Translations under genes and position numbers: made by a program
Origin: Chitinispirillum sp.
Lineage (GTDB): Bacteria; Fibrobacterota; Chitinivibrionia; Chitinivibrionales; Chitinispirillaceae
DNA length: 64,000 nt
Direction: 5' to 3'
Assembly (NCBI GenBank): GCA_007115975.1
Contig: SKJJ01000017.1
Coordinates: 1-64,000, forward strand
The notes under the pieces: generated by a model
What the model was told of the DNA's origin: nothing
Databases searched by the model: none
The model's input: the letters and a program-made list of their open reading frames with translations, nothing else
Shown here: piece after piece, positions 1-64,000 of the stretch
Layout: each line of letters opens with the position of its first letter
How positions within the stretch are numbered: the first letter of the stretch is position 1

Positions 1-61
1 GGGTGTTGATTTCGATCTGCACCAGAGCCTCCTCTTTTACTGGTTTTGTCACTACTACCAT
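1..61 (-). CDS. 5' end of an unidentified protein, cut by the window edge
   Basis: An ATG at position 61 on the minus strand opens a frame that stays open for 20 codons to the window edge. It reads MVVVTKPVKEEALVQIEINT. A purine-rich stretch lies upstream but the ribosome site is weak. The gene would follow treY on the same strand, about 200 bases after the treY stop; I see no clear terminator in that gap. Too little is visible to name a family, and the open frame could be chance. Confidence 0.35.
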   Translation of the reverse strand, partial: MVVVTKPVKEEALVQIEINT

Positions 62-268
62 TGTAAAATGAGGCTCTTCTTTTTTCTACTACTAAAGGTC
101 ACCTTAAACGAACACTACCAACATATTGTAGTGCGATTTCAATGAGCGCGAAGGAGCACCGGTAAATTCACAGTGTCCCGGTCAAACAGTCCGAGGTATA
201 CGGCCCAACAACTTTTTCATAGTCACTTATTCTATAAAAAAGGACCCGATCACTACTGCGTTTTTTCC

Positions 269-3088
269 TTATACACCGAACGAAACCTTCTTATGCTTCC
301 CAACCAGCACCGCTCCAGGATAATCAATAAACGCATCCCCAACCGACACTCCCCCCTCCAGATCAACTGAAACCCCGTTTTTGGTAAACAGATGATAAAG
401 ACCATTCTGAAAATTGCCGCCCACGTTTACCTTCGTATCTTTCCAGACATCCGCTCCCAATGGCAAAACCCCGTGTGACACAACCCTGGTAATCATTCTT
501 GGAACAATGACCAACAGAATTTCATCTTTGAAACTGCGGCTAAAGGCGAATACGCTGTTTTTATGAGTGCCTGTGCATTTCAATTTGGAATAGTTGCCGC
601 AATTAAAAACGCTCTTTTTTTCGTTGCGTACCTTGAGCAAATGGAACAAAGTAAAAAACTTCAAATTTCCTCCAAGTGGATTTTGCATCTCTTGCCGTAG
701 AAAAGAGTTTTGCTGCTCAGACGACAAACTGCTTAACCCTGCAAGGATTTTTTCTCTATGACCAAAATCAACCTTTCGGCGATTGTCAGGATCAACCAGA
801 CTCAAATCCCAGGTTTCAGTACCCTGATAAAAATCGGGGATTCCGGGAGAACAGCACTTGATAATCAGCTGAGAAAGAGAGTTGAATACACCGTACCATG
901 CAATCTTGTTCTGAAACGGAGCGAAAAGAGAGAAGAATTCCCGGTTCTTTTCTCGGTGGAGAACATTTTTTACAAATGAAATAAGCGCCTCTTCATATTC
1001 CAGCGCTGGTTTGATCCATCCAGTGTGCGCCTTTTCCTCCCTGACAGCCTTTAACATGTAGTCACATATTCTCTGAACAAAGGCTTCACTGCTCCCCTCT
1101 AAAGGCCATGCACTCAAAAGAGTCTGGTAGAAAAGGTATTCATCATTACGGTCCGGCTGATACTCATCCAGGATATGTGTTTTGTAGACTTTATTTATTT
1201 TTGAGAATTGCCGTAATAATTGGCTCCACTCCTCAGGCAGTTCTGAAATGACGCACAGGCGCATTCTTGCATCTTCTCCGCGCTTCGTATCATGGGTTGA
1301 AGTAGTATTAAGTGTAAATCGACAGCTCTCAAGCCTTTTCACATTAAAAGCATGAAACTTGCCGGATTCTATGCCAAAAAGCTCCGGGAATCCTCCCACA
1401 TCGTTGAGAGCAATGAGGCGGTTGTAAAAATAGAGCATCGTGTCTTCAAACCCCTTGGCCATGAGTGGCCCGCAAAACTGCTGAAAACGCATTATTACAT
1501 TGACCCATTCTCTTTTTGTCTGCTCAGTGGCATAGAATTCGAACTGAAGCAGAAGATAGCGCTCAATAAATTCTATTTCGCGTGTAAGCTGGGGGGTGTT
1601 TCTTTTTACAATTCTAAAGGTAAGATTTAACCAGTACAGGTCTTCTGGGCTTATGGTCTCAGAATCTATGTAAGTGCGGTAGACCGGGAACGAGGCGATC
1701 AGCTCCACCAGCGCATTGCGTAGGCCGTAAAGAGTCATATCGGTTCCGCGTCGATCCTTTGAACTGACTCGCTTTATAAGCAGAGCCAGATTGTCGATGT
1801 CACCAGCCATGTGACGACTGATAATGAGTCGCTTTTTTTGAATCAGTAATTTGTCAAAAGAACAAGTAACTGAGGTAAATCCTGAGTAGATCTTGTCAAA
1901 TTTTCTTTTGTTCGCCCGGTTACAGAAAATCCCTGCAACCATGTTCAAAAAATCGTAACCGGTTGTACCCTGCACCGGCCAGTCTGCTTTAAGATGCTCA
2001 TCATAGGAAAGAATCTTCTCCACAACAAGATAGATATCCCCAGTCACATCCCGTAACCGTTGGAGATACTGCCGCGGGTTATACAGACCGTCAATATGAT
2101 CGACTCTCAGCCCTGAGAAGAAACCCCTGACAACCAGATCTATTATAAGTGCATGTGAATCGGTGAAAACATTTTGCTCTTCAGCACGTATTGAAATAAG
2201 ATCATTAACCGTGAAGAACCTTCTGTAGTTGAGCTCCTCGGTTGCAACTTTCCAGAATGCAAGCTTGAAAAACTGTTCTGCGTGCAAATTGTCAAGCATT
2301 GCAAATGTTTCAGGCTTCCCTACCGTTCCATTGAAAAACCTGACATTGTCATTGATGAAACCTTTTATGGTAGGGTCTCCGTTATAAATTTCCCGAAGCA
2401 TCGCCTTGGCAAAAGATATCTGCCCCTTTCTTTGCTGGTAATCACTCTGCGAATGGACATTTTTGACAAAATACAGTATCCCAAGCAGCTTTATCAGGCC
2501 GGAATGAGAGCTTCCAAGATCCTTCCTGAGCCTCTCCAGGTCATGTTCCAAAATCGATGCATAGGTCTCTATTTTCAAAGGGAAACGGAAATCATAGTAT
2601 CCAAGATAAAACCCATCACCATTATAAGAGAGCCTAATCTGCCCCTCTTCAAGACACTCTGCATAGGGACTTCCAAGCACCGGCACAAGAAGCTTTCCCC
2701 GCAACCCCTCATACACGTGATCCCAGATGATATCAAAATAGTTGTAGGCCGGTGAAATGGGCCCGTTTTCAAATATATCCATGAGGAATTCATTTTCACT
2801 GTCAATTGCCATGTGATTGGGAACGATATCCTGAATCCACCCCATCGACAAAGAGGTAACTTCCTTGACCAGATGATCAAAATCAACCCTTGATCCCAAA
2901 TCAGGATTGAGCTCCTGAGGATTCACTATATCGTAGCCATGGGTACTGCCCTTTCGGGCCTTGAAAATTGGTGATGCATAGATAGCTGAAATACCGAGTT
3001 TTTTAAGATATCCAACAACTTTTTTGGCATCGTTAAAAGAAAACTGGCTGTTAAACTGCAACCTGTAGGTACAAGATGGTACATTCAT
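269..3088 (-). CDS. treY: Malto-oligosyltrehalose synthase (GH13)
   Basis: TreY isomerises the reducing-end alpha-1,4 bond of malto-oligosaccharides to alpha-1,1, giving maltooligosyl-trehalose, the first step of the TreY-TreZ trehalose route from glycogen. The protein is 939 residues, in the usual range. It opens with the family's conserved TYRLQF segment near residue 8 and has KGSTHGYDIVN near 46-56. The GH13 catalytic triad is visible: Asp330 in GLRVDHIDG, Glu357 in VVEKIL and Asp600 in the THDTKRGED segment. No treZ lies in the window, so the second enzyme must be elsewhere. The neighbouring enzyme I gene is upstream on the same strand. Cytoplasmic; the identification is secure. Confidence 0.95.
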   Translation of the reverse strand: MNVPSCTYRLQFNSQFSFNDAKKVVGYLKKLGISAIYASPIFKARKGSTHGYDIVNPQELNPDLGSRVDFDHLVKEVTSLSMGWIQDIVPNHMAIDSENEFLMDIFENGPISPAYNYFDIIWDHVYEGLRGKLLVPVLGSPYAECLEEGQIRLSYNGDGFYLGYYDFRFPLKIETYASILEHDLERLRKDLGSSHSGLIKLLGILYFVKNVHSQSDYQQRKGQISFAKAMLREIYNGDPTIKGFINDNVRFFNGTVGKPETFAMLDNLHAEQFFKLAFWKVATEELNYRRFFTVNDLISIRAEEQNVFTDSHALIIDLVVRGFFSGLRVDHIDGLYNPRQYLQRLRDVTGDIYLVVEKILSYDEHLKADWPVQGTTGYDFLNMVAGIFCNRANKRKFDKIYSGFTSVTCSFDKLLIQKKRLIISRHMAGDIDNLALLIKRVSSKDRRGTDMTLYGLRNALVELIASFPVYRTYIDSETISPEDLYWLNLTFRIVKRNTPQLTREIEFIERYLLLQFEFYATEQTKREWVNVIMRFQQFCGPLMAKGFEDTMLYFYNRLIALNDVGGFPELFGIESGKFHAFNVKRLESCRFTLNTTSTHDTKRGEDARMRLCVISELPEEWSQLLRQFSKINKVYKTHILDEYQPDRNDEYLFYQTLLSAWPLEGSSEAFVQRICDYMLKAVREEKAHTGWIKPALEYEEALISFVKNVLHREKNREFFSLFAPFQNKIAWYGVFNSLSQLIIKCCSPGIPDFYQGTETWDLSLVDPDNRRKVDFGHREKILAGLSSLSSEQQNSFLRQEMQNPLGGNLKFFTLFHLLKVRNEKKSVFNCGNYSKLKCTGTHKNSVFAFSRSFKDEILLVIVPRMITRVVSHGVLPLGADVWKDTKVNVGGNFQNGLYHLFTKNGVSVDLEGGVSVGDAFIDYPGAVLVGKHKKVSFGV

Positions 3089-3287
3089 ATTGGTATATTC
3101 ACCCTGCTAGTATGGCATGTTTTTTTCGCCGCACGCTCTAAACGGTCTTTTCTGCAATACCTGCGGCCTTTACTGAATCCAAGACCACCACAACCTGAAG
3201 ATCTTCCGGTTTCCTGTTCTGAAAAGCAATTAACAGGCCAGAGGCTAATATGGACGGTTGCAGTCCAAACTGCGGAGTCAGAATAAA

Positions 3288-4919
3288 CTAACTTTCCCGT
3301 ATCACATTTTTCACCTGTGGAATAAGTGATGGAGCCACACTTAAGGTGCCGATCCCACACTCTGCAAGTGTAGAGATGGTGTCAAACCGTGCAGCCAGCT
3401 CACCACACACAGAAACCGGTATACCACCTGAATATTTAACCACATGATCAATCATTTTTATGATAGCAGGGTGATTTTCTACGAAATACTGGGTAACGCT
3501 GCTGTTCTCCCGCCCTACAGCCATCGTATATTGCGTCAAATCATTGGTGCCGATACTTATAAAATCCACATAGGGTAAAAACTGCTCCACACACAGCGCT
3601 GCTGCCGGAGTCTCAATCATTGCCCCAAGCATTATCTCCTTTGAGCCCCCTGAGCCGGTAAGATCATCAAAAATCTCTCTCACCAGCCCCATCTCCTGAT
3701 GAAACGTCACCATCGGAACCAAAATGCGAATATCGAAGTTTTCCGAAAGCCTAATCAGCGCATTTAACTGGGTATATAAAAGCTCCGGAAATTCAAGCAG
3801 AAACCGCACCCCCCTTCTGCCCAGAAAAGAATCCTCTCCCGATGAATAGTTAAGGTAGGTCAACTTCTTATCCCCGCCCACATCAAGAAGACGGATCGTT
3901 GTAGGCTTGCCCTGTGCCGGTTCAATCGTGTTTTGTATTTCATCGATAAGCTCCTGTGTTGACGGAGGCAGTTTGCGGGAGAGATAGATGTTTTCTATTC
4001 TAAACAGCCCAATCCCCTCAGCACCGTTTTTCAGTGCTACCTCAACATCATCCCGGCAACTCACATTAGCAAGAACCGCAACACTCTGCCCGTTTTTGCG
4101 TACCGAAATTTCACTGCAACACCTGCGACTGTTTAACAGATAGACCTTCCGTTCTGCAATTCTCTTCTCAAAGCAGCGTCTGGTCTTCTCCTGAGGATTT
4201 ATCACCAGGTTACCCGTTACACAATCAAGCAGCAAAAAGTCTCTGTTTTTAACGATATTTAACACATCTGCAATTTTGCTTAATGCGGGTACACCTATCT
4301 CTTTTGTCAAAAGAGCCGCATGGCTTGCAGGACCGCCAAATTCGGTTACGATTCCCCTGGTTGATTTTCTGGAGAGAAAAACCGTATCCGACGGCAATAA
4401 GCGGCGTGCAACAATAATACTCCCCGCAGGCAGGTGCTCCAGTGTATGGGCATGAATCCCGATGAGCGCCCCCAAAATCTTGCGACTCAAATCCACTATA
4501 TCATCAGCCTTGCTTGCCATCTGCTCATCATTCAACTGCCTGAACCGTAACTCCCATTTTCTAAATACCCTTTTTATTATCTGCTCCGCATTTATAAGTT
4601 CTGTCTCAAGCTCCGCCTTTATCTCCTCAACAAGGAGCTTATCATGCAGAATAGCTAGCTGTGCCCGAAATATACCCGCCATGTGAGAATTGAGCTCTTT
4701 TTCAATTCGCTGCGCCGAACAGTGCAGATCATCAGAGACCTCCCTTAGTGCCATCTCTATTCTTTTTAACTCCTCCTTAAGAGCCTTCTGGGTGATAGTG
4801 TACAGCTCATGATCTCTTAACAAAATATCGGTATAGATTACAGCCCTCCCCATTGCAAGGCCACTTGAGATAGTTGTCCCGTATACGATTCTTTCCTCTT
4901 GTCTTGTTGTCCACATCAT
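3288..4919 (-). CDS. Phosphoenolpyruvate-protein phosphotransferase (PTS enzyme I paralogue 1)
   Basis: Enzyme I takes phosphate from PEP onto a histidine and passes it to HPr. At 543 residues it is shorter than usual (about 570). The phospho-histidine loop reads GGPASHAALL instead of the usual GGxTSHxAI. The PEP site is present: GIGLFRIE, LDVGGDK, LGRRGVR, MIETPAA, SIGTNDLTQY and the catalytic cysteine in SVCGELA. The chain ends right after the IPQVKNVIRES segment, so the C-terminal helical tail of ordinary enzyme I is missing. There is no GAF domain, so it is not PtsP. No HPr or EII gene is nearby; treY follows it. It probably acts in a regulatory phosphorelay rather than sugar uptake (inference). 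A second paralogue lies at 31.3-33.0 kb. Confidence 0.88.
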   Translation of the reverse strand: MMWTTRQEERIVYGTTISSGLAMGRAVIYTDILLRDHELYTITQKALKEELKRIEMALREVSDDLHCSAQRIEKELNSHMAGIFRAQLAILHDKLLVEEIKAELETELINAEQIIKRVFRKWELRFRQLNDEQMASKADDIVDLSRKILGALIGIHAHTLEHLPAGSIIVARRLLPSDTVFLSRKSTRGIVTEFGGPASHAALLTKEIGVPALSKIADVLNIVKNRDFLLLDCVTGNLVINPQEKTRRCFEKRIAERKVYLLNSRRCCSEISVRKNGQSVAVLANVSCRDDVEVALKNGAEGIGLFRIENIYLSRKLPPSTQELIDEIQNTIEPAQGKPTTIRLLDVGGDKKLTYLNYSSGEDSFLGRRGVRFLLEFPELLYTQLNALIRLSENFDIRILVPMVTFHQEMGLVREIFDDLTGSGGSKEIMLGAMIETPAAALCVEQFLPYVDFISIGTNDLTQYTMAVGRENSSVTQYFVENHPAIIKMIDHVVKYSGGIPVSVCGELAARFDTISTLAECGIGTLSVAPSLIPQVKNVIRES

Positions 4920-5367
4920 ATTAATCGCTTAAAACCCTCTTTGGTTAAACTGTTGTTCAGTTGGTCTGCACCCTTTACCACTTCCTTTGTCAAATGGGGA
5001 TTGCGCCTTCCAATAAAAGAGCGCTTATGGAACCCTACTTCTTATCTTGATGAAAGCACTTCCCAATATCATCACCAGACCCACACACCCAAAAATCAAC
5101 TGCCACAATCTCTGCTTTGTAGCATAACAGCGGGGCAAGTATAAAAAAGAAGAGAAAAACAGCTGTCGATCTATTACATCCAGAACAGATATTTGCCTGT
5201 AATCCCTATGCAAAAAGTGTGCTCAAAAACAAACTTACCACCACGCCCTCAATTACATAAAAGAACCACCGTGTTGCGCAGCTCCTTTACCCCCCCCCCT
5301 TACACAAAGCCCAAAAAAAGGAAAAGCTACTTAGCAAAATAGGAACAGAGAGAAAAAACCTCCTCAT
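4920..5367. other. Gene-poor interval between enzyme I and the GT4 gene
   Basis: About 450 bases without a convincing gene. It contains a 62-codon minus-strand frame (listed separately) and a run of about ten C near 5290. I see no clear terminator or RNA gene. Confidence 0.5.
5025..5213 (-). CDS. Possible small single-pass membrane protein
   Basis: A 62-codon open frame whose C-terminal half is a hydrophobic segment (LIFGCVGLVMILGSAF) followed by a basic tail, KIRSR. That pattern is typical of a one-pass membrane peptide. It sits alone in a 450-base gap on the same strand as its neighbours. No family is recognised and no strong ribosome site is visible. It may be a chance frame or a relic. 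Confidence 0.22.
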   Translation of the reverse strand: MHRDYRQISVLDVIDRQLFFSSFLYLPRCYATKQRLWQLIFGCVGLVMILGSAFIKIRSRVP

Positions 5368-6651
5368 CTAAGTCCATCCCCCTTCTCTTCTTTCCCCCAT
5401 TGCAGCCCCTGTTGCCCTGGTCATATTTTTCACCAGTTCAAACTCAGCCTTAATCAAACGCATAGTCTTTTCCCATGAGCTCTCTTTTCGCTCTCTGAAT
5501 ACAAATTTTGCAGCCGTTAGATCTTTATATAATTTCTCAACTTTAACTGCACACAACTTACTGTCATAAGCACAGGCGGTGGCGTAACAGCTCTCTTTGA
5601 TACGTCTTTTTTTTGTTGGACTGCAGCCACAGATCCACCCAAGAGCATTTGAAAATGCCTCTGTATCCGCTTCCCTCACCAATTTACCGTTACAACCATC
5701 CTCAACAATTTCTGCCACCACCTCCACATCAAGGGCCACCACGGGAACGCCCGATGCCAGAGCCTCTGTAAGCACCAACCCCTGCGTCTCGGTGCAGGAG
5801 GCAAATGCAAACACATCCAGAGCATGGTAGGCATCAATAAGTTTTTTGCCATGTAATGTGCTGCAGTAATGAAACCGATCAGCAAGATCTGTTGAGGTGA
5901 ATGCAGCGATGGTTAAATCCCTGCAGGGACCATCACCTACCACCAGAAAATGTGCCCTTTTGTTTTTTAGGAGAAAGGAACTGACTGCCTCAATCAGAAA
6001 TTGTATATTTTTCTCCTGTGCAAGCCGGCTTATGAAACCCACCAGAAATGCTTCTTGAGGTATACCGCTCATTTTTCTAAACTCTCTGCCGTCACCGGCA
6101 GAAAACTCTGCAAGAGTAATACCGGTAGGGACCACTTCAATGGGTGAAGCCACCCCTCTTCTGCGAATCTCCGCTGCCACACTGTAGCTTGGAGCAATCA
6201 CCACATCACAGAGATTTGCGTACCCGGTTGCCAAAGCAGTTACAAAGCGCTTTATTGCCGGTGAATTACCCGGTACATAGTGGGTGTACCGTTCGTAATA
6301 GGTATGAAAAGTAAAAACAATGGGTATCCTGTACTTCGCAGCAAGGCGAAGTGCAGAATCACCCAGCATAAAGGGGTGATGAGAATGGATAATGTCGGGC
6401 ACAAAGCTCTTAAGGGTTCGCTTAATAGCACCGGGAATTGGAAATTGCACCGAAAAATCGGTGCCGTTAAACTGCTGGATAGCAGCTACCCGTACCACAT
6501 TGTGATCTGTTTCAGAGAAGTTTCTGTAACTGGGGGCAACAATTTTTATTCCGTGCCCCAACCCTCTTAACTCCCTTGAAAACTGCTCAACAGACCTCTC
6601 CACTCCTCCGACAAAGGGCAAATAGGTATTGGTCAACATCAGAATATTCAT
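5368..6651 (-). CDS. GT4-family glycosyltransferase
   Basis: A retaining GT-B transferase that moves a sugar from a nucleotide-sugar to an unknown acceptor. The 427 residues show the GT4 layout. The N-terminal Rossmann half opens MNILMLTNTYLPFVGGVERS (glycine-rich loop, acceptor side). IIHSHHPF lies near residue 90, and VVPTGI marks the donor half. The E-x7-E motif is seen in TETQGLVLTEALASGVPVVA. It resembles diacylglycerol glucosyltransferases and mannosyltransferases, but the acceptor cannot be read from sequence. The gene starts four bases after the stop of the upstream six-hairpin glycosidase, so the two are surely co-transcribed. An alpha-glucan or glycolipid role is inference. Confidence 0.85.
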   Translation of the reverse strand: MNILMLTNTYLPFVGGVERSVEQFSRELRGLGHGIKIVAPSYRNFSETDHNVVRVAAIQQFNGTDFSVQFPIPGAIKRTLKSFVPDIIHSHHPFMLGDSALRLAAKYRIPIVFTFHTYYERYTHYVPGNSPAIKRFVTALATGYANLCDVVIAPSYSVAAEIRRRGVASPIEVVPTGITLAEFSAGDGREFRKMSGIPQEAFLVGFISRLAQEKNIQFLIEAVSSFLLKNKRAHFLVVGDGPCRDLTIAAFTSTDLADRFHYCSTLHGKKLIDAYHALDVFAFASCTETQGLVLTEALASGVPVVALDVEVVAEIVEDGCNGKLVREADTEAFSNALGWICGCSPTKKRRIKESCYATACAYDSKLCAVKVEKLYKDLTAAKFVFRERKESSWEKTMRLIKAEFELVKNMTRATGAAMGERREGGWT

Positions 6652-6655
6652 ACTA

Positions 6656-8929
6656 TCACTCCCCCAATACTACACTTACTTCCCCCCTTTTGGCCCATTT
6701 CTCCGCCATTGCGGGCATCACAACCCGTACCGGTGGTTCCTTGTCCTGATTCCACTGCCCCGACCAGCTTACCCGTATGCGCCCCCGGTCCTCCTTTACA
6801 ACGCTTACCTGACAGGGACCAAAAAGTGTTGGTGCCGGACCGAAGGAAATTTGTGCTCCTTTGTGCAGAGATGATGGAAGGATTCCCCCACCGATCAGAA
6901 GAGCCTCCCCTTGCTCCCTGACAAAGCAGTTTCTTACCATCACCACCCACTCCGCAGCAGCCCAGGTGTGCTGCCCATCCCCCATACAGCCAGCCTTGGT
7001 CTGGGGGTGAATCGCTTCGGGCCACTGTCCGGTAGGCGAAGCCAGTGAGGCGACCGCTTCCATGATCTTGCTGAAATCGGTATCCCCGCCTCGCATCAGA
7101 ACCTGTGCTATGTGTAAAGATAGATAGGGGTTTATTCCCGAGTGGCTTATGTCGTGGTAAAAGGCATTATCGACAAGACAGTTTTCAAAAAGGTAGCGTG
7201 CAGTGAGCAGAAGCCTCTGGTCTCTGGGCCCCCATATCTCAAGGGGGTATCCGGCGGCAAGAGAGCCAACCGCTCCGCTGTCGAGCCTGCGGTTAGGTGA
7301 TGCAGCCATGGCCTGTCCCCTCAGTGCACCTGCACTATTTTTCAAAGAGGTCTCCACCGCTCTCAAATAATCCTCCCTTTCTACCTCTAACCCATTGGCC
7401 AAATCCGATTCACCCAGCGACCTGAGCAATGTTGCCCCGGCCCTTAACCCGGCAATACTCCAGAAATTATCCCAGTAGTAGTGGTCATTAAGTCCCAGAT
7501 GCTCTGCACTAAAGCCCGGAGGCATAAGCCCGGCGAAGGGTGATGATGGCGGATGCTTTCTTCGCTTTTGCATTATCCAGTTGCACCCCTTAATGATCGG
7601 GTCTTTCCAGCTCTGAGAAACTGAATGTGCGCTCAGGGCACAGTAACGTTCCATGGCCCAGAGAGCCTGCCCGTTTGAGTCCCACTCCCCGTCCTGGGAA
7701 AGGAAGTAGCCCGAAGCTGTCTGATGCTCAAAAAAGCCCTCTATTATTGAACGGGTCCTCTTTATCATCCCGGAACATAACAACGCATTTATAATGAATG
7801 CAGTGTCCCTGAACCAGAAACGCTTATAGGTATAGGGACCGGCATAACAGGTCCCCGGAGTGTGGATCAGAAGAGTACGAACGGCAAGTTCATAGAGCTC
7901 TCCATAGCGGTTTATGTTGAAAGCTATCTTTGCACAATCCTTAAGACTCTGCTGCCACCGACTCTCCTTTTCCACGCGCAGGGGAAAAATATTTCCTTTC
8001 AACTCAGAGGAGTGCACGAGAGGAATATCCACCCCTGCACGCTTCACCCTCTTTTTATCCATCCGGTAGGAGACCATCGCAGTAGCCATCCCCACATCGC
8101 AGACAACCCCCCGGCGCTGCTCCGGGGCAGAGGCATTAAGCCAATGAAACACATCTCCGTCACGGTATACAGAGAAACGGTGCAGATCGGGTTTATGGTC
8201 AAGAAAAATGCGTTTGTCTTTGTCTACAACCCACCCCTTCAAGGAGGACATACTTTTCACCTGGTGGATAAATGCAATCCCCTCGGGATTATAGGGCCGC
8301 AGCGCCACCACCAGTGCTCCTCCCTGCGCGCTGTACCCCCGGGCATCTATTCTGCACACCGGAATACCGTTTTTAAGAACCATCTCAACACAGGTACATA
8401 ACTTCATCCCATCCTGTTCAAGCAGTGTTTCAATTTTATACTCACCTTGGCAGCAGTGCACTTTTTGCTGCGCCTGGCTAATCCTCGATGGGATAAGCAG
8501 CTTTCCATCGGAGCCAGCGATCCAAAAATCGATACTCCACGAGTCATAGAAAGGCATCACCAGACCGCGTGGATCCACAACCGGTGACTGTGCAAAACCG
8601 GGCACCCCCACCGCAGTCCAGTTTCGGTGAGTGAGATTGATCTGGGTTATTGAAAAGGCCCTCGGAATAAAGGAGGGATCCTGGGGATCAAACTGAAGCT
8701 GAGCCCAAAGAGGCCATACCCAATCGAGATTGTGCTGAATCACCTGACTGTTAATTAACCCCCGTGCATGCATGACTGCCCCAGCCCTTAAAAGCTCAAG
8801 AGGTGCAAGCACCTCTGCGGGCTGGGCAAACTGAGACATACGGGAGAGAAGCATCACCGGGTCCAAAAACCCCTCAGACCGTGCGGTTCTCTTTAAGACA
8901 AATTTCCAGGGAAACCACTTTATCCACAT
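6656..8929 (-). CDS. Six-hairpin glycosidase, amylo-1,6-glucosidase/glucoamylase-like
   Basis: A 757-residue protein with no signal peptide, so probably cytoplasmic. The C-terminal half looks like an (alpha/alpha)6 six-hairpin glycosidase: YKRFWFRDTAFIIN, then DGEWDSNGQALWAMERYC, then NDHYYWDNFWSIAGLR, then HTWAAAEWV. Acidic residues in these blocks resemble the catalytic carboxylates of GH15/GH63/GH133-type debranching and glucoamylase enzymes. The N-terminal half is beta-rich and not assigned. The GT4 gene follows after four bases. Hydrolysis of alpha-glucan ends or branches is the best guess; a glycoside outside glycogen metabolism is possible. Confidence 0.7.
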   Translation of the reverse strand: MWIKWFPWKFVLKRTARSEGFLDPVMLLSRMSQFAQPAEVLAPLELLRAGAVMHARGLINSQVIQHNLDWVWPLWAQLQFDPQDPSFIPRAFSITQINLTHRNWTAVGVPGFAQSPVVDPRGLVMPFYDSWSIDFWIAGSDGKLLIPSRISQAQQKVHCCQGEYKIETLLEQDGMKLCTCVEMVLKNGIPVCRIDARGYSAQGGALVVALRPYNPEGIAFIHQVKSMSSLKGWVVDKDKRIFLDHKPDLHRFSVYRDGDVFHWLNASAPEQRRGVVCDVGMATAMVSYRMDKKRVKRAGVDIPLVHSSELKGNIFPLRVEKESRWQQSLKDCAKIAFNINRYGELYELAVRTLLIHTPGTCYAGPYTYKRFWFRDTAFIINALLCSGMIKRTRSIIEGFFEHQTASGYFLSQDGEWDSNGQALWAMERYCALSAHSVSQSWKDPIIKGCNWIMQKRRKHPPSSPFAGLMPPGFSAEHLGLNDHYYWDNFWSIAGLRAGATLLRSLGESDLANGLEVEREDYLRAVETSLKNSAGALRGQAMAASPNRRLDSGAVGSLAAGYPLEIWGPRDQRLLLTARYLFENCLVDNAFYHDISHSGINPYLSLHIAQVLMRGGDTDFSKIMEAVASLASPTGQWPEAIHPQTKAGCMGDGQHTWAAAEWVVMVRNCFVREQGEALLIGGGILPSSLHKGAQISFGPAPTLFGPCQVSVVKEDRGRIRVSWSGQWNQDKEPPVRVVMPAMAEKWAKRGEVSVVLGE

Positions 8930-9229
8930 TTTTACGACTCCTTAGGCTCTTTTCTGCACGTTACAGCAGAGAGGAGCAATAAAAATGCCACAAGGAGATC
9001 CGGCCCACGGGGGTTAAGTTTAGGCCCGTTTCATAATCCGCTCACCCTTAGTCTACCCAACACCTATAAAACAGGCCCACGGAACAAGTTCTCAATTCAC
9101 ATTACCCCCTCCCCGAGAACCAAACATGGGAAAGAGAGAGAGTAGAAACAGAAAGACCACTGGTCATCCGTTGCCCCGTCACCCTCTCTCTCTCCTGTTA
9201 TAGCGCTACTGAAAAGTACTGAATCGGTG
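8930..9229. other. Intergenic region between the RRM gene and the glycosidase operon
   Basis: About 300 bases with no supported gene. A short inverted pair (GTTCTC near 9088 and GAGAAC near 9115) and purine/pyrimidine-biased stretches are present. The promoter of the glycosidase-GT4 operon should lie here, but I cannot pick out a convincing one. Confidence 0.45.
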
Positions 9230-9523
9230 TCAGCTTCGGTTAAAGGCGTGGGAGCGGGGTGCACTGCTCATACTCTCCTCGCGGTCGCGGGCCTTTGAAA
9301 TTCTCAGGTTTCTGCCGCCGAACATTGTATCGCCAAGCTCGGCAATAGCCGCATCGGCCTGCTGAGGCTCCAGTTCAATGAAACCAAACCCGCGTGATCT
9401 TCCCGTTTCACGGTCTGCGATCAGTACTACCGAGTGGATCGGTTCAAACTTACCAAAGAGTACCTTGACATCGTTTTCTGTGGTTCTGTAAGGGAGGTTA
9501 CCAACATAAAGCTTCTGAGACAT
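9230..9523 (-). CDS. RRM-domain RNA-binding protein
   Basis: A 97-residue single RNA-recognition-motif protein. RNP2 is KLYVGNLPY at residues 4-12 and RNP1 is RGFGFIELE near 44-52, both with the aromatic residues that stack on RNA bases. The short tail is Arg/Ser-rich. Such proteins in bacteria are often cold- or stress-induced RNA chaperones. A good ribosome site (AAAGGAA, six bases before the ATG) fixes the start. It is divergent from the PRC-barrel gene across about 270 bases. The RNA target is unknown. Confidence 0.93.
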   Translation of the reverse strand: MSQKLYVGNLPYRTTENDVKVLFGKFEPIHSVVLIADRETGRSRGFGFIELEPQQADAAIAELGDTMFGGRNLRISKARDREESMSSAPRSHAFNRS

Positions 9524-9597
9524 ACAGCATTCCTTTGAAAGAGGTGAAAAAAATAGTGTCAGAGATGGAAAAATATTTGCAAATAATTTCCTGTTTT

Positions 9598-9624
9598 GAT
9601 TTGCCTATGGATATATGCAAAATC
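9598..9624. promoter_or_regulatory. Imperfect inverted repeat in the RRM/PRC-barrel divergent region
   Basis: GATTTGC and GCAAAATC flank an AT-rich centre between two divergent genes. The position suits an operator or promoter element, but the symmetry is imperfect (one bulged A) and no regulator is known. Confidence 0.25.
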
Positions 9625-9793
9625 CGTGCCGAGCTAAAAAGTGGCTTTAGTACCCCTTTTTTCGCCTTTACTCACTGTTTTTTCATTTTTTTTCTCATAA
9701 TGGGAAAAGGGTGGGAAAATAGCCGCCCGGCACAAACTTTGTACCTACTTTTGATTTGAAATCCCTCATCCACCTCAAAAAGGGAGCGCTCCA

Positions 9794-10678
9794 ATGCCCC
9801 ACCATACAAACAACCTTATCGGACTCAGGGTACTTGCCCTGGATACAATTGCCGGTACTGTCCGCGATATCTACTTCGATGACCAAAACTGGCTTGTACA
9901 CTATTTTCTGGTAGACATAAATGACCTGATCCAGGATAAACTCGTGCTTATACCTCCCCTCTCAGTGGGGGTGCCCGACGGGGATAAAGGAGTGCTGCCG
10001 GTCTCCATGACCAGCGCTAAAATCACCAATGCCCCAGCGATGCAAACCGATCTACCCATTTCAAAACAGTACGAAACAGCGCTGAGGCGCTACTATGAGT
10101 GGCCTCTCTACCGGGGTGAAGACGCCCTTGAGGAGACCGCCGATATAAAGAATGGCCAAAGCAATGCCGAGGGCACACAGCTGCCAGGAGATGAGGAGGA
10201 TGCAGAAGCCCAGGACAGTGATCCGGGTACTTCAGAGCAGCAAGATGAAGAGATGGCAGCCCAGGCCGCACTCTTTTCACTCCCAAGGGAACCCGATGAG
10301 CAGGAGATTATAGAAATGGAGTTCTCCGACCCCAATGCAGAACAGACCTTTAACCCCCGGCTCAGAAGTCTTGTGGATACCATTGGCTATACAATTGAAA
10401 GCAGTGACGGAGAATCAGGAGCAGTGGAGGATATGTTAATCGATGACTCAGAGTGGATTATCCGCTATCTTGTGGTAAATACAACCCTTTTGCCTGACCA
10501 TAAAAGAACTCTGCTGTCCCTTCACTGGATACATGATATAAGCTGGGCCATGTCAAGGATTTATGTCACCCTGAAACTCCGAGACATTCTAAACAGCCCG
10601 CCCTACACTCCCCTGCATGCTCATTTCAGAGAGTATGAAAAACAGCTCTTTGATTACTACGACCAACTGGAGTATTGA
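9794..10678 (+). CDS. Tandem PRC-barrel domain protein
   Basis: A 294-residue soluble protein with two PRC-barrel modules. The first spans about residues 7-80 (NLIGLRVLALDTIAGTVRDI then DDQNWLVHYFLV). The second spans about 190-265 (TIGYTIESSDGESGAVEDM then DDSEWIIRYLVV). They are joined by a very acidic linker at about 110-175. PRC barrels occur in photosynthetic reaction centre H subunits, RimM and many stress-linked proteins, where they bind RNA or protein partners. The ribosome site is a weak purine run (AAAAAGGGAG) upstream of the ATG. Neighbours are an RRM protein, small membrane proteins and a baeRF protein. The exact role is unknown. Confidence 0.85.
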   Translation: MPHHTNNLIGLRVLALDTIAGTVRDIYFDDQNWLVHYFLVDINDLIQDKLVLIPPLSVGVPDGDKGVLPVSMTSAKITNAPAMQTDLPISKQYETALRRYYEWPLYRGEDALEETADIKNGQSNAEGTQLPGDEEDAEAQDSDPGTSEQQDEEMAAQAALFSLPREPDEQEIIEMEFSDPNAEQTFNPRLRSLVDTIGYTIESSDGESGAVEDMLIDDSEWIIRYLVVNTTLLPDHKRTLLSLHWIHDISWAMSRIYVTLKLRDILNSPPYTPLHAHFREYEKQLFDYYDQLEY

Positions 10679-10689
10679 CTACGATCAAT

Positions 10690-10866
10690 TCAGCCTTTTG
10701 CCCGCCCCCTAAGCATAAGGGAGATGTACAGAAGCAGCACGACAGCTGCACCACTGACCAATAAGTGGGGAGAAGCAGAACGGGTTATTTTTTTTAGTTC
10801 CCCCAACTCCCCTTCCAGGCTCTGCTGCAGCTGCCCGATATACCTTTCAAGCTCATCAACCTGCAG
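10690..10866 (-). CDS. Small membrane-anchored protein, probable CTG start
   Basis: A 58-residue frame with an amphipathic helix (VDELERYIGQLQQSLEGELG) and then one membrane segment (LLVSGAAVVLLLYISLML) ending in a basic tail RGRAKG. This layout resembles small YqjK/DUF3618-type inner-membrane proteins. The frame has no ATG, GTG or TTG before the helix. A strong AGGAGGT lies six bases before an in-frame CTG at 10866, which I take as the start. Alternatively, an ATG in another frame at 10894 overlaps the upstream stop and could enter this frame after a frameshift. It is downstream of the holin-like gene on the same strand. Confidence 0.55.
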   Translation of the reverse strand: MQVDELERYIGQLQQSLEGELGELKKITRSASPHLLVSGAAVVLLLYISLMLRGRAKG

Positions 10867-10890
10867 AACTATACCTCCTGCGGTTTTCGT

Positions 10891-11207
10891 TCATGCACGT
10901 TTTCCACGGGTGGTGAACTCCTGATGAACAGTTGCCCTTGTTCTCTTTAGTGGTGACTGTACCTGTTTTTGCCAGGAGGCGATGTCAACTGCAACGGTTA
11001 CCGTTAAGGCAAACAGAAAAACCAACAGCCCTGACCCCCATAAGGAAATAACGGTCTCAAGTGCCAAAATGACGTTACCAGCAACATTGAAAGCGTTACG
11101 ATTGCCAGTACAGCAGTAATCAGCAGTCCGGTTACAGCATTGAGCTCTCTTTTAATGTCCAGTTTTATTTCAGTTCCAACCAAATCCAGCTCTTTTCTCA
11201 CAAGCAA
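10891..11207 (-). pseudogene. Frameshifted phage-holin-family/YqjE-like membrane protein
   Basis: Two minus-strand frames together spell one small two-helix membrane protein. The first is a charged helix (VRKELDLVGTEIKLDIKREL) and a hydrophobic segment ending in SMLLVT. The frame then changes near 11065-11075 to VILALETVISLWGSGLLV and a second membrane segment, ending TTRGKRA before a TGA at 10891-10893. The span is 317 bases, one short of a multiple of three, so a single missing base explains the break. The start is probably a TTG at 11207 with GGAG eight bases upstream. Either a recent pseudogene or a sequencing error. The family guess rests on topology and the conserved charged helix. Confidence 0.55.
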
Positions 11208-11380
11208 GAACAGATCTCCCCTGCCCCCTTTTCCCCCTTTAGTTCCCCATTCGTTATCACCTCCGATGGTTTCATAATTAAAGGGGCAAACAAAATGCTG
11301 TCAGAAGGACCAACCAGTACTGGCATTTTTCTTGCGAAAGAAGCATAGTTGAGGTTTAAACCCAAAGAAGGAGGAGCGCT

Positions 11381-12544
11381 GTGGATACCTTTACCACCAA
11401 ACATTTAGAAACACTCTGTTCAGTTGGTCGCACCAGCTGTGTTTCCATATACATGCCTACATTCAAAGCCGGAATGGAGCTGCAGCAAAACCCCCTCAGA
11501 TTTAAGAACCTTATATCTGAGGCGCACAATAAACTGATAGATTTTGGCATGCGTCCCACCAAAGCCAACCAACTGTTGCAAGAAGCAAAACAGATTCTTG
11601 AAAACGGCACTTTCTGGCAGCATTTAAGTGATGGTCTTGCTTTTTTTGTCTCTCCACAGATGAGTCAGCTGTTTCGTCTCCCGGAACATTTCGATGAGTT
11701 AACCCATGTGGGAGAAAAATTCCATGTAAAACCGCTGATCTCCATGCTTACCGGTGACACCACCTTCTACCTTCTGGTACTGGATCTAAAGGGGGTTCGA
11801 CTATACAAAGGGAGTCGTCACTTCATAAACAGAATACACTCGGACATTTTACCCAAAGGTATGAATGAAACACTGGGATTTGATACCGAGGAGAAAAATG
11901 TCCAGTTCTCCCGGAGCAGGCCCGATACCGGTGCCGGAAGCCCTCCCACAGTCTTTGGCTACGGCAGACAAACCGATAAAGAGAAAGTCAACACACTCAA
12001 CTATTATCACCGGGTAAACGATGCGGTTGCAACAATACTAAACAGAAGCACATCACCTCTTATCACCATGGGTGAAGAGTACCAGAATGCCCTCTATACC
12101 CATGCCAATACCTATCCACAGCTATTGCAAAAGTCCATATCCAAAAACGCCGAACACTTACCTGAAAGCCAACTGCACACTCTGGCCTGGCAAGTGGCAA
12201 TGCCCCATTTTCAGGGAACAGAAAACAGGCTCTTTCACCACTTCAAACAACTCAGAAACGAAAACAGTCCAATGGCTGTCGAAGACCTCATCACCATTAT
12301 AACAGGTGCACTCCAGGGAAGAGTTGAGACACTTTTTCTCCTCAATGGACAAACACACCTGTGGGGGAAACTAAAAAACACCCCGGCACCTGAAATTGAG
12401 CTTCACGAAAACCAGCTTCCCGGAGATGAAGACCTTCTTGAAGCTGCTGCTCTTAACACCATATTTAAGGGTGGCATTGTTTTTATGATTAAACCCGAAC
12501 AGGTCATTGCGCCTTCACCGGTGGCTGCCATACTACGATTTTAA
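11381..12544 (+). CDS. Bacterial archaeo-eukaryotic release factor (baeRF) family protein
   Basis: A 387-residue protein that looks like the baeRF group, distant bacterial relatives of eRF1/aRF1 proposed to act in ribosome rescue or translation stress. Supporting segments are CVSIYMPTFKAG at about 20-31, the strand pair FYLLVLDLKGVRLYKG at about 128-143, and PLITMGEEYQNALY near 227-240. These match the N-domain plus eRF1-domain-2-like layout. No GGQ motif is seen. The start is GTG at 11381 with AAGGAGGAG five bases before it. It lies beyond the small membrane genes and the PRC-barrel gene, which supports a stress role. Peptide release has not been shown for this group as far as I know. Confidence 0.65.
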   Translation: MDTFTTKHLETLCSVGRTSCVSIYMPTFKAGMELQQNPLRFKNLISEAHNKLIDFGMRPTKANQLLQEAKQILENGTFWQHLSDGLAFFVSPQMSQLFRLPEHFDELTHVGEKFHVKPLISMLTGDTTFYLLVLDLKGVRLYKGSRHFINRIHSDILPKGMNETLGFDTEEKNVQFSRSRPDTGAGSPPTVFGYGRQTDKEKVNTLNYYHRVNDAVATILNRSTSPLITMGEEYQNALYTHANTYPQLLQKSISKNAEHLPESQLHTLAWQVAMPHFQGTENRLFHHFKQLRNENSPMAVEDLITIITGALQGRVETLFLLNGQTHLWGKLKNTPAPEIELHENQLPGDEDLLEAAALNTIFKGGIVFMIKPEQVIAPSPVAAILRF

Positions 12545-12778
12545 CCTCATTTGCTCAACCATAAGAGCGGTTTTTAACGGTGTTGGCACGATAGCGAAAC
12601 GTTTAACGAATCGGGATTTTAAAACGGTAAAGAACACTGAGATGACCAAAGAGATAGACAGTGTCTGTTTTAGCACCTTTGATCATGTCGTATATAAGCC
12701 CAAACATTTAGTCTAAAACTGGTACACAATAAACCCTCCGGCTACATACACTATTTTTGTTGCCGCCTCGCCTTGGTG

Positions 12779-12807
12779 TTGAGACTAACCTGAAGAAATA
12801 CTATTTT
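12779..12807 (+). promoter_or_regulatory. Sigma-70-type promoter for the DUF493 gene
   Basis: TTGAGA (12779-12784), a 17-base spacer and TATTTT (12802-12807) lie about 25 bases before the DUF493 ATG. Expected start of transcription is near 12814. Confidence 0.45.
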
Positions 12808-12832
12808 ATCTGTTTAACAGAGGAAAGAAAAA

Positions 12833-13090
12833 ATGACAGTTGAAAAACAGCCAGAGATAAAATACCCTACCCAGTGGTCGTATACGATTATCGGAAACAA
12901 CTCAGAACTCATGCACAAAGCTGTGGAGTCGATTATTCAGCCTGCAACCTACTCCATCGATAAATCCCATGTCAGCAGCAGTGCCAAATATACCAGTCTT
13001 AAAATATCACTTATAGTGTTCAGTCATCAAGAGCGACAGCAATACTTCAATGAGCTGGGTTCTCATAAGGACATAAAGATTGTTCTGTGA
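12833..13090 (+). CDS. DUF493 (YbeD-like) protein
   Basis: An 85-residue single-domain protein matching the YbeD/DUF493 fold. It has a beta strand at WSYTIIGNN, a helix with AVESII, and strands YTSLKISLIVFSHQE with the final helix and strand YFNELGSHKDIKIVL. The fold is ferredoxin-like and similar to regulatory ACT-like domains. In enterobacteria YbeD lies next to lipoylation genes, but here there are no such neighbours. The ribosome site AGAGGAAAG precedes the ATG. Function is not established. Confidence 0.85.
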   Translation: MTVEKQPEIKYPTQWSYTIIGNNSELMHKAVESIIQPATYSIDKSHVSSSAKYTSLKISLIVFSHQERQQYFNELGSHKDIKIVL

Positions 13091-13117
13091 GTATTTGTAT
13101 TTTTGTTGCCATCTGGA

Positions 13118-14437
13118 TCAAGTGGTAACAGGAAAAACGTCTTGTTCTGATTGAATTTTAGCAGTTCGTTCCCGTTCCATTTCAGCAAATACAAGCAAAA
13201 GCCCACCAGCCGCAAACAGTACCAGAACTGAAGACATCCCCATGCGGGAAGCCATATTTGAGCTTACACCTGCTTTTCTCATAATCACTCCAACACCCCC
13301 TACAAGCACGGGGCCCAGTACTGCAAAACGGCCAACAATGTTATAGAATCCAAAATACTCCGATGCTTTTTCCGGTGGGATTAATTTTCCAAAATAGGAC
13401 CTGCTTAACGCCTGAATTCCTCCCTGAGCGAGGCCGGTAAGACAGGCCAAAATCACAAAATGGATATCGGTTCGCAGAAAAATGGTCCCAAAACCAGTAA
13501 CAGCAATGTAGATAACAATCCCGAAAAGTATCATTTTCTGCGCCCCGAAACGAAAGGCCAATTGCCCGAAAACAAGAGCAGAAGGGAATGCAACAAACTG
13601 AACCAGAAGAAGGGCCAGCATAAGGGTTGAAGCGGAAAAACCGATTGAAACACCGAAATCAATAGCCATTCTGATAAAAGTGTTAAGACCATCGATATAA
13701 AGCCAGTATGCACATATAAAGAGCAATAACACCCTGTTAGTCCGTATGTCAAAAGCCGTTTTTTTGAGACTTTTAACGGTGTGTGATGCAAGGGAGGAAA
13801 ACGGGGGCCTTGCTGAATACACCTTCTCTTTAACATAGAGAAATATGGGGATGGAGAAGATCAGCCACCAGGCAGCGACAGTAAGAAAGGAAACCTTTAC
13901 AGCGGATATTTCGTTTTCGAGCCCGAAAAACTGCGGCCGTATGGTCATCAATACATTAACCGCAAACAGCAAACCGCACCCAAGGTACCCACACGCAAAA
14001 CCCATTGACGATACATAGTCGATAGTACTCCTGTCGGTAACATCGAGTAACAGTGAGTTATAAAACAGATCAGAGCAGGAAAAGCCAATGTTGCCCAGAA
14101 TAAAAATGGAAAGCGCTGCCAACCAGTTCCCCTGAGAAACAAAGTAGAGTGCTGTTGTAGAGGCAGTACCAACTACCATAAAAAGAAAAAGAAAACGTTT
14201 CTTTCCCCCACCGGCATCAGCAACAGCCCCCATAAAGAGGGAGAAAAAGGCGATTAAAAGCCCGGCGATGGTACTTCCAACCCCCAGTCTCAAAGTGCTT
14301 GTCGTTGGCTCAACATCAGAGCACCAGTAGTTGTTGAAAAAAACAGGAAAAAAACCGGCAAGCACCGTAACAGCAAAAGCGGAATTAGCCCAGTCATAAA
14401 GGCACCATGAATATATCGCCTTTTTTTGGCTATTCAC
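13118..14437 (-). CDS. MFS transporter of the UMF1/Atg22-like family
   Basis: A 439-residue, about 12-helix permease. The N-terminal YSWCLYDWANSAFAVTVLA is the signature of the UMF1 (vacuole effluxer Atg22-like) family. LAQGGIQALSRSYFGKLIPP near 337-356 is the second conserved block. Yeast Atg22 exports amino acids from the vacuole; bacterial substrates are unknown. It starts with GTG inside a GTGA overlap with the stop of the secreted amidotransferase-like gene upstream. The two are therefore translationally coupled, which suggests a shared substrate such as an amide or amino acid (inference). Confidence 0.88.
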   Translation of the reverse strand: MNSQKKAIYSWCLYDWANSAFAVTVLAGFFPVFFNNYWCSDVEPTTSTLRLGVGSTIAGLLIAFFSLFMGAVADAGGGKKRFLFLFMVVGTASTTALYFVSQGNWLAALSIFILGNIGFSCSDLFYNSLLLDVTDRSTIDYVSSMGFACGYLGCGLLFAVNVLMTIRPQFFGLENEISAVKVSFLTVAAWWLIFSIPIFLYVKEKVYSARPPFSSLASHTVKSLKKTAFDIRTNRVLLLFICAYWLYIDGLNTFIRMAIDFGVSIGFSASTLMLALLLVQFVAFPSALVFGQLAFRFGAQKMILFGIVIYIAVTGFGTIFLRTDIHFVILACLTGLAQGGIQALSRSYFGKLIPPEKASEYFGFYNIVGRFAVLGPVLVGGVGVIMRKAGVSSNMASRMGMSSVLVLFAAGGLLLVFAEMERERTAKIQSEQDVFPVTT

Positions 14438-15696
14438 GTTTTGCGTTCCTTTTTTTCAGCAGCAGGAAAGAGTACATTGTTAAGAATGAGCCTGTAGCCG
14501 GGAGAGTTTTTGTGGAGCTCAAGTTTGGTTGGTTTATCGCCAACAGCATGGGCGTAATCCTCAGGATCGTGCCCACCCAGATAGGCAAATTGCCCATTTC
14601 CAACCACGCCATGGATGTAATTTACCATTTTGGTCCCCGGAACCTCACCCAAAATTACGACATCGTTCTTAATCACATCCCTGTTAAAAGTGGTAAGAAG
14701 GCCAAAATATCCCTTTATAGTTGAGCTGTGGTTCTGAACCAGCATAGTGGGAACGGGATCCAGTTTTGCGCTGAAATCAAAAAGGTGAAAATCCTCTGCT
14801 TCTTTTCGCAGTGGAGTGTTCACCTGATTTACATCGATGTTACCAAATGAGGTAGTATAGGGATCGGTAGTAATCTCAAAGTTTTCAAAAGCCATGCAGT
14901 TATCAAAGTGTAGTTTTTCGCGGTAATGGGGATCTATCCCGTCCCCGTCGTACACCTCTGCAACGATATCGGTACCAAGAGCGGCAAGAGCAATTTCAAG
15001 AGTATTAGTTGCACTACACATTGCAAAAAGAAAGCCCCCCGCTTCTACAAATTGCCTGATCTTCAGGGCTACAGTTTTTTTTAGGTCACTTACCTTTTTA
15101 AAGCCCAGTTCAGTTGCGAGCGTTTCAAGCTCCAATCTCTGTCTCTGGTACCAGGGAGCATTGCTGAAACTTCGGTGGAACTTACTGTACTGTCCGGTGA
15201 AGTCTTCGTGATGAAGATGGAGCCAGTCATAGTTGTCAAGTTTTCCGGTCAAAACCTTTTTGTCATAAACCTCCTGGTATGGTATCTCTGCATAGGTAAG
15301 GGCCAGTGTCACAGCATCATCCCAGGGCAGCATTCCCGGTGGAGTATACACGGCAATCTCAGGGGCTGTTTCAAGGACAACTTTTTCCATGTTGTTCTCA
15401 GCAATGATGTGCTGAATGGCGTTCCACTTTTCTTGAGAAACAGTGGTAAAATCTACTCCTGCAACATGTAGATCAATACTAAAACGCTCTCCCCCGGGTA
15501 CATAAAAGGAACCATCCCTGTAATTGAGAAGCCAATACACTCTCTGTCCGGCACTGAGCATTTTGTAAACAATACCGTATGCCTTAAGGTGATCGCTCTG
15601 CACCTTATCCATTGGAATTAACATCCCGGCATCCGCCTGTACTAACAGTAAACCTGTAAAAAGAAGCAGCGCGGTTCTAAAGAGTGTCGCTTTCAT
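14434..15696 (-). CDS. Secreted protein of the group commonly labelled 'asparagine synthetase B', class-I-amidotransferase-like
   Basis: A 420-residue protein with a clear N-terminal signal peptide (TLFRTALLLFTGLLLVQADAG), so it is exported. The body has MLIPMDKVQSDHLKAYGI and YWLLNYRDGSF, which I recall as typical of a Bacteroidetes family often annotated as asparagine synthetase B. No N-terminal Cys2 nucleophile or PP-loop typical of true AsnB is visible. A segment FVEAGGFLFAMCSATNTLEIAL resembles the nucleophile elbow of class I glutamine amidotransferase folds, with a Cys in place. Its periplasmic location argues against asparagine synthesis. It is coupled by overlap to a UMF1-type transporter. 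Confidence 0.6.
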   Translation of the reverse strand: MKATLFRTALLLFTGLLLVQADAGMLIPMDKVQSDHLKAYGIVYKMLSAGQRVYWLLNYRDGSFYVPGGERFSIDLHVAGVDFTTVSQEKWNAIQHIIAENNMEKVVLETAPEIAVYTPPGMLPWDDAVTLALTYAEIPYQEVYDKKVLTGKLDNYDWLHLHHEDFTGQYSKFHRSFSNAPWYQRQRLELETLATELGFKKVSDLKKTVALKIRQFVEAGGFLFAMCSATNTLEIALAALGTDIVAEVYDGDGIDPHYREKLHFDNCMAFENFEITTDPYTTSFGNIDVNQVNTPLRKEAEDFHLFDFSAKLDPVPTMLVQNHSSTIKGYFGLLTTFNRDVIKNDVVILGEVPGTKMVNYIHGVVGNGQFAYLGGHDPEDYAHAVGDKPTKLELHKNSPGYRLILNNVLFPAAEKKERKT

Positions 15697-15850
15697 TAAA
15701 CCTCTCGTTAAGGAAGAGTGCTGAGAGATGACCCGAGGAGTACTAACAAAACACCGCTACGCTATTTAGTAGCGGCTAAGAACAGACAAGGTGACAATCC
15801 GCTATCCCTGCAGATACAAAGGTAGATCTGACACCCATTTTCCACAAACG

Positions 15851-15875
15851 GATACCCGATAAAAAATCGGGTATC
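15851..15875 (-). terminator. Perfect hairpin downstream of aspS
   Basis: GATACCCGAT, a five-base A/T loop and ATCGGGTATC form a perfect 10-bp stem about 33 bases after the aspS stop. There is no T-run after the stem, so it may be a weak terminator or a 3'-end stabiliser. Confidence 0.5.
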
Positions 15876-15907
15876 ACGGAAACAATGTTGTTCTGAACAG
15901 CTACTGT

Positions 15908-17755
15908 TTAGCTTACCGGGATCGATTTAATATGCAACTCTCTGAGCTGCTTTTCTGTAACTGCTCCCGGGGCATTCATCATAAGATCCTGAGCCTTTTG
16001 ATTCATCGGAAATGCCACCACTTCCCGTATATTCGGTTCATTGGTAAGGAGCATAATAATTCTGTCTATGCCCGGGGCTATACCTCCGTGCGGAGGAGCG
16101 CCATAGCGGAAAGCCTTGATGAGTGCACCGAAACGCTCATCAACTTCCTCTTTGGGATACCCGGCGATTTCAAACGCTTTGTACATGATTTCGGGCCGGT
16201 GGTTGCGGATAGCACCACTGGAGAGCTCTACACCATTACAGACAATATCATACTGGTATGCATTAATTTCCAAAGGGTCTTTGTTATCAAGAGCATCCAT
16301 TCCTCCCTGAGGCATAGAGAATGGATTATGAGAGAAATCTATTTTTTTAAGATCCTGATTGTACTCATACATGGGATAATCTGTTATCCAGCAGAACCGG
16401 TACACATCTTTTTCGATTATCTCCAGCACCTCACCAAGGTGAACCCGTATTTCTCCTGCAATTTTACTGGCGACCTGTTCGGTGTTCGAGACAAAAAAGA
16501 CCACATCTCCATCGGTTATCCCAAAACGATCTGCCAGCTGTTCCAGTGTATCTGCCTGGAGGAATTTTGCAACAGGACCCTTAACAGCAGAGTCGCTCCA
16601 AACCAGATATGCCAGCCCCTGTGAACCTTTGGATTGAGCGAATTCAACCATCCGATCAAAAAAGGCTCTGGATTTCGAGGCAATGTTCTTTACCGGGATA
16701 GCACGAACCACTCCCCCTTCTTTGACAGTGTTGGAGAAGATTTTAAACCCGCTGTTGAGAAACAGTTCAGAAACATCATGGATCTCAAGGGGGATCCGAA
16801 GATCCGGCTTGTCTGTTCCATACTTAAGCATGGACTCTCTGTAGGGGATCCTCTCAAAAGGCAGCTGGTCGGTTTTCCAGTCAGAAAAGGTGGTAAAGAC
16901 ATTGTGAAGCAGTTTTTCAACGGGTGCAAAGATATCTTCCTGGGTAACAAAAGACATCTCAATATCCAACTGATAGAACTCACCAGGAGAGCGGTCAGCC
17001 CTGGCATCCTCATCCCTGAAACAGGGAGCTATTTGAAAGTAGCGGTCGAATCCTGCAACCATAAGAAGTTGCTTGAACTGCTGAGGAGCCTGAGGCAGTG
17101 CATAAAAGTGCCCGGGATGAACTCTTGAGGGAACAAGGTAGTCCCGTGCTCCTTCAGGGGAAGAGCTTGTAAGGATCGGTGTCTGAAACTCATCAAAGCC
17201 CATATCGCTCATCATTTTTCGTATGTGAGAGATCACTTTTGACCTCAGGACGATGTTGTTATGTGGTTTTTTACGCCTCAGATCAAGAAAACGGTACTCA
17301 AGGCGCATCTCTTCAGGAATAGGATCTTCGGGAAAAACAGCAAAGGGTGTCTGAGCACTTTCACTGAGTACAGTGAAACTATCTGCCACCAGTTCCACCT
17401 CACCGGTAGGCAGTTTATTGTTTATATTTTCATCCGACCGTTTGGCCAGCAGTCCATCAAAACAGATCACCGTTTCCTTTGTTAAATGAGCGATCTTTTT
17501 GAGAAAGGCTCTGTCGGGATAAATCACCACCTGCGTCAGCCCGTAATGATCGCGAAGATCGATAAAAAGGACCCCGCCGTGATCACGTTTATTGTGAATC
17601 CAGCCACTTAGGCGTACAAACTGACCGATATTGTCCGCACGCAATTGTCCGCAATTATGTGTTCTGAATTCATGGACAGAGTTCATTTCTTCATGAGCGC
17701 TGTTTTTTGATACTGTATCAGCATCTCTGCTATTTTGGTCAGTTAGTAAAGACAT
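15908..17755 (-). CDS. aspS: Aspartyl-tRNA synthetase, bacterial type
   Basis: Charges tRNA-Asp with aspartate (or both tRNA-Asp and tRNA-Asn if non-discriminating). Domains in order: an OB-fold anticodon-binding domain ([23 protein letters not shown]), motif 1 and 2 of class II synthetases ([43 protein letters not shown]), a GAD insertion, and motif 3 ([18 protein letters not shown]). At 615 residues it is slightly longer than usual (about 590). The first 23 residues may not be translated if the ATG at 17686 is used; the ATG at 17755 has an AGAGG just upstream. Whether it is discriminating cannot be settled here. Confidence 0.96.
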
Positions 17756-17908
17756 CCTCTTGCAAATCTCCCGGATTTAAGTTGCGATTAAAAAAAGTAT
17801 ACAGATCAATACACTATATATCAGAGTGTAAAATACATTCAGGACTGTTTTTAAGCATATCAATTACGAGATTTTGCTATTTCATCGCTGCCCCCCAAAA
17901 ATGTACTC

Positions 17909-17937
17909 TTGCCAAAAGTGTATCACAATGCTATAAT
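17909..17937 (+). promoter_or_regulatory. Strong sigma-70-type promoter for the PAS-GGDEF-EAL gene
   Basis: TTGCCA (17909-17914), exactly 17 bases, then a perfect TATAAT (17932-17937). Transcription should start near 17944, leaving a leader of about 40 bases before the gene. Confidence 0.6.
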
Positions 17938-17979
17938 CAATACTGCACGACCTTATAACTGTTTTCGAACTGGATACCG

Positions 17980-19821
17980 GTGAAGATGAAACACGAGAAG
18001 AAAACACGGGAGCAATTAGTTGTTGAATTAGATCGAATCAGTGACCAGTTACACCAACTGGCGCACTCTGACCCCACACTTTGCAGTATTCATACTTCCG
18101 ACAAAATTGCTAATGCACTATTTAAAAATGCCTCCGAAGGAGTTGTTGTCACTGATACAGACAGTACCATTGAAAAAATCAACCCCAGCTTTACAAGCGT
18201 AACAGGCTACAGCAGTTCAGAAGTTATTGGTCAAAAAATCTCCATTCTCAAATCAAATCGCCATGACAAAGAGTTTTACCGGCTTATGTGGTCAAGCCTG
18301 AAAAATGGTGGCAAGTGGCAGGGAGAGATCTGGAACAGACGAAAGAATGGAGAAATCTACCCGGAATGGCTCATCATAATCCCGATAAAAAACAGACATG
18401 GAAACATTTTAAACTATTTAGGCATCTTTACCGACGTTACCAAGTACATAAACAAAAACATTCAGATCCGCAATCACGCCTACTACGACTCGCTTACCGG
18501 TCTTCCCAATCGAATGCTGCTTCATGACAGACTTGCTTTCATGGTAAACCATGCCCGCAGAAACAGCCAGTTGATGGCTCTGCTGCTGCTGGATCTTAAC
18601 CGTTTTAAGTTTGTTAATGAAACACTGGGTTATCATACGGGTGACCTTATTCTTCAGATTGTTGCAGAGCGTCTTAAAAGTTGTCTCAGGGATGTTGATG
18701 CAGTATTCAGGCTTGGCGATGATGAGTTTGCTATTATTCTGGAAGAGATCGTTCATCAGCAAGATGCTGCTAAAGTTGCAAAAAAGGTCCTATCCGTGTG
18801 CGCCCAGCCAATGCCGCTCAAAGACAATGAGTTATTTCTCACAACAAGTATTGGTATCAGTATATTTCCAAACGATGGAGCAAATCATGAATCACTTCTA
18901 AAAAATGGCGAAGCCGCGATGCAAAGGGCTAAAGAGCTTGGCACAAATAATTACCAACACTACACACCTAATATGAATGAAAAAGCGTTTGAGCAGCTTA
19001 CCCTTGAACACAACCTCAGAAAAGCTCTGGAAAAGGATCAATTTGTAGTCTTTTATCAACCGCAGGTGGACATTAGCAATGGCGGTATATCCGGTATAGA
19101 GGCACTCATTCGGTGGAAACATCCAGAGCTTGGAATGATATCCCCTGTGGACTTTATCCCGCTTGCAGAAGAGACCGGACTCATTCTTGCTATAGGAGAA
19201 TGGGTTTTACGTACCGCATGTTTCCAGATCAAAGAGTGGAACTGCCATTTTAAAAAAGAGATGAAAATGTCCGTAAACCTCTCCACCAGGCAGTTTTTAC
19301 AACAAGACCTGATTTCTACTATTGAAAGTGCACTAAGAGATGCAAACCTCGAGCCGCAGTATCTGGAACTGGAAATCACCGAAAGTCTTGGCATGCAGAA
19401 TCCAGAATTAACCATCAAAACACTGGAAGAGTTGAAATCAATGGGGATAAAAATAGCCATCGATGACTTTGGAACAGGCTATTCATCTTTGAGTTATCTG
19501 AAAAAGTTTCCAATTAACACACTTAAAATCGACAGATCTTTTGTAAAAGATATCCCTGAAGACTCAAATGATTCAGCCATAGTAAATGCGATAATTGCGC
19601 TGGCTCATATAATGAAGCTTGATGTAATTGCTGAGGGGGTTGAGAGCCGGGATCAGCTTGAGTACCTTCGCAAACACGACTGTAAGAAAATTCAGGGATA
19701 CTACTTCAGTCCACCCGTAAGTGCACAGGAGTTCACTGCTCTTATTTACAAGTCACTAAACAGCCCCCGATTCGGTGAACCCTGCAAAAACGATACAACC
19801 CCTCACAGCAATCCTGTGTAA
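17980..19821 (+). CDS. PAS-GGDEF-EAL cyclic-di-GMP signalling protein
   Basis: A 613-residue cytoplasmic protein with a PAS sensor at about 45-155 (ASEGVVVTDTDSTIEKINPS), a GGDEF domain at about 165-330 and an EAL domain at about 340-600. The diguanylate cyclase motif is degenerate, GDDEF at 246-250. The phosphodiesterase motifs are all present: EAL at 375-377, EITES, DDFGTGYSSLSYL, IAEGVE and QGYYFSPP. A net c-di-GMP hydrolase is the best guess. No membrane segment is seen. The start is GTG at 17980 or ATG at 17986; neither has a strong ribosome site. A PilZ gene near 63.6 kb and the flagellar block nearby offer possible targets. Confidence 0.93.
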   Translation: MKMKHEKKTREQLVVELDRISDQLHQLAHSDPTLCSIHTSDKIANALFKNASEGVVVTDTDSTIEKINPSFTSVTGYSSSEVIGQKISILKSNRHDKEFYRLMWSSLKNGGKWQGEIWNRRKNGEIYPEWLIIIPIKNRHGNILNYLGIFTDVTKYINKNIQIRNHAYYDSLTGLPNRMLLHDRLAFMVNHARRNSQLMALLLLDLNRFKFVNETLGYHTGDLILQIVAERLKSCLRDVDAVFRLGDDEFAIILEEIVHQQDAAKVAKKVLSVCAQPMPLKDNELFLTTSIGISIFPNDGANHESLLKNGEAAMQRAKELGTNNYQHYTPNMNEKAFEQLTLEHNLRKALEKDQFVVFYQPQVDISNGGISGIEALIRWKHPELGMISPVDFIPLAEETGLILAIGEWVLRTACFQIKEWNCHFKKEMKMSVNLSTRQFLQQDLISTIESALRDANLEPQYLELEITESLGMQNPELTIKTLEELKSMGIKIAIDDFGTGYSSLSYLKKFPINTLKIDRSFVKDIPEDSNDSAIVNAIIALAHIMKLDVIAEGVESRDQLEYLRKHDCKKIQGYYFSPPVSAQEFTALIYKSLNSPRFGEPCKNDTTPHSNPV

Positions 19822-19980
19822 TAGCTTCTGTGAGAGTCTCTTTTATCCCTGCAACTCTATCGCACCCTTTTTGAGAATCTCCCTGAGCCCCCCCTTCAAT
19901 CAACCGAATCTTCATAGTTTGTTGTTGAATTTCTATTTGGGTTTGCCACTTTTTCTGTTGGTGGTCAGGCGGTAACGATA

Positions 19981-20745
19981 TTACTCTTTTGAAAAGAGTT
20001 TTTCTGCATTCCGGGCAGTTAGAGCTGCAATATCATCAACTGCCATAGAGCGCAAACAAGACACTCTTTGGGCTATAACAAACAGATTTGCAGGCTCATT
20101 GACCGGTTGATCAACTCCATAGGGCAGCATATCAGGAGAGTCGGTTTCAATCAGAAGTCTTGAAGCGGAGACCATCTGAAGGGATCTTGCACCCTTTTTA
20201 TTTCGGGGATTACAAACAGATCCTGAAAAGGAGAGATATAAACCCAGCGTCTCAAGCGGCCCAACAAGCTCAGAAGGTCCCGAGTAGGAGTGAATAACCC
20301 CTTTAATCGGTTGTACATCCTTTAAAATTGCGATAAGTTCACCCCATGCCTGTCTGCAGTGAATGGAAACAGGTCTGCCACATTTTTTTGCAAGTACAAT
20401 TTGTCCCCTGAAGACATCCCGCTGCAGCCTGAATGTTGTTTTCTCAAGAGTGTGGTCAAGACCGATCTCCCCAATTCCAGCTTTTGGGTCATCGATAATC
20501 AGCTCTTCCAGTTTTTTATCCCAGTCCTGATCCAATGCGCAACAGAACCATGGATGTACACCATAAGAAGGGATAACCTGTGGATACGTTTTGGATATTT
20601 TTGTGACCTCATGCCAATCATTGTCCCCACAGCTGCAACAGGATAATCTCTTAACCCCCGCAGAAGACGCTCTCTTTAAGAGCGCATCAATATCAGGGAG
20701 GATTCGTTTATCCTGCAGATGGCAATGGGAATCAAAAAGATACAT
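19981..20745 (-). CDS. TatD-family metal-dependent hydrolase
   Basis: A 254-residue TIM-barrel hydrolase of the TatD family (3'-5' DNase/RNase in characterised members). Metal ligands are visible in FDSHCHLQD at the N-terminus, GEIGLDHT near residue 93, SIHCRQAW near 126, GVIHSYSG and the final ETDSPDMLP. It follows the receiver-domain gene by about 40 bases on the same strand, so they are probably co-transcribed. The ribosome site is weak. Confidence 0.92.
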   Translation of the reverse strand: MYLFDSHCHLQDKRILPDIDALLKRASSAGVKRLSCCSCGDNDWHEVTKISKTYPQVIPSYGVHPWFCCALDQDWDKKLEELIIDDPKAGIGEIGLDHTLEKTTFRLQRDVFRGQIVLAKKCGRPVSIHCRQAWGELIAILKDVQPIKGVIHSYSGPSELVGPLETLGLYLSFSGSVCNPRNKKGARSLQMVSASRLLIETDSPDMLPYGVDQPVNEPANLFVIAQRVSCLRSMAVDDIAALTARNAEKLFSKE

Positions 20746-20785
20746 CGCAACACCATACTAAATTGGGTGTCAAACAACAGAAACC

Positions 20786-21157
20786 TCAAACCACAAAAAT
20801 TTTCCTAAGTACTTCCGCAAAGTGATCCAGCGAAAAGGGTTTAGAAACTCGGGGCAACTGGTTAAATCGAGGGTTTTCAAAAGGACTATCTCCATCTGCG
20901 GTCATTACCACAGTTTTATTCCAAATGTCGGGGGTATGGTTTTGCACCTCTTGCCATAAATCTGATTCGGTACCTTTTATGATTGATGCGCTGAGTAAGA
21001 TGAGGTCATAGTGAGAGTCGCATTGAGCGGATTTACTAATAAAACTCTTGCTGTCATGGGCCCTCTCGATCTCTACTTCCTGAAAATTAATGTGCAGTAC
21101 GTCATTGAGTAATTCATGTGAATCAAGATTATCATCGACAATCAGTACTTTTATCAT
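20786..21157 (-). CDS. Stand-alone receiver domain lacking the phospho-acceptor Asp
   Basis: A 123-residue CheY-like domain. The acidic pair Asp8-Asp9 (LIVDDN), Thr86 (VVMTADG) and Lys106 (VSKPF) are in place. The acceptor position after strand 3 is Ser56, in DLILLSASI, where Asp is expected. It therefore probably cannot be phosphorylated in the usual way and may act as a constitutive or ligand-controlled pseudo-receiver. No output domain follows. It is divergent from the flagellar operon and upstream of tatD. Confidence 0.85.
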   Translation of the reverse strand: MIKVLIVDDNLDSHELLNDVLHINFQEVEIERAHDSKSFISKSAQCDSHYDLILLSASIIKGTESDLWQEVQNHTPDIWNKTVVMTADGDSPFENPRFNQLPRVSKPFSLDHFAEVLRKIFVV

Positions 21158-21410
21158 GCAGTCTCCTTGAAATTATAGCTTCCACAAATGGACCTTTTTT
21201 AAGAAGCAGTTATAAATATAGCAGAAAATTAGTTGCATGGCAACAAACATCAACCCGCAAGGAGTGATTTATTAGCACATTATGTTTTCTGGCTGTTTTT
21301 TGTACAAAGTGGTCTCAAGGGGATAATTCTACCCTGCAGCAGGCACTTATTTCCTCATAGAGCGAGTGCATACCGCAACAAACAACTGGTTTTTTCAGCG
21401 ATCTGACCCT

Positions 21411-21427
21411 TGGCATGTTAATTGCAT
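21411..21427 (+). promoter_or_regulatory. Sigma-54-type promoter for flgJ-flgN-flgK-flgL
   Basis: TGGCATGTTAATTGCAT carries the invariant GG (21412-21413) and GC (21424-21425) exactly 10 bases apart. Transcription would start near 21437, 24 bases before the flgJ ATG. This also rules out an in-frame TTG at 21422 as the start, because it lies in the -12 element. Confidence 0.7.
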
Positions 21428-21460
21428 ATTCTGCATAGCGGAAGAAAGGATTCGTCTATT

Positions 21461-22276
21461 ATGCAAAGTACACCGGTGTCTTTAGTGAATACATCTTCGA
21501 ATAGCGACCGTCAGCGGATAAAGTCCATCGCAAAAGATTTTGAGGCAATGTTTACCTCGATTATGCTTCGTGCTATGCGTGGGACCGTGGGAGAAAACCC
21601 CCTGATTGCCAGGAGTATGGGTGAAGAAATTTATACCGAAATGCTTGATAATGAATACGCATCAATGACCGCACAGCACTCATCACTGGGTCTCTCTGAA
21701 ATGTTACTTAAAGAGATAGAGAACAGCGAAAACCCACCACCACTCTCCACTCTCTCACTCAACCAGTTTAGCACTCCTCTTTGGGCTGCAGAGCACTCCT
21801 ACTCCACACCGCCCTCTTCGCCTCAAAGGGAGATTTCACCCAATTCAAACGCACTTCTTTCCAGAGTGGATAAATGGGACGCTCTTATACAGCAAACCGC
21901 ACGCAGGCACGGTGTTGATCCCCATCTGGTTACCGCTGTTTTGGCAAGAGAGTCTGCAGGCAACCCCTACGCGGTTTCAAGAGCAGGTGCAAAGGGGCTA
22001 ATGCAGCTTATGCCCGGTACGGCAAAAGAACTTGGCGTAACTGACCCCTTCTCCCCTGAGCAGAATATCGACGGTGGGGTGAGATATCTAAAGCAGATGT
22101 TAAACATGCATAACGGCGACGAAACACTGGCCCTGGCATCCTATAATGCGGGCCCCGGGGCGGTCAGACGATACAAGGGTATTCCCCCTTTCAAAGAAAC
22201 ACAGCATTACGTAACCGCAGTGTTGGATCTACGAGAAGACTCACTAAAAACGCTACGTTTAAACCGGAGCAGATAA
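21461..22276 (+). CDS. flgJ: FlgJ-type rod-binding protein fused to a lytic transglycosylase
   Basis: A bifunctional flagellar protein. Residues about 20-95 match the FlgJ rod-binding domain (AKDFEAMFTSIMLRAMR, SMGEEIYTEMLD). After a Ser/Pro-rich linker, residues about 150-260 form an SLT lytic transglycosylase with the catalytic Glu in LARESAGNPYA, then GAKGLMQLMPGTA and ALASYNAGPGAV. It would cap the rod and open peptidoglycan for rod passage. E. coli FlgJ uses a GH73 domain instead. The ATG at 21461 has GAAGAAAGGA upstream. It heads the flgJ-flgN-flgK-flgL operon. Confidence 0.93.
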   Translation: MQSTPVSLVNTSSNSDRQRIKSIAKDFEAMFTSIMLRAMRGTVGENPLIARSMGEEIYTEMLDNEYASMTAQHSSLGLSEMLLKEIENSENPPPLSTLSLNQFSTPLWAAEHSYSTPPSSPQREISPNSNALLSRVDKWDALIQQTARRHGVDPHLVTAVLARESAGNPYAVSRAGAKGLMQLMPGTAKELGVTDPFSPEQNIDGGVRYLKQMLNMHNGDETLALASYNAGPGAVRRYKGIPPFKETQHYVTAVLDLREDSLKTLRLNRSR

Positions 22277-22280
22277 AAAC

Positions 22281-22784
22281 ATGGAAACAAAAACCCCCTT
22301 TGATGAAATATCCTCCATTCTCATTCATGAATCAGATATTCACCACCAGCTTATTACATCTGCAGAGTCTATGAACAGCTGTCTGCGCAGTGGTAATCAT
22401 GATGCACTTGGCAGTGCAACACTGGTATACGATGACCTGATCTGCCGGCTTGAAAAAGTTGAAGAGCGCAGAATTGAGTTATGCTCCAAAATAAGCACCA
22501 CCAACAGCCTCAACTCTGGCGCTAAACTCAGCACCCTTCTCCAGTTCGCTTCAGATGAAACCAGAACTGTTCTTGAGAAGATCTCTTTTGATTTAAAAGA
22601 GCTGGTAAGGAAGCTTTCTGCAATAAATGAATCAAACAGGGTGCTTCTTGAGGAGTCACTGAATGCTTTGGGTGCTTCTCTGGATATGATAAAAGAGTCC
22701 TCCCAGCAATACAAAGGATACAGGCACCGAGGCGACAGAAAAGACTGCACCTCAGGAATAACTATCTTTAACCAGGTAATATAG
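22281..22784 (+). CDS. flgN: FlgN-family flagellar export chaperone
   Basis: A 167-residue, almost wholly helical protein of FlgN type. FlgN holds FlgK and FlgL in the cytoplasm and delivers them to the export gate. Identification rests on helical heptad patterns, length, and its place between flgJ and flgK, four bases after flgJ and seven before flgK. Sequence signatures are weak in this family. Confidence 0.82.
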   Translation: METKTPFDEISSILIHESDIHHQLITSAESMNSCLRSGNHDALGSATLVYDDLICRLEKVEERRIELCSKISTTNSLNSGAKLSTLLQFASDETRTVLEKISFDLKELVRKLSAINESNRVLLEESLNALGASLDMIKESSQQYKGYRHRGDRKDCTSGITIFNQVI

Positions 22785-22791
22785 GGAAACT

Positions 22792-24471
22792 ATGAGCCTT
22801 TTATCTGTATTAAATATCGGTACCAGGGCACTGCATGCCTCCCAGCTTTCAATGGACGTTACCGGCCAGAACATTTCCAATGCAGATGTCGAGGGGTATT
22901 CACGCAAGCGGCTTAACCTCTCCCCCGATTATCGCCACGACTCTTCTCACGGGCAGATGGGTCTGGGTGTACAGGTCATAAATATTGAAAGAATGCGCAA
23001 TACATTTATAGACCAGCAGATTCGAAAACAAAACAGAGAAGTAGGCTACTTCGAGGAGATCGATCACACATTCACCAGCATAGAGAACATCTTTACCGAA
23101 CCCAGTGATACAGGACTTCTCACCTATATGGATCAGTTTTTTGATTCCTGGCAAAACCTGGCCAACAACCCTGCAGATGCCTCAGCACGAAAAATGGTAC
23201 AAACCAACGCAGAGATTCTATCCACTGTTTTTCACAATATTTCAGGAGAGTTGCGTGACCTTCGCAGCACCCGCAATGAAGAGATCACACAGCGGGTCAA
23301 CAAAGTAAATCAGATAGCAGAGCAGATATACAATCTCAATCAGGAAATAGGTGCCGTTGAGATAAAAAACCAAAATGCAAATGACAGTCGGGACCGGCGC
23401 GATCTTCTCTTAAAAGAGCTCTCAAAGTACACCGATATATCCGTTACAGAAAACAGCCAGGGCCAGATTACCGTAACAACTGCCGGCAACATTTTGGTTT
23501 CACCCGTAAATGTACAGAAACTTGAAATAACCACCGCTTCACGCAAAACGGCTGATGGTTCTACCATTGTGGATGTGGGTGTGCGCTTTGCAGAATCTAA
23601 ACGCCAGTTCAATCCTCAGGGCGGACAGATCAAGGGCCTTTTTGACAGCAGAGACACAGTAATTCCCGAATATCAGCAGATGCTCGACAAAATAGCCATA
23701 GAACTTGCTGAGTCGATAAACAATGTGCATGTGGAAGGATACACTCTTAGGGGTTACAGCGGTATACAGTTTTTTGATCCTGAGATCACCGGAGCAAGTG
23801 ATATCCGCCTCTCTGCATCGATAATGAGTGACATTCAAAACATCGCTGCTGCTTCAAGCGGAGAATCTCAACCAGCTGCTACCAACAGTTTTCCAACCGG
23901 GACCCATGACTTTGGTACTCCTGCAATTCAGTTAGTTCGGGATCCCGCAGCTGCTGCGCCTGTATCTGCACGGAATGTTATTCATGGAACGGTAACCGTA
24001 AGGACTCCATCCATTGTTTTGCAGGAGGGGGTTGATTACCATGTTGATTATGTTCACGGCACGTTGCAGATGCTTCATGCCGGATTTAACGCCGAAGACA
24101 TAACGGTTGATTTTCAGTTTAAGAGTGGCGGATCACAGGGCCCTGGAGACAACTCCAATGCCCTTGCCATTGCCAGACTTCGGGCAAGGCTAACCATGAA
24201 TCCCGATACCATAGGAAACCCGACCTCAACCTTTGGTGAGTTTTACGGCTCGCTTATTGGACGCCTTGGGCTAAGCAGAAATCAGGCTCAATCCAATCTT
24301 GAAACAAGAAATTTTCTTGTAGAACAGTACGAAGCACATCAGGATTCTATCGCAGGAGTCTCTCTTGATGAAGAGATGGCTAACCTGATCAGATTTCAGC
24401 ATACCTATCAGTCAGCGGCACGTCTTATTTCAACCGCTGACCGGATGCTTGAAGTGTTGATGAACATTTAA
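22792..24471 (+). CDS. flgK: Flagellar hook-associated protein 1
   Basis: FlgK forms the first hook-filament junction ring. The 559-residue chain has the N-terminal rod/hook motif (SVLNIGTRALHASQLSMDVT, then NISNADVEGYSRKR), the FlgK core, and the C-terminal helix with ANLIRFQHTYQSAARLISTA. Between about residues 362 and 447, inside the usual AAASS...PGDNSNALAIA junction, lies an extra beta-rich segment with the motif EGVDYHVDYVHGTLQML. A related motif occurs in FlgL next door. Secreted through the flagellar type III system, so no signal peptide is expected. Confidence 0.96.
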   Translation: MSLLSVLNIGTRALHASQLSMDVTGQNISNADVEGYSRKRLNLSPDYRHDSSHGQMGLGVQVINIERMRNTFIDQQIRKQNREVGYFEEIDHTFTSIENIFTEPSDTGLLTYMDQFFDSWQNLANNPADASARKMVQTNAEILSTVFHNISGELRDLRSTRNEEITQRVNKVNQIAEQIYNLNQEIGAVEIKNQNANDSRDRRDLLLKELSKYTDISVTENSQGQITVTTAGNILVSPVNVQKLEITTASRKTADGSTIVDVGVRFAESKRQFNPQGGQIKGLFDSRDTVIPEYQQMLDKIAIELAESINNVHVEGYTLRGYSGIQFFDPEITGASDIRLSASIMSDIQNIAAASSGESQPAATNSFPTGTHDFGTPAIQLVRDPAAAAPVSARNVIHGTVTVRTPSIVLQEGVDYHVDYVHGTLQMLHAGFNAEDITVDFQFKSGGSQGPGDNSNALAIARLRARLTMNPDTIGNPTSTFGEFYGSLIGRLGLSRNQAQSNLETRNFLVEQYEAHQDSIAGVSLDEEMANLIRFQHTYQSAARLISTADRMLEVLMNI

Positions 24472-24483
24472 AGGACACCCATT

Positions 24484-25692
24484 ATGAGAACCAGCTTCAA
24501 AACAGTCAATCGCAACATGCAGCATGTCATAAACAGCCGATACGCAGACATGGCACGGCTTCAGGAAAAGATTTCAACCGGCGTCAGACTGCACCGTCCT
24601 TCGGATGATCCGGTTGACGTCTCCAATGCCCTTAAACTTCGCACTTCAGGAAAACAGCTTACACAGTTCAAGAAGAATATCGAAGATGGCCTGGGGTATA
24701 TGAGTGTGACCGAGAGTGCCATGGACAGCATGAACAATCTCCTTCAGCGTATGCGGGAACTTGCAATTCAGGGTTCATCCGATACGATTGGAGAAAACGA
24801 ACGAATTTTCATACAGAAAGAGGTAAATGAGCTCTCACGGCAGATGATAGGTCTTTCGGTAACACAGTTCAAGGGTGATTATGTTTTTAACGGTACCCAG
24901 ACCAAAACCCCTCCATTTTCATTTGAAAAATCATCTGCCAGCACCCTTGAGGACTACAGCAATCAGAAAATGGCATATTTCATGGCAGACGGTGCTGCCC
25001 CAGGCTCAACGGTCCAGCTTTTTGAAGGATTCAGTGGCGCCCCCATTCGTACCATTATGCCGGGAAGCTTACAGTTGTCGGTACAGGGGGTACGGTACAC
25101 CGAAGGGGTAGACTATACCCTCAATTATGAAAGCGGTGAGATAACCCTGTTTAATCCTGCTCTTTTGCAGGATACCAACCCGGGAAGTGCCCATTATGCA
25201 GCTGGTGAATTCAGTATCAGTTTTGATTTCATCTCCCAGGGCAAAAACATCCATGGCGATACCGTTTCTGGCCAAGGCGACGTGTTAAGGGAGATAGAAA
25301 ATGGTATTATTATGCCCATTAATATCACTCTCGAAGAGGTCTTTAACAACTCCATCACCGGCAATACAATGATTGGAACGATGATACGTTTCAATCAAGC
25401 CCTCCACACAAATGATCAACCCGGTATACAGAATTCCATAGACGAGCTAACTGATTCTATAAAGACCCTTCTTTCTGCCAGGGCAACAAACGGTGCACGG
25501 GTAAACAGATTTGAGACTACCCTTGAGCGCAATGAACACCAGCAGGTCACTACCACCGCACTCTTATCTGATCTTGAGGATACGAAAATGGCAGAAGCGA
25601 TAAGTAAATTCGTGCTGGCAGAGAACATATATAATGCTGCGCTTAAGTCTGCGGCCCGTGCCATTCAGCCATCACTGGTAAATTTTCTCTGA
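24484..25692 (+). CDS. flgL: Flagellar hook-associated protein 3
   Basis: FlgL forms the second junction ring and contacts flagellin. At 402 residues it is about 90 longer than the common 300-320. The N-terminal helix (LQEKISTGVRLHRPSDDPV) and C-terminal helix (AISKFVLAENIYNAALKSAA) are typical flagellin D0/D1-like parts. An inserted beta-rich domain at about residues 175-251 has GVRYTEGVDYTLNYESGEIT, related to the insert of FlgK. It is 12 bases after flgK and shares its operon. Confidence 0.95.
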   Translation: MRTSFKTVNRNMQHVINSRYADMARLQEKISTGVRLHRPSDDPVDVSNALKLRTSGKQLTQFKKNIEDGLGYMSVTESAMDSMNNLLQRMRELAIQGSSDTIGENERIFIQKEVNELSRQMIGLSVTQFKGDYVFNGTQTKTPPFSFEKSSASTLEDYSNQKMAYFMADGAAPGSTVQLFEGFSGAPIRTIMPGSLQLSVQGVRYTEGVDYTLNYESGEITLFNPALLQDTNPGSAHYAAGEFSISFDFISQGKNIHGDTVSGQGDVLREIENGIIMPINITLEEVFNNSITGNTMIGTMIRFNQALHTNDQPGIQNSIDELTDSIKTLLSARATNGARVNRFETTLERNEHQQVTTTALLSDLEDTKMAEAISKFVLAENIYNAALKSAARAIQPSLVNFL

Positions 25693-25764
25693 TAGGGGGA
25701 ACAATTTGCCTTATACAATTTTCAAAACAGCTCAATATAGGTCATTTTGGACATTTTTTACTGT

Positions 25765-25781
25765 TGGCACACATGTTGCAT
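25765..25781 (+). promoter_or_regulatory. Sigma-54-type promoter for flagellin
   Basis: TGGCACACATGTTGCAT is a near-consensus -24/-12 element, with GG at 25766-25767 and GC at 25778-25779, exactly 10 bases apart. The transcription start is expected near 25791, about 100 bases before the flagellin ATG. Confidence 0.78.
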
Positions 25782-25790
25782 ATATAATAA

Positions 25791-25889
25791 TCCGGAACGC
25801 ATGGAAGCAAGGCATGGTCAGGAAGACCCAGGGAGGGCAGCTCGGATGTAACCGACTGCACGGAAGCACAACCGTAAAGGAGGGCAATT
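25791..25889 (+). promoter_or_regulatory. Flagellin leader with seven GGA motifs, likely CsrA target
   Basis: The predicted 99-base leader holds GGA at 25794, 25803, 25821, 25832, 25844, 25862 and 25879; the last is inside the ribosome site AGGAGGG. CsrA dimers bind pairs of GGA loops and block ribosome entry. csrA and its antagonist fliW lie just downstream. No stable hairpin map was computed, so which GGA motifs are displayed in loops is unknown. Confidence 0.65.
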
Positions 25890-26735
25890 ATGCCTCGGAT
25901 CAACAACAATGTTTCGGCCATGACCACCGGCAATTCATTACGAAACGTAAACAGAGATCTTTCCAAGTCTCTGGAAAAACTGTCTACCGGGCTACGTATC
26001 AACCGGGCAGCTGATGATGCTGCGGGATTAAGTGTCTCAGAACAGCTCAGAACCCAGGTTCGCGGACTCAATATGGGTTCACGCAACATTCAGGACGGTG
26101 TCGCTCTGCTTTCAGTCGCAGAGGGTGCATTAATTGAGGTTAACTCAATGCTTCAGCGTATGAGAGAACTCTCTATTCAGGCTGCAAACGATACTCTTAC
26201 CACAAATGAAAGAAACTACATTGGTATTGAAATAGATCAGCTCAAAGATGAAATTGACCGAATTGTTGCAGGTACGCAGTACAACAGCCAAAGACTTCTT
26301 AACGGCGATGCTCCCTGGGGCACGGCTCCTGGTGGTGTCCTTCATATCGGTCCAAACAATGACGGTGATGCAGATGCCGTACAGTTTAGGATCGATCCGG
26401 TTGATACTGTGGCTCTGGGTATTGACGGAGCAAATGTTGGAGTTAACACCCAGCTTAATGCTTCTGCTGCCATTGACACTCTCGATGATGCCCTTAACAT
26501 AGTCAATTCACTGAGGGCAAATCTTGGAGCGATGGTAAACCGTCTTGAACACGCTCTTACAAACCAGGAAAATCAGGAACAGAACATGCAGGCTGCAGAA
26601 TCGGTGATTCGCGATGCAGATTTTGCTTCAGAAACAACCAAATTTACCCGTAATCAAATTCTCTCCCAGTCTTCGACTGCCATGTTGGCACAGGCAAACA
26701 TGGTCCCACAAAGTGTTCTGAGCCTGCTTGGATAG
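25890..26735 (+). CDS. hag: Flagellin
   Basis: The filament subunit, 281 residues and therefore a short flagellin with little surface domain. The N-terminal D0/D1 block (NNVSAMTTGNSLRNVNRDLS, then LSTGLRINRAADDAAGLSVS, then RELSIQAANDT) and C-terminal block (NRLEHALTNQENQEQNMQAAE, then QILSQSSTAMLAQAN, ending SLLG) are classic. The ribosome site AGGAGGG precedes the ATG. It has its own sigma-54-type promoter, and FliW just downstream would bind unexported flagellin and release CsrA when export is active. Confidence 0.98.
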   Translation: MPRINNNVSAMTTGNSLRNVNRDLSKSLEKLSTGLRINRAADDAAGLSVSEQLRTQVRGLNMGSRNIQDGVALLSVAEGALIEVNSMLQRMRELSIQAANDTLTTNERNYIGIEIDQLKDEIDRIVAGTQYNSQRLLNGDAPWGTAPGGVLHIGPNNDGDADAVQFRIDPVDTVALGIDGANVGVNTQLNASAAIDTLDDALNIVNSLRANLGAMVNRLEHALTNQENQEQNMQAAESVIRDADFASETTKFTRNQILSQSSTAMLAQANMVPQSVLSLLG

Positions 26736-26751
26736 GTTCATTCAATCCGTT

Positions 26752-26788
26752 TCTCCCTGTCTGGTTAGTGTTTTTTCAGGCAGGGAGA
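26752..26788 (+). terminator. Hairpin after the flagellin gene
   Basis: TCTCCCTGTCTG pairs with CAGGCAGGGAGA (one G-T pair) around a T-rich loop, 16 bases after the flagellin stop. There is no trailing T-run, so it could be a terminator or an mRNA 3'-end stabiliser for a highly expressed gene. Confidence 0.55.
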
Positions 26789-26917
26789 TAGACGGAGCCA
26801 AATAGATCCATAGTTTTAGCAGTCGTTACCTTTTTACAAATCTGATTTGACTTATTTATATCGAAAAACGATTTTATTCATAATCAGATAAATGATTTTT
26901 CCCGGAGTACATACTAT

Positions 26918-27337
26918 ATGAGCGATTTTTTTAAAGATCTTGTTTACTCACAGAATGACATAATCACCTTCCCATCCGGTATACCCGGGTTCGAAAAAAA
27001 CAGGGAGTATGTGATCGTATCCATTCCTGAGTATGAACCATTTGAATGGCTTGTTTGTGTAGACGGCTCTAAACTCCGTTTTGCCATAATCAATCCGCTT
27101 CTCTTTGCACCTGAGTACGATCCTCAAATGAGTAAGGTGCAGCTTGATGAGCTTGAGATTGCCAAACCGGAAGATGTGGTACTATACAGTATTGTGACAA
27201 TCAGAGAAAACCCTGTTGATTCTACTGCAAACCTCATCGGACCACTGGTGATAAACAAAGCAAAGCGGATCGGCAAACAGATAATTGTCGAAGATGACCG
27301 GTACAATACCCAGGAACCTATTATGAGGAATAAATAA
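26918..27337 (+). CDS. fliW: Flagellar assembly factor FliW
   Basis: A 139-residue protein of the FliW family. [20 protein letters not shown] near residues 15-34 is the family signature, followed by [10 protein letters not shown] and an FAIINP segment. FliW binds flagellin and, when free, inhibits CsrA non-competitively. Ribosome site GGAG sits 11 bases before the ATG. It ends two bases before csrA, so both are made from one message. Confidence 0.96.
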
Positions 27338-27339
27338 CC

Positions 27340-27576
27340 ATGCTTGTCTTAACTCGTAAACTCGGTGAATCTATCCGTATCGGTGATACGATTGTTGTTA
27401 AGATTGTGGATCTGGATGGCCGTCATGTAAAACTGGGAATAGAAGCACCAAAAAACATTGCAGTAAACCGCGAAGAGATATACGAACGAATTCAGAGAGA
27501 GAACAGAGCTGCATCGCAAACACATGAACAAAACCTTGAAAATATCGCGAGTGCTCTACGTAAAGGAAAGACCTGA
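27340..27576 (+). CDS. csrA: Carbon storage regulator CsrA
   Basis: A 78-residue RNA-binding post-transcriptional regulator. The family start [20 protein letters not shown] is intact, and [21 protein letters not shown] carries the RNA-binding strand and helix. CsrA binds GGA motifs near ribosome sites; the flagellin leader about 1.5 kb upstream is the obvious target. The C-terminal tail of about 20 residues is longer than in E. coli CsrA and of the kind that contacts FliW in FliW-containing bacteria. Confidence 0.98.
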
Positions 27577-27698
27577 ACAATACCTTGATCTGTAGGTGCT
27601 CTGCGTTTCTCTGGTTATCTATGTTCCTGACGGAAAATTTTTTTACTGCCTCATGCGTACCTTTAACCATCTGCCCCATATCGGTATACACATAACTT

Positions 27699-27878
27699 CT
27701 AACGGGGAATTTGGGCTGTAAGGATATGAGTGGATTGGTCCTCTGTGTTGAACCAAAACATTACAAGATATTCCTCCACAGTAAAACAGTCGCAGAGATC
27801 TTTTGCTTTAGCACAGGGAAAAATGCTTTTATAGCGTTCGGAAGCTTGTTTGATTAATTTATTCTGTATCTCGTTCAT
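27699..27878 (-). CDS. Small Cys-containing protein, unrecognised
   Basis: A 59-residue frame opposite in strand to csrA and pdxA. It opens MNEIQNKLIKQASERYKSIF, has three cysteines in a short stretch (PCAKAKDLCDCF), then a strand EEYLVMFWFNTED and a tail THILTAQIPR. The composition looks like a real soluble protein. The ribosome site is weak (GATAAGATA). It fills most of a 370-base gap. No family is recognised. Confidence 0.4.
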   Translation of the reverse strand: MNEIQNKLIKQASERYKSIFPCAKAKDLCDCFTVEEYLVMFWFNTEDQSTHILTAQIPR

Positions 27879-27947
27879 ATTATCTTATCGGTAGTATTAA
27901 ACGAAAGGTTTACCGTTTTCTTTCCACAAATTGCAGGGTAAATATTG

Positions 27948-28946
27948 ATGTCTGAAAAACCGATGCTTATAACTATGGGTGATCCGGCAGGAATCGGCCC
28001 AGAGATCACAATCAAGGCATTATCAAAAAGAGAAGATAACGCCTGTAAAATCGTCGTTGTTGGCGACCTATCGGTTTTAAGAGATACTGCACGCTCATTA
28101 AATGTGACAACAGAACTTCACACTGTCGAGGATCCACTAAAAGCGCAAAACGGGGTTATAAACGTAATAGACCTCAACACCATCACTCCCCTCTCTTTTG
28201 AAATGGGTAAGCCTCAAATTATCTGTGCAAAATCGGCATACCAGTACATTATAGCAGCTATAGATTTTGCACTCAAGGGACAAGCCGGTGCAGTTATCAC
28301 TAATCCCATAAACAAAGAGGCGCTGAATATGGCAGGGATACCATTTCAGGGCCACACTGAACTTTTTGCTCATCGCACCAAAGTTTCAGATTATTCGATG
28401 ATTTTTCAACTGGAGAATCTTGCCGTTGCCCATGTGACAACGCACTGTTCATTAAAAGATGCGATAACTCAAATAACAGAACAAAGGGTTTTTACCCATA
28501 TACAGCTGATTGATAGCTATCTCAAGCAAACCGCCTGCTCCCCTGCCCGAATCGCAGTTGGGGGTCTGAACCCCCATGCCGGAGAAAATGGTCTCTTTGG
28601 TACTGAAGAGAGTCAGTTTATCGGCCCGGCAATTGCAAGGGCTCAGAATCAAGGTATTGATGTCAGCGGACCCTATCCACCGGACACCGTTTTTATGAGG
28701 GCGTTTTCCGGTGAATTTAATGGTGTGGTTTCAATGCTGCATGATCATGGATTTGTGGCACTAAAATCACGGGATTTTTACCACGGTGTGAACATCACCA
28801 TAGGCTTGCCAATAATAAGGACATCGGTGGGACATGGAACTGCATTTGATATTGCAGGTAAAGGAGTGGCATCCAAAGAGAGCCTGCTCAGTGCTATTGC
28901 AATTGCCTCTAAAATATGCAGGAGCAACCACCATTTCCAGTTATAG
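27948..28946 (+). CDS. pdxA: 4-hydroxythreonine-4-phosphate dehydrogenase
   Basis: PdxA oxidises 4-phosphohydroxy-L-threonine with NAD(P) in the DXP-dependent pyridoxal phosphate pathway. The 332 residues carry ITMGDPAGIGPEIT at the N-terminus, VITNPINKEAL, GHTELFAHRT (metal histidine), GLNPHAGENGLFG and the end block SVGHGTAFDIAGKGVA. ATG at 27948 is preferred over a TTG one codon earlier. Its 3' end overlaps the converging ogt by six bases. The product cofactor is used by GlgP, among others. No other pdx gene is in view. Confidence 0.96.
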   Translation: MSEKPMLITMGDPAGIGPEITIKALSKREDNACKIVVVGDLSVLRDTARSLNVTTELHTVEDPLKAQNGVINVIDLNTITPLSFEMGKPQIICAKSAYQYIIAAIDFALKGQAGAVITNPINKEALNMAGIPFQGHTELFAHRTKVSDYSMIFQLENLAVAHVTTHCSLKDAITQITEQRVFTHIQLIDSYLKQTACSPARIAVGGLNPHAGENGLFGTEESQFIGPAIARAQNQGIDVSGPYPPDTVFMRAFSGEFNGVVSMLHDHGFVALKSRDFYHGVNITIGLPIIRTSVGHGTAFDIAGKGVASKESLLSAIAIASKICRSNHHFQL

Positions 28947-29471
28947 CAGTGTATTGATCTCTCTCTGAAGTAGCTTCTTTTTCAAATCAACAAGACCGCC
29001 TTCTGTCTGTTTCATAAATCCCCCCACTGATCCATCACTGCGAATTACCCGGTGACAGGGAATGATCAGCGGAAAAGGGTTAGAGGACATTACCGATGCA
29101 ACAGCCCTGATCGCCGTTTTATAACCGGCCATTTGAGCCAACTGAGCATACGAAACCGTACTCCCCCACCTTACTGTTCGTGCTGCGTAGAGCACCTGTC
29201 GTTGAAAGGGGGTTAAAGAGGAGATCTGTAAGGGAATATAGGGAAACCGGACAATCTTACCGTCAAGAAATCCCCTTATGTTTTGAGCCCAGAAATCCAT
29301 TTTCTCAGAAGGCAGCAACTCAGGCAGTGCGACCGTCTCTTTTTCACCGCAAAAAGAGACAGAAACAATCGATACTTCATCTGCTTTATCCCATCCTTCG
29401 ATTAATACGCATGCCAAAGGATGAGAAATGAAGCGATAAATCATTCCGTCGCTGAAAGTTTTACAGGGCAT
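28941..29471 (-). CDS. ogt: Methylated-DNA-protein cysteine methyltransferase
   Basis: A 176-residue suicide DNA-repair protein that removes alkyl groups from O6-alkylguanine. The acceptor Cys is in LIIPCHRVIRSDGSVGGF near residues 135-152. The helix-turn-helix (VSYAQLAQMAGYKTAIRAVA) and the Arg finger are visible. The N-terminal half is the less conserved ribonuclease-like domain. It overlaps pdxA tail to tail. The upstream membrane protein gene lies 11 bases away on the same strand. Confidence 0.94.
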   Translation of the reverse strand: MPCKTFSDGMIYRFISHPLACVLIEGWDKADEVSIVSVSFCGEKETVALPELLPSEKMDFWAQNIRGFLDGKIVRFPYIPLQISSLTPFQRQVLYAARTVRWGSTVSYAQLAQMAGYKTAIRAVASVMSSNPFPLIIPCHRVIRSDGSVGGFMKQTEGGLVDLKKKLLQREINTLL

Positions 29472-29482
29472 AGACGTAAATC

Positions 29483-30463
29483 TCAGCGCAATCTGAGCTC
29501 AAGCAGGTATTGAACAGTTCCCTCATCTTGAGATTCTGTAAAGACCCAGGAGTTAATTTCTTTTATAAGGGCATCATTAAATCGCCTTGCAGCAGTACTG
29601 GTCCTGTTGTTGCGTACATTTTCAACACTGCCATCGAAAGCAATGGTAAGCGTATAGCTTATACTGTCGGGAACAGATGAAAAATTATTATCCCGTACCA
29701 TTTCGTCAATAACAGCAGGTTTGTAAAATAAATCGATCAGATTTGCGATTGCTTCCTTTTGGCTTTTCCACCCAAAACCGCTCATATTTTCTAAAACAGC
29801 CCTTTTAGCCAATTGAGAAAGGGATGCCCCTCTGCGACAAGTGTTGAGATCGATTCGGTTTATAACATCAAGCAGTTGATCTTCAGGAAAAAAATCTTTA
29901 AGCTCACCATCGTAATGAGTATAGATTCGATTGTTAAAAATGAGAGTGTCAGAAAATATGTCAAATTCCCACAATTCAAGTACCTGACTCTCCCCATAGC
30001 AGGTATCATTGTCCAGTATAAACAACTGACGTATAACCCAGGCTTCACTATACTTTGCAGATTCATCAGGGTTATAGGAAAAAGGCTCAAAATATGCATG
30101 GCGGCCGTGAGCCAGTTCAACCTGTTTTCCTGAAGGCAAATTGATTGTCCAGTGAATCATGTGCCACACAATACCATTATCAATCAGTTCAAGTCTTTCA
30201 ATCTTCGAGACCGGATCGACCGATGGATCCCCCTTGGAGAATTGCCAAAAACCTGCCAGCTCTTCTGTTATCTCTTTTTTCTGATCATCATCAAATTGGG
30301 CCAGATTTCTGTATGATTCAAAGTCAGCATCAAACAGAGCAGTAAAATCAGAAAACACTCCACTGCGATTGATCTGATAGTACAATATGTACACCATTAT
30401 CAGTACAGCAAACAGGACAAGTGCTTTGATGTACGATGTTCTTTTAGACTTAACCTCTCTCAC
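29483..30463 (-). CDS. Membrane-anchored protein with a TonB/AgmX-like C-terminal segment
   Basis: A 326-residue protein with a basic N-terminus and one membrane anchor (ALVLFAVLIMVYILYYQI at about 14-31), so most of it lies in the periplasm. Residues about 50-190 form a beta-rich domain not recognised. The C-terminal 70 residues (SYTLTIAFDGSVENVRNN, RRFNDALIKEINSWVFTE) resemble the periplasmic end of AgmX/PglI- or TonB-like proteins, where a conserved strand is followed by a helix and a Trp-Phe. The fit is partial. It lies 11 bases upstream of ogt on the same strand; a functional link is not obvious. Confidence 0.55.
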   Translation of the reverse strand: MREVKSKRTSYIKALVLFAVLIMVYILYYQINRSGVFSDFTALFDADFESYRNLAQFDDDQKKEITEELAGFWQFSKGDPSVDPVSKIERLELIDNGIVWHMIHWTINLPSGKQVELAHGRHAYFEPFSYNPDESAKYSEAWVIRQLFILDNDTCYGESQVLELWEFDIFSDTLIFNNRIYTHYDGELKDFFPEDQLLDVINRIDLNTCRRGASLSQLAKRAVLENMSGFGWKSQKEAIANLIDLFYKPAVIDEMVRDNNFSSVPDSISYTLTIAFDGSVENVRNNRTSTAARRFNDALIKEINSWVFTESQDEGTVQYLLELRLR

Positions 30464-30680
30464 TGTTATACCTCCGTCACAAAGCCCAATGATAATAAGC
30501 TGTTTTCAAAGTTTCAAACCCAAACATTTCCGTTGCAAGAATATATTTTGTATAAACATACGTTTTTACGCTTAGGGACAGCAATTTCTTACTAAACAAA
30601 AGCACCATTTCAATCATATTCACAACCTCAAACCATTACCTATTAAACGACCGGATCAGGATAAGGACAAGGAGCTGCAG

Positions 30681-31262
30681 GTGAGTCAGAAAACATACAA
30701 AGAACAGCAGATGGAACAGGCTGTAAAAACAATGCTGGAATGTATCGGCGAAAACCCTGAGCGTGAAGGGCTCATAGATACACCTGCAAGAGTTTGTGCG
30801 GCATGGCAACATCTCATGCAGGGTTACTCCCAAGACCCCGAAGAGATAATCAGTAAGGCGGTGTTTAGTGAAGAGTGCAATCACATGATTATCGTCAGGG
30901 ACATTGAGGTGTACAGTATGTGTGAACATCACATGCTTCCCTTCTTTGGGAAATGCCATATTGGGTATATTGCACAGGATAAAGTGTATGGAGTAAGTAA
31001 ACTGGCGCGTCTTGTAGACTGCTTCTCCAGAAGACTCCAGGTGCAGGAGCGGCTAACTCAGCAGATAGCAGGTTCAATAATGGCACCCATTAACGCCGAA
31101 GGGGTTGGAGTGATCATTGAGGCACAGCACTTGTGCATGATGATGCGCGGTGTAGCAAAGCAGAATTCAAAAATGATCACCTCAGCCATGCTTGGCAGCT
31201 TCAGAGATGAGATTGCAACCAGAAATGAATTTTTACGACTGGTAGGCATGGAGCGGGCCTGA
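30681..31262 (+). CDS. folE: GTP cyclohydrolase I
   Basis: FolE converts GTP to 7,8-dihydroneopterin triphosphate, the first step to tetrahydrofolate. The 193 residues show REGLIDTPARVCAAW, the zinc/catalytic segment CEHHMLPFFGKCHIGY near 77-92, LARLVDCFSRRLQVQERLT and the C-terminal CMMMRGVAKQNSKM with the third zinc ligand. The start is GTG with AAGGAG seven bases upstream. It converges on the enzyme I gene. Confidence 0.97.
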   Translation: MSQKTYKEQQMEQAVKTMLECIGENPEREGLIDTPARVCAAWQHLMQGYSQDPEEIISKAVFSEECNHMIIVRDIEVYSMCEHHMLPFFGKCHIGYIAQDKVYGVSKLARLVDCFSRRLQVQERLTQQIAGSIMAPINAEGVGVIIEAQHLCMMMRGVAKQNSKMITSAMLGSFRDEIATRNEFLRLVGMERA

Positions 31263-31277
31263 GAATTCACCGACCTT

Positions 31278-33029
31278 TTATAGCAGATCGTCCACTGATG
31301 GATATTTCTCGATAGCATCTCCAAGCAGTTTCTGATTGAGAGATGTTAGCCAGTTGGCCATATTTTTGGTGGAATCGATGGCATCGATATGCGAGATATG
31401 CTCCATGGCTTCAACCAGACTTATTTTCGATACGAGTTCTTTTATGATAGGGATATTTCTTGGAATGACACTGAAACGGCGCAGTCCTAAACCAATCAGT
31501 AAGAGGGTGTGGTGAGGGTTTCCTGCCATTTCACCGCATATTGACAGTGGCATACCGTTGTCATTGGCAGTTTTTATTGTATTTCGTATAATTCTCAGAA
31601 ACGCTGGTTCAATGGGGTTATACAGGTAGTTTACTTTTGAGTTGTTGCGATCAGCGGCACTTAAATATTGTATTAAATCATTGGTACCGATCGAAGCGAA
31701 ATCTATCTCCTTTAAAAAGGTGTTCATCTCCAAAACAGATAGTGGTACCTCAAAGAGCACTCCACACTTAGGCATTGGCAGATTCAAACCTCGTGCAACT
31801 CCACTGATTATCTTTTTGGCTTCAGTCCACTCCTGCAAGGTTGTTACCATTGGGACCATAATCGAATAGTTGTAGCCTTTACCGGCTTTGAGTATGGCGC
31901 TGACCTGAGTTACAAGGATATCTTTTCTTTCCAGAAATATTCGGATAGCCCTCCACCCCATAAAGGGGTTAAATTCCTGGGGCATTTCAAAAAACTGGGG
32001 TATTTTATCTCCTCCGATATCCATCAGGCGAATCACACATGGTTTCCCCTTGCTCTTTTCGAAAATATCAGTATAGTACATCATTTGAACATCTTCGGGG
32101 GGCATCTCTTTTCTGTTAGAAAGGAGGTACTCAGTTCTCACGAGCCCGATCCCATCGGCGCCATTGTCTATTGCTTCATCGACATCATCAGGGAGTGAAA
32201 TATTAGCAAGAATGTCCAGTTTTACACCGTCTTTGGTGTAAACCGGCTTGCGCCATCTGGTTTTTAGTCTTTCTAATTTTTCTTCCGTATCGTGGGGGCG
32301 TTTGTAGTGATTCAAGAGAGTTGCAGTGGGACGAACAAACACGGTTCCGGCAGTTGCATCAACCAACACCTGGTCACCGGGATGGATCTTGTCGGTTATA
32401 TTGTGTACACCGGAGACCACCGGTATTGAATATGAACGGGCCAAAATAGCAGCATGAGAGGTCTTTCCACCACTGGTGGTAAGAACAGCCTGAATTTTTG
32501 ATTTGTCATAAGAGAGGATATCTGTTGGTGTAAATGTCCTCAGTACCACCAACACCACCGGCTCTATAAAGGAGCGGGCTCTGCCGTTGTCCTGGTGTAT
32601 GCATGAGACAAGTTTCTCGCACACCTCAACCATATCGCTGCTTCTCTCTTTAAAATAGGAGGTCCCAGCAGATTCAAAGCGGGTGATAAAATCTTCCGAT
32701 ACAGTTCGTATTGCACTCTCCAGATCATAAAGTCTGGTGGCAATAGTCTCTACGACCTGTCCAATAAAAGCAGGATCATCGAGAATGTGCTCATAAATAT
32801 TTAATATTGAGGAATCGAGTGTCGTTTCGGCGCCTTGATTGATCAGCTGCCGATAGTCCTTCTTGGCCTCTTCCCTGATCTCACCGAAACGCATGATTTC
32901 ATTACCGACTTCCTGTCGGGTAATATTGACCGTAGAGACGTTTTTGACAGCACGTCCGACAAAATAGGCTTTACCAACACCCCACCCTGAAACAACCGAT
33001 ATACCACTTAGTTCATTGTTTTTAGTCAT
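31278..33029 (-). CDS. Phosphoenolpyruvate-protein phosphotransferase (PTS enzyme I paralogue 2)
   Basis: About 583 residues, a full-length enzyme I. The phospho-His loop is GGKTSHAAILAR. PEP-site blocks GIGLVRTEYLL, LMDIGGDK, PFMGWRAIR, FEVPLSVL and SIGTNDLIQYLSAADRNN are all present, with the catalytic Cys in SICGEMAGN, and the C-terminal helical tail is retained. No GAF or HPr domain is attached. An ATG at 33029 overlaps the glgP stop as ATGA, so translation is coupled to glgP; a start at 33044 is also possible. Known enzyme I/HPr links to glycogen phosphorylase in other bacteria make regulation of glycogen breakdown a reasonable inference. HPr is not in the window. Confidence 0.92.
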   Translation of the reverse strand: MTKNNELSGISVVSGWGVGKAYFVGRAVKNVSTVNITRQEVGNEIMRFGEIREEAKKDYRQLINQGAETTLDSSILNIYEHILDDPAFIGQVVETIATRLYDLESAIRTVSEDFITRFESAGTSYFKERSSDMVEVCEKLVSCIHQDNGRARSFIEPVVLVVLRTFTPTDILSYDKSKIQAVLTTSGGKTSHAAILARSYSIPVVSGVHNITDKIHPGDQVLVDATAGTVFVRPTATLLNHYKRPHDTEEKLERLKTRWRKPVYTKDGVKLDILANISLPDDVDEAIDNGADGIGLVRTEYLLSNRKEMPPEDVQMMYYTDIFEKSKGKPCVIRLMDIGGDKIPQFFEMPQEFNPFMGWRAIRIFLERKDILVTQVSAILKAGKGYNYSIMVPMVTTLQEWTEAKKIISGVARGLNLPMPKCGVLFEVPLSVLEMNTFLKEIDFASIGTNDLIQYLSAADRNNSKVNYLYNPIEPAFLRIIRNTIKTANDNGMPLSICGEMAGNPHHTLLLIGLGLRRFSVIPRNIPIIKELVSKISLVEAMEHISHIDAIDSTKNMANWLTSLNQKLLGDAIEKYPSVDDLL

Positions 33030-35434
33030 GGCATAATTTTCCATACAGACCGAGCGTACTCCCTTAGGGCACGGTCACTTGAAAACCAACCGCTCCTTGC
33101 TGTATTTATGAGACTTTTTTGGAACCATCCGAAGGAGTCTCTGTAAAGGTGATCAATCTGCTTCTGTTTTTCCAGGTAGTCTCTAAAATCAAGCAAGACG
33201 AATTGTCTGTCGGAATCACAAATCGAGGAGATCAGCGGGTATATTGCATGTCCATCGGACAATGATTGCAAGAAGTTATCAATAAAGGAGAATAGTTTTT
33301 TAAGATCTTCATCTACATTAAGAACATCAGATGGGTTGTAGTTTTGGAGACGTTCCAACTCCTGAACACTTTTGCCAAAAACAAATATGTTGTCTTCCCC
33401 GATCTTTTCCACCATCTCTATATTTGAACCACTGCGGCTTGCAATTGTAATGGCTCCATTAAGTGCAAATTTCATATTGAATGTGCCAGAAGGTTCAAAT
33501 ACCGGATTTGATATCTGCTCCGAAAGGTCTGCTGCAGGAATAATCTTTTCTGCCCAGCTCATACCAAAATCAGGTATGAACACCACCTTCATTTCATCAT
33601 TTACATCGGGATCGTTGTTGATCAGTTCAGCAACAAGATTTATCAGATGAATGGTCTGTTTTGCGAGAAAATCGGAAGGGGATGCCTTTCCTCCAAATAT
33701 GTGTACCCGGGGAGTGACCATTTTCTCCCCCTCTTTAACCTTTAAATAGCGGTGCAGAACATTTAAAAGGTGAAGATCCTGCCTTCGGCCAGAATGAAAG
33801 TTTCTGATCTGAACATCAAAAAGCATCTCATCATTTATAGAAACACCTAAATTATCTTTTAATATTCCTGCAAGTTTCCTTTTAGCCGCTCTTCTCAAAT
33901 CCGCAAGTTGCTCAATTTTTTTGCGATTATCGGCTATTTTTTCCAAACGTATCAGTTGTTCGGAATCACTGATCCACGAATCTCCTATACTTTTAGTTAA
34001 AAAGTCGGCGAGGGGTTTATTTACGTTTAACAACCAGCGGCGGTGAGCCACACCATTTGTCTTGCAATTAAAACGATGATCAAAATATTTAGAAAAATGG
34101 GGAAACACCTTTTGGGTGAGAATATCAGTCTGGGCTTTGGATACGCCATTCACCGAAAATGAACCGGTAACGGCCAAATCGGCAAACCTGATCATTTTCA
34201 CCTCTCCTTCTTCAATAAGTGACAACTCTCTGAGCAGAGAGCTGTCGTGGCCGTACTTTGCTATTATTTCATCAAGATGAGCCTGATTAATGTCGAAAAT
34301 GATCTGCATAATTCTTGGCAGCACCTGACCAAGCTTATACACCGGCCAGATTTCCAGATTATCCCTGTTTACAGCAGAACTACTGTATGCAAAAACGTTT
34401 CTGGTTATGTTCCAGGCTTTTTCCCAAGGGACATTTTCATTGTCTATAAGAATTCGCAATAACTCAGGAATGGCAAGTGCACACCTGCTGCCGTTAATCT
34501 GTATTACCATGTTTTGGTCAATATTTTCAAGTACACCGTGATTGGACTTGTAACGTCTGACAATATCCTGCAGAGATGAACTGACAAAAAAGTACTGTTG
34601 TCTCAATCTTAACTCATGGGCCCGTCGTACATCTTCCTCAGGAAAAAGCACTTTGGTTATCTGTCCGGATCTGCTGTTCTCATCACAAGCCCTTACATAG
34701 TCACCATGATTGATATAATCTGGAAAAAACTCTTCATCGGCTCTTCCAGACCATAGCCGCAAGGTGTTTACCGTACTGTTGCAATAACCAGCAATAGGCA
34801 CATCATAGGGGATGGCATGAACCATCTCTTCCCCATTCCACTGGTAAGGCCCTAGCAGATTTGATTGATCTATCGGGTGGCAGTTACCGGCAAACTGTAC
34901 CATGCAGGAGTATTCCGGTCGTACAATTTCCCAGGGATGGCCACGATGTTGCCAGTCATAGGGTTTTTCAAACTGTGCACCATTTACAATCTGTTGTTTG
35001 AACTGTCCATAATCATAACGCAAGCCATACCCGGTAACCGGCAGATTCAGTGATGCCGCTGATTCAAGTAAACAGGCAGCAGTTCTTGCCTTTCCGTTGT
35101 TACCGAGTTCGAAATCATCTTCCTGCTTAAGCAGATTTTCAATTGAAAAACCGAGGGATTCCAGAGCCGACTCGATAGGATTATTAATTCCGAGATTAAC
35201 GATATTCTGCTGAAGACTCTTGCCGAAGATGTACTCCATGGAAAGGTAATAGACTCTTCTTGGAGCTTTTAGTTTATACTGCTTTTGGGTTTCGATCCAG
35301 TGATCGACAAGCTCACTCCTGATAGCATACGACAAGGCCATGTATTTGTCATACAGTGTGGCCGTAGATTCATCTTTTGCCAGAAAGTAGCGAAGATACC
35401 TGTAAAAAGTATCGCGAAGATTTTTACTGTTCAT
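33026..35434 (-). CDS. glgP: Glycogen/starch phosphorylase
   Basis: Releases glucose-1-phosphate from alpha-1,4-glucan ends, using pyridoxal phosphate. About 802 residues: YYLSMEYIFGKSLQQNIVNLG near the N-terminus, the sugar site block around KTNGVAHRRWLL, VHIFGGKASPSD, VVFIPDFGMSWAEKIIPAAD, and the PLP lysine block SGTFNMKFALNGAITI. The block after the PLP lysine reads ASRSGSNIEM, where most family members have GTLDGANVEI, so this copy is somewhat divergent. I use the ATG at 35434; a TTG at 35476 is the alternative. Coupled to the enzyme I gene by overlap. Confidence 0.94.
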   Translation of the reverse strand: MNSKNLRDTFYRYLRYFLAKDESTATLYDKYMALSYAIRSELVDHWIETQKQYKLKAPRRVYYLSMEYIFGKSLQQNIVNLGINNPIESALESLGFSIENLLKQEDDFELGNNGKARTAACLLESAASLNLPVTGYGLRYDYGQFKQQIVNGAQFEKPYDWQHRGHPWEIVRPEYSCMVQFAGNCHPIDQSNLLGPYQWNGEEMVHAIPYDVPIAGYCNSTVNTLRLWSGRADEEFFPDYINHGDYVRACDENSRSGQITKVLFPEEDVRRAHELRLRQQYFFVSSSLQDIVRRYKSNHGVLENIDQNMVIQINGSRCALAIPELLRILIDNENVPWEKAWNITRNVFAYSSSAVNRDNLEIWPVYKLGQVLPRIMQIIFDINQAHLDEIIAKYGHDSSLLRELSLIEEGEVKMIRFADLAVTGSFSVNGVSKAQTDILTQKVFPHFSKYFDHRFNCKTNGVAHRRWLLNVNKPLADFLTKSIGDSWISDSEQLIRLEKIADNRKKIEQLADLRRAAKRKLAGILKDNLGVSINDEMLFDVQIRNFHSGRRQDLHLLNVLHRYLKVKEGEKMVTPRVHIFGGKASPSDFLAKQTIHLINLVAELINNDPDVNDEMKVVFIPDFGMSWAEKIIPAADLSEQISNPVFEPSGTFNMKFALNGAITIASRSGSNIEMVEKIGEDNIFVFGKSVQELERLQNYNPSDVLNVDEDLKKLFSFIDNFLQSLSDGHAIYPLISSICDSDRQFVLLDFRDYLEKQKQIDHLYRDSFGWFQKSLINTARSGWFSSDRALREYARSVWKIMP

Positions 35435-35683
35435 AGAAATTGAGAATCCGTTGCAGATATGAAGAATATGGAACAATAAAATTACATTCCATCTTCCACA
35501 GAGATCATCATGTTAAAACAAAACAAGTTGGACATAAAAAACAGATCTAAAATAGATTATAACTATAATGCACCCTATTTGGTATAAAAAAATACTATTA
35601 AACGCAATTATTTTAAAGTTATCGGACAAAAAATAGAAAAAGTCATCCAAAATCCATAAATCTGTTCTTTTACACATAAACTC

Positions 35684-35712
35684 TTGTATATGTAGTTAGA
35701 ATAGAGTATATT
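35684..35712 (+). promoter_or_regulatory. Sigma-70-type promoter for tRNA-Ser
   Basis: TTGTAT (35684-35689), 17 bases, TATATT (35707-35712). Transcription would start near 35719, about seven bases before the mature tRNA. Confidence 0.5.
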
Positions 35713-35725
35713 AGTCTTCCGTTAT

Positions 35726-35812
35726 GGAGGGGTGGCCGAGCGGCTTAAGGCACAGGTTTGCTAAACCTGCGTAGGGGCAACCCTACCGGAGGTTCAAATC
35801 CTCTCCCCTCCG
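35726..35812 (+). tRNA. tRNA-Ser (anticodon GCT)
   Basis: An 87-base class II tRNA. The acceptor GGAGGGG pairs with CCCCTCC, with discriminator G at 35812. The anticodon stem CAGGTTTGCTAAACCTG presents GCT, reading AGC/AGT serine codons. A long variable arm (GTAGGG...CCCTAC) and a TTCAAAT T-loop follow. The 3' CCA is not encoded and must be added after transcription. A T-rich stretch after 35813 may terminate the transcript. Confidence 0.97.
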
Positions 35813-35833
35813 ATTTTTTCTTTACCCAACCAA

Positions 35834-36166
35834 CTACACTCCAATATTTACAAGGGTCTGTCCGATTGTGTTAATCACCCCAATAAGTGTAGGGTGTGAC
35901 ACCTCGAATTTTTTCGCATACAAAGAGAGCCCCTCAATACTGTGACTTAGCAGTTCAGAAGATTTTTCTTGCCGCGTAGCCTCTCTTATAGATGTTTCTG
36001 CGTAGTTTGCAATACTTGCAGCATCAATGGTATTGGTATTGTTAAGGTTTAAAATCTGCTCTTTAAGCTCTGTGAGCAGGCCTGTGAGCTGCTGTTTTTT
36101 TTCCTGAGACAAATTATCATTGCCTATAATTTCTCTTTCGATCCGCTTTAGCGTATCTTCAACCAT
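35834..36166 (-). CDS. DUF4404 family protein
   Basis: A 110-residue helical protein. The C-terminal FEVSHPTLIGVINTIGQTL matches the DUF4404 hallmark (FExSHPTL followed by an amphipathic helix). The N-terminal part is a coiled-coil-like helix pair rich in Lys and Glu. It follows ettA by nine bases on the same strand, so it is probably co-expressed with that translation factor. Function unknown. Confidence 0.78.
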   Translation of the reverse strand: MVEDTLKRIEREIIGNDNLSQEKKQQLTGLLTELKEQILNLNNTNTIDAASIANYAETSIREATRQEKSSELLSHSIEGLSLYAKKFEVSHPTLIGVINTIGQTLVNIGV

Positions 36167-36175
36167 ATATTTCCC

Positions 36176-37852
36176 CTATCGATGAAGTGGTTTATATTTT
36201 ATTCGATGCGGCTGATCTGCGTCAATGCCCAATCTTTGGCGTCTGTCCAATTCATAGCTTTGATAGTTCCCCTCGTGCCATATGACGGTGCTATCGCCTT
36301 CAAAGGCAAGTATATGTGTCGCGATACGATCCAGAAACCAGCGATCATGAGTGACAACCACAACACAACCCGAAAAATCAGCTATAGCCTGCTCCAGGGT
36401 CTGCAGCGTTTCAACATCAAGGTCATTGGTCGGTTCATCCATCAGAAGCACATTTCCTCCGGTCTGAAGCATTTTTGCCAGATGCACCCTGTTGCGCTCC
36501 CCACCGGAGAGACTGCCTATTTTTTTCTGCTGATCAGATCCAGAAAAGTTAAATTTACCAACATAGGCCCTTGCATTCATCTCAATGTTCCCTAAACTTA
36601 TGACATCATTGCCACCGGTGATCTCCTCAAAGACGCTCCTTTCACCATCAAGTGCATCACGCACCTGGTCAACATAGCTTAAACTTACCGTCTCTCCGAT
36701 CTTGAGTGTACCAGAATCAGGTGTTTCCTTGCCGGTAATCATTTTTAACAGAGTTGTTTTCCCTGCGCCGTTACCACCGATAATACCCACAATTCCAGAA
36801 CGGGGGAGATTAAAGTTGAGATTGTCAAAGAGCAGGTTGTCTCCATAGGCTTTGGAAAGATCATTTGCTTCAATAACGACATTACCCAATCGGGGTCCAT
36901 GAGGAATAATGATACTTGCAGTATTCATATCTTCGGGAATTTCCAGTGAGCGAAGCTCTTCATAAGCATTCAGACGGGCTTTTCCTTTAGCTTGGCGTGC
37001 TTTCTGAGACATCTGCACCCATTGCAACTCCTGTCTTAGTCTTTTTTGCCTGTTGCTTTGCTGTTTCTCCTCATCAGCCATTCGTTCGGTTTTTTGCTCA
37101 AGCCAGGAGGCGTAGTTGCCTTTCCACGGTATACCTCTGCTCCTGTCCAGCTCAAGAATCCACTCTACCACATTATCAAGAAAGTAGCGATCGTGAGTAA
37201 CTAAGATTACAGAACCGGCATACTCTCTGAGAAACCGCTCGAGCCAGGCCACAGACTCTGCATCGAGATGGTTGGTCGGCTCATCAAGTAAAAGCAGATC
37301 AGGTTTTTGCAGCAACAGTTTGCAAAGCGCCACCCTTCTTTTTTCTCCGCCGGAGAGGGTGGCTGCCATTGCATCACCGGGAGGCAATCTCAGTGCATCC
37401 ATAGCAATTTCAAGTTGGCGATCAAGTTCCCATGCATCAACTGCATCTATTTTATCCTGTAGTTTCGCCTGGCGGTCTAGCAGCTTTTCCATCGCATCAT
37501 CACTCATCGGTTCTGCAAACTTTGCAGAAATCTCCTCAAATTCCTCAAGCAGTCTGCGGGTATCGCTCACCGCAAGCTCTACATTTCCTTTCACATCCAG
37601 ATCATCATCCAGCTGTGGTTCCTGCGGCAGATACCCTACGGTTCTTCCCTTTTCAAGCCAGGCCTCGCCCTGTATCTCGGTATCCAAACCTGCCATGATT
37701 TTAAGCAGCGTACTTTTTCCCGAACCGTTTACCCCAATAATACCGATTTTGGCTCCATAGTAGAAGGAGAGCGATATATCCTTGAGGACCGTCTTTGCGG
37801 GAGGATGAGTCTTCGTTAAACCACTCATGTAATAGATAAATTTTTCTGCCAT
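36176..37852 (-). CDS. ettA: ABC-F protein, energy-dependent translational throttle EttA
   Basis: A soluble twin-ATPase that binds the ribosomal E site and slows or permits the first steps of elongation according to ADP/ATP level. At 558 residues it matches E. coli EttA (555). It has two Walker A loops (GVNGSGKSTLLK and GGNGAGKTTLLK), two signatures (LSGGEKRRVALC and LSGGERNRVHLA), Walker B with LLLDEPTNHLD and LLMDEPTNDLD, and the EttA N-terminus FIYYMSGLTK. The linker between the two domains is present. Ribosome site GGAG precedes the ATG by six bases. Confidence 0.95.
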   Translation of the reverse strand: MAEKFIYYMSGLTKTHPPAKTVLKDISLSFYYGAKIGIIGVNGSGKSTLLKIMAGLDTEIQGEAWLEKGRTVGYLPQEPQLDDDLDVKGNVELAVSDTRRLLEEFEEISAKFAEPMSDDAMEKLLDRQAKLQDKIDAVDAWELDRQLEIAMDALRLPPGDAMAATLSGGEKRRVALCKLLLQKPDLLLLDEPTNHLDAESVAWLERFLREYAGSVILVTHDRYFLDNVVEWILELDRSRGIPWKGNYASWLEQKTERMADEEKQQSNRQKRLRQELQWVQMSQKARQAKGKARLNAYEELRSLEIPEDMNTASIIIPHGPRLGNVVIEANDLSKAYGDNLLFDNLNFNLPRSGIVGIIGGNGAGKTTLLKMITGKETPDSGTLKIGETVSLSYVDQVRDALDGERSVFEEITGGNDVISLGNIEMNARAYVGKFNFSGSDQQKKIGSLSGGERNRVHLAKMLQTGGNVLLMDEPTNDLDVETLQTLEQAIADFSGCVVVVTHDRWFLDRIATHILAFEGDSTVIWHEGNYQSYELDRRQRLGIDADQPHRIKYKPLHR

Positions 37853-38124
37853 AATTTTCTCCAGGCCTCAGGTACAAACCATTGTTATATAGTATAATTG
37901 TATACACAGGCCTTAAACATACTATTTGCCTGTGTAAAAAAAATATTGTGCTGCACTTATCGAAAAAGTTATTGTCCTATCTTTGATGATGAAAATAATA
38001 AAAAGATCTCTGCTGCGTATTTCCATATTGACCCTCTGGTCTGAATCGCTGTATTTTATTGCTTTCAATTATAAAGAAGGTATAAATCTAACTTTTCCGA
38101 TGAGTTTTAAGAAAGGACCTGGTT

Positions 38125-40743
38125 TTGGAACCTGTTCATGCACGAACTAATCGTCTTATAGCTGTTGGCGTATTCCTGATTGCATTTTTTGCGTTCATTA
38201 CTTCCGTTGCTCCAACGGTATCATTTTGGGATTGTGGAGAATATATTTCAGCTGGTCACAAACTGGGAATTCCTCATCCGCCCGGCAACCCTCTTTTTGT
38301 GCTCCTAATGAGAGTGGCAAGTATGGGATTCAGTTTTTTTGAGGATGTTGGCTACCGGATGAATTTTTCGATTGTGGTGATGAGTGCCTTAACTGCGATG
38401 TTTATCTATTTAGCCGCGGTGAGAGTGATCGTATCCTTTACAGGTATTCCGGACAATCTGCACAAAAGGATTACGGTTTATGTCGGTGGGATAACAGCAG
38501 GGCTTTTCGCGGTTTTTGGCTATACCTTCTGGTTCAGTGCAGTTGAAACCTCAACGTACAATACCTCAATGCTTGCAATAGCGATCTGTACCTGGCTTAT
38601 CCTTAAATGGTACCAAAGTACAAATGTATACCGTGACCGATTACTAGTCCTTATAACATTTATAGCATTCCTTGGCATAGGACTGCACATGTACACCATG
38701 ATCATACTGCCTCCGGTGTTTTTATTTGTAATCATGGTGGATAAAGAGAAGAGAGGTGACTGGCGTTTCTGGGCAACCGCATTTGCAATGGGCTCAATCC
38801 TTTACACCCTCTCCGGTTTTATCTGGATCGGCCCTGTTACAGCAGCTGCTCTCTTTGTAATCGCATTCTCATCAAAGAATAACACCTACAAGTGGAGACT
38901 ATGCTTCTGGCTGGCCTTTTTTGCTCTCTTAGGTTTCTCTGTTCACACCTTCATCCCAATTCGTTCCACCCTTGAGCCGATGATTAACATGAATCAGCCC
39001 GATAACTGGGAATCACTCATTAACGTTTTGGAACGACGTCAGTACGGATCAGAAAGCATGATTTCCCGGATGTTCTGGCGCCGTGGGGCACTTGCCAATC
39101 AGTTTGGCATTGAAGGACATATGGGATGGGGCGGTTTTCATCTGACACAATTTTTCAGGCTTGGTGCCCATGACACCGAACGCAGTTTCTTTATTGACGG
39201 ATTGCTTAGTGGCACATTCAAGTTATTGATCTATCTTATTCCAACAGCACTGATGTTTTTCGGTTGGGCTTATCTGTTTAAAAGGAACCGTCCCGTTGCG
39301 ATACTTCTCATCACCTTAGCCGTGTTGACCAGTGTCGGGTTGGTTTTATACATCAATTTCTCGGACGGTACCCGTCCGGATTCAAGGGATGTTTACCAGC
39401 ACTGGGTCCAAATGGGTCGTCAGGGCCCCGCACCCACCGTTCACCGAGAGGTAAGGATCCGAGACTACTTCTTTACTGCAGGATTTATGTTTTACGGAAT
39501 GTGGATTGGCTTGGCAATAGCCGCTCTTCTCCATAAATTATTTGGCTCAAAGGATAATTTCCTGCGCTCAACGGTTGCACCGGCGTTGGCGATTCTTCTT
39601 GTAGCTTCCCCGGCAGTGCCTTTGGTTACAAATCATCAGCTCAATAACCGTTCCCAGGATTGGATTGCCTATGATTATGCCTACAATCTTCTGATGAGTT
39701 GTAAAGAGAATGGTGTTCTTTTCACCAATGGGGACAATGACACCTTTCCTCTTTGGGCTCTTCAGGAGGCCTACGGCATACGCACCGATGTACGGGTGGT
39801 TAATCTGAGCCTTCTCAACACCGATTGGTACATAAAACAGTTGCAGAAACTTGAGCCAACAGTCCCCATACGATTGAGCGAGGATGCTATTCACCGATTG
39901 CGTCCTGAGAGGAATTTTATAACAACTCCTACCGCCTACAATATGAAAAGAGCTGGTATATCGGTACAATTGCCAACAGTTGAGCAGCACAATGTCATGC
40001 GTGTTCAGGACTGGATGCTATTGCATATTATTGATGCTAATGCGTGGGAAAAACCGATCTATATCGCCATAACAGTCTCGGATAACAATCTTATGGGCTT
40101 GGGTCCCCACCTTAAATCGCAGGGTCTTGTAAACCGGATCATGCCCTACAGGGTACCACAAAAAGAGCAGTTTGATATGGAAAGAACGATTGATCTTCTG
40201 GACAATGTGTACCAATTCCGTGGCCTTGGTGAAGATGCCGAACGGCTCAATTCAACCTCCCGCAACTTGCTGTCAAATTATTCAGCAGTTTTTATCCAAA
40301 CAGCACTGCATATCCGGGAGATGCTTCCAAATATGCAAAACCAGATAGAACAACTAAAAACACAAGTTGCAGTTGCAGATGGTCGTGATACGCACAACCA
40401 ACAGTTGAGTAACCTTGAAGTACAGTATAAAGAAACGATTGAAACAGCTATCGACCTGATGAGCCGCTGTTCAGAGATGATTCCCTGGGATTGGCGCCCA
40501 CGTGCTTTAAGACATGAGTTCTACATGCTTAGCAACAGGTATGAGCTTGCAGTGGAAAAAATGAAAGAAGCACTGCAAAGAGACCCTGATAATGCCAACT
40601 ATCTTCAGATGCTTAGTCATGCAGAGGACAATCTGCGCAGAAGTGAGAAAACGGATGTAACTGCGGACACAATCATTTCAGATTTTAGTGAAGATGAATT
40701 GATCCCGGAAACAGAACCGGCTTTACAATCTGAATTACAGTAA
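38125..40743 (+). CDS. DUF2723 multi-pass membrane protein, likely GT-C glycosyltransferase, with a C-terminal TPR-like part
   Basis: An 872-residue protein with about 11-12 membrane helices in the first two thirds. The first luminal loop reads APTVSFWDCGEYISAGHKLG and PHPPGNPLF, the DUF2723 signature and the likely catalytic Asp region of a GT-C type transferase related to protein O-mannosyltransferases. The soluble C-terminal region (about 560-872) includes NGDNDTFPLWALQEAYGIR, typical of this family, and ends in a TPR-like helix pair (YELAVEKMKEALQRDPDNAN). The start is TTG with AAAGGA upstream. The donor and acceptor are unknown. Strong terminator 25 bases after the stop. Confidence 0.85.
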   Translation: MEPVHARTNRLIAVGVFLIAFFAFITSVAPTVSFWDCGEYISAGHKLGIPHPPGNPLFVLLMRVASMGFSFFEDVGYRMNFSIVVMSALTAMFIYLAAVRVIVSFTGIPDNLHKRITVYVGGITAGLFAVFGYTFWFSAVETSTYNTSMLAIAICTWLILKWYQSTNVYRDRLLVLITFIAFLGIGLHMYTMIILPPVFLFVIMVDKEKRGDWRFWATAFAMGSILYTLSGFIWIGPVTAAALFVIAFSSKNNTYKWRLCFWLAFFALLGFSVHTFIPIRSTLEPMINMNQPDNWESLINVLERRQYGSESMISRMFWRRGALANQFGIEGHMGWGGFHLTQFFRLGAHDTERSFFIDGLLSGTFKLLIYLIPTALMFFGWAYLFKRNRPVAILLITLAVLTSVGLVLYINFSDGTRPDSRDVYQHWVQMGRQGPAPTVHREVRIRDYFFTAGFMFYGMWIGLAIAALLHKLFGSKDNFLRSTVAPALAILLVASPAVPLVTNHQLNNRSQDWIAYDYAYNLLMSCKENGVLFTNGDNDTFPLWALQEAYGIRTDVRVVNLSLLNTDWYIKQLQKLEPTVPIRLSEDAIHRLRPERNFITTPTAYNMKRAGISVQLPTVEQHNVMRVQDWMLLHIIDANAWEKPIYIAITVSDNNLMGLGPHLKSQGLVNRIMPYRVPQKEQFDMERTIDLLDNVYQFRGLGEDAERLNSTSRNLLSNYSAVFIQTALHIREMLPNMQNQIEQLKTQVAVADGRDTHNQQLSNLEVQYKETIETAIDLMSRCSEMIPWDWRPRALRHEFYMLSNRYELAVEKMKEALQRDPDNANYLQMLSHAEDNLRRSEKTDVTADTIISDFSEDELIPETEPALQSELQ

Positions 40744-40770
40744 AAGGGGACTGTTTAAAAGGTCAAAAAA

Positions 40771-40803
40771 AACACTCTGCAATTTCGCAGGGTGTTTTTT
40801 TTT
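40771..40803 (+). terminator. Intrinsic terminator of the DUF2723 gene
   Basis: AACACTCTGC and GCAGGGTGTT form a 10-bp stem (one G-T pair) around AATTTC, followed by a run of T; a run of A precedes it, so it could work in both directions. Confidence 0.88.
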
Positions 40804-41407
40804 ATGGAAAAGCTTGCTGTTCTGACTTAAGTGTGGAGTGAGCCCAACTTTCGCACCTACTTATGCTGTAACTTTTCAATAATTGTCTATCACCTCTTTT
40901 TTTATTAAAAAAGGGCAATTTGCGCATTGAAGAGTAGTCTAAGCATGAAATGACTCCGACGGGCCAACAAACGTTTTTTTACCAATTAAGTGGCTTAATT
41001 TAGCAGAGTTCTCGATATTGATTTACATTGTTTAGTTTTATTGTAAATATGATACGAAAGATGGGCTAGTAAATAGAGCGACTCTTATTAAGAATAGCAG
41101 CCCGACTGATGTCAACAAAGTTTCAGCAGAAAGCTGGCTGATACAACTAAAAATCCCTCTGGTGAACCAAAAAAAACAGAGTATATCGTTGAATTACAAC
41201 AAAAAGCAGGAGCTATTCATCTCTGGCAGACCGTCGCTCCCTCCGACAAGGAGCCCTGCCCTCCTCACCAAACAGCTCGCAGTCCTCTGCTGCAGGCTGC
41301 TGCGAAAGATGGCTGAGAGACGGGTCGAGGGCAGGCAGGGTGAGCGGATACTACAACTGTCTTACCCATCATTATGAGTTCCTTAACTTAACACCTGCGG
41401 GGTGGAG
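40804..41407. other. 600-base gap with an AT-rich part and a GC-rich foldable part
   Basis: No supported protein gene. 40804-41160 is AT-rich and unremarkable. 41215-41360 is GC-rich with long-range complementarity (separate entry). Near 41380-41416, CCTTAACT and AGTTAAGG enclose a nested CACC/GGTG pair; this hairpin spans the larE stop and may end that transcript. Confidence 0.5.
41215..41360. ncRNA. Candidate structured RNA or mobile-repeat relic
   Basis: A GC-rich island in an AT-rich gap. CCTGCCCTC (41255-41263) is perfectly complementary to GAGGGCAGG (41327-41335). Between them CTCGCAG and CTGCGA at about 41276-41304 can form a nested stem with further GC pairs. There is no match to RNase P, SRP, tmRNA or 6S that I can recognise. 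The strand and function are undecided. A plus-strand open frame crosses it but lacks a ribosome site. Confidence 0.3.
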
Positions 41408-42235
41408 TTAAGGTGTACTGAGAGCTTCATTCATGGCCCCGGTTCTGTATCCCCTGAGATCAAGCGCAGAAAAGGTAAATCCGGCGGATCTGCAGAGCTC
41501 CCCTATTTGATCTCTCATCCTCCAGGCCTCATCCTGTTGCAACTCCCCTATTTCGATCCGAGCAAGTGTGCCATGACTTCTGACCCTGAACTGCACAAAA
41601 CCCAGTTCTCTTAGTCCATCTTCAGCCAGAGCGACTCTTTTGAGTTTCTCTTCCGTGATCTCTTCACCATAAGGGAAGCGGCTTGAGAGACATGCCATGG
41701 AGGGTTTATTGGCAGTGGGAAGATGCAGATTGGAAGATAACTGACGGATTTCACTTTTTGTCAAACCGGATTCACAAAGAGGCGACTTGATTCCCAGCTC
41801 ATTAATTGCACGCAAACCTGGCCGGTAATCGGAAAGGTCATCATGATTGCTGCCTTCAATAACGTGGTCAACCCCTCTTTCGGAGGCGGTTTCTTTAATT
41901 TTTAAAAAGAGCTCCATTTTGCAATAATAACACCTTTGGGGCGTATTGATGGAGAATTGTCTGTTTTGTAGTTCATTTGTGTCAATAACAAGCTGCTGCA
42001 GGTCAAGAAAATCAGCAATTGTACGCGATTGGTCAAATTCATATTGAGGGAATGTGGGAGAGTTGGCGGTAACCAGAATTACATTCTCTTTTCCCAGTAC
42101 TTTTTTTGCAACAGCAGCCAGTAGGGTGCTGTCCACACCACCAGAAAAGGCAATTGCAACCGATCTATAATCAGCAATGATGTGGTTTAGTTTTTCGATT
42201 TTTGATTTCATTTGAGTTTCGCTTATTTTTTGCAT
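41408..42235 (-). CDS. larE: LarE-type ATP-dependent sulfur transferase (PP-loop)
   Basis: LarE adenylates a pyridinium dicarboxylate precursor and transfers sulfur during synthesis of the nickel-pincer nucleotide cofactor of lactate racemase-type enzymes. The 275 residues show the PP-loop SGGVDSTLLA at 31-40, a CYYC pair (Cys102, Cys105), Cys154, and Cys182 in ACLSSRFPYG. Lactobacillus LarE sacrifices a single Cys; homologues with three conserved Cys use an iron-sulfur cluster. The extra CxxC here suggests the cluster type (inference). No larA, larB or larC is in the window. Confidence 0.85.
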   Translation of the reverse strand: MQKISETQMKSKIEKLNHIIADYRSVAIAFSGGVDSTLLAAVAKKVLGKENVILVTANSPTFPQYEFDQSRTIADFLDLQQLVIDTNELQNRQFSINTPQRCYYCKMELFLKIKETASERGVDHVIEGSNHDDLSDYRPGLRAINELGIKSPLCESGLTKSEIRQLSSNLHLPTANKPSMACLSSRFPYGEEITEEKLKRVALAEDGLRELGFVQFRVRSHGTLARIEIGELQQDEAWRMRDQIGELCRSAGFTFSALDLRGYRTGAMNEALSTP

Positions 42236-42366
42236 TTGAATAGGACTTGATGTAATTTGAAAATATAATTTAATGCGAACAAAAATATCTTATGGCTTTT
42301 TCACCTGTGGGACTATCGGTGAAGGAGGCTTTTTTTTTGTCTTCACCTTTGGGTCAGGAGGTCGGT

Positions 42367-42837
42367 ATGGAAAAAACGTATGTTACTGAAGAGGGGCACA
42401 AAAAGTTGGTATCAGAATTGGAGTATTTAAAGACTACGCGTCGCCAGGAGATAGCCAAGCAGCTTGATTATGCTCGTTCCTTTGGTGACCTTAGAGAGAA
42501 TGCGGAGTATGAAGCAGCAAAACACGCGCTCCAGATGAACGAGATCAGGATAAATGAGTTAGATATGAAGGTAGCCAATGCGGTAATCGTTGATATGAAC
42601 TCTGTTTCAACAGATAAAGTGATAATTGGAACAAAGGTGCTTCTTTGGGATTTCGACTTCGAAGAGGAGATCGAATACTTTATCACCGGTACCGAAGAAG
42701 CCGATCCGGCTTCGGGCAAAATCTCGGTTAACTCGCCCGTTGCAACCGCTCTTTTGGGTCACAAAGTGGGTGACAAGGTGGAAGTGCAGGCTCCCCGTGC
42801 CACTATGAACTATGAAATCAAGAAGATATCAAGATAA
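42367..42837 (+). CDS. greA: Transcription elongation factor GreA
   Basis: A 156-residue factor that rescues backtracked RNA polymerase by stimulating transcript cleavage. The N-terminal coiled coil carries the acidic tip DYARSFGDLRENAEYEAAK, and the C-terminal FKBP-like domain has ADPASGKISVNSPVATALLG. AGGAGGT before the ATG at 42367 fixes the start; a longer upstream frame beginning at 42292 is not needed. The UGPase gene starts six bases after its stop. Confidence 0.96.
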   Translation: MEKTYVTEEGHKKLVSELEYLKTTRRQEIAKQLDYARSFGDLRENAEYEAAKHALQMNEIRINELDMKVANAVIVDMNSVSTDKVIIGTKVLLWDFDFEEEIEYFITGTEEADPASGKISVNSPVATALLGHKVGDKVEVQAPRATMNYEIKKISR

Positions 42838-42843
42838 GCAGTT

Positions 42844-44256
42844 ATGCAAAAAAATAATAGCAAAGAGAATCTTTTCGTGAAAAAGATGGCAATGGAGAAT
42901 CTTCCATCTGTTGCCATAGACTCTTTTCTCTACTATTTCAAACAGCTCTGCGACAGCGATTGCGGAACTATTTCAGAGCAACGAATAGATCCGGTTCAAC
43001 CGGCGGATCTTGAAAATCTCGAGTCGATAGAGAGATCGAACCTCGATATCCATAAAGCACTGAGTCAAACCGTGGTACTGAAACTCAATGGTGGACTTGG
43101 CACCACAATGGGTCTTGATAAAGCCAAATCCCTCATCTCCGTTAAAAACAGCTGCTCATTTCTTGATATAACCGCTCTCCAGATACGAAATCTAAACAGA
43201 ACATTCGGTGTCACTATTCCCCTTATTTTAATGAACAGTTTTAAAACCGAAAAGGATTCTTCGGCGGTATTGAGCAACTATCCAGATTTGAAAACAGTGT
43301 TTCCTTTCTCTTTTTTGCAGAACAAATTCCCCAAAATCATTCAGAAAACCCTTGAACCTGCATGTTGTGTCCAGAACCCCTCTCTTGAATGGAATCCACC
43401 AGGACATGGCGATATCTACAGCACACTTTTCACTACCGGTATCCTTGAAAAGCTGCTTGAACACAACTACAAATATGCCTTTGTCTCTAACATCGATAAC
43501 CTTGGCGCAGCACTTGATACCAATGTCCTTGGATACTTTGCCAGCAAAGGTTTTTCATTCCTTATGGAGGTAACTGACCGGACACACATGGACCGTAAGG
43601 GGGGGCATCTTGCAAAAACAAAAGACGGCAGATTCGTATTACGTGAGTCAGTTCAGTGTTCCGAAAAAGACCGCACAGCATTTACCGACATCACTCTTCA
43701 CAGGTACTTCAATACCAATAATCTTTGGATAGACCTTGGGTCTTTATATGACACCCTCAATCAAAACGACAACCAGTTAAGGCTACCTCTGATAATCAAC
43801 ACCAAACATCTCGACCCCAAACACCGCAGCTCACCATCCGTTTACCAGCTGGAAAGTGCCATGGGCTCGGCCATATCGGTGTTCAATAACAGCAGCGCAC
43901 TGAGAGTTCCAAGAACCAGATTTTCACCAGTGAAAAGCTGCGAAGACTTGCTGCTTTTGTGGTCCGATTATTACGTTTTAACCGACGATTACCATATTGT
44001 TGTAAATCCTGCAAGAAAAGAGGGCTCGATCGATATCTCGCTTGATCCTCAGTACTACGGCCATATCGATCAGCTGCAGGACCGATTTCCCCATGGCGCC
44101 CCATCATTAATCAATTGCAAAGCTCTCTGTATTCAAGGTGATGTTAGATTCGGGAAAAATGTTACAATAGCCGACAGCGTAACCATTGTAAACGACAGCT
44201 CTGCTGTGGCATTTATAGACGACTCATCTCACATCGATTCCGATATTACTCTCTAG
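42844..44256 (+). CDS. UTP-glucose-1-phosphate uridylyltransferase, eukaryotic-type (UDPGP family)
   Basis: Makes UDP-glucose from UTP and glucose-1-phosphate. The 470 residues contain KLNGGLGTTMGLDKAKSLI (nucleotide-binding loop), the block PPGHGDIYSTLFTTGILEKL, and NIDNLGAALDTNVLGYF, and end in a C-terminal left-handed beta-helix. This is the UDPGP family of eukaryotes, not the GalU family of most bacteria. Its product could feed the GT4 enzymes here; it would not directly serve the ADP-glucose type of GlgA. Probably in an operon with greA, six bases away. Confidence 0.93.
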   Translation: MQKNNSKENLFVKKMAMENLPSVAIDSFLYYFKQLCDSDCGTISEQRIDPVQPADLENLESIERSNLDIHKALSQTVVLKLNGGLGTTMGLDKAKSLISVKNSCSFLDITALQIRNLNRTFGVTIPLILMNSFKTEKDSSAVLSNYPDLKTVFPFSFLQNKFPKIIQKTLEPACCVQNPSLEWNPPGHGDIYSTLFTTGILEKLLEHNYKYAFVSNIDNLGAALDTNVLGYFASKGFSFLMEVTDRTHMDRKGGHLAKTKDGRFVLRESVQCSEKDRTAFTDITLHRYFNTNNLWIDLGSLYDTLNQNDNQLRLPLIINTKHLDPKHRSSPSVYQLESAMGSAISVFNNSSALRVPRTRFSPVKSCEDLLLLWSDYYVLTDDYHIVVNPARKEGSIDISLDPQYYGHIDQLQDRFPHGAPSLINCKALCIQGDVRFGKNVTIADSVTIVNDSSAVAFIDDSSHIDSDITL

Positions 44257-44271
44257 AAACACAACCCCTGC

Positions 44272-47085
44272 CTAAAAAAGATAGGTCAGGTGCAACCCGC
44301 CCATCTTCATTGTGTAGTTTTCTCCGGAACCGATAAATTCATCATAACTCTTCTCGTACCGTCCCTTTAACGACAACGCCATTCGGTGAGAGATAGTATA
44401 ACGAACTACTGATTCGCCTCCAAGAAATTTGGCATATACAAAATCATTCCACTTCTGAAGCGTATGGTTGTAATCCCGATCTCTTTTCCAGCTATACTCG
44501 GCCCCAAGAGTCAGATTCAACTTACCGGGAAGAACGGTGAGTGTGAACCAGTCCCCTATTCTGCAACTGATACCCTGAAGCGAATCTCTGTTAACAGTTC
44601 TTGTGGCTACACGAACTTGCAATCTGTTTCTGAAAAGATTGTCATGCCTGTAGTTTAATGAGCCACTTACCTGGTGCTGTACGCCATCTCCAAGGTCCAA
44701 GAGCGAGGAGTCAGGATAGTTGGTCATATCATTATCATGAAGAAACTGATACCGAAGACTATATGAGAGCCCCCCATCAAAGCTCTGACGTCCTTCAAGG
44801 CTGAAAAGATTCCCTATATCTGCAACAGTATAGGTTGAGTCAAAAAACAGTACCTGATCATCATCATTGGTATATGACATTCTCTGGGTTCTTTTGGAGT
44901 TGCGTAGATGCATATCATAACTGACGGTAAATTCCGGGAGATGCGGCTCTATCTGATAGGTGGTTCTTAATCTTACGATGTTCCTGTCGAGAGGGTTTGA
45001 TGATTTCATGGTACGTTCATACTGATACTCGGCAGCTGCGGCAAGGTTTTCCGAGAAGTTTTTATCGATACTGTACCCTAGAATGCGTTTGTCAGGTTCA
45101 AGATAGGGGTTTCCGGCTGAAAAATAGTCCGCAGAGATTTCCATATAACTTAGACCCATACGATAACCCTGAACGAAGGCCAAAACGCCGGAATGGAATG
45201 AAAAATGCGAGCTGAAATCATCACTAGTTCTTAAAAGACTGAAGACTTCAGAGTATGCGGCCCTGATTTCAGGTTTGTACCAGGCGATATCATCCCGTTG
45301 ATTATCTGGTACGGTATCATGGTTTCCAAGGTCGATATTTGCAAAGACCTCAAGAGCTCCATCCATCAACCACAGCCGTCCCTCTATACTCCCGGATTGG
45401 GCACTCACCGGCTCCGGTGCATCAGGATCACTTATCGGTGTTCTAAAAAGTGGCATATCAATCTGATCACGTGAAATTATTCCACGGGTTGAAAACAAAA
45501 AGTTGCGCACAGGCCTTACGCTTCCCGAAAGCACATAGGTTACCTGCTGACGAACAGACATTCCGGAGTCTACCACATCGTTGTAAATATCAAGAGAGTG
45601 CTCTCCGACATCACGGGAATGTTCAGATTCCCCGGCAGAGAGATTGTACTCAAACCTCTTAATGCCCCTCCCCATATCACCGCGGCCCCCCTTAAGGCGC
45701 AAACCGGTCATGTGTCTTCCTGAAATTGACGTTTCCGATCCACTTTCATAGAAGTCACCCACAACAAGGGAATAATCCCCATAGTCAAAAGAGAGATTAA
45801 AAAGGTTTTTTCGCAGGTAATTGTTGGGTTTGAGCCATTGATTTCCATGCATATCAATCAAAAGGTTTACATCGACACCCCGCTGCTTACCACTGGCGAA
45901 AATTTGAATTTCGGGCTGTAAACCAGCATAGAGTTGATCACTTTGCTCCCCTAAATACCGGCTTTGATAGATAACAGTGTCTCTGTAGGTCACTGTTGAA
46001 TCAATCACCATACCCGACCTGAAGTCATACTCGTATTCAACACCCCTTGTGCCAAGAGGGTGCTTAAGTGACCGTGGTCTGTAATAGCTGAATCCGGTTG
46101 TTATATTACCGATGAAGCTTCCTGATGTAACCTGATCACGAGTTGTTTCTACAGTTATTCCCGGTTCAAAGGTCTCTATATCGATCGAAATAGCACGTTG
46201 AAAGGAGCTTATGTCATACGATCGGGCCATCTCAAGCAAGTTATCTTGGGAAATACGCCGATAATCATTTGAATTTGAATAGATCAGCCTTCTGAGATCA
46301 CGTGCTCTCCCAGCGGTTGCTATAACTCCGGTGCTGTTTTTGGTTACATCAGTTTCATCCAGTGAAAAAACAGCATTTTCCGAAACGATTGCCCCGTTTG
46401 AGTTGTTCTGAATCACACCACCATTAAAAAAAGCCTGTGAATAATCCATTAAAAAGAGTGCTGTTTCATTGTCTTCAAGCTTTATGCTGTTTGCAGAAAG
46501 GAGGGCACCTTGCTGCGAGAGGATACCAATCTTATGACCATTACGGATTGATGACTCACTTATGTCAACTACGGAGTTGGTTATTGATAGAGCGTGCATC
46601 TCATTACTTTTAAAAGTGGTACGGTTAATGATGAGTGAGCCGTTCTCAACAACTACCCCCCTCCTTGAGTAGCGAATCTCACAATGTTCAAACAGTGAAG
46701 TAGTCCTTGAACGACAGTAGATCATATCCCAGTCAGAGGGTTGGGGGTCAGGTGAGGCAGAACTGAAAACTATCGGCTCCGATACAGTTCCCTGTGCACG
46801 AATCTCACCGAAAACAGTAATTCCAACCCCTTCTGAAAAATGGATAACCGTACCCGGACTAAACTCCAGCACCTGCCCTGCAGGGACAACGATGTCTCCG
46901 GTAATGAGAATAGGTCCATCCTCCTGCCTGAACATTCCATACATAATCCCGGATTCAATAATGGTATTGTAATTGAGTGCCAAACTCTTGTCATCATCAT
47001 ATTCACTCTGTGCCGGCAAAAACTGAAAACTAAACAGCACTACAATAAGTATTGGTGTGTTGATCCTTTTAATTATGAACCTCAC
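44272..47085 (-). CDS. Exported beta-helix plus outer-membrane beta-barrel protein
   Basis: A 937-residue protein with a signal peptide (TPILIVVLFSFQFLPAQSE). Residues about 55-260 are short repeated strands like a right-handed parallel beta-helix: VVPAGQVLEFSPGTVIHFSE, then SLIINRTTFKSNEMHALSIT, then GILSQQGALLSANSIKLEDN. From about 330 to the end the pattern is alternating strands with aromatic girdles and short turns, ending HLTYLF. The terminal Phe is the hallmark of outer-membrane barrels. The start is GTG with AGGAGAG upstream. It follows the FecR-domain gene by 27 bases. It is probably a surface assembly or export pore with a periplasmic or surface beta-helix. No family name is recognised. 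Confidence 0.72.
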   Translation of the reverse strand: MRFIIKRINTPILIVVLFSFQFLPAQSEYDDDKSLALNYNTIIESGIMYGMFRQEDGPILITGDIVVPAGQVLEFSPGTVIHFSEGVGITVFGEIRAQGTVSEPIVFSSASPDPQPSDWDMIYCRSRTTSLFEHCEIRYSRRGVVVENGSLIINRTTFKSNEMHALSITNSVVDISESSIRNGHKIGILSQQGALLSANSIKLEDNETALFLMDYSQAFFNGGVIQNNSNGAIVSENAVFSLDETDVTKNSTGVIATAGRARDLRRLIYSNSNDYRRISQDNLLEMARSYDISSFQRAISIDIETFEPGITVETTRDQVTSGSFIGNITTGFSYYRPRSLKHPLGTRGVEYEYDFRSGMVIDSTVTYRDTVIYQSRYLGEQSDQLYAGLQPEIQIFASGKQRGVDVNLLIDMHGNQWLKPNNYLRKNLFNLSFDYGDYSLVVGDFYESGSETSISGRHMTGLRLKGGRGDMGRGIKRFEYNLSAGESEHSRDVGEHSLDIYNDVVDSGMSVRQQVTYVLSGSVRPVRNFLFSTRGIISRDQIDMPLFRTPISDPDAPEPVSAQSGSIEGRLWLMDGALEVFANIDLGNHDTVPDNQRDDIAWYKPEIRAAYSEVFSLLRTSDDFSSHFSFHSGVLAFVQGYRMGLSYMEISADYFSAGNPYLEPDKRILGYSIDKNFSENLAAAAEYQYERTMKSSNPLDRNIVRLRTTYQIEPHLPEFTVSYDMHLRNSKRTQRMSYTNDDDQVLFFDSTYTVADIGNLFSLEGRQSFDGGLSYSLRYQFLHDNDMTNYPDSSLLDLGDGVQHQVSGSLNYRHDNLFRNRLQVRVATRTVNRDSLQGISCRIGDWFTLTVLPGKLNLTLGAEYSWKRDRDYNHTLQKWNDFVYAKFLGGESVVRYTISHRMALSLKGRYEKSYDEFIGSGENYTMKMGGLHLTYLF

Positions 47086-47112
47086 GGGACAATCTCTCCT
47101 TTACAGAGTTTT

Positions 47113-48852
47113 TTAACGAACATTTATCTTGAATTGCCTTGTTTTTATGACATCGTTTACATCCCGGACTTGAACAGTTATCTGGTTTGGCTTATCTCTG
47201 TCCAGTTCAACATCAAACTCAAGAAAGTCAACATGCGACAAGTTCCTGCGGCTTACGGGTGATCCTATGGCACTGTTTGAAACAGTTATCTCCCTGATAA
47301 GTGCAGGGTTTTGATCCGGAAGATTTTCTATGGATAGTTCTATTGTATATCGTGGTGTAAACCCACTGGCAGAAGGGGCATAGGGTGGAATATGAACAAC
47401 AGCGTCCCCTGCCGGCCGCCTCATTCTTATTTGCCACACAGCAGACTCCAAATACGCCACGGTACGGGCAAGGCGCTGTGAACGATTTCCAGCCCTATCC
47501 TCAGCATAAACAACATAATCATGAATACCATCCAGAAGATTCAGATAGAATGGAGAATTGGGCGGTCCGCTCTCTCTCTCTCTTACCCCATTCATTTCAG
47601 TGAAAAAGGTAATTTCATCGTCAGGTGTTCTGTCAATAACTGTAAAAACAAGCCTGCGCTGCCTGGAGACTTCGGGAAGCGTTCCCTGAATAATCGGCGC
47701 CTGGGTGTCTGGTGGACGCCGATAGACAACGGTTCTCGTTTCAGTACGGCTGCGTTCACCGGAAATAATTGTAAATTCAAGGTGCACCTCACCCTCTTCT
47801 TCAGGAATCATATGCACCCCTGAAAACAGGCCATTTGCAGCCACCTGAACTCTGCGCCCGTCAATACTTAATTCTGCAGAAGCTGGCTGTAATTCTCCCC
47901 TGTACTGAATTCTGGTTGTGGTAAACTCCTGCCCCTCTGCAGGACTTTGAATGACAAAATTGAATTCAGGAGTGTACCGTACAGTCCGCACTGCTCTTAC
48001 TGTTCGACTCTGATAGTTGAATTCAAATTCGAGCAGATGCTCCCCCTCCTCATCCGGCAGAGGAACATGTCCCCTGAATGATCCGTCCGAGGCGACAACC
48101 ATTCTGATTCCTGAAACCAGAACGTCAGCACCTGGATTAGTAGTACCAGTAATGGAGACCAATGTAGATGAAACTGTCTGCCCCTCTGCTGGAGCACTGA
48201 TCGCTCGATGGATCTCAACATCAACACCAGCCTTAGCCTGGTCGTCGGTTATTTCGTCGTCGGTTATTTCGTCGATATCCTCCACAACAACACCTGTCTG
48301 TTGATCTTCAATAAGAGCCATCTGTCCATCAGTGAGTTCCACTCCCTGTGTTGCCCCAGTCGGTTTTACATAAACAACACCCTCATAGACCCTTATAACT
48401 GTTGTATTGCTTCCCACATTAAAACCTACTTTGGTACCTCTTATACCAGCAGTAGCAGTGGGGGTTTCGAAGTCGAATGAGGAGTTGGCATTAATAAGCT
48501 TTCTGATATTGGCCATTACATTCCCATTAAGAATTCTTACCGAGGTGTTCTGTACATCTTCATCGTGGCTTAATAGCGACATTTCCAGAGTTGTATTTTC
48601 CCCCATTCTAAGGATTGACCCGTCTGAAAGCTCAAGTTCAACCTGCGATTCCACAAAGGTTCTTAATGCATCTTTTTCTCTCAGGGGCATTCCAGGACGT
48701 ACTTCTCTCCAGTTGGAACCTTCTCCTCTTCGAATCTGAACAGTGCCGATTATGCTGCTGACAGAGCTTGTTCGTTGCGCCGTCTGGGAATAGCCGTAAA
48801 GGACAAGAGTTGCAATAATAAAGAGCATACGCTGTGGAAAACGCATTTTCAT
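47113..48852 (-). CDS. Exported FecR-domain protein with Ig-like/bacterial-surface repeats
   Basis: A 579-residue protein. I use the ATG at 48852 because AAAAGGAG lies eight bases upstream and the signal peptide (MLFIIATLVLYGYSQ) then begins near residue 9. The FecR domain spans about 25-160, with SVSSIIGTVQIRRGEGSNWR and the hallmark TPTATAGIRGTKVGFNV. An acidic linker has a 15-base tandem repeat (DEITDDEITDD). Then come at least two Ig-like beta-sandwich units (SAPAEGQTVSSTLVSITGTT; QSPAEGQEFTTTRIQYRGEL) and C-terminal modules with APIIQGTLPEVSRQRRL and VYAEDRAGNRSQ. There is no membrane anchor, so this is not an anti-sigma FecR but a secreted scaffold. The barrel gene follows. Confidence 0.82.
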   Translation of the reverse strand: MKMRFPQRMLFIIATLVLYGYSQTAQRTSSVSSIIGTVQIRRGEGSNWREVRPGMPLREKDALRTFVESQVELELSDGSILRMGENTTLEMSLLSHDEDVQNTSVRILNGNVMANIRKLINANSSFDFETPTATAGIRGTKVGFNVGSNTTVIRVYEGVVYVKPTGATQGVELTDGQMALIEDQQTGVVVEDIDEITDDEITDDQAKAGVDVEIHRAISAPAEGQTVSSTLVSITGTTNPGADVLVSGIRMVVASDGSFRGHVPLPDEEGEHLLEFEFNYQSRTVRAVRTVRYTPEFNFVIQSPAEGQEFTTTRIQYRGELQPASAELSIDGRRVQVAANGLFSGVHMIPEEEGEVHLEFTIISGERSRTETRTVVYRRPPDTQAPIIQGTLPEVSRQRRLVFTVIDRTPDDEITFFTEMNGVRERESGPPNSPFYLNLLDGIHDYVVYAEDRAGNRSQRLARTVAYLESAVWQIRMRRPAGDAVVHIPPYAPSASGFTPRYTIELSIENLPDQNPALIREITVSNSAIGSPVSRRNLSHVDFLEFDVELDRDKPNQITVQVRDVNDVIKTRQFKINVR

Positions 48853-48986
48853 AGAACAGTCTCCTTTTGCGAGCGAGGGGGTCATATATTCTTTGTTCAT
48901 TTTTTCCTACTCAATATTTATTTTATATACATATACGGATACAGTCAATTAATTTAATTCAATTACCGTTCTAAAGGAGAGATTTT

Positions 48987-49400
48987 CTGTCGGTTCAGAT
49001 CTACCATGACTATACTGGTTTCCCCATGCCGGAACAAGCCTTACAAGAAGTTGCCCAACAGATGGTAACGGCAGAAAATGTTCCTTCAGCTCAAAACACA
49101 TCAGTGATTTTATGTTCTGACTACAAAATCAGAAAACTAAATGCTCAATACCGGGGAATTAATAAAGCTACAGATGTCCTGTCATTCTGTTTTAACGATC
49201 CGGATTTTTTAGGCGAGATCTATATATCTTTGCAGCGCGCTGACATTCAGTCCAGAAGATATGGTGTAACGTATGAACAGGAGGTGAGGAGACTGTTTGT
49301 GCATGGTTTTTTACATTTACTAGGGTATTGTCATTATGTTGCTGATGAACGAGAAATAATGGAGACAAAGGAGCGCAGATATCTTGGCGACTCTTTTTGA
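48987..49400 (+). CDS. ybeY: Endoribonuclease YbeY, probable CTG start
   Basis: YbeY is a zinc RNase for 16S rRNA 3'-end maturation and ribosome quality control. The metal motif HGFLHLLGYCH is intact, and NAQYRGINKATDVLSF is the family's conserved centre. From the first ATG (49026) the N-terminal strand is missing. Reading upstream gives SVQIYHDYTGFPM, which restores it. An in-frame TAA at 48972 and the lack of ATG/GTG/TTG leave a CTG at 48987, with AAAGGAGAG five bases before it. corC follows, as in the ybeZ-ybeY-corC order of many bacteria. Confidence 0.9.
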   Translation: MSVQIYHDYTGFPMPEQALQEVAQQMVTAENVPSAQNTSVILCSDYKIRKLNAQYRGINKATDVLSFCFNDPDFLGEIYISLQRADIQSRRYGVTYEQEVRRLFVHGFLHLLGYCHYVADEREIMETKERRYLGDSF

Positions 49401-49456
49401 GTGGACACAGGTTTACCAAACATAGCAGATAGGCAACATACAGAGGAGGTATTTTT

Positions 49457-50752
49457 TTGGGTAATTATCCAACAGACTCGTTTTTTATAGCAAATTTGAT
49501 AATCAGTTTTATTCTTTCGGTATTTTTTTCAGTGGTAAAAATTGTTTTCTCATCCGTTGATCGTACCAAAGCATCAGAAGACGAGCACCTTCGTTTCTAC
49601 GCCTCACGAATAGAAAAGGTACTAAAGAAGAGCCAGATTCTCAGCGGTAATGTTGCATTTGGGAAGATTATATCCACCACCACTTTTGGCATAGTGTGTT
49701 TTAGCTATTTTGGAAAGCTTTTCCCCGAAAATACATTCCTTGAACAATTTTCATGGTCATCTCTTTTCTCTGTAATCTTCCTTAGCTTGTTTGCATATCA
49801 TATACCCCGAGCATTTGCATTGCGTTGGTATAGAAACTATGTAGCGGTTTGCTACTATTTCTATCGTCTTTTAAGTCTGTTTTTGATACCGTTTGTATCC
49901 GTTTTTGTAGCAATTTACAACGTGCTTCTCAAAGTAGTCCAATATGATGAGAAACTCTCATTTTTGACCGATGAGGAGAAGTTACGGATCACCTCCAAGG
50001 ATGCATCTGAAGCCCTTAACAAAGAGGAGCGCGAGATGATCAGAAGTATCTTTGACCTAAGTGACACCAATGTGGATGAAATAATGGTGCCAAGGATCGA
50101 TATAAAGGGTATTAATATGAAATCAGATATACAGTCGGTTCTGAAAATTATCCGTGAAGAGGGCCATTCCAGAATTCCGGTCTATAATGAATCAATAGAT
50201 CAGATCACCGGTGTTTTGTATGCAAAAGATATCCTGAGCTGGATTTCTGAACACAATTTTGAAACGTGGGATATGGTCAATATGATAAAAAAGCCCCATT
50301 TTGTACCGATGGGCAAAAAAATCAATGACCTTATGAAAGAGTTTAAAGTAAAGCACATTCACCTTGCCATAGTTGTCGATGAGTATGGAGGTACAGCGGG
50401 TATGGTTACCATGGAAGATATTCTTGAAGAAATTGTGGGAGAGATCCAGGATGAATATGACATGGAAGAGAAACCAATTGTGCAAATCTCCCCCAATGTA
50501 TATCTGGTCGATCCACTTGTAGACCTTCACGACTTCAATGAAGAACTTGAGCTGAACCTGGAGCTTGATGATGTAGATTACAACACTCTTGGCGGGCTTG
50601 TGTACCATGAATATGGCGATATACCTCAGGAGAGTGTTCAGTTCGATTACAACGGATTGCGCTTCACTGTACTTGAAATGGATAATCAACGTATAGAAAA
50701 GCTAAAAGTTGAAATACTGCAGGGGCCTGAGTCTGAACAGAACTCGTTCTGA
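49457..50752 (+). CDS. CNNM/CorC-family transporter with CBS pair
   Basis: A 431-residue membrane protein. The N-terminal 160 residues have three to four hydrophobic helices of the CNNM (DUF21) type. Then come a CBS pair (DEIMVPRIDIKGI, EEGHSRIPVYNESIDQITGV, HIHLAIVVDEYGGTAGMVTM) and the C-terminal CorC_HlyC domain (DYNTLGGLVYHEYGDIPQ). Such proteins are linked to Mg2+/Co2+ efflux. The start is TTG with AGAGGAGG nearby. ybeY lies upstream. Confidence 0.92.
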   Translation: MGNYPTDSFFIANLIISFILSVFFSVVKIVFSSVDRTKASEDEHLRFYASRIEKVLKKSQILSGNVAFGKIISTTTFGIVCFSYFGKLFPENTFLEQFSWSSLFSVIFLSLFAYHIPRAFALRWYRNYVAVCYYFYRLLSLFLIPFVSVFVAIYNVLLKVVQYDEKLSFLTDEEKLRITSKDASEALNKEEREMIRSIFDLSDTNVDEIMVPRIDIKGINMKSDIQSVLKIIREEGHSRIPVYNESIDQITGVLYAKDILSWISEHNFETWDMVNMIKKPHFVPMGKKINDLMKEFKVKHIHLAIVVDEYGGTAGMVTMEDILEEIVGEIQDEYDMEEKPIVQISPNVYLVDPLVDLHDFNEELELNLELDDVDYNTLGGLVYHEYGDIPQESVQFDYNGLRFTVLEMDNQRIEKLKVEILQGPESEQNSF

Positions 50753-50757
50753 GGAGA

Positions 50758-51459
50758 TTAACCCAGAGCATCCTTTTCGCAATCAAAGAAGACGAAAAGA
50801 TCATCAACATCAAATACCTCAATGAGATCACGGATTAGTTCAGATGCACCAAAAATTCTGTTTTCACCACCGGCGAGCTTGATTTTTTGCGCCATGGAAC
50901 AGAGTACGTCTATACCTGCACTATCAATAAGTTCAAGTCCCCCGAGGTCGAAAACGTACTCAGAGATATCAGTAAGAGGAGAAAAGTGACTGCAGTCGGA
51001 ATAATCCCTGCCAGCGATCATCCTGCCTCCCAAGATCATTCTGCACACCTGCGACTCAACCTGAGATGTAAACAGGAACTCAAGGTTTGATTCTGCAGCA
51101 AAGCACCCTTCAAGTATCTCATCTTGTGAAAGCTCAAACTCCACATCGGTGGGGAAAATATTGAAGACTTTATCAAGATTGAGAGTAGACAATAGGTGAA
51201 ACATCTCTGATTTAACATTCACAAGATATATATGCCCCCCCGCCTCATGCACAAGTCTTCTGATACGAATAAGCAGACCAAGCCCAGAAGAGTAGAGCAT
51301 TGCAGTTTTACTGAAGTCAAGAACGATCAGTTTTTCCTCAGAAGAGATAAATTCTTTTAATTTTTCCTCAATAATTACATGATACTCAAGATTTATGATT
51401 TCAGGAAAAGAAAACCACAGATAATTCATTTTTTTCTCTATTTTTACAATCTCTGTCAT
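50758..51459 (-). CDS. Tandem STAS-domain protein
   Basis: A 233-residue protein with two STAS domains, as in anti-sigma-factor antagonists. The first (about 1-105) has LDFSKTAMLYSSGLGLLIRI; the second (about 115-233) has YVFDLGGLELIDSAGIDVLCSM. Each has the Ser in the usual phosphorylation loop (SSGLG; DSAGI), and both could be kinase targets. There is no partner kinase or sigma gene in the window. It follows fapA by four bases, so it is probably co-translated. Confidence 0.82.
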   Translation of the reverse strand: MTEIVKIEKKMNYLWFSFPEIINLEYHVIIEEKLKEFISSEEKLIVLDFSKTAMLYSSGLGLLIRIRRLVHEAGGHIYLVNVKSEMFHLLSTLNLDKVFNIFPTDVEFELSQDEILEGCFAAESNLEFLFTSQVESQVCRMILGGRMIAGRDYSDCSHFSPLTDISEYVFDLGGLELIDSAGIDVLCSMAQKIKLAGGENRIFGASELIRDLIEVFDVDDLFVFFDCEKDALG

Positions 51460-51463
51460 CGGA

Positions 51464-53071
51464 CTACCCTTCTATTTTTGTAACACCGGCTTCTACCCGT
51501 ATGTTTTTATTGGTCATTGGAAGTTTTTGAGGCAATGAGGCACCGAAAAGATCAAACTGAGTACCCTCAAATATCTGCCCGGAAACATAAATATGTCCTT
51601 GGTGATCACCACGTTCCTGTATACTACGTTTAATTTCATCGATTTTATCTTCTACATACTTGACTTTCATTTTCATCTGGTTGTAAGTCTGAATCCACTT
51701 TTTAACTTCTTCACGTTGATAATTGGTGACATTTTTGCCGCTTTGCTTTACAATAGCCGCTTTGCTTTTTAGCTGACGTTCAATAATACTGAACTCTTTT
51801 TCAAGCTTGGTTTGCAGCTCGGTAATTTCTTTGAGTTTTTCAATACTTCCCTCTTTTATTTTGTCATAGAGAACCAACAGAGACTTTACCTCTTTCTCAC
51901 TGCCGACCTGTTTTGCTGTGATACTTTTCTCCGCCTTAACAGTACCGCCGATAATATTGCATTGCGGCCCCTCGAAAGATTGACATAAACACTCGCAGTG
52001 AATAATAAATTTTGATACGCTTAGTGAACTGTCAGTCTTTAGCTTGGTCTCCTGTGCAAATGCCACACTAATTCCAGCCTTTGCACTAATAAATGTATCT
52101 CCCCGTCCAATAACGCCCTTTTCAATGACGATAAAACCTTCTCTTGAAATGATCCGTGCAGATTCCACCTCGCCTTTAACAATAACATTACCATTAGCTT
52201 CCACAGAAAAACCGGCTAATACATTTCCGTTAATCAGTACATCACCGCTGTGCTTGATATTTCCAACACTAAAGTCGACATTTCCATGAATAGCCAGTAT
52301 CTCTTTTACACATACCAGTCCGTTCTCTTCACATACAACACCATTTTTTAAAGAGATCAGTTCTATACCATCATCTGATATTGTGGTGTTTCGTCCTTTT
52401 GGCAAATGTCTATCCACTCCAGGCTCTGCCTTAATAGTTTCCCCTTTAACAGACACACCATCAACACCCGCTGTTGGCAAGGTTTTACTGGCCAGCAACT
52501 GGCCTGATGCAACGGGAGTGAAAGCTTTTACATTTCTGTAATCTACAGAGCCATCGGGTTTAATTTCCGGTTTCAATACCGGTTTTAAATCTACAACAAT
52601 ATTTATCAGAGCATCATTCCCCTTAACCGGAGGTTTGCCTCTGGCCACGACCACCTTTTCATCAAACAGTGCTTCGTCTACGATCTTTTTTAACACCCCA
52701 TCATCTATTCCGAAACGCACACCTTTTAGAGAAAGGAAATTTCTGAGTTGATTTTCTGTTAGAATAAATTCCAGGGAACATTGGGAATCAATCTTCAACG
52801 CTGCTTCAAGAGGATTAATCGTAATATCTATAAATTGTTCAATATTTGTCTGGTAGTATTCAAATATTGGTCCTATTCTGAAAAATTCATCAAGCCTTTT
52901 GTTCAGAGCTTCAGTGAAAAGATCCCAGTCACAATTTATAATCAGTTCTTTTGACAACGCATACTCCAACTCATCCAACGACACAACAGGTTTGTCGGGA
53001 TTATGTTTTATGTAAACCCCATCACCGCGCTCTAAAACATCGAAATATTTTTCCAAAGGATTTTTTGCCAC
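51464..53071 (-). CDS. FapA (DUF342) polymer-forming protein
   Basis: A 535-residue protein of the flagellar-assembly-protein-A group. The N-terminal 190 residues are variable. The DUF342 core runs from about 190 to 410 with VASGQLLASKTLPTAGVDGV, repeated strands (HGNVDFSVGNIKHSGDVLIN, VEANGNVIVKGEVESARIIS) and GGTVKAEKSITAKQVGSE. The C-terminal 130 residues are a long coiled coil. The start is GTG. In Vibrio FapA is linked to flagellar placement through FlhF/HubP-type contacts; here the role is less certain. It lies four bases upstream of the tandem STAS gene. Confidence 0.85.
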   Translation of the reverse strand: MAKNPLEKYFDVLERGDGVYIKHNPDKPVVSLDELEYALSKELIINCDWDLFTEALNKRLDEFFRIGPIFEYYQTNIEQFIDITINPLEAALKIDSQCSLEFILTENQLRNFLSLKGVRFGIDDGVLKKIVDEALFDEKVVVARGKPPVKGNDALINIVVDLKPVLKPEIKPDGSVDYRNVKAFTPVASGQLLASKTLPTAGVDGVSVKGETIKAEPGVDRHLPKGRNTTISDDGIELISLKNGVVCEENGLVCVKEILAIHGNVDFSVGNIKHSGDVLINGNVLAGFSVEANGNVIVKGEVESARIISREGFIVIEKGVIGRGDTFISAKAGISVAFAQETKLKTDSSLSVSKFIIHCECLCQSFEGPQCNIIGGTVKAEKSITAKQVGSEKEVKSLLVLYDKIKEGSIEKLKEITELQTKLEKEFSIIERQLKSKAAIVKQSGKNVTNYQREEVKKWIQTYNQMKMKVKYVEDKIDEIKRSIQERGDHQGHIYVSGQIFEGTQFDLFGASLPQKLPMTNKNIRVEAGVTKIEG

Positions 53072-53134
53072 TGTGCATTCCTGTTTTGGGTTGATTTATA
53101 AATTATATAGTTATCTGTTTTATTGCAACTTTAA

Positions 53135-54259
53135 TTACCTGAGACTATTGTACAGGTCTACAATAACACGTTCTGTCTGATCCCATGTTTTAAGTTCAGC
53201 GTGAGCACGCCCCTTTTTTGAAAGCTCCACTTTGAAGAGTTTGTTATCTGCTACTTTCAAACAATCGATTGCAAGTCCCTCAACATCCCCGCAATCTCTA
53301 TAAAGCACAGCATCTCCACCCGCTTCCTCGAGTCCGGTATTTCTTGAACAGATTACCGGCACTCTGCAGTACAAGGCTTCAATAACAGGAAAGCCAAAGC
53401 CCTCACAAATTGATGGAAATAAAAACAGGTCGCATTGTGAATACATCTTAACAAGAGTCTCTGTGTCGATATCACAAAAAAAGCGAATTCGATCACTGAA
53501 CGGAGATGATGTACAAAGCTTTTTCACTGACAAAACCTGCCTGTCAAGGGAACCAACAATGCGTAGTTCTCCATTATATCCCAATCCTGCAACCCGTTGA
53601 AAAACCCTGATTACTGTTTCAATATTTTTATTTGCAGTTTCCCCCATCGCCAGAATATATGGTGTGATATTTTGATTTCCAGACTGCATTCCTGAGTCAT
53701 ACACCGACTTAATCCTTTGATCAACACCAAGGGGAAGTACGAATACCTTGTGCTCATCGACGTCGAGGTATTCGACAATATCTCGTTTTACATAGTCTGA
53801 AATGGTAAGGATTGCGGCCACTTTTTTTAGTGCTTTTGCCTGCACTCTAAAAAAACTGCGAGTTTCGATGGGTGATAAGTCAGCACATTTAAGCGAGTTT
53901 AAATCATAGATAGTTGCAATGGTTTTCACCGGCGATAGCAGTGGCAGCGCCATAGAGCGTAAAGGCCCCAGCGACACCGTTGAGTGAAAGATACTGCATG
54001 ATGAGAATGCGAGGTCAAAAGGCCATAGCAACTGTTCCCAAATCCATTCCCGACACTGTGGCCTGTAAATTTTTTTATAAGTAAATTCCGAAAAAACGGG
54101 TTTATGGTTTTCACCACCAAAAAGTACAACATCTTTTGCTATTGAAGAGTAAGCAAGTCGTTGAAGAATATTCCATACTACCGTACCAACACCCCTTGAG
54201 GCGTAACTGCTTTCAAGCGGACGATAATCAAAAGCTATCTGAGAGCGTTTTTTTTTCAT
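53135..54259 (-). CDS. GT4-family glycosyltransferase
   Basis: A 374-residue GT-B transferase. It has FDYRPLESSYASRGVGTVVW at the N-terminus, IFHSTVSLGPL and TIYDL in the acceptor half, the donor-half opening TPYILAMGETANKNIETVIR, and the E-x7-E motif in CEGFGFPVIEALYCRVPVIC. It resembles mannosyl- and rhamnosyl-transferases of envelope polysaccharides. No polysaccharide cluster surrounds it; fapA is downstream. Confidence 0.88.
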   Translation of the reverse strand: MKKKRSQIAFDYRPLESSYASRGVGTVVWNILQRLAYSSIAKDVVLFGGENHKPVFSEFTYKKIYRPQCREWIWEQLLWPFDLAFSSCSIFHSTVSLGPLRSMALPLLSPVKTIATIYDLNSLKCADLSPIETRSFFRVQAKALKKVAAILTISDYVKRDIVEYLDVDEHKVFVLPLGVDQRIKSVYDSGMQSGNQNITPYILAMGETANKNIETVIRVFQRVAGLGYNGELRIVGSLDRQVLSVKKLCTSSPFSDRIRFFCDIDTETLVKMYSQCDLFLFPSICEGFGFPVIEALYCRVPVICSRNTGLEEAGGDAVLYRDCGDVEGLAIDCLKVADNKLFKVELSKKGRAHAELKTWDQTERVIVDLYNSLR

Positions 54260-54489
54260 AGTAAATTATTCAGGGATCTATCAAGGTTTCCTTAACAATA
54301 CCATAGCGTGGGTCTTGGTGTCAAGGTGTAAGCGAATAGAAGCAGTTGCTAATTATCATAAATTCAGTGCAGATTTACCTGGTGTGGCCTTGTGTATGGT
54401 ATATCACTCAAACAATAGCCGGGCAAGTAAAAGCACACCATATAAGAGATGTATGGTTAACCAGGAATCCAGGAACCTTGAGGATACAC

Positions 54490-55155
54490 TCAGTGCAGGT
54501 ATCTCATAAACCAATCGAACGCCAATTGCGCAACCTCATCGAGTGCCCCCTGCTCTTCGAAGAGATGGGTAGCTCCACGGACAACTTTCATCTCCTTTGC
54601 ATCGGCACCTAACTCATTTATGGCTCTGCTGTTGAGGTCGATGATGGGGTGGTCATTCCCGCCCACAATAAAAAGAGTAGGTGCGGTGACCTGACGGAGA
54701 AGAGATCCTGCCATATCTGCCCTGCCTCCTCTTGAAACGATAGCTTTAATTTCCGGTCTTCCAACGGAGGCAACAAGTGAAGCAGCCGCACCGGTACTTG
54801 CCCCAAAAAAACCTATGGGATAACTCTTAAGGTGCGGTTGCAGCAATACCCACCCAACAACACCGAAGAGCCTCTCTGAAAGCAATTCGATATGGAAGCG
54901 CAGATTAGCACTGATAAGATCCTGTTCCTCTTCTGATTTTGTTAGCAGGTCAAAGAGCAGGGTTGCATAGCACCCATTATTGAGGTACTGAGCAACAAAA
55001 CGATTTCTTGGGCTGTGACGGGTACTGCCGCTTCCATGGGCAAAAAGTACCAGCCCCTGTGCATTTTTGGGTATGTATAATGTGCCCTCAAGGGCAACAT
55101 CCTGTTGGGAAAGGTTTATTGTCAACTCTTGTACGGTCTCCGGTTTGATTTCCAT
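54490..55155 (-). CDS. Alpha/beta-hydrolase (dienelactone-hydrolase-like)
   Basis: A 221-residue hydrolase. FAHGSGSTRHSPRNRFVA is the oxyanion block of this subfamily, the nucleophile is Ser in GFFGASTGAAASL, the acid is Asp in VGGNDHPI and the base is His in GATHLFEE. This group often accompanies phosphoribosyltransferase-like genes. The substrate is unknown. Ribosome site AAGGAG precedes the ATG. There is no signal peptide. Confidence 0.88.
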   Translation of the reverse strand: MEIKPETVQELTINLSQQDVALEGTLYIPKNAQGLVLFAHGSGSTRHSPRNRFVAQYLNNGCYATLLFDLLTKSEEEQDLISANLRFHIELLSERLFGVVGWVLLQPHLKSYPIGFFGASTGAAASLVASVGRPEIKAIVSRGGRADMAGSLLRQVTAPTLFIVGGNDHPIIDLNSRAINELGADAKEMKVVRGATHLFEEQGALDEVAQLAFDWFMRYLH

Positions 55156-55247
55156 GTTCTCGTTCTCCTTGAAAAGCGGATAATTCCAACAATGAAGAGT
55201 TCAAATATCATGCCGTACATCTTACACATCAACTGCAACTCCGGGGT

Positions 55248-55424
55248 TCATGCTGAGACGAACTGCTCATGGAGATCCTTTCCACGGGCGTACATAGCAA
55301 CATCAGACACTGAATTATCCCGATATCCCCATACGACGTCACCACGCACCTAAGTAGGCCATTGTGCCAACATTTCTGTACCAGCACTTTCACAGACATT
55401 CTCTCCCTTTACATAAAAAGTCAC
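55248..55424 (-). pseudogene. Possible decayed small gene with an internal TAG
   Basis: One minus-strand frame runs from a GTG at 55424 with GENVCESAGTEMLAQWPT, meets TAG at 55352-55350, and continues in phase with VRGDVVWGYRDNSV, SDVAMYARGKDLHEQFVSA and then TGA. The second half has strongly protein-like composition. An ATG in another frame at 55399 has a better ribosome site, so a frameshifted gene is the other reading. No family is recognised. It lies just upstream of the hydrolase gene on the same strand. Confidence 0.3.
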
Positions 55425-55478
55425 AATATGAATGTTAAGTAATCTATTTTAACTCTTTATTTAGGGGCAAAAATAATT

Positions 55479-56129
55479 ATGGACCTTATCTATAACACCG
55501 ATAAATTTCAACTTAAGGACCCTTGCGGAACAGGGCAGACTTTCAAATTTATCCGACCAGCAGATCCAGATGAAGTCTTAGATGCGATTTCAAATGAGCA
55601 GTATGAAAAGGACCATTTCCTACCCTACTGGGCAGAGCTGTGGCCAAGCTCACAAGCCCTGTTCAACTACATCTTTTCCTTGCAGCTTCCTGCTCGAACC
55701 AAAGTAACAGAGCTTGGTTGCGGCCTTGGACACATCTCTTCTGTACTCGCTTTCAGAGGCCTAAATGTCCTGTCGATGGATATCTCCCCCATAGCTTGTA
55801 AATACGCGCATAAAAACATCATTCAAAATGGTGGCAACGCATCAGTTATCTGCTGTGACTGGCGATTTATTCCGATAAAGCCCCAAAGCAGTGATCTGAT
55901 CATTGCTGCAGATATTCTTTATGAGAGAAGATGGATTGAACCTGTTTTATTGACAATCAAGACAATTCTCAGACCAAAGGGGAAAGTACTCATAGCGGAT
56001 CCATGCAGGAAATTCTGGGAAGAGTTTAAATTCCAGGCGAAAAAGAGGGATTTTTCCGTTTCCGTGATTCATAAAGAGACAGTGAATGAAGAGAAGACGA
56101 TTGTTGAGATTTTGGAGATAAATCGTTAA
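55479..56129 (+). CDS. Class I SAM-dependent methyltransferase (METTL/methyltransferase-16-like)
   Basis: A 216-residue Rossmann-fold methyltransferase. SAM motif I is VTELGCGLGHISSVLA near residues 76-91, motif II is VLSMDISPIA, and DLIIAADILYERRWIEPV is motif IV with the Asp-Ile-Leu-Tyr seen in protein-lysine methyltransferases of the METTL20/21 type. LPYWAELWPSSQAL near residue 49 is also typical of that group. The protein target is unknown. No operon partner is evident. Confidence 0.82.
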   Translation: MDLIYNTDKFQLKDPCGTGQTFKFIRPADPDEVLDAISNEQYEKDHFLPYWAELWPSSQALFNYIFSLQLPARTKVTELGCGLGHISSVLAFRGLNVLSMDISPIACKYAHKNIIQNGGNASVICCDWRFIPIKPQSSDLIIAADILYERRWIEPVLLTIKTILRPKGKVLIADPCRKFWEEFKFQAKKRDFSVSVIHKETVNEEKTIVEILEINR

Positions 56130-56438
56130 TTGAGAAGAGAGTACCCAACTGCCCTGTATAACGGTAGGAGTCATCTTTTTTACTCTTTGAGAGCCCCCTA
56201 CCCCACAGTTATGGGCGAAGAGTGAGCAGAGGTGGAATCACTTTAGCTCCAGAAACAAGAGGGCAAGAAAAGATGAAGAGATAACCCCCGTTCTTCCTTT
56301 TGAGTGCTGATAACGCCTTTTAGCCCGGGATCTCCTTCACCTGAGAAAATAAGCCTTGCAAATATCACCCCTCAGGCCTCCAGAGGAGACTCCGGGGGCC
56401 TGAGGGCGACGATGCAGATGGACCCGCCCCCCCCACTT
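56130..56438. other. Gap with a large GC-rich hairpin
   Basis: About 310 bases between converging genes. CCCTCAGGCC (56369-56378) pairs with GGCCTGAGGG (56397-56406), with further pairs inside, for about 13 bp. It lies 30 bases beyond the purD stop and about 240 beyond the methyltransferase stop. There is no T-run. It may end the purD transcript. I see nothing else here. Confidence 0.5.
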
Positions 56439-57752
56439 TTATACAGTGGTCTTATTTTTAAGCCGTGCAAGACCTTTGGCAGCGATATCTCTTCTGAACG
56501 TTTTGCCTTCAAATTCGACTTCTGCGACTCCTTCATAAGACAAAGCAATAGCATCAATTAAGGTTTCTGCCCATGCACTTACCGCCAGAACCCTTCCACC
56601 GTTGGTCAACAATTGGTCATTTTCATCAATTGTAGTGCCCGCATGATAAATATCGAGATTAGCCAGAGAATGCTCAGCGTCATCGATACCGGTAATTCGC
56701 TTACCTTTTTCATATGGACCGGGGTACCCTTTACTTGCAAGTACCACAGCTACACAGAATCCGGAGTTGATAGTCCATTTTGTTTTGGCAAGAGTTCCGT
56801 TTGAGCAGGATTTGAAAATTTCATACCAATCACATTGCACCAACGGAAGCACGGCCTGAGTTTCAGGGTCACCGAATCTGCAGTTGTACTCAACCACCCT
56901 GGGCCCCTGTGGAGTGATCATAACGCCCACATACAGCAGTCCCTTATACCGGCACCCTTCCTGATTCATTGCACTGATAGTGGGAACAATAATATCCATT
57001 TCAATTTTTGAAAGCATCTGCTGATCGACAATCGGTGCAGGTGCATAAGCACCCATCCCCCCGGTGTTGGGCCCCTTATCCCTGTCGCCTATAGCCTTAT
57101 GATCCTGAGAAACGGGTAGTATTTTATAGTTGATACCATCGGTTAAAACAAAGACAGAAGCTTCTTCGCCCGTCATCTTCTCCTCTATGACCACAGTTTG
57201 TCCGGCTGAACCGAACTCTTTTGTATCATATATCTGTTGGAGTGTGCTTTTCGCCTGTTCCATAGTGTCACAAACCACTGCACCCTTACCTGCAGCAAGT
57301 CCGCTGACCTTTATAACGGTCGGTACGCCATTTTTTTCAAGATACGACAAAGCTTTTTCTTTTGAGTCAAAGAGTTGATAATCGGCAGTCGGAATACCAT
57401 ATTTTTTCATCAGATCTTTTGAAAAAGCCTTGCTTCCTTCAATCCTTGCGGCGTCTTTGGATGGGCCAAAGATTGACAGTCCTTTTTTCTGAAAAGAGTC
57501 AACAACACCTTCTGTCAAAGGTACCTCAGGTCCGACGATAGTCAGTTCAATTTGATTTTCCTGTGCCCAATCGGCCAGTTCATCCCAATTATCAATCTTC
57601 TTGGTTACAAGCATACACCCGTCTTTTTCCATACCCGGATTTCCTGGATATGCATACATGCACAGCGCTCTGTCAGACCTTAAAAGCGCCTTAAGTATGG
57701 CATGTTCTCTGCCACCACTGCCGATTATCAGAACTGTATTCATGAAATCCAT
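56439..57752 (-). CDS. purD: Phosphoribosylamine-glycine ligase
   Basis: PurD joins phosphoribosylamine and glycine with ATP, step two of de novo purine synthesis. The 437 residues show VLIIGSGGREHAILKAL at the N-terminus, the ATP-grasp blocks VIKVSGLAAGKGAVVCDT and GPNTGGMGAYAPAP, then YVGVMITPQGPRVVEYNCRF and GDPETQAVLPLV. Length is normal. AGGAG precedes the ATG by eight bases. It follows the unknown 214-residue gene by 18 bases. Both share a leader with a terminator. Confidence 0.97.
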   Translation of the reverse strand: MDFMNTVLIIGSGGREHAILKALLRSDRALCMYAYPGNPGMEKDGCMLVTKKIDNWDELADWAQENQIELTIVGPEVPLTEGVVDSFQKKGLSIFGPSKDAARIEGSKAFSKDLMKKYGIPTADYQLFDSKEKALSYLEKNGVPTVIKVSGLAAGKGAVVCDTMEQAKSTLQQIYDTKEFGSAGQTVVIEEKMTGEEASVFVLTDGINYKILPVSQDHKAIGDRDKGPNTGGMGAYAPAPIVDQQMLSKIEMDIIVPTISAMNQEGCRYKGLLYVGVMITPQGPRVVEYNCRFGDPETQAVLPLVQCDWYEIFKSCSNGTLAKTKWTINSGFCVAVVLASKGYPGPYEKGKRITGIDDAEHSLANLDIYHAGTTIDENDQLLTNGGRVLAVSAWAETLIDAIALSYEGVAEVEFEGKTFRRDIAAKGLARLKNKTTV

Positions 57753-57770
57753 AGTAAATTCTCCTGCCTG

Positions 57771-58415
57771 CTATTCACTTTCTTCGTCATCACTGTGGGG
57801 TTGAAGCCTAGCTGTTTCTTCAATATACTTTTCGGTTATATCGTTTTTACTGTCCAGGTGTTCAATAATTTTCATGGTATTCTCTTCGTTGAGGATAATC
57901 CGAGCCTGGCGTGTAAGTTTGGCCTTGAAATCCCATGATAGGAGAACATCAGGCGTCACTTCAAATGCCTCTTCAATGCTTACAAATCTCTGTTCATCTC
58001 CCCGCAGCGCTAGACAGCGCGGTTCATCAAGACAGGTAAAGTCGGAGCAAAAACGTATGTGCGCTTTTTTTACATCGGCAATTTTATTTACTTTTATGTA
58101 CCCGGTAACAAAAAACCGATCTTTGTAATCGGCGTTGGTCCCCTGGTACTTTGTAACAAAAATAACATATCGCAGTTTAGATTTTACAAAGGCTGTTCTG
58201 ATTTTGCTTCTAGAACAACCGTAGAATCCATAGGTTGCAGACTCATAATTGGGCTCAGGAAGTATGTCACTTGGGTACTCTTCCGGAACTTCACGGATAG
58301 GGATTTCTGAAACGGGATCCGTGGAGTAGAACACCACCATGGCAGTGTTTGAAGCTCTGTAATCTTGCCACAGGGCAGAGTCAACCGATCTGCCCATAGA
58401 ACTCATATTGGCCAT
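57771..58415 (-). CDS. Conserved-looking protein of unknown function, upstream of purD
   Basis: A 214-residue soluble protein with no family I can name. It has a beta-rich centre (RYVIFVTKYQGTNADYKDRF, then FVTGYIKVNKIADVKKAHIR), several cysteines (FYGCSRSK, RFCSDFTCLDEPRCLALRG), and a C-terminal helical stretch (LTRQARIILNEENTMKIIEH) with an acidic tail HSDDEESE. A nucleotide-modification or RNA-related role is only a guess. AGGAG precedes the ATG. It is the first gene of the purD operon. Confidence 0.75.
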   Translation of the reverse strand: MANMSSMGRSVDSALWQDYRASNTAMVVFYSTDPVSEIPIREVPEEYPSDILPEPNYESATYGFYGCSRSKIRTAFVKSKLRYVIFVTKYQGTNADYKDRFFVTGYIKVNKIADVKKAHIRFCSDFTCLDEPRCLALRGDEQRFVSIEEAFEVTPDVLLSWDFKAKLTRQARIILNEENTMKIIEHLDSKNDITEKYIEETARLQPHSDDEESE

Positions 58416-58438
58416 TTTTTACTCCTGTTTGTCTGAGG

Positions 58439-58472
58439 AAAAAATAGAGCCCGTATAAATACATACGGGCTC
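58439..58472 (-). terminator. Intrinsic terminator in the leader of the purD operon (attenuator candidate)
   Basis: On the minus strand GAGCCCGTAT, a six-base loop and ATACGGGCTC form a perfect 10-bp stem, followed by TATTTTTT. It lies only about 14 bases before the ribosome site of the first gene and downstream of the likely promoter, so transcripts must read through it. Confidence 0.75.
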
Positions 58473-58508
58473 CACTGATCTATTCGGATAAATGTCTTCT
58501 ACCCTTTA

Positions 58509-58537
58509 AAGATAAACAACATCAACCTTGCTGTCAA
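58509..58537 (-). promoter_or_regulatory. Promoter of the purD operon
   Basis: On the minus strand a perfect TTGACA (58537-58532), 17 bases, then TATCTT (58514-58509). Transcription would start near 58502, giving a leader of about 87 bases that contains the terminator hairpin. Confidence 0.6.
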
Positions 58538-58813
58538 TACCAGAGACCGTGTAGTTGATTGTTTCCAACAATTAACCCTGGAGAAACGGGGTGATAATTG
58601 CTTTGTAGAGAGAGTAAGGGTATGCATCAAAGCATTCAGCCATACCCGGAATAGAGGTGTTTGGTGGGCAGGCATAAAATACTTATCAAAAGTCATGTTA
58701 TGTACAGCCCCAAAAAAGTATATTATCAGATTGATTTAGCTGAATTCTTGTTTTTAGATTCGAATGAGTACGGTTTGGGGAAGTATACATTAACTCACAG
58801 GAGGATGATCACG

Positions 58814-60280
58814 ATGTACATAATTGAAGTAGCCTCAGAAATGGCCCCATTGGCGAAAGTAGGCGGTCTTGCAGATGTGGTACTGGGACTCTCAAGGGAA
58901 ATCTCCATCCGGGGAAACAGCGTAGAGATCATCCTTCCCAAGTATGATTGTATGCGGTACGATCTTATCTTCGGCCTCACCCCTACCTACCATGATCTGC
59001 AGGTGCCCTGGGGAGACGGGGTTATCAGTTGTACTGTATGGTTTGGATTTGTAAGTGATCAGAAATGTTTTTTTATCGAGCCCCACTCACCGGAGAACTT
59101 CTTTAACCGCAACACCTTCTATGGGTGTACTGATGATGTACAGCGCTTTGCTTTTTTCTCCAAGGCAGCTCTGGAATTCATCCTTAAAACAGACAAACGC
59201 CCTGATGTTATCCACTGCCATGACTGGCAGACTGGTTTGGTTCCGGTAATGCTTGCAGAGATGTATCAACATGCAGGAATGAGCAATCAGCGGGTATGCT
59301 ACACTATTCACAACTTTAAGCATCAGGGAGTTTTTGGTGGGGATATTCTGCATGCCACAGGACTTCATCGACCCGACTATTACTACCAGTACGAAAAACT
59401 CAGGGACAACAGCAACCCCTCCGTTCTCAACTGTATGAAAGGGGGAATAGTTTATTCCAACTTTGTCTCAACAGTGTCACCCCGCCACGCCTTTGAAGCC
59501 CGGTTTACCGATCAGGGCCATGGACTGGGAGACACTCTTAACCGACACCAGGAAAAATTTGGTGGTGTACTTAATGGTGTGGACTATAACACCTGGAATC
59601 CTGAAATTGACCATCATATTCCGGCAAAATATACTTGTGACACCATACAGGATAAGTACCACAACAAAGATGCTTTAAGAGACCGGTTCTGGCTGACTAA
59701 AGATATGAAGCCCATAATAGCGTATATCGGCAGGCTTGATGAGCAAAAGGGGCTTGATCTCATATACCATGCAGCCTTTCACTCCCTGAACCGGGGAGCA
59801 CAATTTATCCTCCTTGGCTCCGGCTCCAATAATGAGATCAACAATAAATTTGGTCATTTAAAAAACCAACTCAATAACAGTCCCGATTGCCACATAGAGA
59901 TCGGTTTTAATGAAGAGCTTGCTCATCTTATCTATGCAGGAGCAGACATGGTGATAGTTCCCAGTGTCTTTGAACCCTGCGGGCTTACGCAGCTAATCGC
60001 TATGCGATATGGCACAATACCGATTGTCAGGGCTGTGGGCGGGCTTTACGATACGGTTTTTGACAAAGATCACGCTCACTCCTGGGAACGTAATGGCTTT
60101 ACCTTTAATGACCTTGATACCTATGCAATAGAATCAACAATGAACCGAGCGATAAGCCTCTTTTACGATTACCCGCACGATTTTCGCCAGCTTATGATTA
60201 ATGGAATGAAAAGTGACTATTCCTGGAGAAGACCCGGGGAGAATTATGTAAACATATTCGATTATATTCGCCACAAATAA
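58814..60280 (+). CDS. glgA: Glycogen synthase, GT5
   Basis: GlgA extends alpha-1,4-glucan from a nucleotide-glucose donor (ADP-glucose in most bacteria). The 488 residues carry the donor loop EMAPLAKVGGLADVVLGL at 8-25, HCHDWQTGLVPV, HNFKHQGVFGGD, GVLNGVDYNTWNP, IGRLDEQKGLDLI and the C-terminal EPCGLTQLIAMRYG and VRAVGGLYDTV. The start is the ATG at 58814 with AGGAGG upstream; the longer frame from 58661 is not coding. It forms an operon with the GH57 gene. No glgC is in view. Confidence 0.96.
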   Translation: MYIIEVASEMAPLAKVGGLADVVLGLSREISIRGNSVEIILPKYDCMRYDLIFGLTPTYHDLQVPWGDGVISCTVWFGFVSDQKCFFIEPHSPENFFNRNTFYGCTDDVQRFAFFSKAALEFILKTDKRPDVIHCHDWQTGLVPVMLAEMYQHAGMSNQRVCYTIHNFKHQGVFGGDILHATGLHRPDYYYQYEKLRDNSNPSVLNCMKGGIVYSNFVSTVSPRHAFEARFTDQGHGLGDTLNRHQEKFGGVLNGVDYNTWNPEIDHHIPAKYTCDTIQDKYHNKDALRDRFWLTKDMKPIIAYIGRLDEQKGLDLIYHAAFHSLNRGAQFILLGSGSNNEINNKFGHLKNQLNNSPDCHIEIGFNEELAHLIYAGADMVIVPSVFEPCGLTQLIAMRYGTIPIVRAVGGLYDTVFDKDHAHSWERNGFTFNDLDTYAIESTMNRAISLFYDYPHDFRQLMINGMKSDYSWRRPGENYVNIFDYIRHK

Positions 60281-60306
60281 TGAATAATTTTCAAGGAGAG
60301 TGAACA

Positions 60307-61773
60307 ATGTCTGCATCAGCACCGATCCCGGAAACAATCGATGGTATTCCCAATATTGCAATCACCAAACAAGTTGAAGAGAAGATTGCCTCAAGTCGCA
60401 ATCAGCAGGCATTTGGGCCAAAGAGCGATGTTCAGTTCAACAACATTAAAAGTGCCTGCGCAATTGCTCTTCACATGCAACAACCACTCATCCCTGCAGG
60501 TGGAGGTGACCTCCGCACGGCCGGTATCATCAGCAATCTTCAATACATGATGGAGAATCAGGGTATCGGTGATAACCACAATGCTCCGGTTTTCGCCTGG
60601 TGTTACAAAAGAATAGGTGAATTTGTACCGCAACTTCTGGCCGAAGGCAAACAGCCAAGAGCAATGCTTGAATACTCCGGCGAGCTGTTGTTTGGACTAA
60701 GGCAGATGGGGCAACACGATGTCATTGACTCACTTAAACATATTACCACCGATCCTTCCATGTACCATACCGTTGAGTGGTTGGGGTGCCCCTGGGGACA
60801 TGCCGTTGCACCGTCAACCCCGGTTCAGGATTACAGACTCAATGTACAGGCATGGCAGCAATACTTTGCAGCAACGTTTGGTATCGATGCTCTTGAGCGG
60901 GTAAGAGGTTTTTCTCCCTCAGAGATGGCTCTGCCCAATCACCCCGATACAGCATACGAGTTTGTGAAAACACTTGTGGACTGCGGGTATAAGTGGGTTC
61001 TCATTCAGGAACACACAGTGGAACTTCCCAATGGTGGAGGAATAGAGCAGAGACATCTCCCCCATCGTCTGGTGTGTAAGAACAGCTCCGGTGAAGAGGT
61101 GAGCATCATTGCAATAATCAAAACCCAGGGCAGCGATACAAAGCTTGTAGCCCAGATGCAGCCCTACTATGAAGCCAAAAGCCTCTCAAGGTGGGAATTA
61201 AAAGGCAAACAGATCCCGCCACTGGTCACACAGATTGCAGACGGCGAAAACGGTGGTGTGATGATGAATGAGTTTCCATCCAAATATATGGAAGTGGTAC
61301 GCGAAGCAAGCCATTCCGAAACACCGATGATGAATGCAAGCGAATATCTGGAGTTTCTCTCAGATGCAGGAATCACAGAGAAGGATTTCACCCCCATACA
61401 ACCGATACTGCAAAAAAGGATATGGGACCGTTTCACCGATGGGTCAGGGCCAGAGAAGATGAAAAAGGTGATCGAAGAGATAAAGAAGGAAGATGACCGG
61501 TTTCATATGGAGGGTGGCAGCTGGACCAATGACATCTCTTGGGTTCAGGGTTATCAGGATGTGATGGATCCGATCGATAAGCTGAGTGCTCTTTTCAGTG
61601 AGAAAGTCCTCAGTAAAGGCACTCCTAAAAACAACACCAACTACATGAACGCCCTGTACCATCTGCTGGTATCCCAGACAAGCTGCTATCGGTACTGGGG
61701 GCAGGGTTTATGGACTGATTACGCAAAAGAGATTTGCAGGCGCGGGATGGAGATTATTAATAGTGAGTTTTGA
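60307..61773 (+). CDS. GH57-family glycoside hydrolase
   Basis: A 488-residue cytoplasmic enzyme of family GH57, which includes alpha-amylases, 4-alpha-glucanotransferases and branching enzymes. The likely nucleophile is Glu206 (GFSPSEMALP) and the acid/base Asp312 (ADGENGG). The usual HxHQP motif at the N-terminus is HMQQP here (His56), so the second His is replaced by Gln. Residues 150-170 have WLGCPWGHAVAPS, the second motif region. It starts 27 bases after glgA with AAGGAG, so it acts on the polymer GlgA makes. Branching or trimming cannot be told apart from sequence. Confidence 0.85.
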   Translation: MSASAPIPETIDGIPNIAITKQVEEKIASSRNQQAFGPKSDVQFNNIKSACAIALHMQQPLIPAGGGDLRTAGIISNLQYMMENQGIGDNHNAPVFAWCYKRIGEFVPQLLAEGKQPRAMLEYSGELLFGLRQMGQHDVIDSLKHITTDPSMYHTVEWLGCPWGHAVAPSTPVQDYRLNVQAWQQYFAATFGIDALERVRGFSPSEMALPNHPDTAYEFVKTLVDCGYKWVLIQEHTVELPNGGGIEQRHLPHRLVCKNSSGEEVSIIAIIKTQGSDTKLVAQMQPYYEAKSLSRWELKGKQIPPLVTQIADGENGGVMMNEFPSKYMEVVREASHSETPMMNASEYLEFLSDAGITEKDFTPIQPILQKRIWDRFTDGSGPEKMKKVIEEIKKEDDRFHMEGGSWTNDISWVQGYQDVMDPIDKLSALFSEKVLSKGTPKNNTNYMNALYHLLVSQTSCYRYWGQGLWTDYAKEICRRGMEIINSEF

Positions 61774-61786
61774 AAGTGTGAATAAC

Positions 61787-61821
61787 AGGTACCCGTACGG
61801 TCTTATCTTCTACGGGTACCT
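61787..61821. terminator. Bidirectional terminator between GH57 and cyclase genes
   Basis: AGGTACCCGTA and TACGGGTACCT make a perfect 11-bp stem around a 13-base loop, placed between converging genes. T-runs are short. Confidence 0.65.
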
Positions 61822-61828
61822 CACTTAG

Positions 61829-63412
61829 TTATAACCTTTCAATGAGTTCCTCGGTAGCAATGTCATTTACACTATACGATAACAGATCAATAAAATCATG
61901 ACATCCTTCTTCAATAGTTGGCAATAACTCAACGCTCCCTTTTGAACATGCAAGATGTGCACATCTTGTGGCGTAGTACCTCACGATACCATCCATAACT
62001 TTTCCGGGTTCACATGTGTGTTGTGGTATATTTTGCAGAAGCTTTTTAAATATCTTTGATGCGCCACTGAGATCTTTTTTGAAGTACAACAGAATACCCT
62101 GCTGCAACAAGTCATCGATACTGTTTTTGTACTCTATTACGGGCTTCGGGTTGTGGGTATACATCTCAAACACTTTGAGCTTTTTGTCATATCCTTTTAC
62201 TTTTACTATGTCGATAAAACGGCAACACTCAACATTGGGTTCAAGATCATCAAAGATCTCCTTGGTGATAATTATTTCCAAGTCATACAGTTTTGCGATA
62301 TGTTCCAGCCTTGAACAAACATTTACCGCTGCACCGATATACGTCCTGTCCAACTTCTGTTCAGCTCCGATATTTGCTTCAAGAGTGGCTCCCTTTGAGA
62401 TACTAATCACATTACGAATTTTGTTAAGACCGGCATAAATCATTCGTTCATTATAACTTTGAAGAAGCGTTCTCATTTTAAGCGCAGCGGTAACAGCTGA
62501 TAATCCATCTGGAAAAATTGCCATTACGGCATCCCCCATTAATTTATCAACTTCTCCCCCGGCCTCAAACACTGGATTTATCATCATTTCAAAGTATTTA
62601 TTTATAAACTGAGCCTGAACCTCAGCATTATTCATTATTGATGTCAAAGGGGTAAAGTTTCTCATATCACAGATAAGAATTGCCTTTTCCACAATTCTGG
62701 GTCTATATGCTCGGGGATCTTTCCCCATATTTACTTCTTTTAGGATCGATGGTCTTACAAAGGTAGAAATAATCATATTCCTGCTGAGCAGTTCAATGTT
62801 TTTTTTCTCAAAAACGGATTTCCTTTTCTGAGCCTCCCCAGCCAATATCCTCATCGACTCTGAATCAAGCGACAACAGATAGAAAACGTTTGTGACCAAT
62901 TTCATGATACCGAGAACGAGAGCAGAAAACCAAGCGATAAAAAAGATACCAATAATTTCATTAAAGGCAACAAAAGGTGAGCCTGTGTACAACCAATAGA
63001 GCAAGATACCACCGAGAAATCCAACAGGAAAAAGTAAAATGGCAATAATCATTTTAGATGAAAACAAACCATAAAAGATTCCAGCCCAGATAAAGGAGGC
63101 TACCCAGTAGACCGAATTTAAATTCATCAGATAAAAAAAGGTAAAAACCACAGGCATGACAAGAAGGACAGCCACTTCATAGTAAATTTTTTGAAAAGTA
63201 TTCAAAATTTTTGAAAAGAATATGAGAGGGAAAAGGATAATAGAAGAGGTGATTCTAATATGTAAAGAATCCCAAAAACCGAGGTAAGTACATAGATAGT
63301 AAAAGACAGGAGATGCAATGGCACCTATAATTGCAACTGGTTTAAGTAGTTTTTCTGTTATATAGAAGTCTTTTGAAAAAGAGACCTTGAGAAAGGTTTC
63401 TAAATACTTCAT
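61829..63412 (-). CDS. Membrane-bound class III adenylate/guanylate cyclase
   Basis: A 527-residue protein. Residues 1-185 have about six membrane helices. A class III catalytic domain spans about 240-400: metal Asp249 (ILICDMRNFTPL), Asp294 (KLMGDAVMAIF), and Asn364/Arg368 of the transition-state site (TYIGAAVNVCSRLE). The commonly conserved Asp after IG is Ala here. Lys290 is the base-selecting Lys region, so ATP is the likely substrate. The C-terminal 120 residues are helical, perhaps a TPR-like module. Ribosome site AAAGGTG. No CRP-type regulator is in the window. Confidence 0.86.
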   Translation of the reverse strand: MKYLETFLKVSFSKDFYITEKLLKPVAIIGAIASPVFYYLCTYLGFWDSLHIRITSSIILFPLIFFSKILNTFQKIYYEVAVLLVMPVVFTFFYLMNLNSVYWVASFIWAGIFYGLFSSKMIIAILLFPVGFLGGILLYWLYTGSPFVAFNEIIGIFFIAWFSALVLGIMKLVTNVFYLLSLDSESMRILAGEAQKRKSVFEKKNIELLSRNMIISTFVRPSILKEVNMGKDPRAYRPRIVEKAILICDMRNFTPLTSIMNNAEVQAQFINKYFEMMINPVFEAGGEVDKLMGDAVMAIFPDGLSAVTAALKMRTLLQSYNERMIYAGLNKIRNVISISKGATLEANIGAEQKLDRTYIGAAVNVCSRLEHIAKLYDLEIIITKEIFDDLEPNVECCRFIDIVKVKGYDKKLKVFEMYTHNPKPVIEYKNSIDDLLQQGILLYFKKDLSGASKIFKKLLQNIPQHTCEPGKVMDGIVRYYATRCAHLACSKGSVELLPTIEEGCHDFIDLLSYSVNDIATEELIERL

Positions 63413-63575
63413 AAAGCACCTTTGGCCATTGATGTAAGAGTAGCACTAGAAATTCAGCGATACTATAGTTTTGATCTATTTGCTACTAAGTCAGTTTTAT
63501 CTCGTAAAACAATTTATATTATGATATAGTGAATAGGAAGTAAGTATTGAATTTAATTAAATCCACCAATTGATT

Positions 63576-64000
63576 ATGGAAAAACTCATCGAACAGTCAT
63601 TAAAAACATCTGAAAATCTCTCTTTTCGCGATTCTGACCGTGCTTTTTTTACTGTAGCAGTAACCGTTGAAATTGGCGACCATATTATTCAATGCGCGCA
63701 GTGTCAGAATATCAGTCTGACCGGTATGCTGATCAATGTAAAAGAGATCATAGAAGATGGTACGACCGGAACAGTGACATTAACCAAGAGATGTGCATTA
63801 AGGAGATATAGTTTTTCTGCAGATTTTGAAGCCATACGCGTGGAAAAGATAAAGGGAGGAACTTACAATATCGGCATTAAATTTGTCCATATGTATGAAG
63901 AAGACCAAAAAGTCCTTGCCCACATTGTCAATTATCACATAAGCCTTCTAATGCGAAAAAAAATTGAGATAGATGAGACAAAACTAAATGGAGTAATCTT
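63576..64000 (+). CDS. PilZ-like domain protein, 3' end cut by the window edge
   Basis: An open frame from an ATG at 63576 to the window edge (141 codons). It has NISLTGMLI near residue 53 and GIKFVHM near 104, the two conserved blocks of a PilZ-type c-di-GMP receptor barrel. The Arg-x3-Arg motif (RCALRRYSF region) is uncertain. The N-terminus lacks a clear ribosome site. It is divergent from the cyclase gene across about 160 bases. It could be a flagellar brake or other effector; the rest is outside the window. Confidence 0.6.
   Translation, partial: MEKLIEQSLKTSENLSFRDSDRAFFTVAVTVEIGDHIIQCAQCQNISLTGMLINVKEIIEDGTTGTVTLTKRCALRRYSFSADFEAIRVEKIKGGTYNIGIKFVHMYEEDQKVLAHIVNYHISLLMRKKIEIDETKLNGVI

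Follow-up and report, generated by a model that had tools for sequence, protein, structure and literature searches.

MtrB/PioB (6r2q) is an outer-membrane barrel of about 26 strands, and the gene for its dedicated partner in the periplasm lies alongside; LptD likewise forms a 26-strand barrel, which carries an N-terminal periplasmic beta domain and has LptE as its partner. In the alginate system, the outer-membrane barrel AlgE works with AlgG, a right-handed beta-helix protein; AlgE has 18 strands and is a separate protein from AlgG. SprA, the T9SS translocon, is a very large barrel that serves giant, C-terminally tagged surface proteins. FecR domains also occur in exported proteins with no part in iron signaling, such as Leptospira Lsa33 and LipL45 and the FecR-LysM proteins of COG4254 (PMC3444417, PMC5192318).

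The outer-membrane machinery of Fibrobacterota is poorly annotated. This phylum includes rumen cellulose degraders. The mechanism of attachment-dependent cellulose and chitin degradation in Fibrobacterota is debated (PMC6851124). Here we analyzed a window of 64,000 nucleotides from Chitinispirillum sp. (contig SKJJ01000017.1), in which an initial annotation had paired an exported FecR protein (here F) with a beta-helix/barrel protein (here B) and had known of no described system with this pair. We found no publication that describes one either, and nothing in the papers searched that joins Fibrobacter with FecR or FecR with a beta-barrel. What is new here is a conserved, phylum-wide outer-membrane unit whose barrel has no Pfam family.

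Results

The F-B locus

Both genes lie on the minus strand. F (47113-48852) encodes an exported FecR-Ig protein of 579 residues, and B (44272-47085) encodes an exported, predicted outer-membrane protein of 937 residues with a beta-helix and a barrel. The likely start of F is the ATG at 48852, which has AAGGAG ahead of it; the longer listed open reading frame begins at 48900. The 27-bp gap between the genes (47086-47112) contains AAGGAGAG as ribosome-binding site shortly 5' of the GTG start codon of B, and the B protein ends in GGLHLTYLF. The intergenic region between F and the divergent ybeY gene (48853-49025) holds a single consensus-like -35/-10 pair on the minus strand (48948-48920), a weak candidate since promoter-like matches in this region are no more numerous than in shuffled sequences.

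The conserved divergent neighbors on the plus strand (49026-50752) are ybeY (49026-49400) and a gene for a CorC/GldE-like CBS protein (49457-50752). ybeY and corC are a landmark of F-B across the phylum, and we do not propose them as components of the pair. The top NCBIfam model for the CorC-family protein is gliding-motility GldE, with 243 bits against a cut-off of 376. Elsewhere in the window are genes for two enzyme-I-like PEP-utilizing proteins with the PTS EI domain set (3288-4919 and 31278-33044, minus strand), the second of which overlaps a glycogen phosphorylase gene (33026-35476).

F is an exported FecR-Ig protein

F consists of a signal peptide (residues ~1-23), a FecR solenoid (29-192), a disordered linker (195-211) and four Ig-like domains (217-578). 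The FecR domain (PF04773) scored 57 bits against a gathering cut-off of 24 (E 2e-15) and was matched in 32 of 34 F homologues; Pfam also recognized Ig-type domains, including Glucodextran_B. AlphaFold2 modeled F with a pLDDT of 91 from an alignment of 34 sequences, and Foldseek searches with this model returned chiefly Ig tandems. F contains no cysteine and therefore has neither a lipobox nor a haem motif. We found no domain other than FecR and Ig, and no membrane anchor past the signal peptide. Pfam and NCBIfam detected no Por-tail or CHU_C match in F that would mark a C-terminal sorting domain of T9SS cargo, and the LapA retention module (NF033682) reached 32.9 bits, below its threshold of 50. 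The description of F in the initial annotation, as an exported FecR protein with Ig-like repeats and no anchor, thus agrees with the open reading frame, the Pfam matches and the lack of cysteine. As a FecR anti-sigma regulator F was rejected, for it has an N-terminal signal peptide followed by FecR and Ig domains only.

B is predicted to form a barrel of about 26 strands

The N-terminal side of B is a right-handed beta-helix (residues ~41-277; 46255-46965, minus strand), which matched Pfam Beta_helix with an E value of 9e-11; NosD and Beta_helix are also the Pfam matches on the helix part of B homologues. The barrel region matched no Pfam family in 38 B homologues, save for stray weak porin-like matches. 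A sequence-profile search of solved structures gave no match for B and weak matches only for F. The AlphaFold2 model of B (pLDDT 83, pTM 0.58, 38-sequence alignment) places after the helix 26 amphipathic strands between residues 323 and 936 by DSSP, a count that treats residues 346-368 as a variable hairpin within the first loop because several homologues miss that stretch. The predicted barrel (residues ~323-937; 44275-46119, minus strand) ends in the C-terminal signal GLHLTYLF, whose last residue, F937, is nearly invariant among the 38 homologues.

Long gaps (mean 15.8) and short gaps (mean 3.7) follow one another in turn between the strands, the pattern expected of extracellular loops and periplasmic turns, and the in/out alternation exceeds that of shuffled sequences (z = 4.1). 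By this topology the beta-helix and the C-terminus would both be periplasmic, except if the helix passes through the barrel. The top PDB matches of the model in Foldseek were outer-membrane barrels, led by MtrB (E 1e-11, TM 0.55 by target length), with SlpA, FimD and AlgE next, LptD lower and TonB-type barrels also present; the superpositions were loose (rmsd mostly 14-22), so these matches give a fold class and not a family. B thus has a signal peptide, an even number of amphipathic strands, a C-terminal aromatic residue and barrel-like fold matches. AlphaFold2, strand alternation and Foldseek agree that B is probably an outer-membrane barrel of about 26 strands.

Four assignments of B to known barrels were rejected. 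A porin-cytochrome MtrB is contradicted by the absence of a MtrB/PioB Pfam match and by the cysteine content of the pair (none in F, three in B). B matched neither LptD nor LptD_2, and a separate LptD_2 is present in 161 of 168 genomes, including that of the window (G000:C4). No NCBIfam match to SprA/Sov was found in B, and a separate SprA (TIGR04189) is encoded in 168 of 168 genomes. B also lacks the 12-strand domain of a type Va autotransporter.

F and B are linked across Fibrobacterota

The B family was detected in 81 of 168 Fibrobacterota genomes with a single sequence, beta-helix-driven matches included, and in 111 of 168 with a profile. In the family of the window, full-length relatives of F and B adjoin one another in four more genomes. 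Among 57 fetched B loci with readable upstream sequence, F lies immediately upstream of B on the same strand in 55, and the F stop and B start overlap by 1 or 4 bp in most of these. The exceptions are L088, the second B of genome G166, and L113, where a small script-called open reading frame lies between F and B. This co-occurrence is far beyond chance. The ybeY-corC site, usually divergent, recurs in families f1, f2, f4-f7, f9, f13 and f14, and thus the site of F-B looks ancestral. A contig scan with B as single protein gave no match; one with an order-level alignment recovered only Chitinispirillaceae/Chitinivibrionales MAGs and one contig titled Fibrobacteres, patterns that are lineage-specific and carry no information on other phyla.

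The initial annotation had reported a 27-base gap followed by a 937-residue exported protein with a beta-helix and a barrel ending in Phe, details that the open reading frames, Pfam and AlphaFold2 bear out. Its reading depended on a barrel in the second protein, which the model of B predicts with about 26 strands, and on recurrence of the pair elsewhere, which the 55 linked loci document.

F-B was duplicated as a unit and carries an optional module

From genome numbers and gene content, we infer that f9/g29 corresponds to Fibrobacteraceae/Fibrobacter. Fibrobacter-like g29 genomes contain a second F-B pair adjoining the gene for endonuclease IV. Seven tested copies of this kind form one clade in each tree, with support of 0.998 for F and 0.999 for B, and patristic distances of F and B correlate with r = 0.94; together, these results indicate that F-B was duplicated as a unit. 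The pair can also be lost. In G004, a genome of the same genus as the window, F-B is cleanly absent between ybeY and the gene for UGP (UDP-sugar pyrophosphorylase-like), and the order FapA-STAS-CorC-YbeY-UGP-GreA-LarE is intact (L154, G004:C3:200000-214000). The reduced genomes of g4 and g11 retain F alone at the ybeY site, without B. Short F-type FecR proteins with no barrel partner are also encoded beside type IV/II pseudopilin-like genes in g4 (L056, L062).

B relatives of ~760-805 residues match only the barrel in profile searches, and many of the Fibrobacter copies consist of the barrel without a helix. At five loci of one g29 lineage (L192-194, L197, L198), B has no helix and F has no middle Ig domains. 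The helix is also lost in L195, where F is full-length, and half gone in L196; the B open reading frames of L192-L198 comprise 760-784 residues, save for L196 with 941. Among 61 pairs, both modules were present in 54, and none combined a helix with a short F. This distribution is suggestive, and no proof, of contact between the beta-helix and the middle Ig domains of F, because the five barrel-only/short-F cases belong to one lineage. The beta-helix, a title feature of the initial annotation, is present in B, but barrel-only relatives exist. It is an optional module on a core of FecR, the last Ig domains and the barrel.

F-type genes adjoin genes for giant secreted proteins

At nine of nine loci in the family of the window and in f4-f7, the gene for a giant protein is directly followed by a second F-type gene. 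These giants resemble one another in their tails; Pfam, applied to one of them, recognized Ig-like domains and, at the end, a FlgD/CHU_C-like (T9SS) tail. This conserved two-gene unit, in which a secreted giant of 1300-2400+ residues with a FlgD/T9SS-like tail immediately precedes an F-type FecR protein, stands at L045:317-8798, L049, L050, L051 and L166-L170 and adjoins mazG in several genomes. A giant also precedes the endonuclease-IV pair of g29 wherever the contig reaches, and the single example that was scanned carries cadherin repeats; a small SUI1-type gene usually lies between the giant and F. In G139, F-B is followed by a gene for a 1543-residue exported protein, and in G018-G021 a large protein (1220-1259 residues), of fibro-slime type where tested, is encoded convergently beside B.

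No giant adjoins F-B in the genome of the window. A 2259-residue secreted giant with InlB-type-like repeats and a FlgD-like tail is encoded elsewhere in this genome (G000:C234:2144-8920, L171), and it is possible that this protein is a client of F-B. A second class of giants that co-occurs with F-B was set aside, because its members are general T9SS-tail proteins that lie far from F-B and are confounded by phylogeny.

An exported protein of ~430 residues is encoded directly downstream of B in f4-f7, within about 5 bp at several f5-f7 loci. A ~420-residue exported member of this family, which is common to much of the phylum, is encoded in the window away from F-B (14434-15696, minus strand). 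Relatives end in KKEKKT, and the homologue tested (L079) had no Pfam or NCBIfam match. As a third component of F-B this protein was rejected, since it is found in genomes without F-B and lies elsewhere in the genome of the window.

Discussion

Phylum-wide linkage, overlapping genes, joint duplication and the barrel model together give good support to F and B as a dedicated, conserved outer-membrane two-protein unit. As to function, we tentatively favor, at somewhat less than an even chance, a role for B as a conduit or anchor of giant surface proteins at the outer membrane, with F as its partner. BAM machinery would fold B into the outer membrane as a barrel of ~26 strands, with the N-terminal beta-helix remaining in the periplasm or inside the lumen. 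F would be exported by Sec, reside in the periplasm and dock on B. As docking parts we propose the FecR solenoid and the C-terminal Ig domains of F, which are retained in the most reduced pairs. F could then act as an adaptor that passes on very large secreted surface proteins or holds them at B. We infer the physical contact between F and B, the periplasmic placement of F and the role of the pair; large surface proteins enter this proposal because F-type genes sit directly beside the genes of giants.

The linkage at 55 of 57 loci, the recurrent ybeY-corC site, the presence of the family in 111 of 168 genomes, the joint duplication, the ~26-strand barrel, the parallel loss of helix and Ig domains and the giants as neighbors all speak for the conduit or anchor. 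Against it, the pair in the window has no giant neighbor, the SUI1 gene usually intervenes in Fibrobacter, and a T9SS translocon is already present for such cargo, with SprA in every one of the 168 genomes. F also occurs without B in g4 and g11, the B of L088 has no adjacent F, the barrel-only/short-F pairs are a single lineage, and L195 and L196 lost helix sequence next to a full-length F.

Alternatively, B could be a channel for solutes or polysaccharides, either a wide porin or an exopolysaccharide exporter, with the beta-helix as a periplasmic vestibule and F as a periplasmic structural subunit; this would resemble AlgE with AlgG/AlgK, here as one polypeptide plus partner. AlgE, MtrB, FimD and TonB-type barrels are among the best Foldseek matches of B, beta-helix domains (Pfam NosD/Beta_helix) are frequent in carbohydrate-handling proteins, and absence from some genera would suit a dispensable transport function. 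However, no conserved gene for sugar-polymer synthesis was recognized near F-B, where ybeY and corC are the recurrent neighbors, the beta-helix is dispensable, and the large neighbor in G018-G021 is of fibro-slime type where tested and no sugar enzyme. We consider a channel rather unlikely. The same barrel could instead serve as a structural tether, modeled on Deinococcus SlpA or OmpM-type proteins, with B as an abundant barrel and F as an envelope spacer that fastens peptidoglycan or a surface layer to the outer membrane. SlpA-type complexes rank second and third among the structural matches of B, and COG4254 proteins join FecR to the peptidoglycan-binding LysM domain (PMC5192318). However, neither F nor B has a Pfam match to LysM, SLH, OmpA-type or any other peptidoglycan-binding domain, and the clean absence of F-B from G004, in the same genus, means that it is no essential tether, which leaves this explanation quite unlikely.

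The order of signal peptide, beta-helix and C-terminal barrel is that of a classical autotransporter, in which the helix would exit through B's own barrel as a passenger and be decorated by F at the surface. Yet the barrel has ~26 strands and not 12, none of the 38 homologues matched an autotransporter Pfam family, and barrel-only B is kept together with F, which shows that the barrel does not exist for the sake of the helix; we regard this route as improbable. A sensor role, with F reading the state of B to control a sigma factor, has the FecR domain of F in its favor, but apart from the signal peptide F has no transmembrane segment, and it lacks a cytoplasmic anti-sigma part and a C-terminal signaling domain; its neighbors are B, ybeY and corC, with no sigma factor or TonB receptor adjacent. 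FecR signaling is largely refuted by this architecture, and we assign it a negligible chance.

Returning to the conduit or anchor, a bolder version would make F-B a phylum-specific export or anchoring device beside the T9SS, in which the barrel and its FecR-Ig adaptor display giant cadherin- or Ig-rich adhesins for attachment to insoluble polymers, cellulose and chitin among them; we think this unlikely. The initial annotation had proposed a surface-display or envelope-adhesion apparatus. A conserved outer-membrane two-protein unit is what stands of this proposal, and display or adhesion may be its role, with some support from the linkage of F-type genes to giants. If F-B does display giant adhesins, it would fill a gap in what is known of adhesion in a model that can be cultivated. 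The pair also provides a concrete non-signaling setting for the secreted FecR domain, which is widespread and little studied.

Compared with described systems, MtrB/PioB has the nearest solved fold to B, with a similar strand number and a partner encoded alongside, but the structural score is low (TM 0.55 by target length, rmsd 14). LptD-LptE resembles B in its 26 strands, N-terminal periplasmic beta domain and partner, yet B is dispensable. Like SprA, B is a very large barrel, from which it differs in being dispensable and ~940 residues long. The alginate system shares with F-B the combination of an outer-membrane barrel and a right-handed beta-helix, but alginate-type genes were not recognized near F-B. 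F is, like Lsa33, LipL45 and the COG4254 proteins, an exported FecR protein outside iron signaling; it scores far under the cut-offs of both Lsa33 and LipL45, and it is set apart from them by its Ig domains and a near-constant barrel neighbor.
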